From NCBI RefSeq assembly GCF_027364955.1, contig NZ_DAHXOI010000001.1, positions 62,001-126,000 of the forward strand: DNA of 64,000 bases, read 5' to 3'. The notes beneath the pieces were generated by a model. It saw only the letters and a list, made by a program, of their open reading frames with translations, had not been told where the DNA came from and made no database searches. Every line of letters starts with the position of its first letter. The first letter of the stretch is position 1. Shown here piece by piece: positions 1 through 64,000 of this stretch. The DNA is from Ferrimicrobium sp. Its GTDB lineage: Bacteria > Actinomycetota > Acidimicrobiia > Acidimicrobiales > Acidimicrobiaceae. A program made the translations under genes and the position numbers.

Positions 1-515
1 GATGGATGTCATCAGGACCACGCTGCGGCCTCGGCGAGATCCATTTGCCTGATCTCCAACCTGGTTCATCGATTATGCCTGGCAAGGTGAATCCGGTGGT
101 GCCCGAAGCGATGGGTCAAGTCGTCGCCAAGGTCATCGGCAACGATGCGACGATCGCCTTTGGGGGAGCGGCCGGAAACTTCGAACTCAACGTCATGCAG
201 CCAATTATCGGAGTCGCTATCTTGGATTCGATTCACATTATGAGTACTATTGCGGAATCGATGCTCACCAAATGTATTCTTGGCATCGAGGCCAATGTCG
301 AGCGCTGTCGCATGTATGCACTCTCCTCGCCGTCAATCGGAACTTCCTTGAACCCCTATATCGGATATGAACAGGCGGCAAAGGTGATTAAGGAAGCGCT
401 CGCGAGCGACAAAGACTTGCGAACCGTGGTGCTTGAGAAGGGTCTCCTCTCCGAAGCAGAGGTCGATGTCGCACTTGACGTCATGGCAATGACTAAAGGA
501 GGTATTGTCCGCTAG
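1..515 (+). CDS. fumC: Class II fumarate hydratase, 3' part (cut by window start)
   Basis: This is the last ~170 residues of an aspartase/fumarase superfamily enzyme that interconverts fumarate and malate in the TCA cycle. The frame is open to the window edge, and the ATG at base 6 is internal, within the SSGPRCGLGEI motif. The signature GSSIMPGKVNPV is present near residue 20 of the visible part, followed by FELNVMQPIIG. The tail (ANVERCR, LSSPSIGTSLNPYIGYEQAA, LDVMAMTKGG) resembles mycobacterial FumC more than aspartase, and the PGK (not PAK) in the signature also favours fumarase. Aspartate ammonia-lyase remains the alternative because the N-terminal half is missing. Confidence 0.85.
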   Translation, partial: WMSSGPRCGLGEIHLPDLQPGSSIMPGKVNPVVPEAMGQVVAKVIGNDATIAFGGAAGNFELNVMQPIIGVAILDSIHIMSTIAESMLTKCILGIEANVERCRMYALSSPSIGTSLNPYIGYEQAAKVIKEALASDKDLRTVVLEKGLLSEAEVDVALDVMAMTKGGIVR

Positions 516-593
516 TGCTCGGAGTCGCTATGGGACAATAGCGCGACCATGTGATGTGTATCTACAGCGTCGGTAGCCATGTGTTGGAGTGGC

Positions 594-624
594 CACGGCT
601 GCGGTTTGTCCAACCGCAGCCGTG
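594..624. terminator. Strong hairpin between fumC and a convergent gene
   Basis: A perfect 13-bp inverted repeat (arms 594-606 and 612-624, 5-nt loop) lies between the fumC stop and the end of the convergent small membrane gene. No T-run follows on either strand, so it could be a bidirectional or Rho-assisted terminator. Function is inferred from position only. Confidence 0.5.
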
Positions 625-646
625 ACACCCGGGTTTAGCGAAGATA

Positions 647-982
647 TCAGGCGACTCGTTTGAGGTCGCTGCGCTCGAGTTGGACAGCTTGATCTTCAAT
701 TTTGCGATGTAACCCAGCGAAGAACCCTACGATCGCATCAAAGAAGAAGGCGATCCCACCAAGCGCCAGACCGGTGATGGTGACGCCTACCCAGTCGGCT
801 CGTAGATGGCCGATGGCGAATCCAGTCCATAGATTGAGGTTGGCGATCCAAGCGAGTGCGACTCCCAAAATGAGTTGCACAAGTGGTTTGAGTTCTCGGG
901 TGTGCCCATAGGCGCGCTCCCCAAGGAGACTCAACCCGTAGATACCAAGGCCGAACAGGATGACAAGCCCAAAGAAGTGCAT
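647..982 (-). CDS. Small membrane protein of unknown function
   Basis: 111 residues with three hydrophobic stretches (about residues 2-20, 35-55 and 66-90), separated by short charged loops and ending in a charged tail (HRKIEDQAVQLERSDLKRV). The likely topology is three membrane segments in the cytoplasmic membrane. The ATG start is well supported by an AAAGGAGG ribosome-binding site about 8 bases upstream. It is convergent with fumC and has no obvious operon partner. I do not recognise a family. Confidence 0.7.
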   Translation of the reverse strand: MHFFGLVILFGLGIYGLSLLGERAYGHTRELKPLVQLILGVALAWIANLNLWTGFAIGHLRADWVGVTITGLALGGIAFFFDAIVGFFAGLHRKIEDQAVQLERSDLKRVA

Positions 983-1367
983 TTGATCCTCCTTTCAACT
1001 TCTGTTGGTTCGTAGGCGTCAACACGCGGACCGCAAGGTTGTATGCCAGCCACATTTCAGGTATTTTTTAGCTTGTGGCTTCGGTCATAGTACTGGGAGG
1101 GTGTGCCTAAACGAACAACGCGGGTGGTGTGCGAATGCGTCTGGCTGGAATCTCGTACCTAGGCACGGCATAGGCGGCCTAAAGGCACACACTCCGTTCC
1201 CTGACCCTTGGAGGTGTATGGGCGGGAGACGACGGCTGTCGGCCGAAGGAAGGCTGTGAGTTCGTCATGTGAGAGGGCAAGAATGAACAAGCGCGAGAGT
1301 TGGTGCCAAAATCGCCGCTGGAGCGAGAGGTCGAGCAAGACGAACAGCCGCTCGTAGACTCTTTGGT
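983..1367. other. 385-bp intergenic region with a long interrupted inverted repeat
   Basis: No convincing gene lies here. The left edge carries the ribosome-binding site of the minus-strand membrane protein. In the middle, bases 1096-1108 (ggagggtgtgcct) and 1183-1195 (aggcacacactcc) form a 12/13 inverted repeat separated by 74 bases. A short frame from 1283 (24 codons) has no support. Confidence 0.5.
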
Positions 1368-1877
1368 ATGGCACTTTTGGAGCACTTTCGGTACCTGGCA
1401 CGCTACGCGATGTTCGATGATCCCGATATCGTGACCGAGTTTGGCTATCTTCTGGCGGAAGGAGCAGACGACCCCGCCGAGCTTAGTCCCGCATTAGTTC
1501 AGTTGTTGAAGGGAATGCCTCAAGCGATCGAGATTTGGAGTGTCACGAATGCGCTGCTCGGGGCCGTTGACCTCGCGGGCGCTGCCGCCGAGCTTGGCTG
1601 GGCACTGATCACACACGTCAGCGGGTGCGAACTTCATCGATCCCCGATCATGCCGCTCGCGGTCAGCGCGCGGTCCGCGCTTCAGATTGGTGCCCTGCAG
1701 GAGTGTCGGACGTGTCGCTTTCGACTGCTCCCTGATGCCTTACTCCACCGATATGCGACGCATTATGGATACCCTGTGGAGGCACTGGGATCCCGTCCGG
1801 TCTATGTTGATGGCGTCAGAGTTCTCTCAAAACAGTATGAGTGGCCGAGCCTGGCTCCAATATTGGCCGATCATTAA
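1368..1877 (+). CDS. Hypothetical protein with a CxxC motif
   Basis: 169 residues that I cannot assign to a family. The protein is Leu/Ala-rich and probably helical in the first 100 residues. It has a CRTCRFRL segment near residue 110 that could bind metal or be redox-active, and it ends in a proline-containing tail. The frame is open upstream to a stop at 1284 but offers no earlier start codon. The ATG at 1368 lacks a clear Shine-Dalgarno sequence. Codon use looks natural for the genome, but without a family this stays a tentative gene. Confidence 0.45.
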   Translation: MALLEHFRYLARYAMFDDPDIVTEFGYLLAEGADDPAELSPALVQLLKGMPQAIEIWSVTNALLGAVDLAGAAAELGWALITHVSGCELHRSPIMPLAVSARSALQIGALQECRTCRFRLLPDALLHRYATHYGYPVEALGSRPVYVDGVRVLSKQYEWPSLAPILADH

Positions 1878-2348
1878 CTGGTCCACCTGGTTAAATTGGT
1901 AAGGGTCAGCACAGATTGATAGAATTAGCCCTCGTCTCATCCGAGTCACTACTTGTGTGAGCGCCAAGATGAAGCTATGAAGTCTCTATCTCTGGAGTAT
2001 CTCTGGAGTATCTCTGGAGTATCTCTGGAGTCGCTTTCTCATCCGGCATAGATCAGGTCAGTAATCGCGGTCCGTTTTGTGGTGGTTCGGACACGATTAG
2101 TGAGGCTATATCGCACTATAAGGATGCACTCTTCTGGGCATGAGGAGCACATAGACTTTTTGTCACCCCAAAACGGTATGCAGCGGAGCAAGCTGCAAAA
2201 ATTATTTGGTGGTGATATTTTCGTGATGAACTGGTGTTTCTTCGCGATTGTGCTGCATACTAATACAATGGATAGCACATTATACGGTAGATCTTGCTAG
2301 CATCCTTAGAAGGGGCATAGCAAAATCTAACGTACCTAGGGGGTGCTC
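1878..2348. other. Intergenic region, lower GC, upstream of the permease
   Basis: About 470 bases without a supported gene. It contains the 11-bp tandem array at 1988-2031 and a more AT-rich part (about 2190-2330) that is the likely promoter region of the permease. No -35/-10 pair is clear enough to assign. Confidence 0.5.
1988..2031. repeat. Four perfect tandem copies of an 11-bp unit
   Basis: The unit atctctggagt is repeated exactly four times head to tail (1988-1998, 1999-2009, 2010-2020, 2021-2031). An 11-bp period puts every copy on about the same face of the helix. It lies ~320 bp upstream of the permease start. A regulatory role is possible but not shown; simple slippage is the alternative. 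Confidence 0.9.
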
Positions 2349-3926
2349 ATGGCTCAAACAACGGATAGTTCGACGGATAATTCGGGAGAGGCTGGTGGAT
2401 CTCTTCGCAAGGGAATCTCGCTTCTACCGATGATTATTCTTGGTGTTGGAGGCGCAGTCGGAACGGGGGCCCTCTTTAGCGGTATTGGAATGGCAGCAGT
2501 CGCCGGACCCGCAATGATCGTCTCATGGGTGATCGGGTGTGTGATATATACCTTCATCGGTATTACCTATGTGGACATGAGCGTTCGTTTTCCTGAGGCA
2601 GGTGGACCTGCACGCTACTCGCTCTACACCCATGGTTGGGTGGCAAATCTGGTGAATTCAGTGGGCAGTCTTGTGTGGTACCTCCTCATCCCGCCGATCG
2701 AGGCGATCGCTACTGTTACAGCACTCAGCTACTTCGATTCGGGGCTTTTGAATGCGAAGGGCGATCCCACGCTCTCGGGTGCGCTCGTTGCACTGGTACT
2801 CCTCGTGGTCTACATCCCAGTGAACTTCTACGGTGTGAAGATCCTGGCTCGCATCAACAATGCGCTTGGGGGTGTCAAGATCGTACTGTACTTGCTGTTG
2901 GCGGTCGGTTTTATCCTTGTCATGGGGAGAGCCTCGAACTTCAGTGCTTTTGGCGGCTTTGCGCCGTACGGGATTGGTCCAATCTTTGCCGCTGTGCCAA
3001 TCGCGATGTTTGCCTTCGGTGCGATCCGAGTGATTCCTGATTTTGCCGAAGAGGCAAAAGATGGCCGCACCCTGAAGGTAGGAATCATCTACACCTTGAT
3101 CGTGCAGTTCGTCATCTACGTACTCTTTAGTGTTGCACTGATAGCTGGACTCAGCTGGGGCACCCTCTCTACCAAGGTTGGCGAGTGGACCGCTCTCACC
3201 AAAGTGACGGCGAACCCATTTATTGCCCTCACCACCAACCGGGGCGTGGATTGGCTCCTCGTTGTGGCCGTCATCGTTGGCATCCTTGGTCCAGGGGTAG
3301 CTGGCTATGTCTACCAGGGCGCGGGATCGCGGGTCCTTCTGGCGATGGCTCGTACCGGTTATGTCCCCAAGCGTTTCAAGGAGATCCACGCACGTCACAA
3401 GACGCCAGCGCTTTCCTTGATCGTAGTCGCGTTGATTGGTGCGGCACTTGCCCTGCTTGCGGCGCCAGTTCCGCGCATCATTAGTCTGATCGATGATGCG
3501 GTGGTCGGAGGCTATATATCCTTTGGAGCGGTTCCCGCAGCGATGTTGGCAGTGCGTAAACAACGCGGTGAATCATTCAGTGTCGGTTCCACCATTATCG
3601 CAGCGTTGGGCTTTGGTGGGGCCTCGCTTGTGGTGTATTGGTCCGGTTGGCCTGCCGTTCCCTATGCGGTGATTCTCATCGCTATTGGCTCTGTGCTGCT
3701 TGGATTTGCGCAGAACTTTAAGCAGCTGCTCCATTCGTTGTGGTACATCGTCTGGATTCTTTTCCTGACGGTGATGGCCGCGATTGGAAGTGTCGGGAAG
3801 GGCAATGAAATCTCCTTCGATCTCTCTTCGGTGCTGGTAGCGATCGTCTCGGTCTTTGTGATCTTGCCTTGGGCGGTCCACAGCAGGTTATCGGTTGATG
3901 AGGTTGAGCAGCTGGAAGCCTCCTAA
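2349..3926 (+). CDS. APC-family amino acid permease
   Basis: A 525-residue polytopic membrane protein with about 12-14 hydrophobic segments. The N-terminus is a Ser/Thr-rich cytoplasmic tail leading into the first segment LPMIILGVGGAVGTGALFSG, whose Gly-rich unwound helix is the substrate-binding element typical of the APC superfamily. A FPEAGGPARYSLYTHG loop follows helix 2, also characteristic. It probably imports or exchanges an amino acid or amine by secondary transport; the substrate cannot be read. The ATG at 2349 is chosen because AGGGGG (2338-2343) sits five bases upstream; a GTG at 2343 is in frame. It appears monocistronic. Confidence 0.88.
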   Translation: MAQTTDSSTDNSGEAGGSLRKGISLLPMIILGVGGAVGTGALFSGIGMAAVAGPAMIVSWVIGCVIYTFIGITYVDMSVRFPEAGGPARYSLYTHGWVANLVNSVGSLVWYLLIPPIEAIATVTALSYFDSGLLNAKGDPTLSGALVALVLLVVYIPVNFYGVKILARINNALGGVKIVLYLLLAVGFILVMGRASNFSAFGGFAPYGIGPIFAAVPIAMFAFGAIRVIPDFAEEAKDGRTLKVGIIYTLIVQFVIYVLFSVALIAGLSWGTLSTKVGEWTALTKVTANPFIALTTNRGVDWLLVVAVIVGILGPGVAGYVYQGAGSRVLLAMARTGYVPKRFKEIHARHKTPALSLIVVALIGAALALLAAPVPRIISLIDDAVVGGYISFGAVPAAMLAVRKQRGESFSVGSTIIAALGFGGASLVVYWSGWPAVPYAVILIAIGSVLLGFAQNFKQLLHSLWYIVWILFLTVMAAIGSVGKGNEISFDLSSVLVAIVSVFVILPWAVHSRLSVDEVEQLEAS

Positions 3927-4190
3927 AACGTCCGGCCTATCCGTACACACTTTGGGCGGCCCACGGTTGGATGCTAAGCTGGGACCAGTCTAAGGTGCAC
4001 TGGTCGGGCATTTGGCTAGCGCCGAATCGTTCCCTCGGCTAGCGGGTGAGGGTAGTCGGTGGTCCTCTGGTTCTGTCTTGCAAACCGTGCACGCGAAACC
4101 AGGTGCGTGGGCGTTGGGGGAGCGTCCATGTCGATTGACCCAGCACGCGTCGCCGGGACGTTTGGGAGATCGAACGAAAGGAGGGTGGGC

Positions 4191-4652
4191 ATGGGAAACC
4201 GTCGCTCGTCAATCACCATGACGGATGCTGAGCGCGAAGCCTTTCTGCGTACCGGTCGGACGTTAAACTTGGCGTCGATTGGCCTTGATGGTCGTCCTCA
4301 TCTAGTCGCGATGTGGTATTGCCTCATCGAGGAGACGATCTGGTGTTGGACGTATGCCAAATCGCAGAAGGCGTTCAATTTGAGGAGGGATCCTCGCGTC
4401 ACAGGCTTGGTCGAAGCAGGAGAACACTACGAGGAACTCCGAGGTGTGACGCTGTATGCACGCGCTCGTATCACTGAAGATCTGGAACAGATACAACGGG
4501 TAGGCGCTAGCCTCTTCGCTCGCTACCAGTCTGGGGACTCGACGGTGACAGAGGAGACATTCTTGGGTTCTGCTCCGAAGCGCATTGCGTTTGCTTTGGT
4601 GGTTGAGGAGTTCGTGAGTTGGGACCATCGTAAGCTACACGGTGGGTACTGA
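4191..4652 (+). CDS. Pyridoxamine 5'-phosphate oxidase-like, FMN/F420-binding split-barrel protein
   Basis: 153 residues. The pattern FLRTGRTLNLASIGLDGRPH, then VAMWYCLIEETIWCWTYAKS, then KAFNLRRDPRVTGLVEAG is that of the PPOX split beta-barrel family, which binds FMN or, in Actinobacteria, often the deazaflavin F420. These proteins are small homodimeric oxidoreductases; the substrate cannot be assigned. The frame extends upstream to 4059, but AAAGGAGGGTG (4178-4188) just before the ATG at 4191 fixes the start. Within the 264 bases upstream is a short hairpin (gaccagt...actggtc). Confidence 0.82.
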   Translation: MGNRRSSITMTDAEREAFLRTGRTLNLASIGLDGRPHLVAMWYCLIEETIWCWTYAKSQKAFNLRRDPRVTGLVEAGEHYEELRGVTLYARARITEDLEQIQRVGASLFARYQSGDSTVTEETFLGSAPKRIAFALVVEEFVSWDHRKLHGGY

Positions 4653-4727
4653 AGTGTTGAGAACCGCAGATTCGTACTCTGTAGTATGGTTCGCGGCTAT
4701 CGTCTGGCGACTTGCTAGGATTTGACC

Positions 4728-5411
4728 ATGGGCGAAATGATTACTTTTCCTAGCAATGGACATGAAGCATCCGGATATCTAGCCATACCGGAGGCAGGTG
4801 TTGGACCTGGCGTTATTGTTATCCAGGAGTGGTGGGGTATCAACAGTCATATCAAGGATGTCTGTGATCGCTTCGCGGCGCAGGGATTTCTCGCGCTGGC
4901 TCCAGACCTCTACAATGGGCGCGTCGTCGCCGAGCCCGATGAGGCTGCGAAGGCGATGATGGCGTTACAGCTTCAGGATGCCTCCAAACAAATGAAGGGA
5001 GCGGTCAAGGAACTCCTGCGGCGCTCAGGGGGCAGTGGCGTAGGCGTCGTCGGGTTTTGCATGGGCGGGGGATTGGCCTATGTGCTTGCGGCGAACCAAC
5101 CGGAACTGGTGAAGGCTCTGGTCCCCTTCTATGGCGTGATCCCTTGGCCTGACGCGGAGCCCGATTATGCCTTGATTCAGGCCCCGATCCAGGGTCACTA
5201 TGCCGAGCACGATGATGCGTCGTCTCCCGAGATCGTCCGCCAACTTGAGCAACGCTTGCGATCGATGGGCAAGTCGGTAGAGTTCTTCATCTATCCAGGT
5301 ACTGAGCATGCCTTCTTTAATGACGATCGACCTGAGGTCTACCATGCACAGTCCGCAATGCAGGCGTGGGACCGAACCACACAGTTTCTGAGGGATACGC
5401 TGGACGCCTAA
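4728..5411 (+). CDS. Dienelactone hydrolase-family alpha/beta hydrolase
   Basis: 227 residues with the complete dienelactone hydrolase layout: EWWGINSHIKDVCDRFA after strand 1, nucleophile Cys111 in GFCMGGG, acidic residue near Asp162 (AEHDD) and His194 (TEHAFFND). Cys instead of Ser as nucleophile is the family hallmark. The family hydrolyses dienelactones in chlorocatechol breakdown, but many members act on other esters or lactones and no aromatic pathway genes are nearby. ATG 4728 is preferred over the in-frame TTG at 4722. It is cytoplasmic, since no signal peptide is seen. Confidence 0.9.
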   Translation: MGEMITFPSNGHEASGYLAIPEAGVGPGVIVIQEWWGINSHIKDVCDRFAAQGFLALAPDLYNGRVVAEPDEAAKAMMALQLQDASKQMKGAVKELLRRSGGSGVGVVGFCMGGGLAYVLAANQPELVKALVPFYGVIPWPDAEPDYALIQAPIQGHYAEHDDASSPEIVRQLEQRLRSMGKSVEFFIYPGTEHAFFNDDRPEVYHAQSAMQAWDRTTQFLRDTLDA

Positions 5412-5501
5412 GCCTGTGTCGGGAGCTGTTCCTCTCGCGTACAGCTCGCTAGCTGATGGTATGTCGCTTAGTTATCAACCTTGCGGCTAGGCTGGTGGAC
5501 T

Positions 5502-6014
5502 GTGGTGCCCTCTGATTACGTGCGTCGATTGCGAGCACACGTCGGACACGATTGGTTATTATTACCAAGTGCGGTAGCGCTCGTTGAACGCCATTCTGGT
5601 GAACTACTCCTTGTTCGGCAGGCTGATATGGCCGATTGGTCGCTCCCGGGCGGTGCGATAGAGCTTGGTGAAACGCCGACGCAGGCAGTCGTCCGTGAGG
5701 TCGCCGAGGAGACCGGTTTGGATATTGAAGAGGTCGAACTCGTGACGGTCGTTGGCGGTCCGCGTTACCGGGTGGTCTATGCCAGTGGTGACCAGGTAGA
5801 GTACACCTCGGCGATCTATCGCAGTCGATGTCGAGCCGACCAAGAACCCGTTCCCGATGGGGTTGAGCTGGCGGAACTCTGCTGGTGTCCACCAGAACGG
5901 CTGGACGAATACTCGATGATTCCCTACGTGCAGAACCTTCTTGTTGATCTTGGCCTGTTGGCGGATACGACAGGACACCGTCAAGGACCAGCAGCTAGCT
6001 CCGAGGGTGCATGA
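5502..6014 (+). CDS. Nudix hydrolase
   Basis: About 170 residues with a perfect Nudix box (G-x5-E-x7-REVAEETGL) near residues 47-69, preceded by LLLVRQADMADWSLPGGA. It should cleave a nucleoside diphosphate linked to another group (nucleotide sugar, dNTP, ADP-ribose or similar) with Mg2+; the substrate cannot be predicted. The start is uncertain: tandem GTG codons at 5502/5505 are favoured, with a TTG at 5481 as alternative, and no strong Shine-Dalgarno sequence decides. The last 20 residues are probably disordered. Confidence 0.85.
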   Translation: MVPSDYVRRLRAHVGHDWLLLPSAVALVERHSGELLLVRQADMADWSLPGGAIELGETPTQAVVREVAEETGLDIEEVELVTVVGGPRYRVVYASGDQVEYTSAIYRSRCRADQEPVPDGVELAELCWCPPERLDEYSMIPYVQNLLVDLGLLADTTGHRQGPAASSEGA

Positions 6015-6474
6015 TCTTCGGGTCCACCTATCGGGGTATATGGTCGCGTCGCGAGGCCCAAGAGGGATGAGGAGGTGAACCACGTGTCTTGACCCAAGTC
6101 CCACCATACGAAGGGCATCCAACGCCTCGCGATTGGCGCGAGCACGTTCTTGTTCTCCTTGTTCGACCTGACGACTCGGTTGTTCTGCATTTGGAGTTGC
6201 TCCTCTAGGAACATCGAGCATCTCTTGCTGTAGTGATCGATGCAAAACGTTTGCGTTGCTATCTTGTCTGTGGTCCGCTGCGAACGGGTATGAGCGAGCA
6301 GAGGAGCGCAATGCCCCATAATGGTCCAAAATGGTCCAAAATGGTCCACTTCACCTCCATCGTTGAACGTTGGTGTGAGCCACTGCCACGCACTCGTGGC
6401 ACGGGCAGCGACTATCTCCTGGCGCTACGATCGCAACTAACATGGGTCGTTGGAGTGTTGCAAAGGAGGACGTC
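6015..6474. other. 460-bp intergenic region upstream of murA
   Basis: No gene can be supported. On the minus strand one frame (about 6030-6240) reads like protein (ERARANREALDALRMVGLG) but overlaps the Nudix gene and resembles nothing I know; it could be a remnant. The region holds a 13-bp near-palindrome at 6242-6254 (gcaaa-acg-tttgc) and a 3x10-bp tandem repeat at 6321-6350. The murA promoter presumably lies in the last 120 bases. Confidence 0.45.
6321..6350. repeat. Three tandem copies of a 10-bp unit upstream of murA
   Basis: The unit atggtccaaa occurs at 6321-6330 and 6331-6340, and a third copy at 6341-6350 differs in its last three bases. Ten-bp spacing places copies on one helical face. 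It lies 125 bp before the murA start. Confidence 0.85.
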
Positions 6475-7737
6475 ATGCGGGCCTATCGTATTGAGCACTG
6501 TGTGGGCCTCGACGGCAGCCTTGCTGTACAGGGTGCAAAGAACTCGGTGCTCAAGCTCATGGCAGCAACCATTCTGGCCTCTGGCGTGCATGTGCTCGAC
6601 AATGTGCCGAGGATCACCGATGTGGAAATTATGCGTCGGATTCTTGACTCGCTTGGTGTAACGAGCGCTTGGCGAGGACCTCATCGACTTGAGGTCCGGG
6701 TCCCGGAGTCACAGGATCTTTCCAGTCGGCCTGATCACGAACTCGTCAAAAGCATTCGCGCATCGGTCGTGCTGTTGGGGCCGATCCTTGCCCGAACCGG
6801 CGAGGTAGTCCTGGCGACACCCGGTGGTGATGATTTTGGCGACCGACCAGTTGATATCCACGAGCTCGCCCTCACGGCATTGGGGGCAGTGGTGGAGGCG
6901 GTTGACGGACAGTTAATCGCCAAAGCTGATCATCTTGTCGGCTGCGACCTTGTCCTTGAATTTCCTTCGCACACGGCAACGGACAACGTTTTGATGGCGG
7001 CGACCACCGCGAACGGTGTGACGACCATCGACAATGCGGCGAGGGAGCCAGAGGTCATTGATCTGGCAAATGCCCTGATTGAGATGGGTGCCCATATCGA
7101 AGGAGTGGGCACTTCTCGTATCGTGATAGAAGGCGTGGAGCGGCTTACCCCGATGCATCATCGTGTCATCGGCGATCGAGTGGTGGCAGCGACGTACCTC
7201 ACGGCAGTGGGGGCAGTCGGAGGTCGAGTTCGGATCGAGGGTATTGCGCCGTCGAACATGTTGATTCTCCTCCGCAAGCTGGTGAGCGTCGGACTGACTA
7301 TCGAGGTTGGGGATGAATGGATCGAGGTTGCCGGTGATGGGCATCTTCGGGCGGTAGATATTCAAACCCTTCCATACCCCGGGGTGGCAACGGACTATAA
7401 GCCAATGTTGGTGGCGATGCTCTCCATCGCCGATGGCGCCAGCGTGGTGAGCGAGAATCTCTTTGCTGGCAGATTTCGCTACCTGGACGAACTGCGTCGA
7501 TATGGCGCGAATCTGCGCGCTGAAGGACACCATATTATCATCCGTGGTGTTCCTAGACTCCTCGGAACTGAGGTAACGGCCCATGACATTCGTGCCGGCG
7601 CAGCGTTGGTGGTCGCCTCGCTGGCAGCGTGGGGAGAGAGTCAGATCAACGCGGTGGCGCACATCGAACGGGGCTACGATGCGCTTGCTGAGACGCTGGT
7701 GACTTTGGGGGCAACGATAGAAACGATAGAGGTATAG
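6475..7737 (+). CDS. murA: UDP-N-acetylglucosamine 1-carboxyvinyltransferase
   Basis: 420 residues, full length for MurA, which transfers enolpyruvate from PEP to UDP-GlcNAc in the first committed step of peptidoglycan synthesis. The N-terminal QGAKNSVLKLMAA, the loop PGGDDFGDRPVD and the C-terminal HIERGYDALAETLVTLGA identify it. The loop position that is Cys115 in E. coli is Asp119 here (PGGD). This change is known in mycobacterial and chlamydial MurA and makes the enzyme insensitive to fosfomycin. The ATG at 6475 follows AAAGGAGG (6462-6469); the frame runs on upstream to 6442. It heads a run of closely packed genes. Confidence 0.96.
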   Translation: MRAYRIEHCVGLDGSLAVQGAKNSVLKLMAATILASGVHVLDNVPRITDVEIMRRILDSLGVTSAWRGPHRLEVRVPESQDLSSRPDHELVKSIRASVVLLGPILARTGEVVLATPGGDDFGDRPVDIHELALTALGAVVEAVDGQLIAKADHLVGCDLVLEFPSHTATDNVLMAATTANGVTTIDNAAREPEVIDLANALIEMGAHIEGVGTSRIVIEGVERLTPMHHRVIGDRVVAATYLTAVGAVGGRVRIEGIAPSNMLILLRKLVSVGLTIEVGDEWIEVAGDGHLRAVDIQTLPYPGVATDYKPMLVAMLSIADGASVVSENLFAGRFRYLDELRRYGANLRAEGHHIIIRGVPRLLGTEVTAHDIRAGAALVVASLAAWGESQINAVAHIERGYDALAETLVTLGATIETIEV

Positions 7738-8703
7738 GTGGACAATTCCAAGGAGCTCATTGCGAGGGTGCTAGACGATGACGATAAGGGTGCAATCGCG
7801 AGGTTGATCTCCATCGTCGAGCGGCCAGCGTCTAGGGAGCGTGAGGAACTTGAGCTATGGCTTGCGGGTCAGGCTGAGACAGGTTTCGTAGTCGGTATGA
7901 CCGGTGCCCCTGGTAGTGGAAAGTCGACGCTAGTCGATCGTCTCATCAGCCAGATTCGCACGAGCGATGAACGTGTCGCCGTTCTGGCGGTCGATCCTTC
8001 ATCGCCATTTAGTGGTGGTGCCATACTCGGTGATCGGGTGCGTATGCAGAACCACACCCAGGATGCGGGGGTCTATATCCGATCGTTGGCGACTCGAGGC
8101 CACCTCGGCGGTCTCACCGTGGCGGTACCGAGGATCGTTCGTCTCCTCGAAGCGCTGAGGTTTCCTTGGGTGGTGATTGAGACCGTTGGGGTTGGTCAGG
8201 TGGAGATTGAGATCACTGGGGAGGCCGATGCGACAGTGGTGGTCATCAACCCAGGCTGGGGCGATTCCATCCAGGCGAATAAGGCTGGGCTCATGGAGAT
8301 CGCTGATATTTTTGTGATCAACAAGGCGGATCGGGCGGGTGTTCGCGACACGCGTCGGGATCTGGAAAATATGTTGGAGTTGGGTGCTCATGACCGTCGT
8401 CCACCGATTGTGGAGACCGTCGCAACGGGAGGGGATGGAGTTGAAGCCCTGTTCGAAGCGTTGGTGCAATTGAAGGTAAGGCTCCAGGAGAGTGGTGAGC
8501 TCTCGAACCGTCGCGCGACACGACGCTTGGCAGAGTTTGATCGACTGGTGATGTCAACGCTTCGGAGCACCGTGGAATCCGTAGCAGAACGGACTAATCT
8601 GCGTGATCGTGTACGCGAGGGTTCCATGACCCCGGTGACGGCGGCAGCCGAGCTTATCGAGATGATCAAGATATCCTCGAATGAGGAAGAAGGAGGGCGA
8701 TAA
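7738..8703 (+). CDS. meaB: MeaB/ArgK-type G3E GTPase (acyl-CoA mutase chaperone)
   Basis: 321 residues. P-loop GAPGSGKST near residue 60, then AVDPSSPFSGGAILGDRVRM, SLATRGHLGG, VVIETVGVGQVEIE (Walker B/switch region) and NKAD for guanine recognition. MeaB proteins gate B12 loading and protect B12-dependent acyl-CoA mutases (methylmalonyl-CoA or ethylmalonyl-CoA mutase). No mutase gene is in the window. The GTG start directly follows the murA stop (TAG|GTG), suggesting co-transcription. The older annotation as an arginine/ornithine transport kinase (ArgK) is a misnomer for this family. Confidence 0.92.
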   Translation: MDNSKELIARVLDDDDKGAIARLISIVERPASREREELELWLAGQAETGFVVGMTGAPGSGKSTLVDRLISQIRTSDERVAVLAVDPSSPFSGGAILGDRVRMQNHTQDAGVYIRSLATRGHLGGLTVAVPRIVRLLEALRFPWVVIETVGVGQVEIEITGEADATVVVINPGWGDSIQANKAGLMEIADIFVINKADRAGVRDTRRDLENMLELGAHDRRPPIVETVATGGDGVEALFEALVQLKVRLQESGELSNRRATRRLAEFDRLVMSTLRSTVESVAERTNLRDRVREGSMTPVTAAAELIEMIKISSNEEEGGR

Positions 8704-9476
8704 TGGAGGAGTTTCTTATTCGGGAGGAGACCGAGGACAATGTCGTCATACTGCGTCTCAACCGGCCAAAGGCGAACGCGCTCTCCAAGGGGCTCCTTGA
8801 GGAGTTGTGGACCTATGCCAATGCGATGGCCTTGGATCCGCCGGCCGCGGTGGTGATCACCGGGTCGAAGCGCATCTTCGCGGCTGGTGCCGAAATCGGT
8901 GAGTTTGGCGGCATGGCGGTCGGGCGTGAGATGGGGCAGTACTTTCATTGGGCGCTCAATGCGCTCAGCACGCTACCACGAGTGGTGATTGCAGCCATCG
9001 AGGGCTATGCCCTTGGTGGTGGGCTCGAGCTCGCACTGTCTTGTGATTTTCGGGTTGCAGGCAGCGGTGCGAAACTCGGACAACCCGAGATCGCTCTTGG
9101 CATCATCCCCGGCGGTGGAGGGACGCAGCGTTTGCCACGTCTCATCGGAGCATCGAGGGCAAAGGAGATGATCCTCGGTGGTCAATCGGTCGATGCTGAT
9201 CGGGCGTTGGCGTGGGGTTTGGTCGACCGTGTCGTCGCTGATGGTCAAGCCGAAGCGGCCGCGGTCGCCTGGGCGACGGAGTTCGCTCGAGGCCCACTCG
9301 TGGCGCAGTCGTTTGCAAAGCGAGCCATTGACGCCGGACTCTCTGGCAGCCTAGCTGAAGGTTTAGAGCTCGAGAAGTCCTTCTTTGGTCAAGTCTTTGG
9401 GACAAGGGATGCAGAGATTGGCATTCAGTCGTTCTTCGAGAATGGGCCCGGCAAGGCCCAATTTGAGGGTCGTTAG
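8703..9476 (+). CDS. Enoyl-CoA hydratase/isomerase family protein (crotonase fold)
   Basis: 257 residues with the crotonase oxyanion-hole motifs (AAGAEIGEF, ALGGGLELALSCD) and both catalytic acids of true hydratases, Glu109 and Glu129 (LGQPEIALGIIPGGGGTQRL). It most likely hydrates short or medium trans-2-enoyl-CoA. The ATG overlaps the stop of the MeaB gene by one base (TAATG), so translation is coupled. With MeaB upstream it points to acyl-CoA metabolism, probably of propionate, branched-chain or C4-C5 intermediates. Substrate not readable. Confidence 0.92.
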   Translation: MEEFLIREETEDNVVILRLNRPKANALSKGLLEELWTYANAMALDPPAAVVITGSKRIFAAGAEIGEFGGMAVGREMGQYFHWALNALSTLPRVVIAAIEGYALGGGLELALSCDFRVAGSGAKLGQPEIALGIIPGGGGTQRLPRLIGASRAKEMILGGQSVDADRALAWGLVDRVVADGQAEAAAVAWATEFARGPLVAQSFAKRAIDAGLSGSLAEGLELEKSFFGQVFGTRDAEIGIQSFFENGPGKAQFEGR

Positions 9477-11150
9477 GTGCCTGATCCTTCCCGAAGGATC
9501 CTTGCTGGTGGGGATGAGCGGACGTGGTTCCAGCGAGCGGTGTTCTATGAGGTCTATATCCGTGGATTCTATGATGCCTCCGGTGATGGTCAAGGCGACG
9601 TCCGCGGAGTAACCTCGAAGCTCGATTATCTGGAGTGGTTGGGTATCGACTGCCTATGGTTGTTGCCCTTCTATCCCTCCCCCTGGAAGGATGGGGGTTA
9701 CGACGTCTCTGATTACTTCAGCGTTCATCCCGCCTACGGCAACGTGACCGATATCGAAGAACTCTTGAACCAAGCGCATCTCCGGGGTATCAGGGTGATC
9801 GCTGATCTCGTCCTCAATCACACCAGTGACCAACATCCCTGGTTTGTGGAGTCCAAGGCGTCTCGCGATAATCAGATGGCTGACTGGTATGTCTGGGCTG
9901 ACGATGATACCGGTTATCAGTCGGCACCAGTGATCTTCGTGGATTCGCAGAGCTCAAATTGGACCTACTGTCCGGAGCGTGATCAGTACTATTGGCATCG
10001 CTTCTTCGCGCATCAGCCTGATCTGAACTACGAGAACCCCCAAGTCCAGGAGGCGATGCTCCAAGTCGTCCGCTACTGGTTGGGACTGGGGTTTGATGGA
10101 TTCCGGCTCGATGCCGCCGCATATCTCTTTCAGCAGGAGGGGACACGATGTGAGAACCTGCCCGAGACACACGCCTTCCTCAAGCGGATTCGGGCCCTTG
10201 TTGACACGGAGTTTCCAGAGGCAGTGCTACTCGCCGAGGTGAATCAGTCTCCAGCTGAGGTGGTGAGCTATTTCGGTGCTGGTGATGAGTGTCATATGTG
10301 CTACGACTTCCCGTTGATGCCTCGACTGTTTTTGAGCGTGAAGACTGAGAGTGCGCTCCCCACCGCGGAGGCGTTGCGGCAGACCCCCGCCATCCCTGAA
10401 GGTTGTCAATGGGGTATTTTTCTCCGTAACCATGATGAGTTAACACTGGAGATGGTGACGGAACAGGAGCGCGAGTTCCTGTACAGTGCCTTTGCAAGCG
10501 ACCCCATCTCCCGTCGGAATGTAGGGATAGGTCGTCGTCTTGCCCCACTGATCGACAATGATCGTCGGGTGGCCGAGCTATTGCAAGCGCTGATTCTTTC
10601 GCTCCCTGGGTCACCCATTCTTTACTATGGTGACGAGATTTTGATGGGCGACAACATCTACCTCGGTGATCGGGACTCGGTTCGCACCCCGATGCAGTGG
10701 TCGCCAGATCGTAACGGGGGTTTCTCACGTGCTGATCCTGCGCGCCTGTACTCCGGGCTCATCATCGACCCGGTCTATGGGTACCAGGTGGTCAACGTCG
10801 AATCACAGATGAATAACCCCTCTTCGTTCCTGCGATGGACACGGGAGATGTTGTCGGTCCGACATCGAGAGTCGGTCCTTGGCGATGGTGACTTTCGACT
10901 CCTGTCGGTTGACAATGATGCCATCCTGGCTTTTGCACGATTTGTCGCGAGAGAGGAACGGGTGGTGCTCTGCGTCTTTAACTTCGCTTCGAAGGTCCAG
11001 CCAGTCACGGTCGATCTTCGGGACTGGGATGGTCGTGTCCCTGTTGAGTTGCTTGGCATGACACCCTTTCCGGCTATCGATGCCAGCGGTGCGTATGGGT
11101 TGACGCTCGCTCCCTATGGCTTTCTTTGGTTTGAGCTCTGCGTGGCGTAA
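9477..11150 (+). CDS. treS: Trehalose synthase / maltose alpha-D-glucosyltransferase (GH13)
   Basis: 557 residues, the usual length for the catalytic part of TreS, which interconverts maltose and trehalose. GH13 motifs are in order: VIADLVLNHTSDQHPWF, GFRLDAAAYL with nucleophile Asp212, LLAEVNQ with acid/base Glu254, and RNHDELTLEM with Asp320, followed by a C-terminal beta domain. WYVWADDDTGYQ and NWTYCPERDQYYWHRFF are characteristic of TreS rather than alpha-amylase. No maltokinase is fused at the C-terminus. The GTG start abuts the previous stop (TAG|GTG). The product trehalose is a compatible solute, useful under acid or osmotic stress. Confidence 0.93.
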   Translation: MPDPSRRILAGGDERTWFQRAVFYEVYIRGFYDASGDGQGDVRGVTSKLDYLEWLGIDCLWLLPFYPSPWKDGGYDVSDYFSVHPAYGNVTDIEELLNQAHLRGIRVIADLVLNHTSDQHPWFVESKASRDNQMADWYVWADDDTGYQSAPVIFVDSQSSNWTYCPERDQYYWHRFFAHQPDLNYENPQVQEAMLQVVRYWLGLGFDGFRLDAAAYLFQQEGTRCENLPETHAFLKRIRALVDTEFPEAVLLAEVNQSPAEVVSYFGAGDECHMCYDFPLMPRLFLSVKTESALPTAEALRQTPAIPEGCQWGIFLRNHDELTLEMVTEQEREFLYSAFASDPISRRNVGIGRRLAPLIDNDRRVAELLQALILSLPGSPILYYGDEILMGDNIYLGDRDSVRTPMQWSPDRNGGFSRADPARLYSGLIIDPVYGYQVVNVESQMNNPSSFLRWTREMLSVRHRESVLGDGDFRLLSVDNDAILAFARFVAREERVVLCVFNFASKVQPVTVDLRDWDGRVPVELLGMTPFPAIDASGAYGLTLAPYGFLWFELCVA

Positions 11151-11192
11151 GCCGCCTTGCGGCGACAGCAAGCGGCTTGGGGGGACCCCCAA
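11149..11192 (+). terminator. Two stacked hairpins after treS
   Basis: A hairpin with arms 11149-11160 and 11168-11178 (one bulged C) is followed at once by a second GC-rich inverted repeat (ttgggg...ccccaa, 11177-11192). They sit right at the treS stop and end the murA-treS run. There is no T-tract, so the efficiency and mechanism are uncertain. Confidence 0.5.
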
Positions 11193-11315
11193 GGAGGGGC
11201 CTGAAGAGGGTACGCGGTGATGGGCTTCACGTGCGTTGTGGCGGAAAGGCTTGACCATCGAGTGATCTCTGGTGGTGAGAGCGACTAGCTTATGTCCATC
11301 GCGTAAGATGGAGCC

Positions 11316-12269
11316 ATGTCACTTCGCTCTCGTTCGTTGTTACGTCGTTCGTGTCTCTCTGTTCCTGGATCAAGTGAGCGCTTTATCGCTAAAGCCCGCG
11401 AGATCGAGGCTGATATGACTTTCTTGGATCTTGAGGACTCGGTAGCTCCATCGGAAAAGCTCACTGCGCGTTCCAACATCGCTCGGGCGATCGCTGCTGG
11501 AGGATGGGATGAGCGGGTGCTGTGCGTGCGCGTCAATGCGTGGGATACGGCGCTGACGTTCCGAGACATCCTGGAGGTGGTGGGGGGCTCAGGAGAGCGC
11601 CTCGACGAGATTATGCTTCCCAAGGTACAAAATGCCGCCCAGGTTGTCGCCACTGACCTCCTGTTGACCCAGATTGAGGCAGAGGCCGGTTTGCCACGCG
11701 GTCATGTGGGGCTAGAGGTTCAGATCGAGACAACTACCGGACTTATCAATGTGGAGGAGATCTGTTTGGCATCGCCACGGATCGAAACCGTTGTCTTTGG
11801 CCCGGCCGATTTTGCGGCCTCGATGGAGATGCCGGTACTCACGGGTGGTGTCGAGGTGCCGGAGTATCCTGGCGATCACTTTCACTATGTTTTCTCCAAG
11901 ATTTTGATGGCGGCCCGTGCTGCTGGTATCCAAGTGATCGATGGACCCTATCTGAAAATCGCAGATCTTGAGGGATTGCGCAACTATGCGACGCGTTCGG
12001 CGATGCTTGGTTACGACGGCAAGTGGGCCATTCATCCGACGCAGGTAGAGGTCCTCAATGACGTCTATCGTCCGACGCAGGAACTCTTTGATAAAGCCTG
12101 CGATCTACTTGATGCCTACACCGTCGCAACAAGCGACGACGGACGTGGAGCGGTGATGTTTGGTGATGAGATGATCGATGAGGCGAGTCGAAAGATGGCG
12201 ATGAAGTTCCGAGCCCGCGGTGAGAAGGCACGGATGGTGAGGACCCCGAAAGGCGAGGTACACACCTAG
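11316..12269 (+). CDS. mcl: HpcH/HpaI aldolase (CitE-like) family, probable L-malyl-CoA/beta-methylmalyl-CoA lyase
   Basis: 317 residues of the CitE/Mcl TIM-barrel family. RSCLSVPGSSERFIAKA opens the barrel, FLDLEDSV carries a Mg-binding acid, LEVQIETTTGLIN carries the metal-binding Glu, and FGPADFAASM carries the metal-binding Asp. The insertion EYPGDHFHYVFSKI and IDGPYLKIADLEGLRNYATRSAMLGYDGKWAIHPTQ resemble malyl-CoA lyases more than citrate lyase beta subunits, and no citD/citF lie nearby. It would cleave or form (beta-methyl)malyl-CoA from glyoxylate and acetyl- or propionyl-CoA. The convergent downstream gene overlaps by 4 bases. Confidence 0.85.
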   Translation: MSLRSRSLLRRSCLSVPGSSERFIAKAREIEADMTFLDLEDSVAPSEKLTARSNIARAIAAGGWDERVLCVRVNAWDTALTFRDILEVVGGSGERLDEIMLPKVQNAAQVVATDLLLTQIEAEAGLPRGHVGLEVQIETTTGLINVEEICLASPRIETVVFGPADFAASMEMPVLTGGVEVPEYPGDHFHYVFSKILMAARAAGIQVIDGPYLKIADLEGLRNYATRSAMLGYDGKWAIHPTQVEVLNDVYRPTQELFDKACDLLDAYTVATSDDGRGAVMFGDEMIDEASRKMAMKFRARGEKARMVRTPKGEVHT

Positions 12270-13072
12270 ACCAGCTTGGAGGCGACCTTTGACAACAGGT
12301 AGAGGATGACGCCGGAGATCGCGAGCTCGAGGTAGAAGACCGTAACTCCCTGTCCGGTGGCTTTAAGGACGACAGAGGCGATGAGTGCCCAGCTCAGGTG
12401 GATGCGGGGCAGGAGATAGGTCGGGATCGCCCAGAAGAGTAAGACCGCAAAAAGAGACATAGCGATCAGCCACTTGCCGATCCTTGCAATCACCGCTGAA
12501 CGCGCCTTGTGGATGATGAGCGCGAGGAGAAAGAGGACGATCGCGATCTCAGTGGCGATCGGAACGGCCGTCGTAGCGGCGCGAGCGAGGAACCCAAGGT
12601 TGGGGAGATCGGCGCCAGGAATCGCGATCCTCAAGTCAGTCTGTTGAACGGAGTTGCCCAGCGAAGTGGAGTACTGTGAAATCCCTGCTGCGATAAACTC
12701 GGTAAGCCCGGGACCCCCAATGGTAATCGGAGCATGGTTGGTGCCGAGAAGATGACCGTCAGCTTGACGGATCGCATTGACGAACTCCTGCTTGACCGCA
12801 GGTTGGGCGAGCGCTGCGGCGATGATTCCTTGCAGCTCTGCGTGAGAGATGGAGATACCTGATACCCCGGTGATGGGGGCAAGCGAGTTGGTGAGGCCAT
12901 CGGCCATCGCAGATTGAATGGTCTTGCTGGTACTAAGGGTCTGCGCATCGTTGGCGAGGCGGTTGGGGTTAAAGATTGTCAACAAGGAGAGATGGGCAAG
13001 GATGGCGATGGTCCCTGCCAACAGACCGAGGCTGAGCAAGACATTACCGAGCAACCTACGCAGTGCAATCAC
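12266..13072 (-). CDS. Membrane protein of unknown function
   Basis: 268 residues. One N-terminal membrane segment (about 10-33) is followed by an ~140-residue extracytoplasmic domain, then three more hydrophobic segments (about 165-187, 195-215, 225-262). The external domain (SKTIQSAMADGLTNSL, LQGIIAAALAQPAVKQEFVNAI) resembles the repeat-like region seen in many actinobacterial integral membrane proteins of unknown role. The GTG start has AGAAGGGA immediately upstream, so an internal TTG at codon 7 may be the true start. It stands between the lyase (convergent) and the acyl-CoA dehydrogenase. Confidence 0.72.
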   Translation of the reverse strand: MIALRRLLGNVLLSLGLLAGTIAILAHLSLLTIFNPNRLANDAQTLSTSKTIQSAMADGLTNSLAPITGVSGISISHAELQGIIAAALAQPAVKQEFVNAIRQADGHLLGTNHAPITIGGPGLTEFIAAGISQYSTSLGNSVQQTDLRIAIPGADLPNLGFLARAATTAVPIATEIAIVLFLLALIIHKARSAVIARIGKWLIAMSLFAVLLFWAIPTYLLPRIHLSWALIASVVLKATGQGVTVFYLELAISGVILYLLSKVASKLV

Positions 13073-13199
13073 TCCCTTCTACTATTCGATTCATCAGAGG
13101 GTCACCGCGAGAAGTTTCGGCACAACAGTGCGTTTCCTTGATCGGGAAGCATTGAGGCATTTTCACTGATGCCCTTGGCTAGTGTAGTGTGTACGAGAC

Positions 13200-14759
13200 C
13201 TAGCGACGCGCGAGACCTTTGGCGATGACCTTTAATGCAAGCGTCTCTTCTGCACCCTCAAAAATGGAGAGCACACGGGCGTCGACAAAATAACGACTGA
13301 CTGGGTACTCCTCGGCGTAACCCATGCCACCATGTAACTGCATCGCCTCCCTTGTGACCCACTCAGCCGCCCGGCAGGTGTACGCTTTGGCCATTGATGC
13401 CTCGAGCGAGCCTTGATGTTGGGCGAGCAGCCGGGCAGTGGCGTAGGTCACCTGGCGGCTGGCCTGCAGGGTCGCGGCCATGCGTGCAAGTTTTGCGCGA
13501 CTCAGTCGATAATTGACGAGTGGTTGTCCAAAGACTGACCGTGACTGTGCGTACGTGCACGCTGCCCCGTAGGCGGCACCCATGACGCCAACGGCGCGGG
13601 CAGCTGTCTGGATTCTCCCATTTTCGAATCCTGCCATCTGAAGGTAGAATCCGCGCCCCTGACCACTTGATTCGCCGATGAGTTGGGAAGCAGGGACGAA
13701 GACGTTAGCAAAACTCACCTCAAAAGAGTGCATACCTCGATAGCCAAGAGTGGCGATCGCCCGGCCTTCGATGACCCCACCGTTGGACTCGAAGCGAAAA
13801 CTCTCACCATCGGCTCGTGCTTTGTCGACGAGAAAGAGTGAGAGTCCTCGATGCCCGAGCCGTCGATCGGGATCGGTGCGCGCAAGCACCGCGAGGACTT
13901 CGGCGCGTCCCGCGAAGGTGCACCAGGTCTTGGTGCCGTTGATGCGCCAGCCCCCTTCGGTGGGTGTGGCCGTGGTGGTGATATTGGCGACATCAGAGCC
14001 AAAGTCTGGTTCGGTGACGGCAACGGCACCCATGAGTTCGCCGCTCGCGAGAGCGGGTAGAAAACGCTGCTTCTGTTCCTCGGTGCCGCCGGCGAGAATT
14101 GCCTTGGCGAGGATCTCGGGACGGGTGATCAATGATCCTCCAGCGCCAAGCGAGGCTCGTGAGAGTTCCTCCGTTGCGATGAGCATGGCGATCAGGTCGT
14201 CGGCGGTCTCATTCGACGAGCCACCAAACTCCTCAGGAATCGAGAGACCAAAGGCGCCCATCTGGGCCAGCTGGTCGATGATTGTGTCGGGAATGTCAAG
14301 GTTGTCGCGATGGATTTCGTCGGCGAGAGGGGCAATCTTCTCACCTGCCACGCGGCGGAAAGTCTCAGCAACTAGCTCAAGATCGTCGCCCAGGTGGGCA
14401 GGTCCTGGGTCCAGGGCGATCGTGTCGATCAACGTATCGGTGACTTGGAATTCGTCGCCGAAGATGACCTGGACGGCCGCTGGATCGATGAGACCTGAGG
14501 TCAGCAGGTCTGCAGCAGTCTCGCGAAGAGTCTGCAGGCAAAAGACGGTGGCAACCGCACCCTCTTGGTGGCCATAGTTGGCATACTCGAGCATGGTTGG
14601 TATCGCCAGCAGCGCTGATGCGGCGGTAGCGAGTTGGTAGACCTCCACCTGTGCAGACTCGAGTTGGCCCGAGTCCGCCAGTTGAGCGATCTGCTCATGA
14701 ATGTGCCCGTTGAGGAGGTCAAACGCCGATCGAATATGGCGGAACAGGGTCTCGGTCAT
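13200..14759 (-). CDS. Acyl-CoA dehydrogenase with a long N-terminal extension; candidate methylsuccinyl-CoA dehydrogenase
   Basis: 519 residues versus ~380 for ordinary acyl-CoA dehydrogenases. Residues 1-140 are a helical extension; the FAD fold starts near 145 (IPEEFGGSS, AVTEPDFGSDVANITTTA, KTWCTFAGRA, FENGRIQTAARAVGVM, QLHGGMGYAEEYPVSRYFVDAR) and ends SIFEGAEETLALKV, where the Glu of FEG fits the usual catalytic base. A long extension of this kind is, as I recall, a feature of (2S)-methylsuccinyl-CoA dehydrogenase (Mcd) of the ethylmalonyl-CoA pathway, and the nearby lyase and MeaB genes support that reading. Another branched acyl-CoA substrate is possible. Confidence 0.87.
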   Translation of the reverse strand: MTETLFRHIRSAFDLLNGHIHEQIAQLADSGQLESAQVEVYQLATAASALLAIPTMLEYANYGHQEGAVATVFCLQTLRETAADLLTSGLIDPAAVQVIFGDEFQVTDTLIDTIALDPGPAHLGDDLELVAETFRRVAGEKIAPLADEIHRDNLDIPDTIIDQLAQMGAFGLSIPEEFGGSSNETADDLIAMLIATEELSRASLGAGGSLITRPEILAKAILAGGTEEQKQRFLPALASGELMGAVAVTEPDFGSDVANITTTATPTEGGWRINGTKTWCTFAGRAEVLAVLARTDPDRRLGHRGLSLFLVDKARADGESFRFESNGGVIEGRAIATLGYRGMHSFEVSFANVFVPASQLIGESSGQGRGFYLQMAGFENGRIQTAARAVGVMGAAYGAACTYAQSRSVFGQPLVNYRLSRAKLARMAATLQASRQVTYATARLLAQHQGSLEASMAKAYTCRAAEWVTREAMQLHGGMGYAEEYPVSRYFVDARVLSIFEGAEETLALKVIAKGLARR

Positions 14760-14803
14760 CTCTTGATCTTACCGGGCGGACCGCTGGAACCTGGTGCCTG
14801 GGA

Positions 14804-15562
14804 TCAGATGATGGCGGCCGTAGCAACGGGTGCTCCGGTCGGTTGAGCCACGCCACTGGCCGGTTCAACGGTAATTGCAAACTCGAAGGCGTGGTGGCCG
14901 CCCGTGTGGAAGACGGAGACGGTTGGATGACTACCAAGGAGCCCAAGCGATATCGGTTTCTCATCGACGATCGCCCAGACTTGGTAGGTGGAGTTCGTGG
15001 CCAGCGGATGCATCAGGAATGACGTGAGGACGACCTCGCCCGAGCGAAGTGCAACCACGCTGCCAACGGTGTGGCCTTGGGGGTTGTCGAGGGCAAAGCG
15101 CTTAGCACCCGGCTGCAGCAGCGCAGCGGTGGCGATGGCCCTCGTGGCGGACGCCGTCACCTGTGTGCTGAGCTCCGTGACTTGGTCGTGGAGGCTATGG
15201 ATCGCGATGCCAAAGATGAGCGTCAAAGCAGCAGCCACAGCGAGCGCGGTCGATGCAATGATGGTCGGGATCCGCAGTCGCGAGCGTTGGGGAGGGCGAA
15301 AGGCAACGACGTCGCCACTTCCGTTGATCTCGTCCTCGATCCTCTCCCAGATGCCAGCAGGCGCTGGGCCGCCCTCGTTGGCAAGCATACCAAGTGTTGA
15401 TCGGAGGGCGTCCACCTCTCCTCGGCAGGTGATGCAATGGCTCAGATGTGCCTCAACTGTGGCCCGTTCCTCAGGGTCGACTGCGTCAATAATATAGGCA
15501 CCGAGTAGCTCTGCGGCGTCTTGGTGTTCTGTCTGATCTGCGGGATTGGGTCGTTCCATCAT
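14804..15562 (-). CDS. Anti-sigma factor, RskA type with zinc-binding ASD
   Basis: 252 residues. Residues 15-60 form an anti-sigma domain with a zinc motif (HLSHCITC: H-x3-C-x2-C), one membrane segment follows (TIIASTALAVAAALTLIFG, about 105-125), and the C-terminal ~125 residues form the external RskA domain (NSTYQVWAIVDEKPISLGLL, FAITVEPASG). It should hold the neighbouring ECF sigma factor at the membrane until proteolysis releases it. The start overlaps the sigma stop (ATGATG over TGA); ATG 15562 or 15559 can serve, with GGAGG just upstream. An earlier in-frame start at 15580 lies inside the sigma gene and is less likely. Confidence 0.9.
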   Translation of the reverse strand: MMERPNPADQTEHQDAAELLGAYIIDAVDPEERATVEAHLSHCITCRGEVDALRSTLGMLANEGGPAPAGIWERIEDEINGSGDVVAFRPPQRSRLRIPTIIASTALAVAAALTLIFGIAIHSLHDQVTELSTQVTASATRAIATAALLQPGAKRFALDNPQGHTVGSVVALRSGEVVLTSFLMHPLATNSTYQVWAIVDEKPISLGLLGSHPTVSVFHTGGHHAFEFAITVEPASGVAQPTGAPVATAAII

Positions 15563-16179
15563 GCCTCCACCGTCTTCCACTGTGCAAGTGCTTCGTTCAT
15601 GCGTTTGAGCCCCGATCGGATGCGCGTCTTGACGGTACCCTCAGGCTGTTCCAGACGTTGAGCGACCTCGCGATAGGTGAGCCCATGGAAGAAGGCGAGT
15701 TCGATAGCTCTGCGTTCGTCTTGGGGGAGGGTCTGGAGCGCCTCGCGCACCGCCTCGCGATCGGCAAGGTCACCGAACTCATGGTCGATATCATAGGAGG
15801 TGGCAGCGATGGCCGCGGTGTCGTTCTGCTCACGGCGCTTCCGGGCCTCTTCGGATCGAATGACGTCCACTGATCGACGGTGAGTCTGCATCAATAAAAA
15901 GGTACGTAATGTGCCTCGTGCGGAGTCGTAGCGCTCAGGTTCGTTCCAGAGCCGTACAAACAGTTCCTGGGTGACCTCCTCGGCCAGCGCTTGATCGCGG
16001 GTGACACGCTTGGCAAGCGCGTGCACCGCACCTCCGTGCCGCCGGAAGATCTCTGCCAAGGCATCTTGGTTGTAGCGCGCTACTGCGACAACAAGTGCGG
16101 CATCACTGATTTCGTGTAGTTGTGGTTCTATGACCTTACTTCGGCGCGGACGGCCAGGTTGGATGGAAGCATCATTCAT
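15559..16179 (-). CDS. ECF RNA polymerase sigma factor, SigK/SigL-like
   Basis: 206 residues. Region 2 (LAEIFRRHGGAVHALAKRVT, AEEVTQELFVRLWNEPERYD, GTLRTFLLMQTHRRSVDVIR) and region 4 (LPQDERRAIELAFFHGLTYREVAQRLEQPEGTVKTRIRSGLKRM, a helix-turn-helix for -35 binding) are complete. SigK-like ECF factors are typically paired with RskA-type anti-sigma factors, as here. It starts six bases after the stop of the hypothetical gene upstream, suggesting a common transcript with the helicase-nuclease genes. The regulon is unknown. Confidence 0.93.
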   Translation of the reverse strand: MNDASIQPGRPRRSKVIEPQLHEISDAALVVAVARYNQDALAEIFRRHGGAVHALAKRVTRDQALAEEVTQELFVRLWNEPERYDSARGTLRTFLLMQTHRRSVDVIRSEEARKRREQNDTAAIAATSYDIDHEFGDLADREAVREALQTLPQDERRAIELAFFHGLTYREVAQRLEQPEGTVKTRIRSGLKRMNEALAQWKTVEA

Positions 16180-16185
16180 TTGGAC

Positions 16186-16725
16186 TCACTCGATGAGCTT
16201 GAGGAGAAAGAGGCTGACATCGTTGGCGCGATCGAGCGTGTCATCAATCGCCTCCTCACCCTCGGTGATCTTGGTGAGGGAGACGGATCGTCTGGCTGTC
16301 ACGCTGATGGCCCTCTCTGGAGTGGCTGCTGGCGATCCGTAGCTGTCGGTCGCCGCCACCTCGAGAGGGAGCGACATGCCGGTGAGGCCAGCGAGGTTGA
16401 GTGCCAAATTCAGCAGGTCGATGGAGCCAGCGGGGAGCGTCCATGTGAGGGTCAACGGGAAGAAGAACTCATCCGGAACCGAGTTCGGCTCGGAGGCGGT
16501 GGCGAAGGCATCGTCGAAGGCGAGCAGTACACGAGGATCGACGTCCAAAGCGAGGTGGAGCTCCATCGGGGAGCCGCAACCGGATTCGGGATGGAGATCG
16601 ACCTCCCACCACTGGCGGAGTGAATAGGTCTCCATGAAGTGGCGTTCGTCATGAACATGAAAGCCGTGATGAATGGCTTGGCCCTTGACTTCTGTGATGA
16701 ACCCTGCGAGATCGATGGTAGACAC
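16186..16725 (-). CDS. Hypothetical protein between helicase and sigma factor genes
   Basis: 179 residues, no family recognised. It looks soluble: an N-terminal IDLAGFITEVKGQAIHHGFHVH, then alternating hydrophobic residues suggesting beta strands (PMELHLALDVDPRVLLAFDD, FFFPLTLTWTLPAGSIDLLNLAL) and a helical end. Its start lies two bases after the helicase stop and its own stop six bases before the sigma factor start, so it is embedded in the operon. Its middle (TWTLPAGSIDLLNLALNLAGL) loosely resembles a segment of the unknown protein at 43176-43769 (SWTLGDGIEDPIEIVIEVAL); this may be distant paralogy or chance. Confidence 0.68.
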   Translation of the reverse strand: MSTIDLAGFITEVKGQAIHHGFHVHDERHFMETYSLRQWWEVDLHPESGCGSPMELHLALDVDPRVLLAFDDAFATASEPNSVPDEFFFPLTLTWTLPAGSIDLLNLALNLAGLTGMSLPLEVAATDSYGSPAATPERAISVTARRSVSLTKITEGEEAIDDTLDRANDVSLFLLKLIE

Positions 16726-16727
16726 GG

Positions 16728-19700
16728 TTAAAGCCTATGGTCTTCTCGTTGGATCCAATGACAGGTACGCGCTTGACGGCAATGACGGCAGCTCGCGGCT
16801 CGGTCTGGTCGAGGTCCACACGGACATTCAGAGCGTTCACGAAGCAATGATGGTAGCTCGCGCTCAATCTGGCCCAGCTCGGCGGAGGAGAGCCAGTGAA
16901 TCCGTGATTGCGTGAGGTAGAGGATGCCTGCCCGTAGTCCAGGGTGTTCGGCGTGAGCAAGGCTCAGGCCGATCAAATCTCCCTCGGACAGGGTAAAGTC
17001 GATGACCGAATCTTCGTCGGAGAGAAAAGGACCCCACTGGAGAGACCAGGAGGAGACCGTCGCTGTTCCGTAGCGTAGCGCTGGAGAGGTCCGCAGATGG
17101 GAGGTGAGGAGTTCCTGAGAGTAGCCGACCTGTTGGATCAGTTCCTCAGCCAGCGAGGTCGGTAACCAGTCAAGATCGCTGGTGAGAAGGGTTCGTCCCT
17201 CGATCGCACGCTCCAGCAGGAGGCGCCTGAGTCGATCGTTCCTCCCCATTGGCGTCTCTGTCGTCGCTAACAAAAGCGGACAGCGTCGAAAGTCTGTGAG
17301 ATCCCGACTTGGCAAGGTATGGTGAACGTGTCGCGAGGGGGCGGATAAATCGACGCTTGGGCGGCGATAGCGTGGAGCCTCGGTGCCTGCGACGACTCGG
17401 GGGACCGGGGGAGCCAAATCCGTAGGCAGTTGCAGGATCTCGGCGTATTCACCGATCTGGTCGAGTAGTGAGCCCACTCGATCTCGGGAAGCGAGAGCGA
17501 GGATCAGGTGGTCGCGAGCCCGTGTAGTGGCGACGTACCAACGTCGACGTTCTTCGAGCAACTCCTCCTCGCGTTGGAGTTCGTTAATCCACGAGAGATG
17601 ACCAGAGTGTTCGTCTTGGAGCTTGAAGGCGATGCCACGGTGCGGGTCGATGGCGAGCGAAGGTGCTGGGCGAGGGCTTCGATCGAGGTCGATCACGATC
17701 GTGATCGGCCATTCCAGACCCTTAGAGGCATGTACTGTCACCAGGGAGATCGAATCCTCTGCCTCGACGGGTGGGCGGGCGATTCGCGCACCATCGCGGA
17801 TGGCAAAACGCAGGTAGCGGACGATATCGTTGGTGTCAAAACCCTTACTCGCACGCTCGTCGACGAGGTCAAGCAGGGCAATCCAATCGGCACGGCGTCG
17901 CTGCGGATGGTTTAAGCCTGCAAGAATCTCGGGGTAGAGAAGGATGTCGCTGGCGAGCGCGAGCTGGTCGCTTGGGGAGAGGTTGGTGGGTGAGAAGGGA
18001 AGGCGAGCGATGGGTTCGATCCGCGGGTCATCTCGGAGGTGGCCAAGGAGAAAACGGAACCACGAACTCGATTGCTCCTTTGCTCTGCCCAACTCCGCGA
18101 GTTCCACGTCGCTGAACCCAACCATCGGGGAACGCATGAGCGCGAGGCAGGAGAGATCCTCATGAGGGTTCGCACAGAACGAGAGCATCGTCACGACGTC
18201 CATCGCCTCCTGGCTAGCGAGGAGCCGACCGCCACCGACGATATTCGCGGGCAGCTGGAGCCGCTGGAGCTCCTCAGCGACTCGGTCCAACATGTCCCAA
18301 CTGGCGGAGATGATGGCGATGTCGTGGGGCTTGGCCTGGCGAAGGTTACCGGTGGTTGGGTCGGCGATCACAAAGGGCTCTTCGAGTAGATTGAGAATTC
18401 GATCACCGATACGTTCGGAGAGAATCCGCCGCCGTTCGGCCATGGTGGCTTCGCTCGTCTCATCAACCACCATGACTTCGACCGGGGGACGCGCGTACTC
18501 GGTGGTGCGCATGGGACGGAGTGCCTCATAGCCTGGAATGAGCGTTGCAAAGGTGTCGTTGACGAGCTCTACGAGCGCAGGGACGGTACGGTAGTTCTCG
18601 TCGAGCGTTACATGCTCCTGGCTCAGGGCAATCTGTTGTGCAAAGAGCTCCGGGTCCGCGCCCCGGAAGCGATAGAGTGACTGTTTGGCGTCACCGACCG
18701 CGGAGAGGGTGGCATGACGACGAAGGCGTTCGAGTAGCTGGTACTGAATCGGACTGATATCTTGTACCTCGTCGACCAGAATGGCTCGCCACCGATTGGC
18801 GAGTTCCTCACGGACCAACTCGTTATTAAGCGCTTTGAGCGCATGCGTCTCCAGGTCAGCAAAGTCGACGATACCCTTGGCTACCTTGATCTCGTTGAGC
18901 TGGGTCGCCACGATCTCTACAGCTGTACGAACGGCCTCTACGATGACTTGGTTGCGGTCGTCAGTCTCATTCCAACCGATACGGACATAGTCGGGCAATC
19001 CCTTGATCTGCTCCTGGAGGACCCTGAGATCCTCTTTGACCAGGTCGTATTCTCCTGGAAGCCAGTTTCTAGCCGAGCCGCCTCGGCGATTCAGCGCCGA
19101 CAGTACCATCCAGCCTTCACGATCTCCTTCGCGCAACAACCGTAATCCTCGTAGCGCTGTGCGTCTGGTCTGTTCGATGAGGTCGCCTTCGTGCAGAGCC
19201 TGGTGCTGGGCTAACGCTGCCTCGAGCTCTGCCCAGGGCCCAGTAGTGATGGCTGCTTGTTGGGCGTCGTGAATGGCCGCTTTGATCGTAGCGATATCCA
19301 CGGCGCCAGCACTCCGGAAGCGCTCAAGATCCTTGAGACTGGTCGTGACGAAGGACTTTAAGGTGGAGTAATCGATCAGTTCGTAGGTGATCGAAGGGAT
19401 CCGTTCGAGGAGGTGAGGCAGCTCAAGTGCGAGTAGCTGGCGGTAACTGGTCTCGTCAATGACCTCGAAGTCGAAGTCGAGTTCGGACTCGACCGGAAAC
19501 TCGGTGCAGAGGTGTTGACAGAGGGAGTCGATGGTACCGATCGGTGCAACCTCGACCTCAAGTACCCTTGGGTCATTGGCACGGTACCGTTCGCGCATTT
19601 GACTCAGAATACGATGGCGAAGCTCAGCCGCAGCTCGGACAGTGAAGGTGACTGCGACGATGGAGAGAGGTCGCAGTCCCGCTTCAACATGAGCGAGGTA

Positions 19701-19874
19701 GCGGGCAGCCATCGTCTGAGTCTTTCCGGTCCCGGCTCCAGCTGAGATCGCGACGTCCCCACCGCTGGTCACCGCTTGGCGTTGACGATCGCTCAGCCCC
19801 ATGATCGCCTCGGTGGACGCCAGGAGGTGGCGAAATCGTTCTGGTCGATCCGCTTTCGTGAAGCGATACGCCAA
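16728..19874 (-). CDS. UvrD/AddA-like ATP-dependent helicase with degenerate C-terminal nuclease domain
   Basis: 1048 residues. SF1A helicase motifs are complete: AGAGTGKT (about residue 45), AVTFTVRAAAELRHRI, ILVDEVQDISPIQ, GDAKQSLYRFRGAD, LVTVHASKGLEW and YVATTRARDHLILA. The C-terminal ~200 residues keep four cysteines spaced like the AddB/AdnAB iron-sulfur staple (RRCPLLL, then CRHCRQARTC at the end), but the nuclease core reads VIDFTLSEGD instead of a D-x-K active site. With the partner gene 12 bases upstream it should process DNA double-strand breaks for recombination. The TTG start is the first available; an ATG at MGLSDRQRQ is the main alternative. Confidence 0.88.
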   Translation of the reverse strand: MAYRFTKADRPERFRHLLASTEAIMGLSDRQRQAVTSGGDVAISAGAGTGKTQTMAARYLAHVEAGLRPLSIVAVTFTVRAAAELRHRILSQMRERYRANDPRVLEVEVAPIGTIDSLCQHLCTEFPVESELDFDFEVIDETSYRQLLALELPHLLERIPSITYELIDYSTLKSFVTTSLKDLERFRSAGAVDIATIKAAIHDAQQAAITTGPWAELEAALAQHQALHEGDLIEQTRRTALRGLRLLREGDREGWMVLSALNRRGGSARNWLPGEYDLVKEDLRVLQEQIKGLPDYVRIGWNETDDRNQVIVEAVRTAVEIVATQLNEIKVAKGIVDFADLETHALKALNNELVREELANRWRAILVDEVQDISPIQYQLLERLRRHATLSAVGDAKQSLYRFRGADPELFAQQIALSQEHVTLDENYRTVPALVELVNDTFATLIPGYEALRPMRTTEYARPPVEVMVVDETSEATMAERRRILSERIGDRILNLLEEPFVIADPTTGNLRQAKPHDIAIISASWDMLDRVAEELQRLQLPANIVGGGRLLASQEAMDVVTMLSFCANPHEDLSCLALMRSPMVGFSDVELAELGRAKEQSSSWFRFLLGHLRDDPRIEPIARLPFSPTNLSPSDQLALASDILLYPEILAGLNHPQRRRADWIALLDLVDERASKGFDTNDIVRYLRFAIRDGARIARPPVEAEDSISLVTVHASKGLEWPITIVIDLDRSPRPAPSLAIDPHRGIAFKLQDEHSGHLSWINELQREEELLEERRRWYVATTRARDHLILALASRDRVGSLLDQIGEYAEILQLPTDLAPPVPRVVAGTEAPRYRRPSVDLSAPSRHVHHTLPSRDLTDFRRCPLLLATTETPMGRNDRLRRLLLERAIEGRTLLTSDLDWLPTSLAEELIQQVGYSQELLTSHLRTSPALRYGTATVSSWSLQWGPFLSDEDSVIDFTLSEGDLIGLSLAHAEHPGLRAGILYLTQSRIHWLSSAELGQIERELPSLLRERSECPCGPRPDRAASCRHCRQARTCHWIQREDHRL

Positions 19875-19886
19875 AGAGGTTGGAGA

Positions 19887-22286
19887 TTAGCCAGCATTTC
19901 GACTCGCGATGCGACAGGTTTGAGCGAAGTCGCAGTAGGTGCAGGCCTTGCGATCGATGTCAGGAGCAACCGCAAAATCTCCACTCCCGAGACGCGTGAG
20001 TAAGCGGGCCGCCGCCGCCTTCGCAGGTTCCTCGCCCTTGCTGATCCCTGGTGCCTTGACAAATGTGCCACGTTTGACCAGGCAGTACTTCGCACCGACG
20101 ACGTGCTTGCCTTGGCCCTCTACTAAATGGGTATAGATAGAGAGCTGTACATCGACGTTGAGACGACCCTCGACATCTTGGATGCCCGTCGGTACTGACC
20201 TTGAAAACTTATAATCGATGATCGCGTAGTCGTTGGGTCCGACGTGATCGAGGCGGTCGATTCGACCTTGTACCGGGATCTCATGCCAATAGCCATCGAG
20301 TTCGAGTTCGACTTGGGTCCCCAAGGCGCCTTGCGAGAACTCCGGATTTGTGAGCAGCGTCTCGAGTTGCTTGGCGATCTCGGCCCGAATCGGTAACCAG
20401 TTCGGTGTGAACTTCGTCAACGTTGTTGGGGCGTGTTGCTCAAGCATCTCCTCAAGGACGTGACGAGATGCTGGGTCGGGTGTCTTGACCAACGTTTCAA
20501 GGAGCGTATGCACGAGCTGCCCGAGTGTTCGAGGGTCGGGTTCATTTGTCTCGTTGTCCGGGGGCCGAACCCGGAGGTGGTGTTTGACAAACCATCGGAA
20601 CGGGCACTGGCCGAGATCTTCGAGCTGGGTTGCTGAGAGTTGCCCGAGGGCAGGCGGACCAACCTTGCCAGAGAAGTCTGAGGATTCGACGTTACGAATA
20701 CGTGAGCGCTCGATCGCTAGCGCATGGTCGCGTCGGACGCTGATCTCGGACTGGTTGGTGTCAAACGCCACCCGCTCCATGGGGAGTACGCCATAGGGGG
20801 GTGGTGCATTTTTGGGTTGTAGTCCAAGTTCCTCGAGGAGCAGACTTGCAAGGGTGCGTTCATTCTCGATCCGCTGGGGTGCGGTGATGATGAGCTCTTC
20901 GGTGGCGGCGCGGAACATGCCGATCGCTTGTGCACGCTGCCACTGGACGAGTTCTGCAGTGGTGGGCAGCCCATCGACACGATCGCGCACCGCAAGCGGG
21001 AGGAGTGGATTGTTGGAGAGTTCAGGGGGAAGATGGCGGTCGACACTACCCAGGACAAAGACGATTCGGTGCTGGCCGATGGGCTGACCGGTATTGGCTA
21101 CCGTGATCCCTTCTGTCTGTGCTCCCTCCGCGAGAGCCATGGCGCCAAGACGGTCACGAACAGCGTTGAGGAACTGGGACAAGGTGTCCACCGACGCGGT
21201 AGTTGGCGGAGACGGTTGTAGGCGAGCGAAGAGCTCCGCTCTTAGCGTTTGATCCATGGAGTTGATCTGCGCACTCGCCTTTGGATCAGCCATCATCTCG
21301 TCGAGCAGCCCCAAGAGCCATTCGAGAAAACGATCCCAGGTGTCGGGTGGTGCTTGGTCGGCGATGAGGTTGGAGAGCAACCGACTTCGGTGGACTGATC
21401 CAATCACATGACCGACCTCAAGAAGATCCAAGAGCTCGAGGAGGTGGTGTCCAAGAGTCGTTTGCGCCGCCTGGCGCTGTTGGTGGAGGGTGAGGGGAAG
21501 GTGATAGGCGCGGCTGTAGTGCCGAAGGGCGCGGTGGTAGTGCCGGCTGTTGGGGAGGTAGATGACAATATCTTGCATCCTGAAGGCTCCAGTATGGAGC
21601 CGAGCCAGGATCTCGGCGATCGTCCACGCCACCTCTTGATCGGGATCCGTGAAATGATAGACCTGCGTGGCGCTGTTGGCCTGTGGATGGTCATCGACAT
21701 GACCACGGAGATCAAAACCGTGTTGGGTGAGGCCTTTGATCACTCTTACGACCGCAGGATCGAGCTCAGGTGAGCGCCACTTGGCTATTGTGAGGAGGGC
21801 ATGGTCCGCTCCAGCCGACGCGAGGTCGCCGATTTCGGCCTCTGACAGGAGATCGAAACCTAGCCTTGCTCGTGTCCAATGCGGCTCGTCGACGATCGAT
21901 TCAGTTCGGGTCGCTGAGGGATAGTGATGTTGAAAATCGCTGAGGAGGCCGGCCATCGTCTTGCCGTGATAACCGGCTTGGGCGAGGGCTGTGACCGTGA
22001 CACCGAATCGATCGAGTTCGAGGAGCGTCGCTTTGACCCGTTCTCGATGGGTGCTACGGACATCGGTTCGTGTGAGGAGCCATTGATCGAGTTGTTGCAA
22101 CCTCGCCTGGGTCCCAGCGAGCCGATTGATCAGCGTCCCGGTGCTTGTCCCAACGCTTGCATCCTCGTCGACGAAAGCAATGGTCCCGAGTCGCTTCGCG
22201 GTATTGGCCACCTCGTTCACCTCTGTCAGTGTAGGGTGGTACGCATCTTCTTGGGCGTACGCCTCCGCATGGGCTACAGCATCCAA
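19887..22286 (-). CDS. AddB/AdnA-like PD-(D/E)XK nuclease, helicase-recombination partner
   Basis: 799 residues, shorter than usual AddB (~1100). The C-terminal RecB-like nuclease is intact: LSATQLEDLGQCPFRWF, GQLVHTLLETL, YAIIDYKFSRSVP (Asp and Lys of the active site), QLSIYTHLV, and iron-sulfur cysteines (GQCPF plus CTYCDFAQTC). The middle (RIVFVLGSVDRHLPPELS) resembles an inactive UvrD-like C-terminal domain. No Walker A is visible, and the 138 bases upstream contain no such motif, so this subunit probably lacks ATPase activity. The frame is open above the TTG start back to a stop but has no earlier start codon. It forms a pair with the helicase gene downstream. Confidence 0.85.
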   Translation of the reverse strand: MDAVAHAEAYAQEDAYHPTLTEVNEVANTAKRLGTIAFVDEDASVGTSTGTLINRLAGTQARLQQLDQWLLTRTDVRSTHRERVKATLLELDRFGVTVTALAQAGYHGKTMAGLLSDFQHHYPSATRTESIVDEPHWTRARLGFDLLSEAEIGDLASAGADHALLTIAKWRSPELDPAVVRVIKGLTQHGFDLRGHVDDHPQANSATQVYHFTDPDQEVAWTIAEILARLHTGAFRMQDIVIYLPNSRHYHRALRHYSRAYHLPLTLHQQRQAAQTTLGHHLLELLDLLEVGHVIGSVHRSRLLSNLIADQAPPDTWDRFLEWLLGLLDEMMADPKASAQINSMDQTLRAELFARLQPSPPTTASVDTLSQFLNAVRDRLGAMALAEGAQTEGITVANTGQPIGQHRIVFVLGSVDRHLPPELSNNPLLPLAVRDRVDGLPTTAELVQWQRAQAIGMFRAATEELIITAPQRIENERTLASLLLEELGLQPKNAPPPYGVLPMERVAFDTNQSEISVRRDHALAIERSRIRNVESSDFSGKVGPPALGQLSATQLEDLGQCPFRWFVKHHLRVRPPDNETNEPDPRTLGQLVHTLLETLVKTPDPASRHVLEEMLEQHAPTTLTKFTPNWLPIRAEIAKQLETLLTNPEFSQGALGTQVELELDGYWHEIPVQGRIDRLDHVGPNDYAIIDYKFSRSVPTGIQDVEGRLNVDVQLSIYTHLVEGQGKHVVGAKYCLVKRGTFVKAPGISKGEEPAKAAAARLLTRLGSGDFAVAPDIDRKACTYCDFAQTCRIASRNAG

Positions 22287-22424
22287 ACCCGGAACGACGC
22301 AGCCTGACCTTTCCGCGACGACGCGGTCCCCGCGCTCATGGCTCGGCGCTCATCAAAGGTGGTTCATCAACCGGGGCGACCACCAACTGGCAATTGGTCG
22401 TTAAGGGTTTCAAGAGGTCGGTAG

Positions 22425-23420
22425 CTAATCGACGATGGCGGCCCCGGCCGCTGGATCCATCTTGCCATTCGTTATGCGTGCATTAGCCTTGGGCAAGTTC
22501 TTGTTCCCCGTAGGCGGTTGCGTGATCTCCATTGCATTACGGGTCGCCTGCCCCATCGTCGCGAGCAAACCTGTCAACTCAGCGGGGATGACGAACTTGG
22601 TGGATGGCGATTGGGCGAGTTGGCGTAGCGTCTCGAGATATTGGAGCGTCAAAACGTTGGCGTCGGATCGCGACGCGTTCGTGTTGACCGCCTCTAGGGC
22701 ATCAGAGAGACCCTGAGCCCGCAACTTGGCCGACTCTCGTTCAGCCTCTGCCGCTAGGATCGTTGCCTGCTTCTGCCCCTCCGCAGCGAGTACGGAGGCT
22801 TGCTTCTGCCCCTCGGCGACGGTGATGGCGGCCTGCTTCTGCCCCTCAGACTCGGTGACTACTGCTCGTCGGGTCCGTTCTGCTGACATTTGGCGAGTCA
22901 TCGCATCCTGCACTGCCGGAGGAGGATTGATCTCACGGACCTCGACGTTTGAGACCTTGACGCCCCATCGTTCGGTGACCTCATCGAGTCGTAGGCGCAG
23001 CAGCGAGTTCATATCCTCACGGCGAGAAAGAACATCATCGAGTGACATGTCACCCACGACACTACGCAGCGTCGTGGCGGCCACGTTCAGAGCGGCTCCT
23101 GAGAAGTTCTGGACGGCAACGACCGACTGTACCGGATCGACCACTTGATAGAACATGATGAAGTCGATCGAGATCGGGGCATTGTCCTTGGTGATGGCCG
23201 TCTGATGGGGGATTTCGAAGTACTGCTCGCGAAGATCGACGAGATTTAAGCGGTCGATGACGGGGTTGATCAGGAGCAATCCTGGACCCTTGGAACCGAT
23301 CGAACGACCGAGTCGAAAGATCACCACCCGCTGATACTCCTTCAGAATCTTGATCGTCCGGGTGAGGACGAGGAGGAGAATAACCAGAACGATCAGGATG
23401 ATGATGCCTGCGGTAATCAT
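22425..23420 (-). CDS. SPFH/Band 7 domain protein (stomatin-like)
   Basis: 331 residues. One N-terminal membrane segment (about 3-22) precedes the SPFH domain (KILKEYQRVVIFRLGRSIGSKGPGLLLINPVIDR, TKDNAPISIDFIMFYQVVDP, DVLSRREDMN, WGVKVSNVEVREINPP). A coiled region follows with three copies of EGQKQA (about residues 195-230), then a disordered tail. It is stomatin/QmcA-like and expected to form membrane oligomers. It overlaps the NfeD-like gene by four bases (ATGA), the classic stomatin-NfeD pair. Confidence 0.93.
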   Translation of the reverse strand: MITAGIIILIVLVILLLVLTRTIKILKEYQRVVIFRLGRSIGSKGPGLLLINPVIDRLNLVDLREQYFEIPHQTAITKDNAPISIDFIMFYQVVDPVQSVVAVQNFSGAALNVAATTLRSVVGDMSLDDVLSRREDMNSLLRLRLDEVTERWGVKVSNVEVREINPPPAVQDAMTRQMSAERTRRAVVTESEGQKQAAITVAEGQKQASVLAAEGQKQATILAAEAERESAKLRAQGLSDALEAVNTNASRSDANVLTLQYLETLRQLAQSPSTKFVIPAELTGLLATMGQATRNAMEITQPPTGNKNLPKANARITNGKMDPAAGAAIVD

Positions 23421-23902
23421 GATGTTTCCTTTCGGTTTGCCCCTTGGGGGGCCTCTGGGATGACGTGCAGCTTCAGGCCGTCGATCCGGGTCACGAAGAC
23501 GGTAGTTCCGATCTCGATAGGGTCGTCAGAATCATTCTCAGCGGACCAACCTTTGCCAGCGATTTGGATGGTACCAATCGGGTCGAGCCGAGAGGTGGCA
23601 ACTCCCGCGGAGTCAAGCAGCTTTACCAATCCTGGGACAGCCTCTTTCGAATGGTACTGTGTCGACCGCAGGCCCCGAACCCCGGCTAACCCGACGGCGA
23701 TGACGGCTACAAAGAGCAGGACCACCAAACTCCATAGGATGGCTGCCAGCGAGGAGTGCGAATGGCTTAACATGAGGGTGAGCAGTACACCAGCACCCAT
23801 GCCGATTGATGCGGTGACAATCGATCCATGTGGCCCAACGTGCATGCCGACTAGGACAAGCAACCCGACTGCGATGACAACTACGATGACAGTGACAACC
23901 AT
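23417..23902 (-). CDS. NfeD-like membrane protein
   Basis: 161 residues. Hydrophobic segments at about 2-20, 28-45 and 53-73 are followed by a small OB-fold-like C-terminal domain (SRLDPIGTIQIAGKGWSAEND, GTTVFVTRIDGLKLHVIPE) typical of NfeD. This is the short form without the ClpP-like protease domain. It is translationally coupled to the SPFH gene and probably anchors or modulates it in membrane-domain organisation. The GTG/ATG context at 23902 has no strong Shine-Dalgarno sequence. Confidence 0.88.
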   Translation of the reverse strand: MVVTVIVVVIAVGLLVLVGMHVGPHGSIVTASIGMGAGVLLTLMLSHSHSSLAAILWSLVVLLFVAVIAVGLAGVRGLRSTQYHSKEAVPGLVKLLDSAGVATSRLDPIGTIQIAGKGWSAENDSDDPIEIGTTVFVTRIDGLKLHVIPEAPQGANRKETS

Positions 23903-24234
23903 AGAACCTCGATCTACTTGATAACTAGTTTACCACAGGCGCAAATCTATGTTGAGTCAACGTGCGTGGTTGGAGGTTGCTGGCGCTCGCGATCCGATCG
24001 AGATCGAGAACGGGCCCGGCGGCTCCTCTTCGCTGAGCGGGTCGCGCAATCTCGCAGGACAGTGGTCGACGCGGATGCGAAGGACACGGACAAGGTGGCT
24101 ATTGGCGAGTCTTTTTGCCCTTCGCAGGGTACGGGCTCCGGATTCGTGCTAACTTCGATTTGGTAGGCAGAGTCTGGTCGGCACGGATGTGCCTGCTCGA
24201 CTGCACGACGAAATCCCGGCGAAGGAGGAGATGA
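23903..24234. other. Divergent intergenic region, NfeD / cox cluster promoter region
   Basis: About 330 bases without a supported gene. It must contain promoters for the minus-strand NfeD-SPFH pair and the plus-strand cox-like cluster. The only sharp signal is the GAAGGAGG ribosome-binding site (24221-24228) of coxS. Long antisense frames here have no family resemblance. Confidence 0.5.
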
Positions 24235-24708
24235 GTGCGCGTAGCAGTAACGGTAAACGAACAACAGAGGGTGGCCGACGTCGAACCCAGGACGCTTTTG
24301 GTTCACCTCCTGCGAGAGGATTTTGGATTGACGGGCACCAACGTTGGCTGTGACACCTCGTCCTGTGGAGCTTGTACGGTGCTGCTTGATGGTGAATCGG
24401 TCAAATCCTGCACGGTTTTGGCAGCCCAGGCAGATGGACGACGGGTAACGACAATCGAAGGGTTGGCCGCCGCTGATGGCACACTCCATCCACTTCAGCG
24501 GGCTTTTCAGGAAAACCATGCTCTCCAGTGTGGCTACTGCACCCCTGGCATGGTCATGGTCTCGATGTCCATCTTGGCTGAGAATGACACCCTCGATGAG
24601 GCGACGGTGCGTGAGGGGCTCGAGGGGAACCTCTGTCGTTGCACCGGTTACCACAACATTGTGAAGGCGGTACTCGCCGCTAAAGAAGAGATGGGGGCAC
24701 AATCATGA
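24235..24708 (+). CDS. coxS: Molybdenum hydroxylase [2Fe-2S] small subunit (CoxS-like)
   Basis: 157 residues with both iron-sulfur motifs of the xanthine oxidase family: plant-type [16 protein letters not shown] with its fourth Cys in KSCTVLAAQ, and the C-terminal CGYCTPG ... [10 protein letters not shown]. It passes electrons from the Mo centre to FAD. The GTG start follows GAAGGAGG with six bases between. The stop overlaps the large-subunit start (ATGA), so subunits are made together. It is the first gene of the S-L-M-D-E order. Confidence 0.95.
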
Positions 24709-27083
24709 CGATGACCGATCCAACCCAACAGGAGCACATCATTGGTAAGCGTCGGGTTCGTCGAGAGGATCCTGAGCTTCTCTCTGGTGAGAAGCGCTTC
24801 GCCGATGATCTGGTGATTCCAGGAGCTCTCCACCTCGTCCTCGTTCGTTCGCCGCATGCGCATGCTCGTATCCGCGCGATCGATGCTAGCACCGCACAGG
24901 CGATGCCAGGGGTTGTCGGGATCTATACCGGTGAGGATCTTCAAGCGGAGTGGGCCGCTCCAATGCCGTGTGCCTGGCCCGTTACCCCAGAGATGAAGAG
25001 TCCGGCGCACTATCCGCTGGCGAAGGAGTATGTGCACTACGCAGGTGAAGGTGTCGTCGCGGTGGTCGCACGTTCGCGGGTCGAAGCGGTCGATGCCGCG
25101 GGTGCCGTGGTCGTGGAGTACGAGGAGTTGGCACCGGTGCTCGATCTCGAGGACGCGGTAAAGGATGCGACGTTGGCGCATGAGGAGCTTGAGAGCAACG
25201 CAAGTTTTGTGTGGGCATTGGAACCAAATCCCGAGGCGGTCGACGCGGCCTTTCGAGAGGCTGCCGTCACCGTAAGCGAGCGCTATGTGCAACAGCGTCT
25301 CATCCCCGCTGCGATGGAGCCGAGGGCTATGGCGGTCGTCCCCTCGCCAATGGGTGGCGATTTTACGGTCTACTCATCGACACAGATCCCCCACGTTCTG
25401 CGCGTGATGTTGGCGCTCACTGCTGGGATCTCTGAGACCAAACTCAGGGTGGTGGCTCCTGCAGTTGGAGGTGGTTTCGGGTCAAAACTCGATGTCTATG
25501 CTGAGGAGCTTTTGTGCCTGGCGCTTGCGCGTCGTCTGCGCCAGCCAGTTCGCTTCACTGAGGAGCGAGGCGAGGGTACGATGGCGACCATCCATGGTCG
25601 CGGCCAGGTCCAGTACATGGAGCTGGCGGCGGATGCCGAGGGCAAAGTGACTGCGATTCGCGTCAAGCTCCTCGCTGACATGGGTGCCTACTTACAGCTT
25701 GTTACCCCTGGTGTTCCTCTTCTTGGTGCGTTCCTCTATCACGGCGTCTATGACGTCGGTGCCTATTCGTTCACCTGCACCGGCTTGTTCACGAACAAGA
25801 CGCCGACCGATGCCTATCGTGGTGCTGGACGTCCTGAGGCCACCTACGCGATCGAGCGAGCGATGGATTCCCTCGCCCGCAAGCTCGAGATGGACCCGGC
25901 TGAACTGCGGCGTCGGAACTTCATCGCCGCGGAGAAGTTTCCCTATGAGTCGGTGGCGGGCCTGGTGTTCGATTCCGGTTCGTACGAGGAGAATCTTGCG
26001 AAAGCACTTGACACGGCTGGTTACACGCAGCTGCGCCAGGAGCAGCAACAACGCCGCATGGATCGGCATCCACGCCGACTCGGCATTGGTGTATCCTGCT
26101 ATGTCGAGATGTGTGGACTCGCTCCATCGCGTGTGCTTGCGAGTCTCAATTACGGAGCCGGAGGCTGGGAGGCGGCGACCGTTCGCATCTTGCCGACCTC
26201 GAAGGTCCAGGTCGTCACCGGCACGGCTCCTCACGGCCAGGGACACGAGACGAGCTGGTCGATGATCGTGGCGGACAAGCTTGGAATCTCGCCTGACGAT
26301 GTGGAGGTACTGCACTCCGACACCTCGATCGCGCCCTATGGGATGGATACCTACGGCAGTCGGTCTCTTTCGGTTGGAGGGACGGCGGTGTACTTGGCGA
26401 CGGAGCGAGTCATTGAGAAGGCGATGAAGATTGCGGCACATCAGATGGAGGTTGCCGAAGAGGATCTTGAGTATGTTGGGGCGACGTTCCGTGTAAAGGG
26501 TTCGCCAGAGCAGCAGCTACCCCTTGCAGCGATCGCCTTCGAGGCATTTACCGCCCATAATCTGCCCGACGGAGTCGAACCGAACCTGGAGGCGTCCATC
26601 AGTTGGGATCCTCCGAACTTTACTTTTCCGAACGGTACCCACATCGCGGTCGTTGAGGTTGACGAGGAGACCGGTCGAGTTGAACTCATCCGCTACATCG
26701 CGGTCGACGACTGTGGAAACCAGATTAACCCCTTGATTGTGGAGGGGCAGATCCACGGCGGTATCACCCAGGGTGTCGCACAGGCGCTGTATGAGGAGGC
26801 ACTCTATGATGGATCCGGGCAGCTTCTTAACGCATCACTCGCCGATTATCTCGTACCGTCCGCCTGCGAGATGCCGAGCTTTGAACTTGCCTCGACGGTG
26901 ACGCCATCGCCGACCAACCCGCTCGGAGTCAAGGGCGTTGGAGAGGCCGGTACGATTGGTTCGGCACCAGCGGTGATCAATGCGGTGGTAGACGCCTTGT
27001 CGGACCTTGGGGTCACCGATTGCCCGATGCCGGCGACTCCAGAGCGGGTCTATCAGCTCATCCAACAGGCAACGTCTAAGTAA
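24705..27083 (+). CDS. coxL: Molybdopterin-binding large subunit, form II CO dehydrogenase-like
   Basis: 792 residues, full length for CoxL. Residues 18-130 are the a/b hammerhead domain ([15 protein letters not shown]), followed by the Mo-cofactor-binding halves ([32 protein letters not shown], and [21 protein letters not shown] with the catalytic Glu). The active-site loop is DAYRGAGR, the form II signature; bona fide CO dehydrogenases (form I) have AYxCSFR with the Cu-binding Cys. Oxidation of CO is therefore doubtful, and another aldehyde, purine or N-heterocycle may be the substrate. Located in the cytoplasm or at the inner membrane face. Confidence 0.93.
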
Positions 27084-27110
27084 CAACGAACAGCAATAGA
27101 AGGGAAAAAC

Positions 27111-27923
27111 ATGTACCCATCAACTTTCGATTATGCGAGAGCGACAACCGTTGCAGAGGCGATCACGATGCTCGCTGATGATGAGGATGCGAAGGTACTC
27201 GCGGGGGGCCACTCGTTGTTGCCACTCATGAAGCTAAGGTTGGCTACGCCATCGACGCTGGTTGACATCGGACGCATCACTGAGCTCTCCTATATCCGTA
27301 AGGATGGCGGCGAGGTGGCGATCGGGGCGCTGACCCGGCATCGCGACGTGGAGACCTCGGAACTGCTCGCACGGGAGGTTCCTGTTTTGGTCAGGGTAGC
27401 TGGTCAAATCGGTGATCCCTCAGTTCGCCATGTCGGCACGATTGGCGGTTCGACCGCGCACGGAGACGGCGCTGCTGACCTTCCCGCCGCGCTTCTTGCG
27501 CTAGGCGCAACCATGGTGGCCGAGGGCCCATCTGGACGCCGCACGATAGCGGCCGGCGACTTCTTCAAAGGTTTCTTAGAGACGGCGCTGGCCCCGGATG
27601 AGATTCTGACTGAGATTCGCGTGCCGACCGGCTTTACAAAGTTTGCGTATCAGAAGTTCAATCGGCGTGCCCAGGACTGGGCGATCGTTGGGGTTGTTGC
27701 CGTACGCAATGAGCGCACCAACGTTGGCTTTGTCAACATGGGGGCGACTCCCTTGCGCGCGACGGCAGTCGAGGAGCGCCTAGCGGCAGGGGCAAGCCTT
27801 GAAGAGGCCGCTGCGGTGGCCGATGAGGGGACCTCCCCCTCGGCCGACATCAACGCAAGTGTTGAGTACCGACGCCACCTCGCACGGGTTCTGGTGCGTC
27901 GAGCTCTGGTCGAACTTGGCTGA
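27111..27923 (+). CDS. coxM: FAD-binding medium subunit (CoxM-like)
   Basis: 270 residues. FAD-binding motifs AGGHSLLPLMKLR (about residue 32) and HVGTIGGSTAHGDGAAD (about 108) are those of the xanthine dehydrogenase/CoxM FAD subunit, followed by the CoxM C-terminal domain. It accepts electrons from the CoxS clusters and passes them to the respiratory chain or another acceptor. The ATG follows a short gap after coxL with AGAAGGGAAA as ribosome-binding site. The order S-L-M is typical of form II clusters, whereas form I clusters read M-S-L. Confidence 0.94.
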   Translation: MYPSTFDYARATTVAEAITMLADDEDAKVLAGGHSLLPLMKLRLATPSTLVDIGRITELSYIRKDGGEVAIGALTRHRDVETSELLAREVPVLVRVAGQIGDPSVRHVGTIGGSTAHGDGAADLPAALLALGATMVAEGPSGRRTIAAGDFFKGFLETALAPDEILTEIRVPTGFTKFAYQKFNRRAQDWAIVGVVAVRNERTNVGFVNMGATPLRATAVEERLAAGASLEEAAAVADEGTSPSADINASVEYRRHLARVLVRRALVELG

Positions 27924-28848
27924 GTCTCGGACGGATCAACTTGGCGTAGCGACACCCGAAAAACTGGCGCAAGGGCTGTCGAGCGTCGACTATCTCGCTG
28001 ATTTGAAGATCGCGACAGCGTCGTTTTTGGCGCTGGCGCTTGAGAAGCCGCTGCTGCTCGAGGGGGATGCGGGAGTCGGTAAAACCGAGCTCGCACTGGC
28101 CTTGTCACGGCTTTTCGGGAGTGATCTTATCCGACTGCAGTGTTATGAGGGAATCGATGCCACCCAGGCCGTCTACGACTGGGACTATGCCAAGCAACTC
28201 CTGCATCTGCGAGCCACTGAGGCCGTTGGCGTGCAGGCGGATCGCACCTCACTGGAGGCTGAGCTCTACGAGGACCGTTACCTCATCGAGCGACCGTTGT
28301 TGCGATCCCTCGGTTATGCCGATCCAACGCGTCCACCGGTCCTGTTGATCGACGAGTTGGATCGAGCCGATGACGAGTTTGAGGCATTTCTACTGGAACT
28401 GCTCTCGACCTTTGAAATCACGATTCCAGAACTTGGCACGCGAAGAGCGCTCGTCAAGCCAGTGGTGATTTTGACCTCTAATCGGACTCGAGATCTTCAC
28501 GATGCTCTCAAGCGTCGGTGTCTCTATCTCTGGGTAGATCACCCGAGTTTTGAACGCGAAGTTGAGATCATCCGTCTACGGGTCCCGGAGGCAAGCGCGT
28601 CGCTCGCTGCGCAGATCGGAGCGATCGTTCAAGAGTTCCGGCGTCAGGGACTGGTGAAACCACCTGGAATTGCCGAGGCGATCGATTGGGCGAGTGCCTT
28701 GACCCGATTGACGGCTGTTGAGGTTACCCCGGCATGGCTCGAGATGACCCTCGGCACCGTGATCAAATATCGCGAGGATGAGGAGCGAATCGATTCCGTT
28801 GGTTTGACGACGCTCATCGAGCGGGCATTTGCTCGGTTTGGTGCATGA
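27916..28848 (+). CDS. coxD: MoxR-type AAA+ ATPase (CoxD-like)
   Basis: About 310 residues. Walker A GDAGVGKTEL near residue 48, Walker B VLLIDELDRAD near 145, a sensor region LTSNRTRDLHDALKRRC, and the MoxR/CoxD C-terminal lid. CoxD is known to act as a chaperone-like ATPase in maturation of the Mo active site. The TTG at 27916 is chosen because it overlaps the coxM stop and the protein similarity begins there; a start inside coxM (27799) would add implausible sequence. The stop overlaps the next start (ATGA), suggesting coupling with coxE. Confidence 0.9.
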   Translation: MAESRTDQLGVATPEKLAQGLSSVDYLADLKIATASFLALALEKPLLLEGDAGVGKTELALALSRLFGSDLIRLQCYEGIDATQAVYDWDYAKQLLHLRATEAVGVQADRTSLEAELYEDRYLIERPLLRSLGYADPTRPPVLLIDELDRADDEFEAFLLELLSTFEITIPELGTRRALVKPVVILTSNRTRDLHDALKRRCLYLWVDHPSFEREVEIIRLRVPEASASLAAQIGAIVQEFRRQGLVKPPGIAEAIDWASALTRLTAVEVTPAWLEMTLGTVIKYREDEERIDSVGLTTLIERAFARFGA

Positions 28849-29969
28849 AGCCTGAGGAGTTGGTGACGGGGTTCGTCGAGCTTCTTCGGGTGCGTGGACT
28901 ACGAGTTCCTCTGTCGAGTGCACGAGATTTTTTTCAGGCGTTGGAGATGGTTGGCATCGGCGACCCAGCGTGCGTGCGGGAGATGGCACGAGCCACGTTG
29001 GTCAAGTCACACCAGGACGATGAACTCTTCAACCGAGTCTTTGATGAGTATTTTTTTGGTGAAGGAGTCCAAGAGGTGGCTCCGCGACAGGTCACCGTTG
29101 GCTTCGACTCCCAAGAGGCCCCCGAGGGTGAACAGGGGATCGACGATGAGGTTGAACGTGTCGTGCGCTATTCCGCTGCCGAGCGTCTCCGGAAGGTTGA
29201 TCTACGGTCACTGGAGCCTGCACAACGTCGCGAGGCCTTCGATCTGATCGATCGGTTTCGATTTGCACCTCCGTTACGCAGGAGCTATCGGCTCGTCAAG
29301 AGTCACAAACCCCAACGGCTGGACCTTGCACAAACACTGCGCCTAGCCATCGGGACCGATGGTGAGCCGGTGCGTCGGCGCTTCAGAAGCAAGGGATGGC
29401 GATGCCGCCGACTCCTGTTTCTCGTTGATATCTCTGGCTCCATGCACGCCTACGCAGAGGGGCTTTTGCACTTCGCATGGGCATCCCAACGCGCCTTGGG
29501 CGATGTTGCTGTCTTTACCCTCGGCACGCGTCTCAACAATATCACCCGGGCCCTTGGCGCGAACGATCCTGACCGAGCGATGGCCAGGGTCTCGGCGGTG
29601 GTGGAGGATTATGCGGGAGGTACCAGATTGGGTGAGTCATTGGCGATGTTCAACACAGAGCATGGAGGACGAGCACTGGCACGGGGGGCGATCGTCGTGG
29701 TCTTCTCGGATGGCTGGGATCGTGGCGACCCTCAGGTCATGGAGGAGGCGATGGCACGGTTATGTCGCCTCGCCAAGACAATTCTTTGGGTGAATCCGCT
29801 GGCTGCAGCGGCGGACTACGCCCCGTTGGCACGTGGGATGGCCACTGCATTGCCCTACATCGACGCCCTTCTCCCTGGCGAGAGCGTACGATCCTTCGAA
29901 CACCTCGCGAAAGTAATCTGTAGTGAAGGGGTTCCAACAGTTGTCAGAGCGACGCACCATAATGATTAG
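28845..29969 (+). CDS. coxE: VWA-domain protein (CoxE-like)
   Basis: 374 residues. The C-terminal half is a von Willebrand A domain with the MIDAS motif DISGS (about residue 196) and later FSDGWDRGD. CoxE works with the CoxD AAA+ ATPase in cofactor maturation, a standard MoxR-VWA pair. The last few codons (after ...VPTVVRAT) run into the left end of the IS607-type element: the 8-mer gacgcacc at 29951-29958 recurs inverted just inside the right end. The native C-terminus may thus have been replaced by a few residues encoded by the element. Confidence 0.9.
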   Translation: MKPEELVTGFVELLRVRGLRVPLSSARDFFQALEMVGIGDPACVREMARATLVKSHQDDELFNRVFDEYFFGEGVQEVAPRQVTVGFDSQEAPEGEQGIDDEVERVVRYSAAERLRKVDLRSLEPAQRREAFDLIDRFRFAPPLRRSYRLVKSHKPQRLDLAQTLRLAIGTDGEPVRRRFRSKGWRCRRLLFLVDISGSMHAYAEGLLHFAWASQRALGDVAVFTLGTRLNNITRALGANDPDRAMARVSAVVEDYAGGTRLGESLAMFNTEHGGRALARGAIVVVFSDGWDRGDPQVMEEAMARLCRLAKTILWVNPLAAAADYAPLARGMATALPYIDALLPGESVRSFEHLAKVICSEGVPTVVRATHHND

Positions 29970-29971
29970 TA

Positions 29972-30562
29972 ATGAACTCGGCCGATTGGGCGCTGTCCCA
30001 AGGTATACAGCCTCAAACAGCATATAGATGGTATCGGACATCGAAGATGCCCGTCCCAGCACCCAAAGTTGGCCAGCTCATGCTGGTTGGAGATTTAGAA
30101 TCGGAAGATCCAAAACATGGATCGTCGGTTATCTACGCGCGAGTATCCTCCTCTGACCAAAAACCAGATCTAGATAGGCAGGTGGCAAGAGTACTGGCTT
30201 TCGCTGCCGAACACCGATATTCGCTAGAGCGCGTAGTGACCGAAGTCGGTTCCGCTCTCAATGGACATAGACGCAAGTTTCTGTCACTCTTGAGCGACCC
30301 CGAAGCCGAGACCATTCTGGTTGAGCACCGAGACCGGTTCTGTCGCTTTGGTGCCGAATACGTGGAGGCTGCCCTCTGTAAAACCCTGGGCGGTGTACTC
30401 AGTGCTCAATCGAGAGGATTGATCGTGCTTGATACCGCCGAGGTGGACGACGACCTTGTCCACGACGTCACAGAGTTACTCACATCGTTGTGTGCCCGAC
30501 TACATGGACCTAGGTCGGCCTCCAACAGAGCACAAAAAGCTATTGAAGCGGCGTGCTCATGA
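29972..30562 (+). CDS. tnpA: IS607-type serine recombinase transposase TnpA
   Basis: 196 residues, full length. Residues 1-40 form a MerR-like helix-turn-helix (DWALSQGIQPQTAYRWYRTSKMP). The catalytic resolvase domain follows with the nucleophilic Ser in VIYARVSSSDQKPDLDRQV and conserved EVGSALNGHRRKF and EHRDRFCRFGAEYVE. It cuts and rejoins DNA through a phosphoserine intermediate and forms a circular intermediate. The ATG is two bases after the coxE stop; the stop overlaps the tnpB start (ATGA). No disabling change seen. Confidence 0.95.
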   Translation: MNSADWALSQGIQPQTAYRWYRTSKMPVPAPKVGQLMLVGDLESEDPKHGSSVIYARVSSSDQKPDLDRQVARVLAFAAEHRYSLERVVTEVGSALNGHRRKFLSLLSDPEAETILVEHRDRFCRFGAEYVEAALCKTLGGVLSAQSRGLIVLDTAEVDDDLVHDVTELLTSLCARLHGPRSASNRAQKAIEAACS

Positions 30563-32157
30563 TTGTAATGATGCGAACCAAGGCACAGGCTCAGAGGGTA
30601 GCTGACATCACCGGTGGTGTGATCGTTGTCAAAAATGGCAAACCAACACCAAAGGTGCAGTTGCAAGGCGACTTCGAACAGCATCGAGCTGCGGTGGAAT
30701 CAATAAGTGTATTGTTTAAGCTATGCGAAGACGCTGGTGAGCAAGTCCCGAGCGGCTGGACTGTCACGGGGGCATCCTTTGAGGTCGAGTGGCCAAAAGA
30801 TCCACGTAAGGCATCGCTCATACGGTCTCACTTCGGAGCCAGAAGAGTTGCCTACAATTGGGCGCTAGCCAAGGTCAAGTCCGACATGGATGCCAAACAG
30901 CAGAACGAAGACCACCTCTCTACGCCGTGGACGCTCGAGGCACTACGCAAACAATGGAATATCGAGAAGAACGAAATAGCCCCTTGGTGGGGAGAGAACT
31001 CCAAAGAGGCATACTCGTCCGGCATAGCCGATCTGGTACAGGCACTCTCCAACTGGTCAGACTCCAAGAACGGTAGACGACGAGGCAGAAAGGTCGGCTT
31101 CCCAAAGTTCAAGTCAAAGAGAAAAGACCAAAACAGGGTGCGTTTTACTACCGGAGCTATGCGTCTTGAGGATGACCGTCGTACCATTGTGTTGCCAATG
31201 ATCGGCGCACTACGTTCTAAAGAGAACACGCGCAGAATACAGCGCCACCTAGCCAAGAACAATGCCCGTCTGCTCAACTGCACTCTCTCAGAGAGATGGG
31301 GGAGACTGTTCGTCTCTTGTCAGCTTGCAGTGAGAACTAACGTCACTTCCAGTCGAACTCCATCAAAGCCAAACGTTCGCGCTGGTGTCGATCTCGGACT
31401 GCGATCGTTAGCCACGATAGCGGATGGCGATGGCAACATCAAGGTCTTTCCCAACCCAGCACCACTGCGCACGACGCTCACAGAGCGCCGTAGGGTTGGG
31501 CGCAACCTTTCACGACGGATACCCGGTTCAAACGGTTACAGGCGAGCGAAAGCCAAGCTCGCCAAGTTAGACCGTAAGTGCGTATACATCCGTCGTGAAA
31601 GCATCCACCAGCTGACTCGTTATTTGGTGGGCAACTACGGCGAAGTTAGGATTGAAGACCTTAACATCGCCGCCATGAGGCAGAGCATGGGAAGACGAGC
31701 CTTTCGACGTTCGGTATCAGATGCCGGGCTCGGGAGCTTTCGACCAACACTCACCTACAAGGCTGAACGAGCCGGAGTTAAGATGGTCGTTGTGGATCGC
31801 TTCTTCCCCTCATCACAAATCCATCACAACTGTACGGGCAGACTCACAGGCGCAAAGCTCGCCAAGAGACGTAGCCGTGAGACCTGTGACGTTGAGGTGG
31901 ATCGAGATGACAATGCTGCGCTCAATATCCGCGACTGGTCGGTTACCAGTCCTGGTCTAGTTGAGGCCAGTGCCCTGTCCGTTCCCAGGCCCTTATCGGG
32001 TACAGGCGACAGTTCAGATGATGGGATGACTCATCACCTGGAGAGAGGATGTAAGACCAGTAGCAATACTGGCCGTACTCAGAGAGGCAAGAACAACTCT
32101 CGGACAAGTGAGCATGAAGTCCGAGACGAGAACCTTGTGAAAGGTGCGTCATTATGA
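30559..32157 (+). CDS. tnpB: TnpB, RNA-guided nuclease of the IS607 element
   Basis: 532 residues, longer than typical TnpB (~400). The first ~75 residues are an extension seen in actinobacterial IS607 TnpBs. The RuvC residues are all present: Asp in RAGVDLGLRSLATIAD, Glu in VRIEDLNIAAM, Asp in DRDDNAALNI. The zinc finger is atypical (SSQIHHNC ... ETCDVE), with some of the usual four Cys missing. A basic, Ser-rich tail of ~75 residues follows; its DNA probably overlaps the omega RNA. TnpB proteins are known RNA-guided endonucleases that help keep the element at its site. ATG 30559 overlaps the tnpA stop. Confidence 0.93.
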   Translation: MIVMMRTKAQAQRVADITGGVIVVKNGKPTPKVQLQGDFEQHRAAVESISVLFKLCEDAGEQVPSGWTVTGASFEVEWPKDPRKASLIRSHFGARRVAYNWALAKVKSDMDAKQQNEDHLSTPWTLEALRKQWNIEKNEIAPWWGENSKEAYSSGIADLVQALSNWSDSKNGRRRGRKVGFPKFKSKRKDQNRVRFTTGAMRLEDDRRTIVLPMIGALRSKENTRRIQRHLAKNNARLLNCTLSERWGRLFVSCQLAVRTNVTSSRTPSKPNVRAGVDLGLRSLATIADGDGNIKVFPNPAPLRTTLTERRRVGRNLSRRIPGSNGYRRAKAKLAKLDRKCVYIRRESIHQLTRYLVGNYGEVRIEDLNIAAMRQSMGRRAFRRSVSDAGLGSFRPTLTYKAERAGVKMVVVDRFFPSSQIHHNCTGRLTGAKLAKRRSRETCDVEVDRDDNAALNIRDWSVTSPGLVEASALSVPRPLSGTGDSSDDGMTHHLERGCKTSSNTGRTQRGKNNSRTSEHEVRDENLVKGASL

Positions 32158-32190
32158 GCGGACTCACTATTAATCACTCAGATGCAACGG
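31980..32190 (+). ncRNA. Predicted omega RNA (reRNA) region at the 3' end of tnpB
   Basis: By family knowledge, TnpB guide RNAs come from the 3' part of tnpB through the right end, with the guide read from flanking DNA. Here the interval covers the variable tnpB tail and the ~35 bases beyond its stop. No sequence signature proves it; borders are placed by analogy only. Confidence 0.3.
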
Positions 32191-32197
32191 TGCTTAG

Positions 32198-33409
32198 ATG
32201 ATCGAGGTAGTCGAACGAGTTCTGCAGTGGAGGGCACAGGGCAAACGTTGCGCCCTCGCTACAGTTGTGGCGGTTGAAGGCTCGGGGCCGAGAGAGCCTG
32301 GTGCCCTGATGGCGGTGAACGAGGATGGTGAAGTCGCTGGGTCAGTGTCAGGAGGGTGTGTTGAGGGAGCCGTTGTCACCGAGGCGTTGTTGCGGCTCGA
32401 TGCTCCGGAGCCCATACTGCGGAGTTTTGGTATTCTCGGGACCGAGACCCCCAAGGAGGCGACCACCTTGGCTTTTGGATTCTCGGATGACGAGGCGGTA
32501 GCCGTTGGCTTGACCTGTGGCGGTACGTTCCATATCTTGGTACAGCCGGAGCTACCCAGCTATCTCAATCGTCTTGCTGAAGCCCTGCAACAAGGTACTC
32601 CCTTCGTCATCGCTACGGTCTACTCGGTGAATGAGGATTTGGACTCCTACTTTGTCGAAGAGAACCGTGAGGTTGCCCCACCTGTGGTTGGTGCATCGAT
32701 GTTGATCCTTGGAGATGGCGAGGTGCTAGGCAGCCTCGGCAACGCGGATCTCGATCGGGTGGTGGCAAGGGATGCTGCCGGGGTAGTGCAGCAGGCCCAG
32801 GGGACGAGACGCTCCTATGGTCGAAGAGGTCAGTCGCGCTCCAGGGAGGTTGCTGTGGTGATGGCGGTGTCAGCGCCGCCGCCAACCATGCTGATTTTCG
32901 GTGCTGTGGACTTCAGTGATGCACTAGCGCAAGCGGCCAAACTGCTTGGTTATCGAGTGGTGGTAGTCGACGCTCGGGCCGTCTTTGCGACTGAGGCACG
33001 TTTCCCGAAGGCGGATGAGGTCGTTGTGGCGTGGCCGAACGATTACCTCACCACATGGGGCGCATCGCTCAGCGAGCGTGATGCCATCTGTATCCTCACC
33101 CATGATCCAAAGTTTGATGTGCCAGCCATCGAGGCGGCACTCGCGACTCGCGCAGGCTATATCGGCGTGATGGGATCCCGGCGAACGCAGGCCGACCGAG
33201 TCGGCCGACTGGTGGCCCAAGGAATCGCAGCAGAGGAGATTCGTCAACGGGTCTGTGGTCCGATCGGTCTCGATATCGGCGCAAGGACTCCGCAGGAGAC
33301 CGCTGTTTCGATACTCGCTGAGATTATCGCTCGGCGTGAGCGTCGCCTCGCTGGTTCACTCTCGGAGGCTGCGGGTCCAATTCATACCGAAGGGGCGATG
33401 ACTTGGTAA
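32198..33409 (+). CDS. XdhC/CoxI family molybdenum-cofactor insertion/sulfuration protein
   Basis: 403 residues. The N-terminal XdhC domain (RCALATVVAVEGSGPREPGALMAV, GSVSGGCVEGAVVTEALL, LTCGGTFHILVQP) is joined to a C-terminal Rossmann-like domain (TMLIFGAVDFSDALAQAAKLLGYRVVVVDAR, GYIGVMGSRRTQADR, GLDIGARTPQETAVSILAEI). XdhC proteins bind sulfurated Mo cofactor and deliver it to the large subunit. It is the first cox gene after the IS607 element and has no strong ribosome-binding site before its ATG, so the insertion may have altered its expression. Alternative name CoxF/CoxI. Confidence 0.92.
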   Translation: MIEVVERVLQWRAQGKRCALATVVAVEGSGPREPGALMAVNEDGEVAGSVSGGCVEGAVVTEALLRLDAPEPILRSFGILGTETPKEATTLAFGFSDDEAVAVGLTCGGTFHILVQPELPSYLNRLAEALQQGTPFVIATVYSVNEDLDSYFVEENREVAPPVVGASMLILGDGEVLGSLGNADLDRVVARDAAGVVQQAQGTRRSYGRRGQSRSREVAVVMAVSAPPPTMLIFGAVDFSDALAQAAKLLGYRVVVVDARAVFATEARFPKADEVVVAWPNDYLTTWGASLSERDAICILTHDPKFDVPAIEAALATRAGYIGVMGSRRTQADRVGRLVAQGIAAEEIRQRVCGPIGLDIGARTPQETAVSILAEIIARRERRLAGSLSEAAGPIHTEGAMTW

Positions 33410-33999
33410 ACACGGCAGATCAAGAGCTGGGTTCGACGGGGATAGTCGTTCTTGCCGCCGGTTTCGGGAGCCGTTTTGACTCTTCTGTTCATAAGTTGCT
33501 CGTTGACCTTCATGGTCGTCCACTAGTGAGCTGGGCCCTCGATGCAGCCGCCGGGGTCCCTGCCGCAGCACATTTTGTGGTCACACGGGATGCAAGTATT
33601 GCGTCGTTGTTGCCAGACAACTTTGTGGAGCTTCGGAATCCGCGACCACAGGATGGCCTCGCGAGCTCACTGGCGTTGGCCCTGGATCGGGCAAAGGCCA
33701 TAGGGTTGGGGGCCGTGACGGTTGGCCTTGGTGATCAGCCGTGCATTCCCAAGGAAGCGTGGAGCAGGGTTGCACGTGCTCGAACTAACGGTGTGGCCAT
33801 CGCGACCTATGCGGGGGTGAGGGCGAACCCTGTTAAGCTGACACTATCGGTCTTTGGCCTGCTTGAGCGCTTTGGTGATGTCGGTGCGAGATCGATTTTT
33901 GATCGTGTCGAGGCCGTAGAGGTCCCTTGTCCGGGAGATCCCTTCGATGTCGATACTCGCCAGGATCTTGAGCATGTACAAGCCGTAGAGAGGAATTGA
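33403..33999 (+). CDS. MobA-like nucleotidyltransferase (MocA/molybdenum cofactor type)
   Basis: 198 residues. The N-terminal nucleotide-binding motif VVLAAGFGSRFDSS-HKLL corresponds to LAAGxGxRxG-K, with GRPLVSWAL and the acidic VGLGDQPCIP following. It likely transfers CMP or GMP to molybdopterin for the hydroxylase above, as MocA does for MCD cofactor. The TTG start overlaps the XdhC-like gene by seven bases, preceded by AGGGGCG. Other NTP-transferase roles are possible, but the cluster context favours Mo cofactor work. Confidence 0.87.
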   Translation: MVNTADQELGSTGIVVLAAGFGSRFDSSVHKLLVDLHGRPLVSWALDAAAGVPAAAHFVVTRDASIASLLPDNFVELRNPRPQDGLASSLALALDRAKAIGLGAVTVGLGDQPCIPKEAWSRVARARTNGVAIATYAGVRANPVKLTLSVFGLLERFGDVGARSIFDRVEAVEVPCPGDPFDVDTRQDLEHVQAVERN

Positions 34000-34000
34000 C

Positions 34001-34636
34001 ATGGAGATTGTAAACGAGTTCATCGTACCAGTTGGAGTTGATCGAGCATGGGAGATCCTGACCGATCTCGAGCAGATCGCACCCTGTCTCCCTGGTGCGT
34101 CACTCTCCTCGGTCGAGGGTGACGAGCATAAAGGATCCGTGAAGATCAAGGTTGGTCCTATCACTGCGAACTACGCCGGTGTCGCACGCTTTGAGTCCAA
34201 GGATCGAGAGCACTATATCGCTGTGCTGCGTGCAGAGGGTCGCGAGACCAAGGGCCAGGGTAACGCCAGTGCGGTCGTTACGGCTCGCCTGATTCCCGAG
34301 GGGGACGAGTCGACTCGGGTGACGGTTGACGTGGATCTCACGATCGCTGGCCGGGTTGCTCAGTTTGGACGTGGTGTGCTGAACGAAGTCTCCGAAAAAC
34401 TCATGGGTGAGTTTGCCCAACGACTGGCCGCCTTGATTGGCCAGAGCGAGTCTGGGGAGGTTGAGGAGATAGACACCGCTGGAGAAGAACACGAGGTTCG
34501 TGTCGAGGAGGAACCCCAAGAACTCAATGCCCTTCGTGTCTTGGCAAAGCCCGTCATCAAGCGCCTTGCCCCGGTGGCGGCCGTTTTGATCGTCACCGCG
34601 GTTCTGGTGCGTAGACGTGGGCGCCAGCACGTCTGA
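34001..34636 (+). CDS. coxG: CoxG-like SRPBCC domain membrane-anchored protein
   Basis: 211 residues. Residues 1-145 are a CoxG SRPBCC fold (MEIVNEFIVPVGVDRAWEIL, IAPCLPGASL, GSVKIKVGPITANYAGVARF). An acidic linker follows, then a C-terminal membrane segment (VAAVLIVTAVLVRRRGR). CoxG is known to anchor CO dehydrogenase to the cytoplasmic membrane, and the tail fits that job. The ATG is one base after the previous stop. It closes the cox-like cluster. Confidence 0.92.
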   Translation: MEIVNEFIVPVGVDRAWEILTDLEQIAPCLPGASLSSVEGDEHKGSVKIKVGPITANYAGVARFESKDREHYIAVLRAEGRETKGQGNASAVVTARLIPEGDESTRVTVDVDLTIAGRVAQFGRGVLNEVSEKLMGEFAQRLAALIGQSESGEVEEIDTAGEEHEVRVEEEPQELNALRVLAKPVIKRLAPVAAVLIVTAVLVRRRGRQHV

Positions 34637-35123
34637 ATCGGCGTGGAATCCTGATGCGGATGATCGCATTTGGGTAGAGGAACAGCTTGGTCGGATCGCA
34701 GAGATTCCGTTTCGCACCGCCGTGAGGTCCGCTACTGGACGTCCAATCGTTATCGAGCTTGCGCCCTTTGATCGCAAGGGTACTCCCCAGTCCAACTGGT
34801 TCTGGTTGGTTGACCGTTCGTTGGTTGCTGCCGTCTCGCGGTTGGAATCACATGGAGGTGTGCGTCAGGCTGGCGCTTCGGTGAGCCTGGAGGCGCTGGA
34901 TCTAGCCAATACGACCTACCGTAGCGGCCGACCAGCACTTGCCCATATGCAGGGTCGCGGTGTTGGTGGTGCCCGTGCTGGTGTAAAGTGTCTCCATGCA
35001 CACGTCGCCTTTTATTTGGCCGGAGGGTTTACTCCTGTCGGGGTATGGGCGACTTGGAGACTCTACCAGTCGGATCGTGAACTACTTGAGGGTCTCCTGG
35101 TAGGTATGGCATCGAGTAGGTGA
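34617..35123 (+). CDS. DUF501 domain-containing protein
   Basis: 168 residues with the DUF501 pattern: LGRIAEIPFRTAVRSATGRP, TPQSNWFWLVDRSLVAAVSRLESHGGVR, and GVKCLHAHVAFYLAGG near the end. The role is unknown; in many actinobacteria the gene lies near eno/ftsB, which is not the case here. The conserved Cys-x-His-x-His suggests a metal or catalytic site. The GTG start overlaps the coxG stop by 20 bases. A downstream start is possible but would begin to cut the conserved part. Confidence 0.85.
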   Translation: MGASTSESAWNPDADDRIWVEEQLGRIAEIPFRTAVRSATGRPIVIELAPFDRKGTPQSNWFWLVDRSLVAAVSRLESHGGVRQAGASVSLEALDLANTTYRSGRPALAHMQGRGVGGARAGVKCLHAHVAFYLAGGFTPVGVWATWRLYQSDRELLEGLLVGMASSR

Positions 35124-35128
35124 CGAGC

Positions 35129-35211
35129 GCCCGGATGGCGGAATGGTAGACGCAGGGGGCTTAAACCCCCCGGGCCCTTGGGCCATGCGGGTTCGACTCC
35201 CGCTCCGGGTA
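35129..35211 (+). tRNA. tRNA-Leu (anticodon TAA)
   Basis: The 83-nt cloverleaf has an acceptor stem GCCCGGA paired with TCCGGGT (G1-U72 wobble, as in E. coli tRNA-Leu UAA), then discriminator A. The anticodon stem GGGGG/CCCCC encloses loop CTTAAAC, giving anticodon TAA. A long variable arm (cgggcccttgggcc) and the T arm GCGGGTTCGACTCCCGC follow. CCA is not encoded. It lies alone between the DUF501 gene and thioredoxin. Confidence 0.97.
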
Positions 35212-35237
35212 CGGTAACGCTGGAATACCAGTGGGGG

Positions 35238-35243
35238 TATAAT
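35238..35243 (+). promoter_or_regulatory. Consensus -10 box upstream of trxA
   Basis: A perfect TATAAT at 35238-35243 lies 36 bases before the trxA ATG, in an otherwise GC-rich context. No clear -35 box sits 16-18 bases further upstream, as is common in Actinobacteria. AGGAAGGA before the ATG is the ribosome-binding site. Confidence 0.6.
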
Positions 35244-35273
35244 TGTTAGTGTCGTTATCGAGGAAGGAAAGAG

Positions 35274-35645
35274 ATGACAACACGTAATTTGACGGCAGCG
35301 GACTTCAACGAGACGGTCGAGAGTAACGGGATCGTACTGGTCGACTTTTGGGCAGCCTGGTGTGGGCCGTGTCGGGCGTTTGCTCCGGTCTACGATGAAC
35401 TCTCTCAAGAACACCCAGATATCGTCTTTGGCAAGGTTGATACAGAGGCAGAGCGAGAGCTTGCTCAGGCGTTTCAGATCATGTCGATTCCGACGTTGAT
35501 GGCCTTTCGTGACCAGGTGTTGCTCTATGCTCAGCCCGGTGCGTTGCCTCGCCAAGCTCTTGCCGAGATCATCTCCCAGATTGAGGCGCTTGACATGGAT
35601 GAGGTCCGGCGACAGATCGCCGAACAAGAGGCAGCAGCCGAGTAA
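35274..35645 (+). CDS. trxA: Thioredoxin
   Basis: 123 residues with the redox-active WCGPC motif (Cys30, Cys33) after VLVDFWAAW and the cis-Pro segment MSIPTLMAFRDQ. It reduces protein disulfides in the cytoplasm. There is a ~20-residue acidic helical tail beyond the thioredoxin fold (MDEVRRQIAEQEAAAE). ATG 35274 is preceded by AGGAAGGA. The next gene starts eight bases after its stop, so the two are probably co-transcribed. Confidence 0.95.
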   Translation: MTTRNLTAADFNETVESNGIVLVDFWAAWCGPCRAFAPVYDELSQEHPDIVFGKVDTEAERELAQAFQIMSIPTLMAFRDQVLLYAQPGALPRQALAEIISQIEALDMDEVRRQIAEQEAAAE

Positions 35646-35653
35646 GGCTTGCA

Positions 35654-36562
35654 TTGAGCCAGGCAGCGACGAGCAAAGTGGCGATGGGCGCTGCCGTACG
35701 GCAGGCTCTGCGCCCAGGTGAGGATCTCGCCTACGGGTACGTCGGCGCCCAGGAGCTCGTGGTGCGGCATCAGAGCCAAGGCCCTACTGCACGGCCTTGG
35801 GCCTCGGTCTCGAAGCTGGTCACTGCGCTCGCAGTGCATGTGGCTATCGAGGAGGCGTCCCTGCAGCGAAGCACGCCCCTGGGGGACCAGCAACTCGTTG
35901 TGGAGGATCTCCTGTCGCATGCGTCGGGTCTTCCTACTGGCGAGGTAGCCGATGCGTCCATGAGTACACCTTGGCAGGTTCGACCGATTTGCGCGCCTCA
36001 TGAACGGCGCATATACTCCAACCTCGGCTATGAACTGCTGGGTTATGGAATCGCGCAGTACTGTACAATGCCCTTTCATCAGTACGCGAGGGAAGCTGTC
36101 TTGGAGCCTGCTGGCATGACGCAAGCTAGCTATCCTGCAAGCGTACTTGCTACAGGACCAGTGACAGGGGCCGCCTTTGGGCTCATTGGGACAATCGCTG
36201 ATCTCGTCAGTTTGGTGAGGGTGCTTTGCTATCCTTCGCTTGTCACTGCCGGGACCCTCATGGCGATTCGTACCCCCTTCGCCTCTGAACTAGTCGGTGT
36301 TTTGCCAGGCTACGGTCGCCAAGACCCAAACCAGTGGGGCCTCGGACCCGAGATCCGGGGCACGAAAGCGCCGCATTGGATGGGATCAGCGGTATCGGAG
36401 CAGAGCTATGGTCATTTTGGACAGAGCGGCTCTTTTCTGTGGATCGATCCCGTTCAGCGGTTTTTCGCTGTCTTTCTCGGCACAAAACCCTTTGGAGCGT
36501 GGGCAAAGAATCGGTGGCCAGTGCTCAACAATGCTATTGTCGAGGAGCTTGCCTCCTCGTAG
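35654..36562 (+). CDS. Beta-lactamase-fold serine hydrolase (class C/PBP4*-like)
   Basis: 302 residues. Motifs of the serine beta-lactamase/DD-peptidase family in order: SVSK (S-x-x-K with the nucleophilic Ser, about residue 54), LLSHASGLP, YSNLGYELLG (Y-x-N) and YGHFGQSG (replacing KTG). No signal peptide, so it is more likely a cytoplasmic esterase or peptidase than a secreted lactamase. The TTG start is eight bases after trxA. A second member of the family is encoded at 39721-40944. Confidence 0.87.
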   Translation: MSQAATSKVAMGAAVRQALRPGEDLAYGYVGAQELVVRHQSQGPTARPWASVSKLVTALAVHVAIEEASLQRSTPLGDQQLVVEDLLSHASGLPTGEVADASMSTPWQVRPICAPHERRIYSNLGYELLGYGIAQYCTMPFHQYAREAVLEPAGMTQASYPASVLATGPVTGAAFGLIGTIADLVSLVRVLCYPSLVTAGTLMAIRTPFASELVGVLPGYGRQDPNQWGLGPEIRGTKAPHWMGSAVSEQSYGHFGQSGSFLWIDPVQRFFAVFLGTKPFGAWAKNRWPVLNNAIVEELASS

Positions 36563-36617
36563 CACTCAGTGATCACAAAGGGGCGTCTGCTATCCTTGGT
36601 CCAAGGAGGATACGACG

Positions 36618-38018
36618 ATGACTCGACTCAGTGGCGGCCACAATTCCAACAAGGTGTCTGATGGCATACGGGTAAACCCTATGTACGCCGACGGACCCGA
36701 TCATGAAATACCAAAGTACCAAATTCCCCCCGTTGGGATGAGCGCCCAGGCAGCTTACCAGTTGATCAGTGACGAGATCGACCTCGACGGTTCTGCACGA
36801 CTGAATCTTGCTACGTTTGTGACGACCTGGATGGAGCCTGAAGCTGATCAGCTGTATCTCGAGGCAGTCGACAAGAATATCGTCGACAAGGATGAGTACC
36901 CACAGACCGCCGCAATTGAAGATCGGTGTATCGCCATTATCGGTGACCTATGGCATGCACCAGACCCAGAAAATGTGATTGGAACTTCAACGACCGGCTC
37001 ATCTGAGGCATGTATGCTTGCCGGCTTGGCCCTGAAACGAAGGTGGATGGCCAAACGACGAGCTGAGGGTAAGGATGTCGATCGACCCAATATCGTCTTT
37101 AGCTCATCGGTGCAGGTCGTGTGGGAGAAGTTTGCGAACTACTTTGAGGTAGAGCCGCGCTACGTCCCTATTACCCATGAGGAGCCGTACCTCACCGCCC
37201 GTGGAGTCCTTGAAGCAGTCGATGAGCGAACCATTGGTGTGGTTCCTATTCTCGGCGTGACCTACACCGGCATCTACGAGCCTATCGCGGAGATCACTCG
37301 AGCACTGGATGATCTCGCCTCACGGACAGAACTCGATATCCCGGTCCACGTCGACGCGGCATCGGGTGGGTTTGTTGCACCTTTTCTCCAACCAGAATTG
37401 GTGTGGGATTTCTCCCTTGAGCGCGTGCACTCGATCAACACTTCGGGTCACAAGTATGGTTTGGTCTACCCGGGTCTTGGCTGGGTATTGTGGCGGACCA
37501 AAGATCTGTTGCCTGACGAGTTGATCTTCAAAGTGTCCTACCTTGGGGGCGAGATGCCAACCTTCGGACTCAATTTTTCTCGTCCCGGCGCACAGGTACT
37601 GCTCCAGTACTACAACCTGATCCGTTTAGGTTTTGAGGGTTACACACGGGTGCAACGCGAGACTCAACACACCGCCGCCATCATCGCTGCGGGAGTCGAT
37701 GATCTCGCATCGATGTCGGTCATCGCTCGGGGTGACGCGCTGCCGGTGGTTGCGTGGACCAAAACTGCCGATGCAAACCCCAACTGGAACCTCCACCATC
37801 TCTCTTCGAAGCTGCGGGAGCGTGGATGGCAGGTACCAGTCTATCCAATGCCCGATAATTTGTCGGATGAACTCATCATGAGAGCGGTCTTGCGTAACGG
37901 CTTCCGAAGTGACATGGCCGCGTTGTTTGTCGATGATATCAAGCGAGCCGTCCAGGAACTCGAGGACCTTGACGCTCCTATGCCAACGTCGTCGCATGTC
38001 AACGGCTTCCATCACTAG
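36618..38018 (+). CDS. gadB: Glutamate decarboxylase (PLP-dependent)
   Basis: 466 residues, full length for the GadA/B type. The N-terminal IPKYQIPPVGMSAQAAYQLI and LNLATFVTTWMEPEADQL are diagnostic; TTGSSEACMLAGLALKRRW binds PLP phosphate, HVDAASGGFVAPF carries the PLP Asp, and SINTSGHKYG carries the Schiff-base Lys (about 277). It turns glutamate into GABA using a proton, a known acid-resistance reaction. ATG 36618 follows AAGGAGGA (36603-36610). No glutamate/GABA antiporter lies beside it; the APC permease at 2349 is far away. Confidence 0.96.
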   Translation: MTRLSGGHNSNKVSDGIRVNPMYADGPDHEIPKYQIPPVGMSAQAAYQLISDEIDLDGSARLNLATFVTTWMEPEADQLYLEAVDKNIVDKDEYPQTAAIEDRCIAIIGDLWHAPDPENVIGTSTTGSSEACMLAGLALKRRWMAKRRAEGKDVDRPNIVFSSSVQVVWEKFANYFEVEPRYVPITHEEPYLTARGVLEAVDERTIGVVPILGVTYTGIYEPIAEITRALDDLASRTELDIPVHVDAASGGFVAPFLQPELVWDFSLERVHSINTSGHKYGLVYPGLGWVLWRTKDLLPDELIFKVSYLGGEMPTFGLNFSRPGAQVLLQYYNLIRLGFEGYTRVQRETQHTAAIIAAGVDDLASMSVIARGDALPVVAWTKTADANPNWNLHHLSSKLRERGWQVPVYPMPDNLSDELIMRAVLRNGFRSDMAALFVDDIKRAVQELEDLDAPMPTSSHVNGFHH

Positions 38019-38151
38019 CGCCTCAGGATTGCACCGCAAGGAGGATGGGCACGCACGACGTTGCCCTTAGGATGCTGTGTCATACTGGAGTGGCAGGGGA
38101 TCGCGATAAGCATGGAGATTGTGTAGCCTCGTTGCTCCTCGTGGAGGATGT

Positions 38152-38766
38152 ATGCCAAACGAAGATAGTAGCCCACCAACGATGCAACATGAGTCCCTAC
38201 CGACCCGAGTGCTCGCAGATGTCGGCTCAATCAAGGCGCTCGCGCATCCGCTACGACTTGCGCTGATCGATCTACTGGGGCAGCACGAGAGTATCACGGC
38301 GGCCGATGCCGCTCGCATTCTGGGAACGACGGCAGCGAACTGCTCGTTCCATCTTCGACAGCTGGCAAAGTACGACTTTGTGGAAGCGGTTGAGGTTCCC
38401 AGTCGACGGGAACACCCTTGGCGTCTCAAGTATCTTGGCATCACCGTTGCCGATGATGCTGGTGAGCTCACGAGCGGCTTCAATGCGCTTGCAGAGCAGA
38501 TGATTGCAACCGTCGTCGAGCGCTTTAGGGCGTATCGGAGATTTGTCAGCGACCTCAGCCTGGATTGGCGTGAGGTGAGCGGTATCCATGAAGGCACCGG
38601 TTGGCTGACCGTTGATGAATTACGAGCACTCGATCGCTCGTTTGGTCATTTCGCTACTCTGGCAGCCGCACGGACTCATGGTTATGAGACGATTCCCCCA
38701 GAGGCGCGCAGGGTGGATATTGCGAAGCTCGTCTCTCCCCTTGATTCCCCTCATGAGGATGACTGA
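38152..38766 (+). CDS. ArsR-like winged-helix transcriptional regulator
   Basis: 204 residues. The winged helix spans about 20-95: SIKALAHPLRLALIDLLGQHESITAADAARILGTTAANCSFHLRQLAKYDFVEAVE, with AANCSFHLRQL as the recognition helix. The C-terminal ~100 residues are helical (LTSGFNALAEQMIATVVERFRAYRRF) and may bind a ligand or dimerise. ATG 38152 is supported by GGAGG (38143-38147); the frame runs on upstream. Its target is unknown, and gadB lies directly upstream. Confidence 0.88.
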   Translation: MPNEDSSPPTMQHESLPTRVLADVGSIKALAHPLRLALIDLLGQHESITAADAARILGTTAANCSFHLRQLAKYDFVEAVEVPSRREHPWRLKYLGITVADDAGELTSGFNALAEQMIATVVERFRAYRRFVSDLSLDWREVSGIHEGTGWLTVDELRALDRSFGHFATLAAARTHGYETIPPEARRVDIAKLVSPLDSPHEDD

Positions 38767-39720
38767 GCCGAGGGATAGGGGTGCCGGTGTCCGTATCGAC
38801 TACGTCTGTGCGGTAAGGCATACCCCGGAGTGTTCGCACCTGCCGTCCGGGCGGTGGACCGCAATCCACGAACGGGTGGACTAGTACGTTGTCATGCATC
38901 TATCGGGGTGGGTGCACCTCCTGCCGGTGGTATCAGAAGGCAAAGCTGCCGCTTCCTGTTCGGTGGGTCGAAAAGCTCATTCTCGTCAACGGTTTCGACG
39001 AAGAAGACTCCAGCGGCGGCGCTTCACGCGAGTGTCGTTCAATGACCAATGGGCAGATCTGGGTCAGCGGATGGCTCGACCTCCATCGTGGGTGGCAGTG
39101 AGCGCAGTGGTCACACAAATCGGAGCTGGGATGAGCAACAAGCGGCGCGAAGCGCTAGCGTGTCCCCGTTGATTCGACAACTTCGCGTGCCATCGTCGAA
39201 CACCGGCTGGCGAGGTTTGGCGTCGAGTAGCTAGTGACGGCCCCGTCGACTCAAAGGGCCAGCGGGTAGCCGTAGTGGACCCCGACGAGACGGACGAGGA
39301 CCGTGTCGTTGAGCTGCGACCGAGGTTGCAGCGGGCTTCCGTGCCCATCCAGGGGTAACGAGACGGTTGGAGCTCTGCGAGTGTGGCCCTCGGGTGCGCG
39401 AACAGCGATCTACGGGGCTGTTGTGGCCGGCAACCCCCTTGAGGAGAGGATCGTTGTTGCTGGTGTGCAGATTCGGAGCTCCACCCCGAACGTGTGTACA
39501 GGGCCACTGCGGTGTGGGCAGTTGCCTGAGGATCGGTCCCGGAGGATTGCCCGGCGAGGTTGACGTCGGCTACAGCCATCGAGGTCGAGTACGCGGCGAA
39601 CCGTTCCTATTTTGGTACCCGTTGCGGTGAGGCGAGAACTGAACCTGGAGGGCCCGTGGTCGAAGCGCCTTGCACGAGGTGCGGCATGGGTCATAGAACC
39701 AACACACGGGGTTGCAATGG
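38767..39720. pseudogene. ~950-bp region without intact genes, possible decayed coding sequence
   Basis: No frame gives a recognisable intact protein. On the plus strand several short frames look like protein but stop after 50-90 codons in shifting phases: one around 39173-39358 (VDSKGQRVAVVDPDETDEDR ...), one ending 39563 (AIYGAVVAGNPLEERIVVAG ...). Such broken, phase-changing stretches suggest a decayed gene or genes. I cannot name the family, and non-coding RNA cannot be excluded. Confidence 0.4.
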
Positions 39721-40944
39721 TTAGCTCGTCAGAGCAGGTATCAACATTCGGTGAATTTCGTGCCCAAAGGCGTAAGCGCTTGACGGGATTAACTGGGTCA
39801 TGAAAATGACGCTGAGCTGATCGCGAGGAGCGATAAAAAAGTTTGTACTTGCCATCCCGCCCCACCCAAATTCGCCGTCCAAGCTGAAGTTCTTTGCGGC
39901 AGCTGCATTAGTGACCACAGAGACTCCGAGGCCAAAACCTTTGCCTGGTTCGTCAATCGGCTGGGGATGATACCGGCACAGGTCGATCGCGTCGGCACCT
40001 CCGGGCAGGTGATTGGTCGTCATCAGATCGACGGTTCGAGGTCCGAGAATTCTGCTACCGTCCAAGGATCCCCGGTGTAGCAACATCAATGCAAAGCGTA
40101 GGTAGTCGTCGATTGTAGAGTAAAGTCCACCACCGCCCATATCGACGGGAAAGACTCGTCGTTCCGGGACTGGCCCACCGAGACGATGCATTCCATCGCC
40201 TTCAGTCCGTAGGTATAGCCCACCGACCCTGCCAAGTTGATCAGCATCGACCTCGAAGGTGGTATCCATCATTCCGAGAGGTTCGAAGATTTCGGTTCGA
40301 AGATACTCTGAGAGCCGCCTACCGCTAATGACTTCAATCAGGCGGCCGACGACGTCGGTGGCTACCGAGTAGTTCCAACCGTGACCTGGGTCAAAAAGAA
40401 GCCCAAGTTGCGCGTAGCGATCGACCAGGTCCCCAAGTGTGAGGTCAGCGGGGAGGTTCAGCTCAGAGGCATGCTGGCGATAGAGTGTATCGAGGATTGT
40501 TTGATTGTGAAAGCCGTAGGTTAACCCGGCGGTGTGGGTGAGCAAATGCCACACCCGAACAGGTTCGATGGCAGGCCGATATAAGGGTTCTAAGGTTGAC
40601 CCCCCAGCGAGCACCTGGATGTTGCGAAACGAGGGGATGTAGTCGCCGACTAGGTCTTGGAGATCGACCAGTCCGGCCTCGGCAAGCTGTAATAGCGCGA
40701 CCGAAGTGATCGGTTTAGACATCGAGTAGATGCGATAAAGAGTTGCGTCGGTGATTGGGGTCTGGGCGACCGGATCAGCTAGTCCATAGTAATGGCGGAG
40801 CGCAATCGCGTCATCCCGAGCGATGAGAAGGGCAAACCCCGGGATTTTGCCGGCATCAACATAGGCTTCGATATGCCGTAGCAGGGCTTCAATTTGGGGT
40901 CGATGGAGTCCAGCCTCCTCAAGCGATGTCATCTCGATGGTCAT
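39721..40944 (-). CDS. Beta-lactamase-related serine hydrolase (EstB-like esterase)
   Basis: 407 residues. Family motifs: SMSK (S-x-x-K, about residue 73) after TLYRIY, LLTHTAGLTYGF, YSVATDVVGRLIE (Y-x-x) and a C-terminal FGWGGMASTNF. The ~400-residue layout with no leader matches class C-like esterases (EstB/LovD group) rather than secreted beta-lactamases. The substrate is unknown. It lies 38 bases after pncB on the minus strand, with AAAGGAA before its ATG, and is probably the third gene of the lgt-pncB transcript. Confidence 0.88.
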   Translation of the reverse strand: MTIEMTSLEEAGLHRPQIEALLRHIEAYVDAGKIPGFALLIARDDAIALRHYYGLADPVAQTPITDATLYRIYSMSKPITSVALLQLAEAGLVDLQDLVGDYIPSFRNIQVLAGGSTLEPLYRPAIEPVRVWHLLTHTAGLTYGFHNQTILDTLYRQHASELNLPADLTLGDLVDRYAQLGLLFDPGHGWNYSVATDVVGRLIEVISGRRLSEYLRTEIFEPLGMMDTTFEVDADQLGRVGGLYLRTEGDGMHRLGGPVPERRVFPVDMGGGGLYSTIDDYLRFALMLLHRGSLDGSRILGPRTVDLMTTNHLPGGADAIDLCRYHPQPIDEPGKGFGLGVSVVTNAAAAKNFSLDGEFGWGGMASTNFFIAPRDQLSVIFMTQLIPSSAYAFGHEIHRMLIPALTS

Positions 40945-40982
40945 AGGAGATTCCTTTCAGATAGGCGTAGGAGTCGTGAACG

Positions 40983-42299
40983 CTAGACCTTCACCGTTCC
41001 TGGACCAAGGTAATGGCACTGCAGCAGCGGCGCTGTGGCGGAGAGCAGATCTTCATAGGATCCGAGCTCCTCGAGCGACTCCTGATGGAGCCGTCGCCAG
41101 TGTTCAAGATTGTCATCGATAACCCTCTCGCCCTTAACGATCACTGGAACCTGCAACGGCCGCAACGCATCCGCAGACGTTGAGGAGATGATGGCCTCGG
41201 GATCGATTGAGAACTCGTCGATAGCGTGCTGTTCGCGTATGCGTCGGTACGCGGTCTTGGCGCCGCCATCGGAGGTCTTGGCCTCTGACTGTTTGGCGAC
41301 GGCAATCGGTTCTCCTCCGCGCTCGATGGAGACGAGCTTATAGACGAAACCCGCTGTCGGGATGCCAGAACCGGTCACAAGCTTGGTGCCGACGCCAAAG
41401 CCATCGATGGGGGCATCGTGTAGCCGGTGGATCGCTGCCTCGTCGAGATCTCCTGAGACGAGGATCTGTGTTTTTGTCGCCCCAAGGCTATCGAGCAGCT
41501 GTCGAGCGGCGATCGAGGTAGCAAAGGGATCGCCTGAATCGATGCGAATAGCGGCAAGTGAGGGTCCGAAAACATCGATAGCCGTGCGGATACCGTTGAG
41601 CGTATCGTACGTATCGACGAGTGCCGTTGTCGCTTCTCCCGCGATGGTCCGTTGGGCGCGAAAGGCGGCTGCCTCGCTGTCATGAGCGAGGACGATTGCG
41701 TGCCCCATGGTACCGGCCGTTGGAATCGCGTATTGTTGCCCAGCGGCGAGGTTGGAGGTCGCTGCAAAACCCGCAATGTAGGCGGCTCTCGCCGCGACGA
41801 CACCAGCATTCTCATTGGTACGCCGAGTCCCCATCTCGATCAATGTTCTCCCACGAGCGGCGAGCGCCATTCGTGAGGCCGCAGTGGCGATGGCCGAGTC
41901 GAAGTTGAGCGCTGAGAGTAGGAGCGTCTCGAGTATCAGTCCCTCGGCGAAGCTCGCCTCGAGTCGCAGGACGGGAGAGAAGGGGAAATAGAGCTCCCCG
42001 TCAGGGTAGGCGTAGATTGAACCCGCAAAGCGGAAGTTGGCCAGATAGTCGAGCGTCTCCTTGGAGCAGATGGAGTTGCGTCCGAGATAGTCGAGATCAG
42101 CTTCGTCAAAGGTAAACCCTTCGAGAAGCGTACCGACTCGCGCGGCGCCGGCGGTGACCCCATAGGCTCGCCCCCCCAGCCCACGTCCAAAAATCTCAAA
42201 GGTCGCTCGCTTTGTACCGATCCCACTCTGGAGCGATGCTTCGAGCATGGTGAGCTCATACCTATCTGTGAAGAGAGAGGTATGTTCAGCCATGTGCAT
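40983..42299 (-). CDS. pncB: Nicotinate phosphoribosyltransferase
   Basis: About 438 residues. TSLFTDRYELTMLEASLQSG at the N-terminus, the central FEIFGRGLGGRAYGV, EMGTRRTNENAGVVAARAAY, TAGTMGHAIVLAHDSE and IRIDSGDPFATS are those of NAPRTase, which makes nicotinate mononucleotide for NAD salvage. The start overlaps the end of lgt: ATG 42299 or ATG 42293 are both plausible; TTG 42311 is less so. Co-transcribed with lgt. Confidence 0.94.
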   Translation of the reverse strand: MHMAEHTSLFTDRYELTMLEASLQSGIGTKRATFEIFGRGLGGRAYGVTAGAARVGTLLEGFTFDEADLDYLGRNSICSKETLDYLANFRFAGSIYAYPDGELYFPFSPVLRLEASFAEGLILETLLLSALNFDSAIATAASRMALAARGRTLIEMGTRRTNENAGVVAARAAYIAGFAATSNLAAGQQYAIPTAGTMGHAIVLAHDSEAAAFRAQRTIAGEATTALVDTYDTLNGIRTAIDVFGPSLAAIRIDSGDPFATSIAARQLLDSLGATKTQILVSGDLDEAAIHRLHDAPIDGFGVGTKLVTGSGIPTAGFVYKLVSIERGGEPIAVAKQSEAKTSDGGAKTAYRRIREQHAIDEFSIDPEAIISSTSADALRPLQVPVIVKGERVIDDNLEHWRRLHQESLEELGSYEDLLSATAPLLQCHYLGPGTVKV

Positions 42300-43101
42300 C
42301 GGCGGCTGCAAGGGGTTGTGGTGGCGGCGCGAGCACCGGGGTGTCCTTGCCTCTTCTGGAAAGCAATACGAGCATTAGTACGATCGACCCCGCCAGACTG
42401 ATCAGCGCGAAGACCTCGACGGCATCCCATACACGGGGCACCGCGAGCCAAAGGTACTCATCGAAGAAGCGTCCGATCGACCAGATACCGTAGGCGGTAA
42501 CGGCGAGTGAGAGTGCTGGCATCTTCCATTGTGGGTAGAGTCGGGAGAGCCCCAGTACGATCGAAAACGTGATGATCGTTTCGATTGACTGAAAAATAGG
42601 CACCGGTATCCGATAGCCAACCTCGCCGGCATACTTCATGCCATACCAAGCGGTGGTCGGATGACCACCACCTGCGAACATGAGCTGGGGACCGAGCAAT
42701 CGGCCCATGGCCCAGGCGGCCAACAACACCGGAGCTGTTACGTCAGCAGCTGTCCGAAAAGATATTTCTGGGTTGTACTTATGTAGTGCATACAGAGCAA
42801 CGATCAGACCGCCCGCGATCCCCCCATAGGAGGAGAGACCGCCTTGCCAGACCGCGAACACCAGGATTGGGTGAGCGAGATAGTAGCTGATATTGGCGAT
42901 GCAGTGTACCGTTCGCGCACCTACCACGGCCATGACGATGATCCATATGAAGGACTTTTCTAGCCACCTTGTCGATAGACCGTAGTGTTGGAACCGGCGG
43001 CTCAAGTACCAGTAGGCGAACCAAAACGTGATACCTAGGCCGAAACCATAGGTGTGGAGCACGAGTGGTCCGATGTGGAAAGCAACAGGTATCGGTCGCA
43101 C
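42286..43101 (-). CDS. lgt: Prolipoprotein diacylglyceryl transferase-like protein, divergent
   Basis: 271 residues with about seven membrane segments in the Lgt arrangement (IPVAFHIGPLVLHTYGFGLG, then GGLSSYGGIAGGLIVALYAL, AWAMGRLLGPQLMF, PIFQSIETIITF). Lgt attaches diacylglycerol to the lipobox Cys of secreted lipoproteins. It is clearly divergent: the usual GRxGNFxNxExxG signature reads GRLLGPQLMFAGGG, keeping Arg but lacking the Asn and Glu. It may be a specialised or weakly active family member. Its stop lies within the start of pncB. Confidence 0.78.
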   Translation of the reverse strand: MRPIPVAFHIGPLVLHTYGFGLGITFWFAYWYLSRRFQHYGLSTRWLEKSFIWIIVMAVVGARTVHCIANISYYLAHPILVFAVWQGGLSSYGGIAGGLIVALYALHKYNPEISFRTAADVTAPVLLAAWAMGRLLGPQLMFAGGGHPTTAWYGMKYAGEVGYRIPVPIFQSIETIITFSIVLGLSRLYPQWKMPALSLAVTAYGIWSIGRFFDEYLWLAVPRVWDAVEVFALISLAGSIVLMLVLLSRRGKDTPVLAPPPQPLAAADAHG

Positions 43102-43175
43102 TGCGCTTTACCTCCAATCGCTTTGGGTAGTCATTATTCTAAACCAGTCAGGATGGTATTCGTAGACGATGGTGC

Positions 43176-43769
43176 TCATAGTTGCAGATAGGTCAGAGGG
43201 ATATCGCTTGCTTGTACGAGGACGGAGGCGATCCATCCGGTGAGCTGGCTGATCGCTACCTGTACCAGTTCGTCGTCATCGATCACCTGCTCATCGATGA
43301 CACAAGTTGTCTCGTAGACGACCTCAGCACTGAGTTCAGTGTCGTCGGTCGTGATGTCATAGCTCGTCTCGATGGTGACGCGTTGGAGTTCCATCGGTGC
43401 ATTGAGAATGCTCTGCGATGAGTGGCGTGGCAGGTGGGTCAGAAGCTGTTGAGGCGTCATCGGAAGGGCGCTTAGCCCAGTGAAACGAAGAGCTACTTCA
43501 ATGACGATCTCGATCGGGTCTTCAATACCATCGCCGAGTGTCCAGCTACGGTAGGAGCCTTGGCTCCAGGTGGGCCACTCGACCGTAAGGTCGGCACGCA
43601 CGTGGGGTGGGGAGGCCTCTCCCGGTAGGCTGTAGGAGGTCTCGAAGGTTAGATCTCCAAGCATGAGGTCGTTATGGAGCTGCTCTTCTAAACCTGCGCG
43701 CTCGAGCATCGAGGAGCTGAGGGAGGTTTTGAGCGAGGCTATGAAGCGAAGAAAAAGATGATCGAGCAT
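43176..43769 (-). CDS. Hypothetical protein, divergent from GDPD gene
   Basis: 197 residues, unknown family. An N-terminal helix (LDHLFLRFIASLKTSLSSSML) is followed by beta-rich sequence (LTFETSYSLPGE, VRADLTVEWPTWSQGSYRSW, VTIETSYDITTDDTELSAEVVYETTCVI) and an amphipathic C-terminal helix. Many acidic residues; no signal peptide. The ATG at 43769 is chosen because the longer frame would overlap the divergent GDPD gene; AGGCGA precedes it. Part of it loosely resembles the unknown protein at 16186-16725. Confidence 0.68.
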   Translation of the reverse strand: MLDHLFLRFIASLKTSLSSSMLERAGLEEQLHNDLMLGDLTFETSYSLPGEASPPHVRADLTVEWPTWSQGSYRSWTLGDGIEDPIEIVIEVALRFTGLSALPMTPQQLLTHLPRHSSQSILNAPMELQRVTIETSYDITTDDTELSAEVVYETTCVIDEQVIDDDELVQVAISQLTGWIASVLVQASDIPLTYLQL

Positions 43770-43804
43770 TCGCCTACGATTGTAGTCGCTCCAGGAGGGT
43801 TGAC

Positions 43805-44561
43805 ATGACCGCTGCACCAAGGCTTCAGTGTCCACACATCGCCGCTCATCGTGGAGGTATGGGCGAGGGGGTTGCGTCATCGATGGCTGCCTTTCGTCGT
43901 GCTGCGATCGACCTGGGTGTGGCTTTAGAGCTCGATATTCATCCCACGAAGGACCACGAACTTGTCGTGTTCCATGACGACCACCTTGAACCCACGACAA
44001 ACCTTGTCGGTGCCATTCATGACTATTCGCTCAAGGCCCTGCGCACCACGCTTGATCTGAGCAATGGTAGCGCTTCCAGTCGCGTCGGGATCGTAACGCT
44101 CGGAGAGGTGCTCGCCATCAGTGGAGATGTCGAGGTCTCAATCGACATCAAGGAGGATCTAGGGGCCGACTCATGGGTAGAGGAGGCGGTTGGCGAACTT
44201 TTGCAAGAGTATGCAATGGGCAAAAGGGTGGTTGTCGCTTCATTTCTTGATCCACCGCTGACTCGATTTCGGCAACGTTTCCCAGCAGTACGCACTGCTG
44301 CATCGAGTGCTGAGGCGGTTCGATGGTATCAAGATTTTCATAATCAAGTGATCTCTGAACCCGCCTTCGAAGTGCTTTCACTTCCGCTTACCCTTATGGG
44401 TAGTGAGTATCTGAGTGTGCAACTCGTTGACTGGGCGCACCATCAAGGACTTGAAGTTTGGGTCTGGACCGTGAACGAAGAGGAGGATCTACGGCGTGTG
44501 CAAACGATGGGTGTTGATGTCGTGGTGACCGACTATCCAGCGAGAGTGTTGGAGTTCTATC

Positions 44562-44569
<8 letters not shown>
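43805..44569 (+). CDS. Glycerophosphodiester phosphodiesterase family protein
   Basis: 254 residues. The GDPD TIM-barrel motifs are AAHRGGMGEGVASSMAAFRRA near the N-terminus, ELDIHPTKDHELVVFHDD (metal-binding Glu/Asp and catalytic His) and VDIDIKED-like DVEVSIDIKEDLG, ending VWVWTVNEEEDLRRVQTMGVDVVVTDYP. It hydrolyses glycerophosphodiesters to glycerol-3-phosphate and an alcohol. No leader, so cytoplasmic. AGGAGGG precedes the ATG. It overlaps mnmA by eight bases. Confidence 0.93.
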
Positions 44570-47601
<3,032 letters not shown>

Positions 47602-47947
47602 GCCTGATGGCAGGCAGTATGGCGCATGGTGCGACAACGCGCCTGTAACGCATGGTGCGACAACGCGCCTGTAACACGGGGTGCGACAACGCGCCTGTAA
47701 CACGGGGTGCGACAACGCGCCTGTAACGCATGGTGCGATAACGCGCCTGTAACACGGGGTGCGATAAGGCGTTAGTAACACGGGGTGCGACAACTCGCCC
47801 ACAACGCTTGGGGAAACAATCCCGTGGGACTTGGCATACAATCCTGTCCCCGGGTCGGAGCGAACGATCTTGCTGAGACTTCGGCGAAGCCCGGCAGGAG
47901 AGGTGCGAATGCTTCAGTGCGCCTTGGTGTAGGCTATAGCTGGATTT
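47602..47947. other. Intergenic region between ligA and the PASTA kinase
   Basis: Dominated by the seven-copy 26-bp array (47624-47805). The remaining 140 bases before the kinase hold no clear gene; the kinase promoter must be here. The track-length minus-strand frames through the array are products of the repeat and are not genes. Confidence 0.6.
47624..47805. repeat. Seven head-to-tail copies of a 26-bp repeat
   Basis: Units at 47624, 47650, 47676, 47702, 47728, 47754 and 47780 share the core gtgcgacaacgcgcctgtaa. Each begins gcatg or acggg, giving two unit types in the order G,G,A,A,G,A,A. Units 1-4 have an identical core, unit 5 has one change, and units 6-7 are more decayed. No spacers separate the copies, so it is not CRISPR. 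26 is not a multiple of three. It could be a protein-binding array, an RNA element or a slippage product. Confidence 0.97.
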
Positions 47948-49972
47948 GTGGAGCTGACCGCTAGGTCAGGCGGTCGTCATAAGGTAGGTAACGAGCTGGC
48001 GAAGGCGGCAGGTACGGACGAGAACATTGGTCGGGTCCTGAGTAACCGATATCGGGTGGTGGCTCGAAGAGGTTCGGGTGGTGCTGGTATTGTCTACCGG
48101 GCGGTTGATGATCGGTTAGGGCGCACCGTGGCGATCAAGCTGTTGCAGCGCGGGCTTGCCGACGACCCTATTTTTCTGCGAAGATTCCGTGACGAGGCAC
48201 AGGCAGCCGCACAGCTGAACCATCCCAACATCATGAAGGTCTTTGACTGGGGCTCTGACGAGGGTGAGCCGTATCTGGTGATGGAATACCTCTCGAACGG
48301 CTCACTGCGGGAGCTTTATGCCAGAGGCGTCGAGCTCACCACGCCCCAGGTGGTACAGATCGGCGCCGCGACGGCCTCGGCACTCGGGTACTCGCACAAT
48401 CGCAACTTTTTACACCGAGATATCAAACCTGCCAACCTCCTCTTCGACGATGGAGGTCGTGTCAGAATTGCAGACTTCGGACTCGTGCGTGCCCTGTCGG
48501 AGAGCTCAGCGACGGAGACCGGTGGCGGCATTCTGGGAACCCCTCGATACATGGCACCAGAACAGGTCGAAGGGAAGCGTTCGGTTCCCGGTAGTGACGT
48601 CTATTCGCTCGGGCTTGTATTGTATGAGGCGCTCTTTGGCGCTATCCCCTTCCAGGGAGATACTCAACTGGCCCTAGCGTTTGCGCGGCTTCGTGAGCCA
48701 GTGGTCAATCCCAATCCAGAGGATCCGGTCGCGAGTTCCATCGTTTCGATGCTGGACCGCGAACCGGACCGCCGTCCAAGTGCGGCGGAGATCGAACACC
48801 TTTGGAACGCCTTTGCTCGGGATCTCACGAACCCAGAGCCACTCTTCGTCGGCGGGCAAGTACTGACCGCAATGACCCCCGAGGCGGTGATGGACGACAG
48901 TTTGCAGTGGCTTGGTGACGGGGCGACGGTCGCTGGTGACCTGACGGAGCATCTTGCCTCGGATCGAGGTGATGGTGCTACCGCCGTACTTGTGGCACCA
49001 ATAGGAGACGAGGGTGATGAGCCAACCTCAGTGCTCGAGGTGGCCAAGCCGGTGCACGTGGAACCCTTCCCCCCCGAGACCGAGGAGGTGGGTGGTCGCC
49101 GACCTTGGTGGCTCCTGTTCTTCTTGTTGCCGATTCTGGTTGCCGCGGCGCTCGGTGCGGCCGTGCTTTACCAACACTTTCGGGAGATCAAGGTCGACAA
49201 TGTTGCGAACTTGACGGCGGTGGCTGCGACCCAACGCCTGCGAGGTGAGGGGATTGCTCATGTGAGCGTCCAAGACCGTTACTCGACGGGCGTACCGTTG
49301 GGACGGGTGATTGGGTCCAGTCCGTCGGTAGGGGCGAATGTGCACCCCGATGGTGATGTCGTGCTCTACGTATCCAAGGGCCACGCACCGGTCTACGTGG
49401 CCTCCTACCAATCGGCGCAGTTCGCCATGGCACAACGTGCATTGTTGGCCAAGGGTTTCCGGGTTGACCCCAAGTATGAATACTCTCCAGACGTCCCGGC
49501 CGGGGTTGTGATGGGAGAGACGCCAGTCAATCAGCGGGTTCCCTACCACTCCATCGTGAGGTTCGTGGTATCGAAGGGTCCTGCACCCCGGCCGGTACCG
49601 AACGTTGTCGGCGCCTCGCTTGCGACTGCAGAGGGGGATCTCACGAACCAGGGTTTCGTCTACCAGGTCCAAAAGCGGTACTCGAACTCGGTAGCTAGCG
49701 GCGACGTGCTATCGCAGTCGGTGAGCGCCGGGACCGTGTTGGGGGTTGGGTCGAGCGTGACGATCGTCTCGTCACTTGGTCCGCACTACGTCCAGGTGCC
49801 CAACGTCGTTGGTGATGCCCTTGGATCGGCTGAGTCGACCTTGCAGAGCCAGGGTTTTGCCATTGGTACCGTATCTGCTCCCTTTGGTGGCTCCATTGTT
49901 CAATACCAGAGCCCTGGAGCTGGCCAGACGGTGCTCTATGGCGCGAGTATCAATCTGTTAGTCATTCCGTGA
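47948..49972 (+). CDS. PASTA-domain Ser/Thr protein kinase, PknB-like
   Basis: 674 residues. The kinase domain spans about 33-290: GSGGAGIVYRA, VAIKLL (catalytic Lys), HRDIKPANLLF, IADFGLVRA, GTPRYMAPEQ. One membrane segment (LLFFLLPILVAAALGAAVLY, about 380-400) leads to an external part with four PASTA-like repeats (VDNVANLTAVAATQRL ..., VPNVVGASLATAEGDL, VPNVVGDALGSAESTL). PASTA kinases sense cell-wall fragments and control growth and division. The GTG start has no strong Shine-Dalgarno sequence and is uncertain. No PP2C phosphatase or FtsW/PBP neighbours, unlike the usual pknB locus. Confidence 0.93.
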   Translation: MELTARSGGRHKVGNELAKAAGTDENIGRVLSNRYRVVARRGSGGAGIVYRAVDDRLGRTVAIKLLQRGLADDPIFLRRFRDEAQAAAQLNHPNIMKVFDWGSDEGEPYLVMEYLSNGSLRELYARGVELTTPQVVQIGAATASALGYSHNRNFLHRDIKPANLLFDDGGRVRIADFGLVRALSESSATETGGGILGTPRYMAPEQVEGKRSVPGSDVYSLGLVLYEALFGAIPFQGDTQLALAFARLREPVVNPNPEDPVASSIVSMLDREPDRRPSAAEIEHLWNAFARDLTNPEPLFVGGQVLTAMTPEAVMDDSLQWLGDGATVAGDLTEHLASDRGDGATAVLVAPIGDEGDEPTSVLEVAKPVHVEPFPPETEEVGGRRPWWLLFFLLPILVAAALGAAVLYQHFREIKVDNVANLTAVAATQRLRGEGIAHVSVQDRYSTGVPLGRVIGSSPSVGANVHPDGDVVLYVSKGHAPVYVASYQSAQFAMAQRALLAKGFRVDPKYEYSPDVPAGVVMGETPVNQRVPYHSIVRFVVSKGPAPRPVPNVVGASLATAEGDLTNQGFVYQVQKRYSNSVASGDVLSQSVSAGTVLGVGSSVTIVSSLGPHYVQVPNVVGDALGSAESTLQSQGFAIGTVSAPFGGSIVQYQSPGAGQTVLYGASINLLVIP

Positions 49973-50048
49973 GCAGATCGGATGGTTGGAATGTTCCCGA
50001 TCATTACGAGCTTGTAGAGTGATACGAAGAGAAAAGGCGGTTTGACGT

Positions 50049-50492
50049 ATGGCAGATTTCGACATTTCGATGCTCGATGGGCTGAGTCAGTATGAGTTCT
50101 TGAGTCCCCAATGGCTTGACGAGTTTCGAGGGATCACAGAGCGACTTGGTATCGAACCGATGCGAGTCGATGTCGCACTCAGAATGAACCAGATTATCTC
50201 CGGTTGTCCATTCCAGGAGGAACCTTTGAAGGCGTATCTCGACACGTCTTCAGGGGTCGTCGAGCTCGACCTAGGGGAGCTCGACGAGGCGGACCTTACC
50301 GTATCGCTCGACTACGAGACGGCAAAGGCTCTTTTTGTAGAGTTCAATCCCCAGCGAGCCATTGAGTCGTTCATCGCTGGAAAAATACTCGTGACGGGCG
50401 ATATGACGAAACTCCTTGGTTTAACACAAGTTTTCGCGGGGAGAACGGATGACGATCCGATGTCGACGTTGATGAAGGCGATCACGAGCTAG
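50049..50492 (+). CDS. SCP2 sterol-binding domain-like protein
   Basis: 147 residues. The pattern ISGCPFQEEPLKAYLDTSSGVVELDLG, then ADLTVSLDYETAKALFVEFNPQRAIESFIAGKILVTGDMTKLLGL is that of the SCP2 lipid-carrier family, which holds a hydrophobic ligand in a cavity; bacterial roles are mostly unknown. Cytoplasmic, no leader. AAAGGCGG precedes the ATG. It precedes gatC by ~65 bases. Confidence 0.8.
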   Translation: MADFDISMLDGLSQYEFLSPQWLDEFRGITERLGIEPMRVDVALRMNQIISGCPFQEEPLKAYLDTSSGVVELDLGELDEADLTVSLDYETAKALFVEFNPQRAIESFIAGKILVTGDMTKLLGLTQVFAGRTDDDPMSTLMKAITS

Positions 50493-50558
50493 CTGCTTTT
50501 CCTCTGTGGTGCCTCGTGATTGGCTGACTCGCCTACGACGAGGTCTAGGCTCTGGAGG

Positions 50559-50858
50559 ATGACAAAACGGATCGACCAAGCGGATGTCGCCCATATCGCG
50601 CAGCTGGCGCGGCTGTCGTTGAGCGATGGGGAACTTCGGGAGTATGAAGATACGCTTTCCCGGATTCTCGACGTTATTGAGGTGATGAACTCCGAGGATC
50701 TATCTGAGTACCCTCCGATGGATCATCCACTGGAGACGGTCAACCTCCTTCGAGATGATGTTGTCCAGCCAGGGATCGATCGGGATGTCGTCCTCGGCAT
50801 GGCTCCAAGCGCCGAAGAGGACTATTTTCGCGTACCTCGTATCTTAGGAGCACAATGA
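50559..50858 (+). CDS. gatC: Asp/Glu-tRNA(Asn/Gln) amidotransferase subunit C
   Basis: 99 residues with the GatC pattern: DVAHIAQLARLSLSDGELREYEDTLSRILDVIEVM and a C-terminal LRDDVVQPGIDRD. It stabilises the GatA-GatB complex that converts Glu-tRNA(Gln) (and Asp-tRNA(Asn)) to the correct aminoacyl-tRNA. ATG 50559 is chosen; GGAGG abuts it directly, so an upstream TTG at 50520 cannot be ruled out. Its stop overlaps the gatA ATG (ATGA). Confidence 0.94.
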   Translation: MTKRIDQADVAHIAQLARLSLSDGELREYEDTLSRILDVIEVMNSEDLSEYPPMDHPLETVNLLRDDVVQPGIDRDVVLGMAPSAEEDYFRVPRILGAQ

Positions 50859-52291
50859 ACGACGAGATTCTCGATTGGGGGATCGCTGAACTGCAGCGTC
50901 GGTTGGAGGAACGCGAGATCACCACTGTTGAGGTGATTGACGCCTATGAGGAACAGATCGCGATCCAAGAGCCGGAGATCGATGCCTTTCTCTCGCTTGA
51001 CCTCGATGCTGCGCGGAGTAGGGCCGCCGCTCAGGATGCTCGGCGCGCGCGAGGAGAGAAACTCGGCAGATTGGCAGGGGTGCCGGTCGCGCTAAAGGAT
51101 AACCTCTGTACGACGACATTTCCGACTACCGCTGCATCAAAAATCCTCCAGGGTTGGATTCCTCCCTATAATGCAACGGTCGTCGACCGCATCACCGATC
51201 AGGATGGCATTGTCCTTGGTAAGACCAACCTTGACGAGTTTGCTATGGGCTCTTCAACGGAGAACTCTGCCTACAAGATCACCAAGAACCCCTATGACCT
51301 TGAACGGGTACCTGGTGGATCCTCAGGCGGCTCTGCTGCCGCCGTTGCAAGCAGGATGGCGCTCGTTGGACTCGGGTCGGATACGGGAGGCTCAATCCGT
51401 CAACCTGCCGCGTTGACTGGGATCGTTGGGTTCAAGCCGACCTATGGTCGAGTCTCCCGGTACGGCCTCCTCGCTTTTGCCTCCTCGCTCGATCAGATCG
51501 GTCCGCTCACCGCGTCCGTTGAGGATGCCGCGCTCGTTGCCGAGTGCATCATGGGTCATGACCCAAGGGATGCGACCTCGCTCCAAGAGATAGCGCCAAC
51601 GCTCCTGTCCTCGCTAGCCGAAGGGGTACGCGGTGTGCGTATTGGTGTGGTGACGAACCTTGTCGAGATCGCAAGCCCCGAAGTCCAGGCTGCACTGGTA
51701 CGAGCGGTCGATGCCCTGCAACAGGCGGGTGCGACGGTCACCGAGATCAGACTTGACGAGCTTGCCTTCGGTCTTGCGGCCTACTACGTTGTGGCTCCAG
51801 CTGAGGCCTCGTCCAATCTGGCCCGTTATGACGGTGTCCGTTATGGACTCCGTGAGTCGGGAGCCACTGTAGAGGAGATGATGATTGCGACTCGGACGAA
51901 GGGTTTTGGACCTGAGGTCAAGCGTCGAATCATGTTGGGAACCTATGCATTATCGGCTGGATACTACGATGCATTTTACGTCACCGCCCAGCGGGTACGC
52001 TCGCTGGTTCGCGCCGCATTCGATCGTGCATATACGAGTGTTGATCTGCTTTTGAGCCCTACTTCGCCGACAACGGCCTTTCGTATCGGCGAGCGCGCGG
52101 CGGATCCGGTGGAGATGTATCGATCAGACATCTGCACGATACCTTCCAACCTATCGGGTGATCCCGCCCTCTCCATTCCGGCTGGGGTCGACTCCGATGG
52201 CCTACCGATCGGCGTGCAACTGCTTGGTCCTGCTCGTTCAGAGCAGCTACTGTTTCGTGGAGCCTACGCCGTCGAGGAGGGATTACGTTGA
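50855..52291 (+). CDS. gatA: Asp/Glu-tRNA(Asn/Gln) amidotransferase subunit A
   Basis: 478 residues of the amidase signature family. Catalytic Lys in VPVALKDNL, the Ser-Gly-rich PGGSSGGSAAAVASRMALVGLGSDTGGSIRQPA with the cis-Ser and nucleophilic Ser, and FGPEVKRRIMLGTYALSAGYYD. It releases ammonia from glutamine for GatB. The start and stop overlap the neighbouring genes (ATGA with gatC, TTGA with gatB), so all three subunits are coupled. Confidence 0.97.
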   Translation: MNDEILDWGIAELQRRLEEREITTVEVIDAYEEQIAIQEPEIDAFLSLDLDAARSRAAAQDARRARGEKLGRLAGVPVALKDNLCTTTFPTTAASKILQGWIPPYNATVVDRITDQDGIVLGKTNLDEFAMGSSTENSAYKITKNPYDLERVPGGSSGGSAAAVASRMALVGLGSDTGGSIRQPAALTGIVGFKPTYGRVSRYGLLAFASSLDQIGPLTASVEDAALVAECIMGHDPRDATSLQEIAPTLLSSLAEGVRGVRIGVVTNLVEIASPEVQAALVRAVDALQQAGATVTEIRLDELAFGLAAYYVVAPAEASSNLARYDGVRYGLRESGATVEEMMIATRTKGFGPEVKRRIMLGTYALSAGYYDAFYVTAQRVRSLVRAAFDRAYTSVDLLLSPTSPTTAFRIGERAADPVEMYRSDICTIPSNLSGDPALSIPAGVDSDGLPIGVQLLGPARSEQLLFRGAYAVEEGLR

Positions 52292-53751
52292 CCCAGCGAG
52301 CGACAACCGGGCCGGCCGAGGGTTGGGAGTATGTGATCGGTCTAGAGGTCCATACGGAGCTCAAGACCAAGAGTAAGTTATTTTGTGGATGTCCGAACGC
52401 CTTTGGTGAGGAACCCAATACGTCGATCTGTCCCGTCTGTCTCGGGTTGCCCGGGAGTCTTCCGGTCATGAACGCGCAGGCGGTTGATTTTGCCATTCGA
52501 GTTGGCTTAGCACTGAACGCTACGATCCAACGCAGTCAGTTTCATCGGAAGAACTACTTCTACCCTGACATGCCCAAGGACTATCAGATCTCGCAGTACG
52601 ATGTGCCTATCAATGCCAATGGACACCTCGAGCTACCCTCAGGACGCGTGATCGGTATCGAACGAGCCCACCTTGAGGAGGACACCGGCAAATTAGTCCA
52701 CCGCGGGGGACATGGACGCATTGAGTCCGCTGCGTATTCGCTCATCGACTATAACCGGTCAGGCGTTCCACTGCTTGAGATCGTCTCTGCTCCCGATATT
52801 CGCGATCCGGAGGAGGCCAAGGAGTACGTGACTGAACTGCGTGCCATCCTGGTGGCGGTCGGCGCAAGCGATGGGCGTATGGAGGAGGGATCTCTACGAG
52901 TCGATGCCAACGTCTCAGTGCGTCCGATTGGTGAGACGCAATTTAGGACAAGAGTAGAGATCAAGAACCTGAACTCCCTTCGTTCGTTAGTGCGTGCGCT
53001 GACGTTTGAGGGTCGCCGCCAGGTGCAGCTCTATGAGGATGGGGGGGTGATGATCCAACAGACGCGCTTCTGGGACGAGGAGCGTTCGTTGACTGGAGCC
53101 CTACGCCTGAAGGAGGAGGCCAATGACTACCGCTACTTCCCCGAACCCGATCTACCGCCAGTAGCCCCTGACCTCACCCTGATTGAGGAGCGTCGAGCAC
53201 AGCTCCCAGAACTTCCGAGCAAGCGGCGTGGTGATGTCGTGACGATCCTGCCCCAGTTGCGTGATGACCTTCGTGAGACCATCATCACCGATGAATGCTG
53301 GCCGTATTTCCGGGCTGCTATCGATGCTGGCATCACACCAACACGTGCGGCTGCGCGGTGTGCCAACGAGTTAACGGCATTGTTTGCCGATATCGGTGTC
53401 TTGACTCCGGAACGCTTTGTCGCGGTACTCGCCATGGAGGATCGGGGGGAATTGGGTGCCTCGCAAGTGAAGGTCCTTCTGCGCGAGGCCTGCACGGATC
53501 CTGCCCCGGCCGCAGAGTTGATGGCCAAGCTCGGCTTTGGAGCTCGTGATGAGGGCGCGATCAGGGCGATTGTGGAGGGGATCATTGCGCAGTTTCCCGA
53601 TGAATGGAGTCGTTATTTGGGCGGTGACGAGAAGGTCGCCGGCTTTTTGTTGGGGCAGGTGATGCGTCAACACGGACGCCAGGTTTCGGGTGCTGACGCC
53701 CGTCAGGCCTTGGTCGAGCTGGCAGATGAGGCGCGCAGCGGGGCTGGCTGA
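52288..53751 (+). CDS. gatB: Asp/Glu-tRNA(Asn/Gln) amidotransferase subunit B
   Basis: 487 residues. The GatB N-terminal domain (YVIGLEVHTELKTKSKLFCGC, ICPVCLGLPGSLPVMN, RKNYFYPDMPKDYQISQYD, DTGKLVH, LIDYNRSGVPLLEIVS) is followed by the YqeY-like tail (VKVLLREACTDPAPAAELM). It activates the misacylated tRNA and receives ammonia from GatA. The Cys pairs (CGC, CPVC) can bind zinc. TTG 52288 overlaps the gatA stop. Confidence 0.97.
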   Translation: MTQRATTGPAEGWEYVIGLEVHTELKTKSKLFCGCPNAFGEEPNTSICPVCLGLPGSLPVMNAQAVDFAIRVGLALNATIQRSQFHRKNYFYPDMPKDYQISQYDVPINANGHLELPSGRVIGIERAHLEEDTGKLVHRGGHGRIESAAYSLIDYNRSGVPLLEIVSAPDIRDPEEAKEYVTELRAILVAVGASDGRMEEGSLRVDANVSVRPIGETQFRTRVEIKNLNSLRSLVRALTFEGRRQVQLYEDGGVMIQQTRFWDEERSLTGALRLKEEANDYRYFPEPDLPPVAPDLTLIEERRAQLPELPSKRRGDVVTILPQLRDDLRETIITDECWPYFRAAIDAGITPTRAAARCANELTALFADIGVLTPERFVAVLAMEDRGELGASQVKVLLREACTDPAPAAELMAKLGFGARDEGAIRAIVEGIIAQFPDEWSRYLGGDEKVAGFLLGQVMRQHGRQVSGADARQALVELADEARSGAG

Positions 53752-53874
53752 TTTGCTCGTCGTGGTGGCGTCCGTTCCCGAGACGTCGAGAGCGCAGCTG
53801 GCGCGGCGTCGTCCAGGGTCGAGTGAGGCTACAGTGGCTTAGAGTTGCACCACGACCAGAGGGGAAACCAAACG

Positions 53875-55560
53875 ATGAGTGATACCAAGTCGATTCGCAT
53901 TCGTAGCCAAGAGGTGACTGAAGGGCCGAGGAGAGCACCAGCGAGGGCGATGCTGCGGGCGGTTGGCCTCAATGATGAGGACTTCTCGAAGCCTCAGATC
54001 GGCATCGCATCCTCGTGGAACGAGGTGACTCCCTGTAATCTCGTGCTCTCTGATCTCGCACAGCGTGCGAAGGCCGGCGTGCGATCCGCCGGCGGTGTGC
54101 CGCTGGAGTTCGGCACCATTGCCGTTTCGGATGGGATATCGATGGGTCACGAAGGCATGCACTCCTCCTTGGTCTCTCGCGAGGTGATAGCGGATTCGGT
54201 AGAGCTGATGATGCACGCTGAGCGCTTTGACGCGATGGTGACCTTGGCTGGTTGCGATAAGTCGCTCCCAGGAATGATGATGGCGGCGGCCCGCCTCGAC
54301 CTCCCCTCTGTCTTTGTCTACGGTGGGAGTATTCTTCCTGGTCGCTTCCGCGGTGAGACACTCGATATTGTGAGCGTCTTCGAGGCGGTTGGCGCCTATG
54401 CTGCCGGCAGCATCGACGAGCAGCGACTTGGCGATGTCGAACGCAACGCGTGCCCTACCAAGGGCTCCTGCGCGGGGATGTACACCGCTAACACGATGGC
54501 GTCCGTGGCGGAGGCACTGGGAATGGCCCAGATCGGTTCTGCCTCGGCACCGGCGGTTGATCGTCGCCGAGAGGACATCGCGTTTGAGGCTGGTCGAGCG
54601 GTGATGAACCTGTTGGAGTTGGGGATCACACCTCGCCAAATCATGACCAAAGCGGCTTTTGAGAATGCGATTGCTGTCGTGATGGCGCTTGGCGGGTCGA
54701 CGAACGCCGTCCTCCATCTGCTGGCTATTGCCTATGAAGCCAAGGTCGAACTCACCCTCGACGACTTCAATCGAGTCGGGGCTCGAGTCCCTCACCTCGC
54801 TGACACAAAACCCCATGGCAAGTACCACATGACCGATCTGGATCGTATCGGCGGGATCCCGGTGGTTCTCGGCGAACTCCTTGAGGCTGGCCTTGTGCAT
54901 GGTGATTGTCTGACAGTCACCGGACGAACACTCGCCGAAGAGTTGCGTGCCTATGATCCACCGCGTCCAGATGGGGAGGTCGTCCATCATTATGATCAGC
55001 CGATCCATAAGGTTGGCGGGATCGCTGTACTCCGGGGATCGCTCGCACCCGCAGGTTCGGTCGTGAAGGTGGCCGGTCTTGATCAGGAGCATTTTGACGG
55101 AACTGCCAGGGTGTTTGATCGTGAAGAGGCGGCACTTGACGCCATTCTCGCCGGAGAGATCCAGTCTGGGGATGTGGTGGTGATTCGCTACGAGGGGCCC
55201 AAAGGTGGACCTGGGATGCGTGAGATGTTGGCGGTAACGGGGGCGATGAAGGGTGCCGGGCGTGGTCACGATGCTGCTTTGATCACCGATGGCCGCTTCT
55301 CTGGCGGAACGCACGGGTTCTGCATCGGCCATGTTGCGCCGGAAGCCACCGATGGTGGACCTATCGGTCTGGTCCGTGATGGCGACCGAATCGTGATCGA
55401 TGTTCCCTCCTACTCGATCGAGTTACTGGTGGACGAGACAGAGCTGGAGCTTCGACGGCAAGCTTTTGTTCCGGCACCCGCGCGCTACACCGAGGGAGCG
55501 CTCGGGAAGTACGCTCTTTTGGTCAAAGGGGCAGATATTGGAGCGGTAACTGGCGGATAG
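53875..55560 (+). CDS. ilvD: Dihydroxyacid dehydratase
   Basis: 561 residues. The iron-sulfur Cys are in [18 protein letters not shown] and [18 protein letters not shown], with a third near VTPCNLV; the C-terminal [21 protein letters not shown] carries the conserved Ser and motifs. It makes the 2-oxo acid precursors of valine, leucine and isoleucine. ATG 53875 follows AGAGGGGA (53858-53865); the frame is open a little further upstream. It lies just before the ilvB leader. Confidence 0.96.
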
Positions 55561-55574
55561 CACTCCAGACTGGG

Positions 55575-55580
55575 TATGCT
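55575..55580 (+). promoter_or_regulatory. Putative -10 box of the ilvB leader transcript
   Basis: TATGCT ends seven bases before the A of the leader-peptide ATG at 55588. Transcription would therefore start at or next to that ATG, giving a leaderless or nearly leaderless leader-peptide mRNA, an arrangement described for ilvB leaders in corynebacteria. No good -35 box is seen. Confidence 0.45.
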
Positions 55581-55587
55581 TCCTCGT

Positions 55588-55626
55588 ATGACTATTCGAC
55601 GCGCGCTGGTAGTACTCCTTCGTTAG
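55588..55626 (+). CDS. ilvB leader peptide MTIRRALVVLLR (attenuation control)
   Basis: A 12-codon frame upstream of ilvB encodes MTIRRALVVLLR, with Ile, Val-Val and Leu-Leu codons among the twelve. A 7-bp hairpin (55626-55632/55647-55653) and a terminator follow. Known BCAA leaders of Actinobacteria have this form: shortage of branched-chain aminoacyl-tRNA stalls the ribosome and prevents termination. Leu and Val codons are dominant, so Val/Leu starvation is the likely signal. Confidence 0.75.
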   Translation: MTIRRALVVLLR

Positions 55627-55653
55627 GGCACGGCTCTTCGCTGCGTCGTGCCC

Positions 55654-55682
55654 AAGACCTCCCTTCGCGGGAGGTCTTTTCG
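55654..55682 (+). terminator. Rho-independent terminator / attenuator before ilvB
   Basis: A perfect 10-bp stem (arms aagacctccc 55654-55663 and gggaggtctt 55669-55678) has a five-base loop and runs into a T-stretch (tctttt). It sits 28 bases after the leader-peptide stop and about 80 bases before ilvB. It is best read as the attenuator of the ilvBNC operon; it can also end ilvD transcription. Confidence 0.85.
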
Positions 55683-55760
55683 TATCTACGCTCGTGAGGA
55701 TGCCCGCTCGGAGAACTATTGGCGATGCGTTGCTAGTGCGTATGCATGGAGGAGACGATC

Positions 55761-57467
55761 ATGAAGTTAACCGGAGCACAGGCGTTGATTAAATCCCTTG
55801 AAATGCAGGGGGTTGAGACGGTATTTGGCCTCCCTGGTGGGGCGATTCTTCCCGTCTATGACCCCCTTTTGGAGTCGCCGATCCGGCATATTCTGGTTCG
55901 CCATGAACAGGGTGCTGGCCATGCCGCGGAAGGGTTTGCGCAGGCGACCGGGAAGCCAGGGGTGGCTATTGTGACAAGCGGTCCTGCGGCCACCAATATC
56001 GTCACCGCCGTCGCCGACGCCTACGTTGACTCGATACCGATTGTGGTGATCACCGGGCAAGTGGCTACGACCTCGATCGGTACCGATGCCTTTCAAGAGA
56101 CCGATACGACAGGGATTACGATGTCGGTCACCAAACACAACTGGTTGATCACCAAGGCTAGCGACATCCCGCGTGTGATTGCTGAGGCTTTCCATGTCGC
56201 GACGACAGGTCGACCTGGACCGGTCGTGGTCGACCTCCCCAAAGATGTGGCGAACGATACGATGGAGTGGTACTGGCCGCGCCGGCTCGATCTGCCCGGC
56301 TACCAGCCGACGGTCAAGGGGCACGCCAAGATGATCGAGCAGGCGGCTGCCATGATTGCGGGGGCCACACGGCCGATCATCTATGCAGGTGGTGGGTTGA
56401 TCCGTGGCAATGCCGCAGCGGAGCTGCGAGCACTGGTGGATCGATCTGGCATCCCAGTGGTGACGACGCTGATGGCCAGAGGAGTGCTGCCTGACTCCGA
56501 TCCGCTCTGCCTTGGTATGCCCGGCATGCATGGCAACTTTACTGCGGTGACGGCGCTGCAACAGGCTGATTTGGTGATCGCACTCGGAGCTCGTTTTGAT
56601 GACCGTGTGACCGGAAAGGTGGATGCCTTTGCGGCCAAGGCGCGCATTATCCACGTTGATATCGATCCGGCTGAACTGGGTAAGGTGCGCCGTCCCGATG
56701 TTCCAATCGTCGGAGATGTGAAGTCGGTGATTCCAGAGATTACGCGGCACCTGCCTGCCAAAGGGGCGGATCTCTCGGCCTGGGTCGCCCAACTGCACGC
56801 CTGGCAGGAACACTATCCCTACTCCTATGAACCCTCGTTACCCGGTGCGGCTATCAAACCTCAGTATGTCGTTGAACGACTCTCGGCGCTTGCACCGGCT
56901 GACACGATCGTGGCTTCGGGGGTTGGGCAGCATCAGATGTGGGCTTCGCAGTACTTCCAGTTCGCGTCGCCGAACTCGTGGATCAACTCCGGGGGACTCG
57001 GAACGATGGGTTTTGCTGTGCCGGCCGCGATCGGTGCGAAAGCCGGCCGTCCTCAGAGCACGGTTTGGGTCATCGACGGCGATGGATGTTTCCAGATGAC
57101 GGCGCAGGAGTTGGTGACGGCGACGGCTGAACGCATCCCAATCAAGGTTGCTATTTTGAACAACGGTTATCTTGGTATGGTACGCCAGTGGCAGGAGATG
57201 TTCTATGAGGAGCGGTACTCCGAGGTCTTTCTCTCACCCGATCTGCCTGACTATGTCAAGTGGGCTGAGGCAATGGGCGCGGTTGGTTTCCGTGTCGACC
57301 AGGTCAGTGAAGTTGACCCAGTCATCGAGAAGGCGAACCAGATCGATGACCGACCGGTAGTGATTGACTTTCGGGTTGACACCTTCGAAAAGGTCTATCC
57401 GATGGTGCCGGCCGGCGCGCCAAATGATGACATCGTGTTGCCTCCGCACCAGCAGGGGAGTCGATGA
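55761..57467 (+). CDS. ilvB: Acetolactate synthase large (catalytic) subunit
   Basis: 568 residues. ThDP enzyme motifs: VFGLPGGAILPVYDPL, the catalytic Glu in HILVRHEQGAGHAAEGFA, VTSGPAATN, and the ThDP/Mg site GDGCFQMTAQELVTA ... ILNNGYLGMVRQWQ. It condenses two pyruvates, or pyruvate with 2-oxobutyrate, in the first step of BCAA synthesis. ATG 55761 is preferred because GGAGGA (55748-55753) lies eight bases before it; ATG 55746 would start on top of that site. Its stop overlaps ilvN (ATGA). Confidence 0.96.
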   Translation: MKLTGAQALIKSLEMQGVETVFGLPGGAILPVYDPLLESPIRHILVRHEQGAGHAAEGFAQATGKPGVAIVTSGPAATNIVTAVADAYVDSIPIVVITGQVATTSIGTDAFQETDTTGITMSVTKHNWLITKASDIPRVIAEAFHVATTGRPGPVVVDLPKDVANDTMEWYWPRRLDLPGYQPTVKGHAKMIEQAAAMIAGATRPIIYAGGGLIRGNAAAELRALVDRSGIPVVTTLMARGVLPDSDPLCLGMPGMHGNFTAVTALQQADLVIALGARFDDRVTGKVDAFAAKARIIHVDIDPAELGKVRRPDVPIVGDVKSVIPEITRHLPAKGADLSAWVAQLHAWQEHYPYSYEPSLPGAAIKPQYVVERLSALAPADTIVASGVGQHQMWASQYFQFASPNSWINSGGLGTMGFAVPAAIGAKAGRPQSTVWVIDGDGCFQMTAQELVTATAERIPIKVAILNNGYLGMVRQWQEMFYEERYSEVFLSPDLPDYVKWAEAMGAVGFRVDQVSEVDPVIEKANQIDDRPVVIDFRVDTFEKVYPMVPAGAPNDDIVLPPHQQGSR

Positions 57468-58039
57468 TGGCGGAGCGATCATCGAACCTCGTACCGATTG
57501 GATCGATTCGTCCCCCGGTGGAGGGCCGCCATCATATCCTGAGTGTATTAGTAGAGAACCGAGCTGGCGTGCTTGCCAGGGTAGCGTTGCTCTTCTCCCG
57601 ACGCGGCTTTAACATCTACTCGCTAGCGGTTGCACCTACTGACGATGAACGCTTTTCGCGTCTCACCATTGTGGTCGACGTCGAGACAGTGCCACTTGAA
57701 CAGATCACGAAGCAACTGCATAAGTTGATCAACGTGATCAAAATTACCGAGATCGACCCAGTGGATGCACTCGAATATGAGTGTATGCTCGCCACGATTA
57801 ATGCGGAAGCGGGTGCCCGGGCGAAGGTGATGGAGCTGGTAGAGATTTTTCATGGTGAGATCATCGACGTCTCGATGGATCGATTGACTGTGGTCTTCGC
57901 GCTCTCTCCAGAGAAGCTTGACGACGTCGAGGCATTCCTGGCTGAGTTTGGTCTGATTGAGCTGCAACGAACCGGTAGGATTGCTCTTAGCAAGCTACCA
58001 AAACCGACACGTCGACCGAGAAAGGGAAGAGTATCGTAA
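57464..58039 (+). CDS. ilvN: Acetolactate synthase small (regulatory) subunit
   Basis: 191 residues. An N-terminal ACT domain (HHILSVLVENRAGVLARVALLFSRRGFNIYSLAVAPT, which binds valine for feedback control) is followed by the C-terminal ACT-like domain (ECMLATINAEAGARAKVMELVEIFHGEIIDVS). It activates IlvB and makes it sensitive to BCAAs. Two ATGs are adjacent (57464, 57467), with AGGGGAG upstream. ilvC begins right at its stop (TAA|ATG). Confidence 0.95.
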   Translation: MMAERSSNLVPIGSIRPPVEGRHHILSVLVENRAGVLARVALLFSRRGFNIYSLAVAPTDDERFSRLTIVVDVETVPLEQITKQLHKLINVIKITEIDPVDALEYECMLATINAEAGARAKVMELVEIFHGEIIDVSMDRLTVVFALSPEKLDDVEAFLAEFGLIELQRTGRIALSKLPKPTRRPRKGRVS

Positions 58040-59062
58040 ATGGCTCACATGTACTACGACAAGGACGCAGACCCATCCATCATTAATGGCACCCGTGTTG
58101 CCATCATCGGCTATGGTTCGCAAGGACATGCCCACGCACTGAACCTGTCCGACTCCGGCGTTAAGGTTCGTGTTGCGCTTCGCCCGGGGTCGGCCTCTGG
58201 CGATAAGGCGTGGGCTAGTGGACTCGAGGTTCTGTCGGTGCCAGAGGCGGTCGCTTGGGCGGACCTTATCATGTTTCTCGCACCCGACACGGTGCAAAAA
58301 GAGATCTACGACAACGAGGTAGCTCCACACCTTCGTCCAGGTCAAACGCTTGGCTTCGCCCATGGCTTTAACATCCGCTTCGGGGAGATCGTTCCACCTG
58401 AGGACGTAACGGTGATGATGGTGGCCCCAAAGGGCCCTGGACACCTTGTGCGCCGCACCTACGAAGAGGGTGGCGGCGTTCCGTCGCTGATCGCTGTCGC
58501 AAATGACCCACAGGGGACCGGTCACGCGCTCGCTCTCTCCTATGCATGGGGTATCGGTTCCACCAAGGCTGGCGTACTTGACACGACCTTTGCCGAAGAG
58601 ACGGAGACGGATCTCTTTGGTGAGCAGGTGGTGCTCTGTGGTGGTTTGAGCGAGCTCATCGTCGCTGGTTTCACCACGTTGGTCGAGGCTGGCTATCAGC
58701 CGGAGTCCGCCTATTTCGAGTGCCTGCACGAGATGAAGCTCATTGTCGACCTGCTTTATGAAAATGGATTAGCCGGTATGTGGTTCTCGGTCTCAGAGAC
58801 TGCGGAGTACGGGGGACTCACGCGTGGGCCACGGGTGGTGAACGAGGCGACGCGGGCAGAGATGCGACGGATTCTTGGCGAGATTCAGGATGGAACCTTT
58901 GCGCGGGAACTCATCGACGAGATGGCGGCTGGGCGTCCCCACTTCAATCAACTCCGCCAGCAGGCAAAGGACCAACCGGTCGAGCAAGTTGGCGCTACGC
59001 TGCGTGCGATGATGCCCTTCCTGTCGACGAAGTCGAAGATCACCGAGGTGTCTGGCGGTTGA
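58040..59062 (+). CDS. ilvC: Ketol-acid reductoisomerase (NADP+), class I
   Basis: 340 residues. The Rossmann motif [37 protein letters not shown] (Arg/Ser suit NADPH), the Mg-binding [18 protein letters not shown] and [15 protein letters not shown]. It isomerises and reduces acetolactate to dihydroxyisovalerate. It completes the ilvBNC trio, and ilvD lies upstream of the leader. The next gene starts one base after its stop. Confidence 0.97.
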
Positions 59063-59063
59063 C

Positions 59064-60314
59064 GTGACCCCTCTTGCCCTGCGTGCCTGGCGTAAACCAG
59101 TGTTGTGGGGGGTTGTCAGTTTGATCGTCTTCGTGGCCGTTCTTGATCGTGATCTCGACAAGGTCGTGCACTCGCTGCCTGGAGCTGCGCTCGGAGGCGG
59201 TCTGCTCTCAGCCTTCTTCGTCGCGAGTGCTATCAGCCTTGGGCAGCGCTGGAGTCGTGCGGTGGCCGTAGTGGTCGTGGTGGTCACGATCGCCTACGCA
59301 GCGGTTGCCTGGTACGCACTGCGCCACCAGGGCCTCATCCACCAAGACGTGGCACCTTGGTTGCTGCTGGCGGGTGCGCTCGCCCTCTGGATGGTTGGCC
59401 TAAACCGGTGGACGGTGGCGGGTATCGGGATCGATCTGGGCCTAGGGCTTGGGGTGTTGCTCTGGATCGTCGGAGTGGCAAGTGGCACTGCGCTGGTCAT
59501 TCAACGCGGCGTATCCCACCTGCTCATTGGAGACGGTGCCCTGGAGCGATCGGTGTTCGCGCTGTTTATCGGGATCGTTGTCCTAGTCGGGTCCCGTTGG
59601 GCGCCGCAGGTGCAACGGGCACGTGCTCTGGATGGACGTTTTGTTGAGCAGTCGTTGAGTCTATCGTCGTTGTTGCGTTATCCTGGGTTGACCCTGGGCG
59701 CGATTAGCGTTGTTCGACTGGAGACAAGGACATGGTTGCGGGTACTGCTCGTGACACTGGCACTCGTGCCGTTGGGTATCGGTCTTGCCGAGGGGCTGCT
59801 GGTGCTCGGACCGCTTGTGGCGGCCATTGGTTGTTGGCTTGGTTGGGAGTTGAGTCCCATCGCTGCGACACTCGTGTCGCCGGAGGGACTCCTCGGGGTT
59901 CTGCCGCGGACGCGCGGATCCTATGGGCGGCGTGGGTCGGTGGTGCCGGCGTTGTTGTCGAGCGTACTCGTTGTGATGGCGATCGGCATTGCCTGGCGGG
60001 TGAGCTTTCTCATCGGTTTTGGGACCGCTGTGGTCATCGCACTTGGTTGCGGTGTGGGCTTCCTTGGCGCGGGAGTCGCGCTTCGGGTGATGGCCACAGA
60101 TGTCCATCTCGCGCAAGAGCGATGGGTGAGTGGGGTGCTCGCCGTTGCGCTCGCTGGGTGTGCCCTTGCCCCGTTGGTGCAACTGAACAACGCCTTTGGG
60201 GCCCACGGACTCTTCCTCGAGTACGTGATCACGGGAACGAGCTTTTCGGTCATCATGGGAATCGTTGGTGTCTCGCTGGTCAGTTGGTGGCAGGGAGAGG
60301 TCCGTGACACCTAA
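59064..60314 (+). CDS. Polytopic membrane protein, possible permease partner of a degenerate ABC ATPase
   Basis: 416 residues, almost all hydrophobic, with about ten to eleven membrane segments in pairs of six or so separated by a charged stretch (RWAPQVQRARALDGRFVEQSLS, about 180-205) and RGSYGRRGS near 290. I recognise no permease family with confidence. The GTG start is one base after ilvC and its stop overlaps the next gene by eleven bases, so it is probably translated with the ABC-like protein that follows. The pair looks like a transporter gene pair appended to the ilv operon. Confidence 0.75.
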   Translation: MTPLALRAWRKPVLWGVVSLIVFVAVLDRDLDKVVHSLPGAALGGGLLSAFFVASAISLGQRWSRAVAVVVVVVTIAYAAVAWYALRHQGLIHQDVAPWLLLAGALALWMVGLNRWTVAGIGIDLGLGLGVLLWIVGVASGTALVIQRGVSHLLIGDGALERSVFALFIGIVVLVGSRWAPQVQRARALDGRFVEQSLSLSSLLRYPGLTLGAISVVRLETRTWLRVLLVTLALVPLGIGLAEGLLVLGPLVAAIGCWLGWELSPIAATLVSPEGLLGVLPRTRGSYGRRGSVVPALLSSVLVVMAIGIAWRVSFLIGFGTAVVIALGCGVGFLGAGVALRVMATDVHLAQERWVSGVLAVALAGCALAPLVQLNNAFGAHGLFLEYVITGTSFSVIMGIVGVSLVSWWQGEVRDT

Positions 60315-60915
60315 GACGGTGCTTGAAGTGCAGGGTTCGGTCGCCTATGGCGATGCGACGCTACGTTTAGGGACATGGAAGCTCGCTGAGGGTGAGACGA
60401 TGCTCTTGACCGGCGGCCCACCGGAGCCGGTTGTTCGGGCTTTTCTTGGCTTGGATCCCCACGCTGCGATCAGTGTCCTTGGTGCTCGAGTCGGCAGTCG
60501 GGAGGCGCGCTCCGTGCTCGGTATCGCCTTTGGGGGCTTTGTGCCTATGCACTCGCTCAAGGTGCTCGAACATCTCGCGCTAGCGGTGCGGATAGGGCCC
60601 CCTCGGCTCGGAAAGGTTCCGTCGTTTCGAGCGGTTCTTGAGGAGGTTGGCCTGCTCCCTTTGGCGAATGAACCCGCCGGTCGCCTCGACGCTAACGGTC
60701 GATTTGCGCTCTCGCTGGCGGTCATGCTTGTTCGATTGTTGCCGGTTTGGGTAGTCGTGACTCCGCCCGGGTTTGTGCCCTCCCCATCGGTGGTGGAACG
60801 CCTCAAGCAGGCTCGTGTGGTTGGTGTAGGGATCGTCATGCACTCAGACTCCGAGGCACTGCAGCTCCTTGCTCATCAGACACGTCGATTGGAGACCAAG
60901 ACCGCACAAGATTAA
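60304..60915 (+). CDS. Degenerate ABC-type ATPase-like protein (ATP-binding motifs lost)
   Basis: 203 residues laid out like an ABC nucleotide-binding domain but without its active residues. LAEGETMLLTGGPPEPVVRAFLGL takes the place of Walker A (G-GPPEPVV instead of GPxGxGKST). LDANGRFALSLAVMLVRLLP takes the place of the signature region, and VWVVVTPP replaces Walker B (LLLDEP). A MHSDSEALQLLAHQTRRLE tail matches the switch-His end of ABC ATPases. GTG 60304 (GGAGAGG before it) overlaps the membrane gene. It may be a non-hydrolysing regulatory partner. Confidence 0.6.
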   Translation: MTPKTVLEVQGSVAYGDATLRLGTWKLAEGETMLLTGGPPEPVVRAFLGLDPHAAISVLGARVGSREARSVLGIAFGGFVPMHSLKVLEHLALAVRIGPPRLGKVPSFRAVLEEVGLLPLANEPAGRLDANGRFALSLAVMLVRLLPVWVVVTPPGFVPSPSVVERLKQARVVGVGIVMHSDSEALQLLAHQTRRLETKTAQD

Positions 60916-60985
60916 GGGATCGTTACGGACAACCATGGCGGGCATGGTGTCTACTATGCTCGATCGAAAGTACGAGGAGGTAAGG

Positions 60986-62281
60986 ATGATTGCGACACGA
61001 ATGCGTCAGCGCAAGACGGCAGCGGTCGATGCCCCTGGAGCCCCGAGTCGTCCAAAGGTGGTCGTCGTTGGTGCGGGTTTTGCTGGTCTGGCGGCGGTGG
61101 AGGAACTCTCGAAGCTGTCTGCCGACGTTACCTTGGTTGATCGTCATAATTTCGCCACTTTTCAGCCATTGCTCTACCAGGTGGCGACGGCTGGACTCAA
61201 CCCCGGCGACGTTGCCTTTCCTATACGGACGGTGATCCGGAGTATGGCCCGGACCAAGTTCCAACAGGGTGAGTTGGCATCGGTGGATGCTGAGCGCAAG
61301 TTCATCGTGCTCGAGGACGGGCGTACCATCGACTACGACTACCTCATCCTCGCGCTGGGTGCGACCGCAAACTACTTCGGCATTGAGGGTGCTCGTGAGT
61401 ATTCGCATGCGATCTATACACTCGACGAGGCGCTTGACGTGAGAAACCATCTCTTTCATCAGTTTGAGCAAGCCGTTGCTCATGGGGTCCGTGATGGTGC
61501 GCTCACCTTTGTGGTAGTCGGTGGTGGTGCGACGGGGGTTGAGCTTGCGGGTGCCATCGCTGAACTCGCCCATAAGGCCCTCTATACCGACTATACCAGC
61601 CTGAATCCCGATGATGTGAAGGTGATTCTCATCGAGCAACAGTCCCGTCTCTTGGAGGCTTTTAATGAGGGACTCTCGGAGTACGCGCGACGGGAGTTGC
61701 GCACCCGTGGCGTCACCGTACTGCTCAAGGAGGCGGTACAGGCGGTGGAGCCGGGGGTGATCCTGTTGCACAGTGGCCGTGAGATCCAGAATGGTCTCGT
61801 TCTTTGGGCGGCCGGCGTGGCAGTGCCGTCGGTAATCGGGCGGCTGGGCCTACCCACCGGTCGAAGTGGGCGCCTCATGGTCGGAGGCGACCTACGTGTG
61901 CTCGGCTCGGAGTCGATCTTTGCTATCGGGGACGTTGCGCTCGCCTCTGATCCCACTGGGAACCCCTTGCCCCAGCTCGCCCAGCCAGCTATTCAAGGAG
62001 GGCGCCATGCCGCTCGCCAAATCGGTGTCTTAGTCAAGGGGGAGGCGACCTATCCCTTCCGCTATCGTGACAAGGGGACGATGGCGACGATTGGCCGGCG
62101 CGCCGCCGTTGCGGAGGTGGGTCGTGGCATACGCCTGAGTGGGACCACGGCCTGGTTGGCTTGGCTCGGCCTCCATGTGGTCACCCTTTTAGGCTCGCGG
62201 AACAAGGCTTCAGTGATGATCAACTGGACGTGGCACTACCTCTCGTGGGGCAAGGGTCCACGAGTTATTCTTGGAGGTTGA
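60986..62281 (+). CDS. ndh: Type II NADH dehydrogenase-like FAD/NAD(P) oxidoreductase
   Basis: 431 residues. FAD-binding VVVVGAGFAGLAAVEELSKL, NFATFQPLLYQVATAGLNP, the NAD-binding TFVVVGGGATGVELAGAIAELA, and AIGDVALASD are in NDH-2 order; the C-terminal ~60 residues (WLAWLGLHVVTLLGSRNKASVMINW) are the amphipathic membrane-anchoring part. It passes electrons from NADH to quinone without pumping protons. ATG 60986 follows GAGGAGG; upstream extension to 60869 is not supported. It overlaps a convergent gene by 17 bases. Confidence 0.92.
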   Translation: MIATRMRQRKTAAVDAPGAPSRPKVVVVGAGFAGLAAVEELSKLSADVTLVDRHNFATFQPLLYQVATAGLNPGDVAFPIRTVIRSMARTKFQQGELASVDAERKFIVLEDGRTIDYDYLILALGATANYFGIEGAREYSHAIYTLDEALDVRNHLFHQFEQAVAHGVRDGALTFVVVGGGATGVELAGAIAELAHKALYTDYTSLNPDDVKVILIEQQSRLLEAFNEGLSEYARRELRTRGVTVLLKEAVQAVEPGVILLHSGREIQNGLVLWAAGVAVPSVIGRLGLPTGRSGRLMVGGDLRVLGSESIFAIGDVALASDPTGNPLPQLAQPAIQGGRHAARQIGVLVKGEATYPFRYRDKGTMATIGRRAAVAEVGRGIRLSGTTAWLAWLGLHVVTLLGSRNKASVMINWTWHYLSWGKGPRVILGG

Positions 62282-62726
62282 GCTCCATCTCGGTAAAAGC
62301 GACCATGCGCCGTAACGCTTGGTAGTTGTGGGCGACCCCCTTGAAGCGGTCTTGGCGGATACGGATCTGCTCTGAGGTGGCACCCCCGAGGTAACCGAAG
62401 TGTTCGAGGACTACTTTGAGATCTGCCAGAACAGGCGCGCGTCCCAGTCCTCCTGCAATCGCCATAGCGATGGCGACTACGCCGGCCTGGATATCGGAGC
62501 GCTGTTCTGTGGGTAGGGTTTGGAGCTGGTCCGCAAGGTGTCCGTAGAGCGTGAGTGCGTAGCCTTGATCCGGGCCCGGGCGCCCGTTCAGCTGCCCCTG
62601 GGCAAGCTTGCGGCCAGTGAGCTCTGCGGGTCGATCGAGCGCCAACTCGACTGGGTTGACGGGTTCGGCCCAGAACAACGGTGCGCGTTCACCCTTACTA
62701 ATCTCGACCATGTCTGGCTGACTCAT
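62265..62726 (-). CDS. Hypothetical protein coupled to the citramalate synthase-like gene
   Basis: 153 residues, family not recognised. Mostly helical (DQGYALTLYGHLADQLQTLPTEQRSDIQAGVVAIAMAIAGGLGRAPVLADLKVVLEHFGYLG) with a C-terminal basic part, no membrane segment or leader. Its ATG overlaps the stop of the upstream gene (ATGA), so it is translated with the citramalate/isopropylmalate synthase. Its end overlaps the convergent ndh gene. Conserved in related genomes would be the test. Confidence 0.7.
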   Translation of the reverse strand: MSQPDMVEISKGERAPLFWAEPVNPVELALDRPAELTGRKLAQGQLNGRPGPDQGYALTLYGHLADQLQTLPTEQRSDIQAGVVAIAMAIAGGLGRAPVLADLKVVLEHFGYLGGATSEQIRIRQDRFKGVAHNYQALRRMVAFTEMELNLQE

Positions 62727-64000
62727 GGTGCATTCCCTTCAGTTGTGATGGTTTTCACGAGTGCGAGGACGAAGCCTTCAGTCAGTGCCGAAAACGACGC
62801 CTCGATGATGTTGGTGGAGACTCCCGTGGTCGTCCACTGGGTCTCAGTGTCGGAGAAGTCGATGAGGACCCGGACAACGGCATCGGTGCCGCTTGAGGTG
62901 TCCAGCACGCGCACCTTGTAGTCATCAAGCCCCATGGTGGCGAGAGAGGGGTAGGTGGTCTGTAGCGCCTGTCGGAGCGCCTGATCGAGTGCATGGACGG
63001 GTCCATTCCCCTCAGCGGTAGCGATGATTCGTTGGCCGTGTACCTGCACCTTCACCGTCGCTTCGGTAAGCAGATCAGGTCCGTGATAGCCGTCGGTCGT
63101 CACCCGGTAGGACTCCACATGAAAATAGGGCTGTGTCCAGCCGAGAGCATGGCGCATCAACAGTTCCAGTGAACCATCTGCGACTTCAAAGTGATATCCC
63201 TGATGTTCGAGATCCTTCAGGCGCTGCAACAGTGAGGTGGTCGCGTCGTCGGTGAGCTCGAGTCCGAGTTCCCCCGCTTTGATCAGGAGGGTTTGACGGC
63301 CTGCCATCTCTGACACGACAAAGCGACTATGGTTGCCGACGAGCTCAGGATTGATGTGTTCATAGGCATCGCTGCGCCTTGCGATGGCGCTGACATGGAG
63401 GCCGGCTTTGTGCGTGAAGGCAGATGCGCCCACATAGGGAGATTGTGGAGCGAGTGGGAGATTGGTGATCTCTGCAATGTGACGGGCGGTTGAGGTGAGG
63501 AGTTCAAGATTGTGGGGTGGGATGGTGATGATCTCCTGTTTGAGTGAGAGTGCCGCAATGATAGGGACAAGGTTGGCATTACCCGTCCTCTCTCCGTAGC
63601 CGTTGATGCACCCCTGTACCTGGCTGGCTCCGAGATCGACGGCTATGAGTGAGTTTGCTATGGCACAGCCCGAGTCGTTGTGAAAATGGACTCCGATGGG
63701 AAGCCCCGCCCGCTCGTTGACACTGCTCATGATCGTGGGAACCTCTGATGGCAGGGTTCCGCCATTGGTGTCGCAGAGCACCAGTGTGGTTGCTCCGGCC
63801 TCCTCGGCAGCAGTAAGTACCGAGAGTGCGAAGGTTGGATTGTCCTTGAAGCCGTCAAAGAAGTGCTCAGCGTCGAGCAGCACGTGGCAACCGTGGCTGG
63901 TCAAGAAGGCGACCGAATCTCGCACCATGGCAAGCGCCTCTTCGAGAGAGGTGCGAAGCGCGTGCACGACATGGTAATCCCAGGCCTTGGCGACGATGCA
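62723..64000 (-). CDS. cimA: (R)-citramalate synthase / 2-isopropylmalate synthase family, N-terminus cut by window end
   Basis: The last 425 residues of a HMGL-like acyltransferase; the frame is open to the window edge (IVAKAWDYHVVHALRTSLEE). Motifs: LLDAEHFFDGFKDNP, LVLCDTNGGTLPSEV, GVHFHNDSGCAIANSL (metal-binding His), QGCINGYGERTGNANL, FTHKAGLHVSA. The C-terminal ~130 residues (ATVKVQVHGQRIIATAEGNGPVHALDQALRQAL) are the LeuA allosteric domain. The layout matches CimA-type enzymes, which make citramalate from pyruvate for isoleucine; 2-isopropylmalate synthase is the alternative. Confidence 0.87.
   Translation of the reverse strand, partial: CIVAKAWDYHVVHALRTSLEEALAMVRDSVAFLTSHGCHVLLDAEHFFDGFKDNPTFALSVLTAAEEAGATTLVLCDTNGGTLPSEVPTIMSSVNERAGLPIGVHFHNDSGCAIANSLIAVDLGASQVQGCINGYGERTGNANLVPIIAALSLKQEIITIPPHNLELLTSTARHIAEITNLPLAPQSPYVGASAFTHKAGLHVSAIARRSDAYEHINPELVGNHSRFVVSEMAGRQTLLIKAGELGLELTDDATTSLLQRLKDLEHQGYHFEVADGSLELLMRHALGWTQPYFHVESYRVTTDGYHGPDLLTEATVKVQVHGQRIIATAEGNGPVHALDQALRQALQTTYPSLATMGLDDYKVRVLDTSSGTDAVVRVLIDFSDTETQWTTTGVSTNIIEASFSALTEGFVLALVKTITTEGNAP

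Follow-up and report, generated by a model that had tools for sequence, protein, structure and literature searches.

The accessible part of one report (PMC2704374) describes LmrA without its nucleotide-binding domain (NBD) as a secondary-active translocator, which transports substrate together with protons and is independent of ATP, and this provides a precedent for an ABC membrane domain at work without ATP. According to the available text of a second source (PMC7756269), ABC exporters commonly combine a degenerate site with a working one, and ATP binding persists at the degenerate site of some ABC proteins. The operon described here lies in a stretch of 64,000 nucleotides (the window) and places a permease-like membrane protein and a pseudo-ABC ATPase of 203 residues after ilvC. 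On our reading it resembles LmrA-MD in having an ABC membrane domain without a working NBD and without a need for ATP; LmrA-MD is a laboratory deletion, whereas here the dead NBD has been kept by nature. It resembles the degenerate-site exporters in that an ABC domain is kept despite lost catalytic residues, but these exporters, in the text available (PMC7756269), keep a second working site, whereas the only NBD of this operon is dead. A literature search that covered few subscription journals returned, among the matches listed, no description of a transporter with a single, similarly dead NBD, or of the ilvC-linked transporter of genera g3, g5 and g8 described below (g1-g8 are genus labels within the window's family, g1 being the window's genus). 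LmrA belongs to another ABC class than the window permease. What distinguishes the locus is that the sole NBD of the operon is dead, the permease has changed in step, and a working version stands at the same place in sister genera. The locus forms a natural before-and-after series for asking what remains for an ABC transporter to do once its motor is gone, and which permease motifs belong to coupling.

The pair follows a series of genes that we take to be ilvD, ilvB, ilvN and ilvC, names assigned from the protein families (Table 1). In the window, 1 nt separates the ilvC stop from the start of the membrane protein, and the membrane-protein and NBD-like frames overlap by 11 nt. The membrane protein contains 11 hydrophobic segments in a simple Kyte-Doolittle scan. 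The frame 3' of the 203-residue protein is type II NADH dehydrogenase-like, and a gene of this kind is the next one after the pair in g1, g7 and g2. Among the frames listed between 58000 and 64000 there is no second NBD in the operon.

Table 1 Features of the ilvC-linked pair in the window.
Feature	Position	Strand	Description	Evidence
ilvC	58040..59062	+	Final classical gene of the ilvD-ilvB-ilvN-ilvC series; synteny anchor	
P0001, membrane protein	59064-60314	+	Permease-like partner, 416 aa, GTG start	Frame and hydrophobic segments
P0001 residues 210-404	59691..60275	+	Still homologous to intact-pair permeases	hhalign E 2.1e-5; controls best 0.024
P0002, NBD-like protein	60304-60915	+	Pseudo-ABC ATPase, 203 aa, GTG start	Frame, alignments, predicted fold
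P0002 residues 37-46	60412..60441	+	Walker A place, GGPPEPVVRA; no GK[ST], 3 residues shorter than intact relatives	Alignments, pattern
P0002 residues 60-69	60481..60510	+	Family element GARVGSREAR, common to intact ATPases	Alignment A4
P0002 residues 85-97	60556..60594	+	Helix after former Q-loop, LKVLEHLALAVRI	Best-kept segment among those measured in g1
P0002 residues 128-137	60685..60714	+	ABC signature place, LDANGRFALS; no motif	Alignment, pattern
P0002 residues 148-157	60745..60774	+	Walker B place, VWVVVTPPGF; no Asp-Glu, D-loop after it also missing	Alignment, pattern

An AlphaFold2 model of the 203-residue protein, based on an alignment of 16 NBDs (8 degenerate and 8 intact), reached a pLDDT of 93.6 and a pTM of 0.90; since that alignment includes intact ATPases, homology already informs the model. 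A Foldseek search with this model returned 938 PDB matches at E <= 0.001. Superimposition with VIA-align was characterized by Z 20.8 and an rmsd of 2.8 over 192 residues for 4rvc (20% identity), and by Z 18.7 and an rmsd of 3.4 over 193 residues for NosF (7o0y, 22% identity). Both entries share the fold of the model and are described as ATP-binding subunits or as part of an ABC transporter. The predicted model and the PDB comparison indicate that the protein has the ABC NBD fold, and rule out an unrelated one.

Within this predicted fold, the Walker A (GxxxxGK[ST]), Walker B (Asp-Glu) and ABC signature motifs, as they are generally defined, were all absent by pattern scan and in the alignments. 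The H-loop histidine is also replaced, with Asp or Glu at the aligned position in six g1 rows, where the alignment is less sure. A Pfam and NCBIfam scan of the protein gave nothing above the curated cut-off, ABC_tran (PF00005) included; there was a weak CcmA match (E 0.0099). The g6 NBD of locus L088 reached ABC_tran at E 0.039, below the cut-off. The initial annotation had described an ABC-shaped protein without GK[ST], the Asp-Glu of Walker B or the Gln of the signature, overlapping a membrane protein of about ten segments. Fold prediction and patterns bear out the former, the fold being that of an ABC ATPase and not an unrelated one, and the 11-nt overlap and 11 segments agree with the latter.

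To place the pair among its relatives, we searched 42 genomes of the family, found ilvC in 40 and read the context in 27. The frame after ilvC encodes a membrane protein in all 27, and an NBD-like frame comes next in 26 of the 26 genomes whose contig continues; in G020 the membrane-protein gene is cut by the contig end. The ilvC-membrane protein-NBD neighbourhood is more than chance. In g3, g5 and g8, a canonical ABC ATPase occupies the position after ilvC and the membrane protein, with ABC_tran E values of 1.1e-31 and 2.6e-26 in two examples. The NBD motifs are present in 11 of 11 pairs read from these three genera and absent in 14 of 14 read from g1, g2, g4, g6 and g7; row g5_G025 was left out of the counts. 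When P0002 was used as query, the ilv-linked ATPase was the best match in 23 of the 26 g3/g5/g8 genomes, the exceptions being G013 and G039, where the match is on another contig than ilvC, and G009, which yielded no ilvC. Comparing the profiles of degenerate and intact NBDs gave E 6.3e-19, and separate comparisons with the intact NBDs gave 1e-19 for g1/g7/g2 and 2.4e-15 for g4/g6. Taken together with the shared place after ilvC, the best matches and profiles indicate that the pseudo-ATPase descends from a working ABC ATPase at the same genomic place. A chance resemblance to ABC ATPases is ruled out by synteny and by profile comparison with controls. The g3/g5/g8 transporter is thus like the window's pair in its place after ilvC, its permease-ATPase order, its homologous NBD and the homologous C-terminal half of its permease, but differs in keeping Walker A, Walker B, the signature and three permease motifs (11/11), none of which is found in the window kind (14/14).

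A metagenome assembly artefact is unlikely, because G001, a genome in a single contig, carries the degenerate pair at the same place after ilvC. A contig scan for further loci found 5, all from MAGs whose contigs have the same lengths as ones already in the sample. In G031 (g7) the degenerate pair occurs on two contigs, the end of C19 and C78 (L037, L038), each ending in the pair; this is probably a doubled contig end or a strain mixture.

Beyond the family, a profile of the intact permeases matched 64 of 248 order genomes, 58 of them outside the family. We read 21 of these 58 loci (L092-L112; L113, a weak match, was left out), and all 21 have an NBD with Walker A and B beside the permease, L105 being counted for these two motifs alone. 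Four of the 21 have ilvC within 2 kb upstream in the same orientation (L093, L094, L095, L103); L099, with two weak partial ilvC matches, was not counted. Thus, the ilv link partly predates the family. The initial annotation had raised the questions of whether the pair is conserved beside ilvC, whether any homolog keeps the Walker motifs and whether the frames decay in relatives. Conservation extends to the 27/27 and 26/26 family genomes given above, Walker motifs are kept at the same place in g3, g5 and g8 as well as in the 21/21 pairs outside the family, and frame decay was seen in none of the pairs read.

The membrane partner has changed as well. P0001 had no match above cut-off in Pfam or NCBIfam, DUF6297 (PF19814) included, and G000 contains no DUF6297 match; likewise, the membrane proteins scanned (10 in Pfam and 5 in NCBIfam) gave none above the curated cut-off, and the L095 permease reached DUF6297 at E 0.032, below it. 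A structure model of the membrane protein had a pLDDT of 46, too poor for a fold search, and the intact permease profile matched 0 chains in the PDB. Profile comparison of the g1/g7/g2 permeases with those of intact pairs nevertheless shows homology, confined to the C-terminal half (Table 1), against reversed, column-shuffled and block-shuffled controls of which the best was the one listed. The same half gave E 2.5e-7 when 9 degenerate rows were used. The g4/g6 permeases matched the intact ones at E 1.4e-11, again in the C-terminal half only, and the g1/g7/g2 permeases matched those of g4/g6 only weakly (0.0093, vs 0.23 for the best control).

Three cytosolic motifs, GxRGGPL, [DE]VRxxLL and RFAxxxRDIR, whose patterns were picked after the alignments had been inspected, occur in 11/11 family permeases with an intact NBD and in 0/14 with a degenerate one. 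In four more intact permeases (three from outside the family and that of a second pair in G030), GxRGGPL and RFAxxxRDIR are present in 4/4 and [DE]VRxxLL in 2/4. Because they were lost jointly with the NBD motifs, we infer that these permease motifs serve to couple permease and ATPase. Among 148 order genomes, DUF6297 scores above its cut-off at 3 loci, all of them also matched by the intact permease profile. This places the permease kind in or near DUF6297 and indicates that the intact permeases are related to this uncharacterised family; relatives of the intact permease match it, whereas the window permease does not. No description of DUF6297 function was found in the literature search, with its coverage of few subscription journals, and the locus draws attention to a DUF6297-related permease kind beside branched-chain amino acid genes.

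We asked whether the motifs were lost once or twice using a tree of joined IlvD, IlvB, IlvN and IlvC from 34 genomes (1695 columns, with some rows partial). The tree unites g1, g7 and g2 (support 100) and g4 and g6 (100), and joins the two groups with support 65. In an AU test on 2000 replicates, a number that the program warns is small, a single loss was acceptable (p-AU 0.71), and so were two losses if g5 is placed beside g1/g7/g2 (0.52); a single loss with g5 beside g3 was not rejected (0.080). The placement of g5 beside g4/g6 was rejected (p-AU 0.023), as was that of g5 beside g1/g7/g2 combined with g3 beside g4/g6 (p-AU 0.008). Both one motif loss and two therefore fit the ilv tree.

The segments of the pseudo-ATPase have been kept unevenly. 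Across six g1 genomes, mean pairwise identity is 97% for the helix after the former Q-loop vs 67% for the whole protein, and over g1, g7 and g2 the values are 78% vs 41%; the helix is changed in g4 and g6. In ABC proteins, this helix sits on the face turned towards the membrane domain. Thus, the docking side of the NBD seems to be kept in the g1/g7/g2 lineage. The GAxxGSxxAR element has 78% identity in g1 and 60% over g1, g7 and g2, and its residues G60, A61, G64 and R69 are invariant in the 16 NBDs of alignment A4; g4 and g6, which are outside A4, keep only part of it. The former Walker A has 49% identity in g1 and 19% over g1, g7 and g2, and over the same three genera the Walker B and H-loop places have 31% and 29% vs the overall 41%. 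In g1, the Walker B place reaches 60%, close to the mean of 67%, and the former signature segment, at 54% over g1, g7 and g2, is above the 41% mean.

Both frames are open in 14/14 degenerate pairs read, from five genera. We measured selection in g1, the other degenerate genera being represented by their open frames. In g1, dN/dS was 0.15-0.21 for the NBD, 0.14-0.21 for the membrane protein and 0.006-0.025 for ilvC (ilvN was not used in this comparison). The intact pairs of g3 and g8 gave 0.00-0.05 (NBD) and 0.04-0.09 (membrane protein), with dS mostly saturated; in the least saturated pairing, NBD dN/dS was 0.207 for the degenerate G000-G019 vs 0.050 for the intact G041-G035. Between G000 and G019, the two closest genomes, codon position 3 accounts for 21 of 33 changes in the NBD and for 43 of 69 in the membrane protein (p 3.5e-4 and 8e-7, respectively, vs one third). 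These values indicate that the pair in g1 is under purifying selection, weaker than that on working transporters. A pseudogene is rejected, with no stops or frameshifts in any of the 14 pairs read and a dN/dS in g1 that is not near 1.

The motor motifs are lost, yet both genes are open in five genera, and the pair therefore probably works without ATP. We give an even chance to its being a motorless ABC transporter, in which ATPase and permease motifs have been lost and the complex works without ATP. Elsewhere in the family, an ordinary ABC transporter, permease and ATPase, stands right after ilvC. The pseudo-ATPase would dock on the permease via its kept surface, and the dead NBD may then act as a fixed structural or gating subunit. 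The complex could be a carrier, a pore or a scaffold that uses no ATP, most likely a carrier or gated pore, through which a substrate, perhaps a branched-chain amino or keto acid, would cross the membrane down its gradient or with protons. That the proton gradient of acid-living bacteria drives the complex is speculation. More tentatively, and with confidence that stays below even, we propose that a primary ABC transporter has here been converted, in nature and for a long time, into a membrane complex independent of ATP. Its motor and coupling motifs would have gone together, the dead ATPase would have stayed on as a functional subunit, and the proton gradient may drive the complex. The joint absence of NBD and permease motifs in 14/14 pairs and their joint presence in 11/11 count for the motorless reading, together with the synteny, the descent of the NBD, its predicted fold, the purifying selection in g1, the single-contig genome G001 and the LmrA precedent. 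Counting against it, selection weaker than on intact pairs also fits a remnant, homology of the membrane protein is confined to the C-terminal half with a model of pLDDT 46, the helix kept in g1, g7 and g2 is changed in g4 and g6, the permease motif patterns were picked with the alignments in view, and the signature segment is conserved above the mean (54% vs 41% in g1, g7 and g2).

An unlikely, though serious, alternative is a membrane-bound regulator or scaffold, which would carry out no transport and would instead hold or sense, at the membrane, Ilv enzymes or a metabolite of the pathway. The gene order after ilvC, which has a 1 nt gap in the window and recurs in the 27 family genomes whose context was read, speaks for it; however, the same kind of pair stands away from ilvC in 17 of the 21 outside-family loci read, and Pfam and NCBIfam indicate no sensor domain. 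We regard it as quite unlikely that the pair is a decaying remnant, its transporter lost and both genes drifting without yet being broken. Such drift is favoured by the NBD dN/dS above that of intact pairs (0.207 vs 0.050, the two least saturated comparisons), but it sits poorly with open frames in all 14 degenerate pairs of five genera, with the codon-position bias in both genes of the two closest g1 genomes, and with the confident predicted NBD fold.

Rescue in trans, by which an active ABC ATPase from elsewhere would pair with the pseudo-ATPase or the permease and power transport, appears improbable. Exporters with one degenerate site are common, as stated in the available text of PMC7756269, each degenerate-pair genome tested has 28-41 ABC ATPase matches, and one of them, G030 (g6), carries a second pair of permease and ATPase, intact, at another locus. 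With the intact G038 NBD as query, the best match in G030 (2.2e-51, 42% identity) is part of that second pair. The best matches in G000, G018, G001, G032 and G022, however, had E values of ~1.8e-25 to ~1.5e-29, the level of ordinary ABC ATPases as given by the second-best matches in G038 (8.7e-27) and G011 (3.9e-27). Thus, five of the six genomes tested are without a close copy of the intact NBD that could replace it, and the conserved cytosolic motifs of the permease have been lost as well. A nucleotide sensor, whose pocket would bind nucleotide in an unusual way and gate the permease, is very improbable: the predicted fold is intact and some degenerate ABC sites bind ATP (available text of PMC7756269), but g1 has a P-loop shortened by 3 residues, and identity over g1, g7 and g2 is low at the former Walker A, Walker B and H-loop places (19%, 31% and 29% vs 41%).

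The second pair of G030 (L129:3952-6347, contig G030:C131) lies away from ilvC and has the Walker motifs, the signature and all three permease motifs intact; the same g6 genome has a degenerate pair. The surroundings of the pair also vary between genera. In g4 and g6 (L085-L088), a frame that by eye is PadR-type regulator-like follows the degenerate pair in place of the NADH dehydrogenase-like gene of g1, g7 and g2. Beyond the intact pairs of L093 and L103, a frame that by eye is phosphoserine aminotransferase-like lies on the opposite strand. A leuA-like gene on the minus strand of the window (62723-63967) is matched at >70% identity by the gene in the corresponding position of g1 and g7, and in the contexts read from g3, g4, g6 and g8 a leuA-like gene near the locus has only ~29-31% identity to the window's copy.
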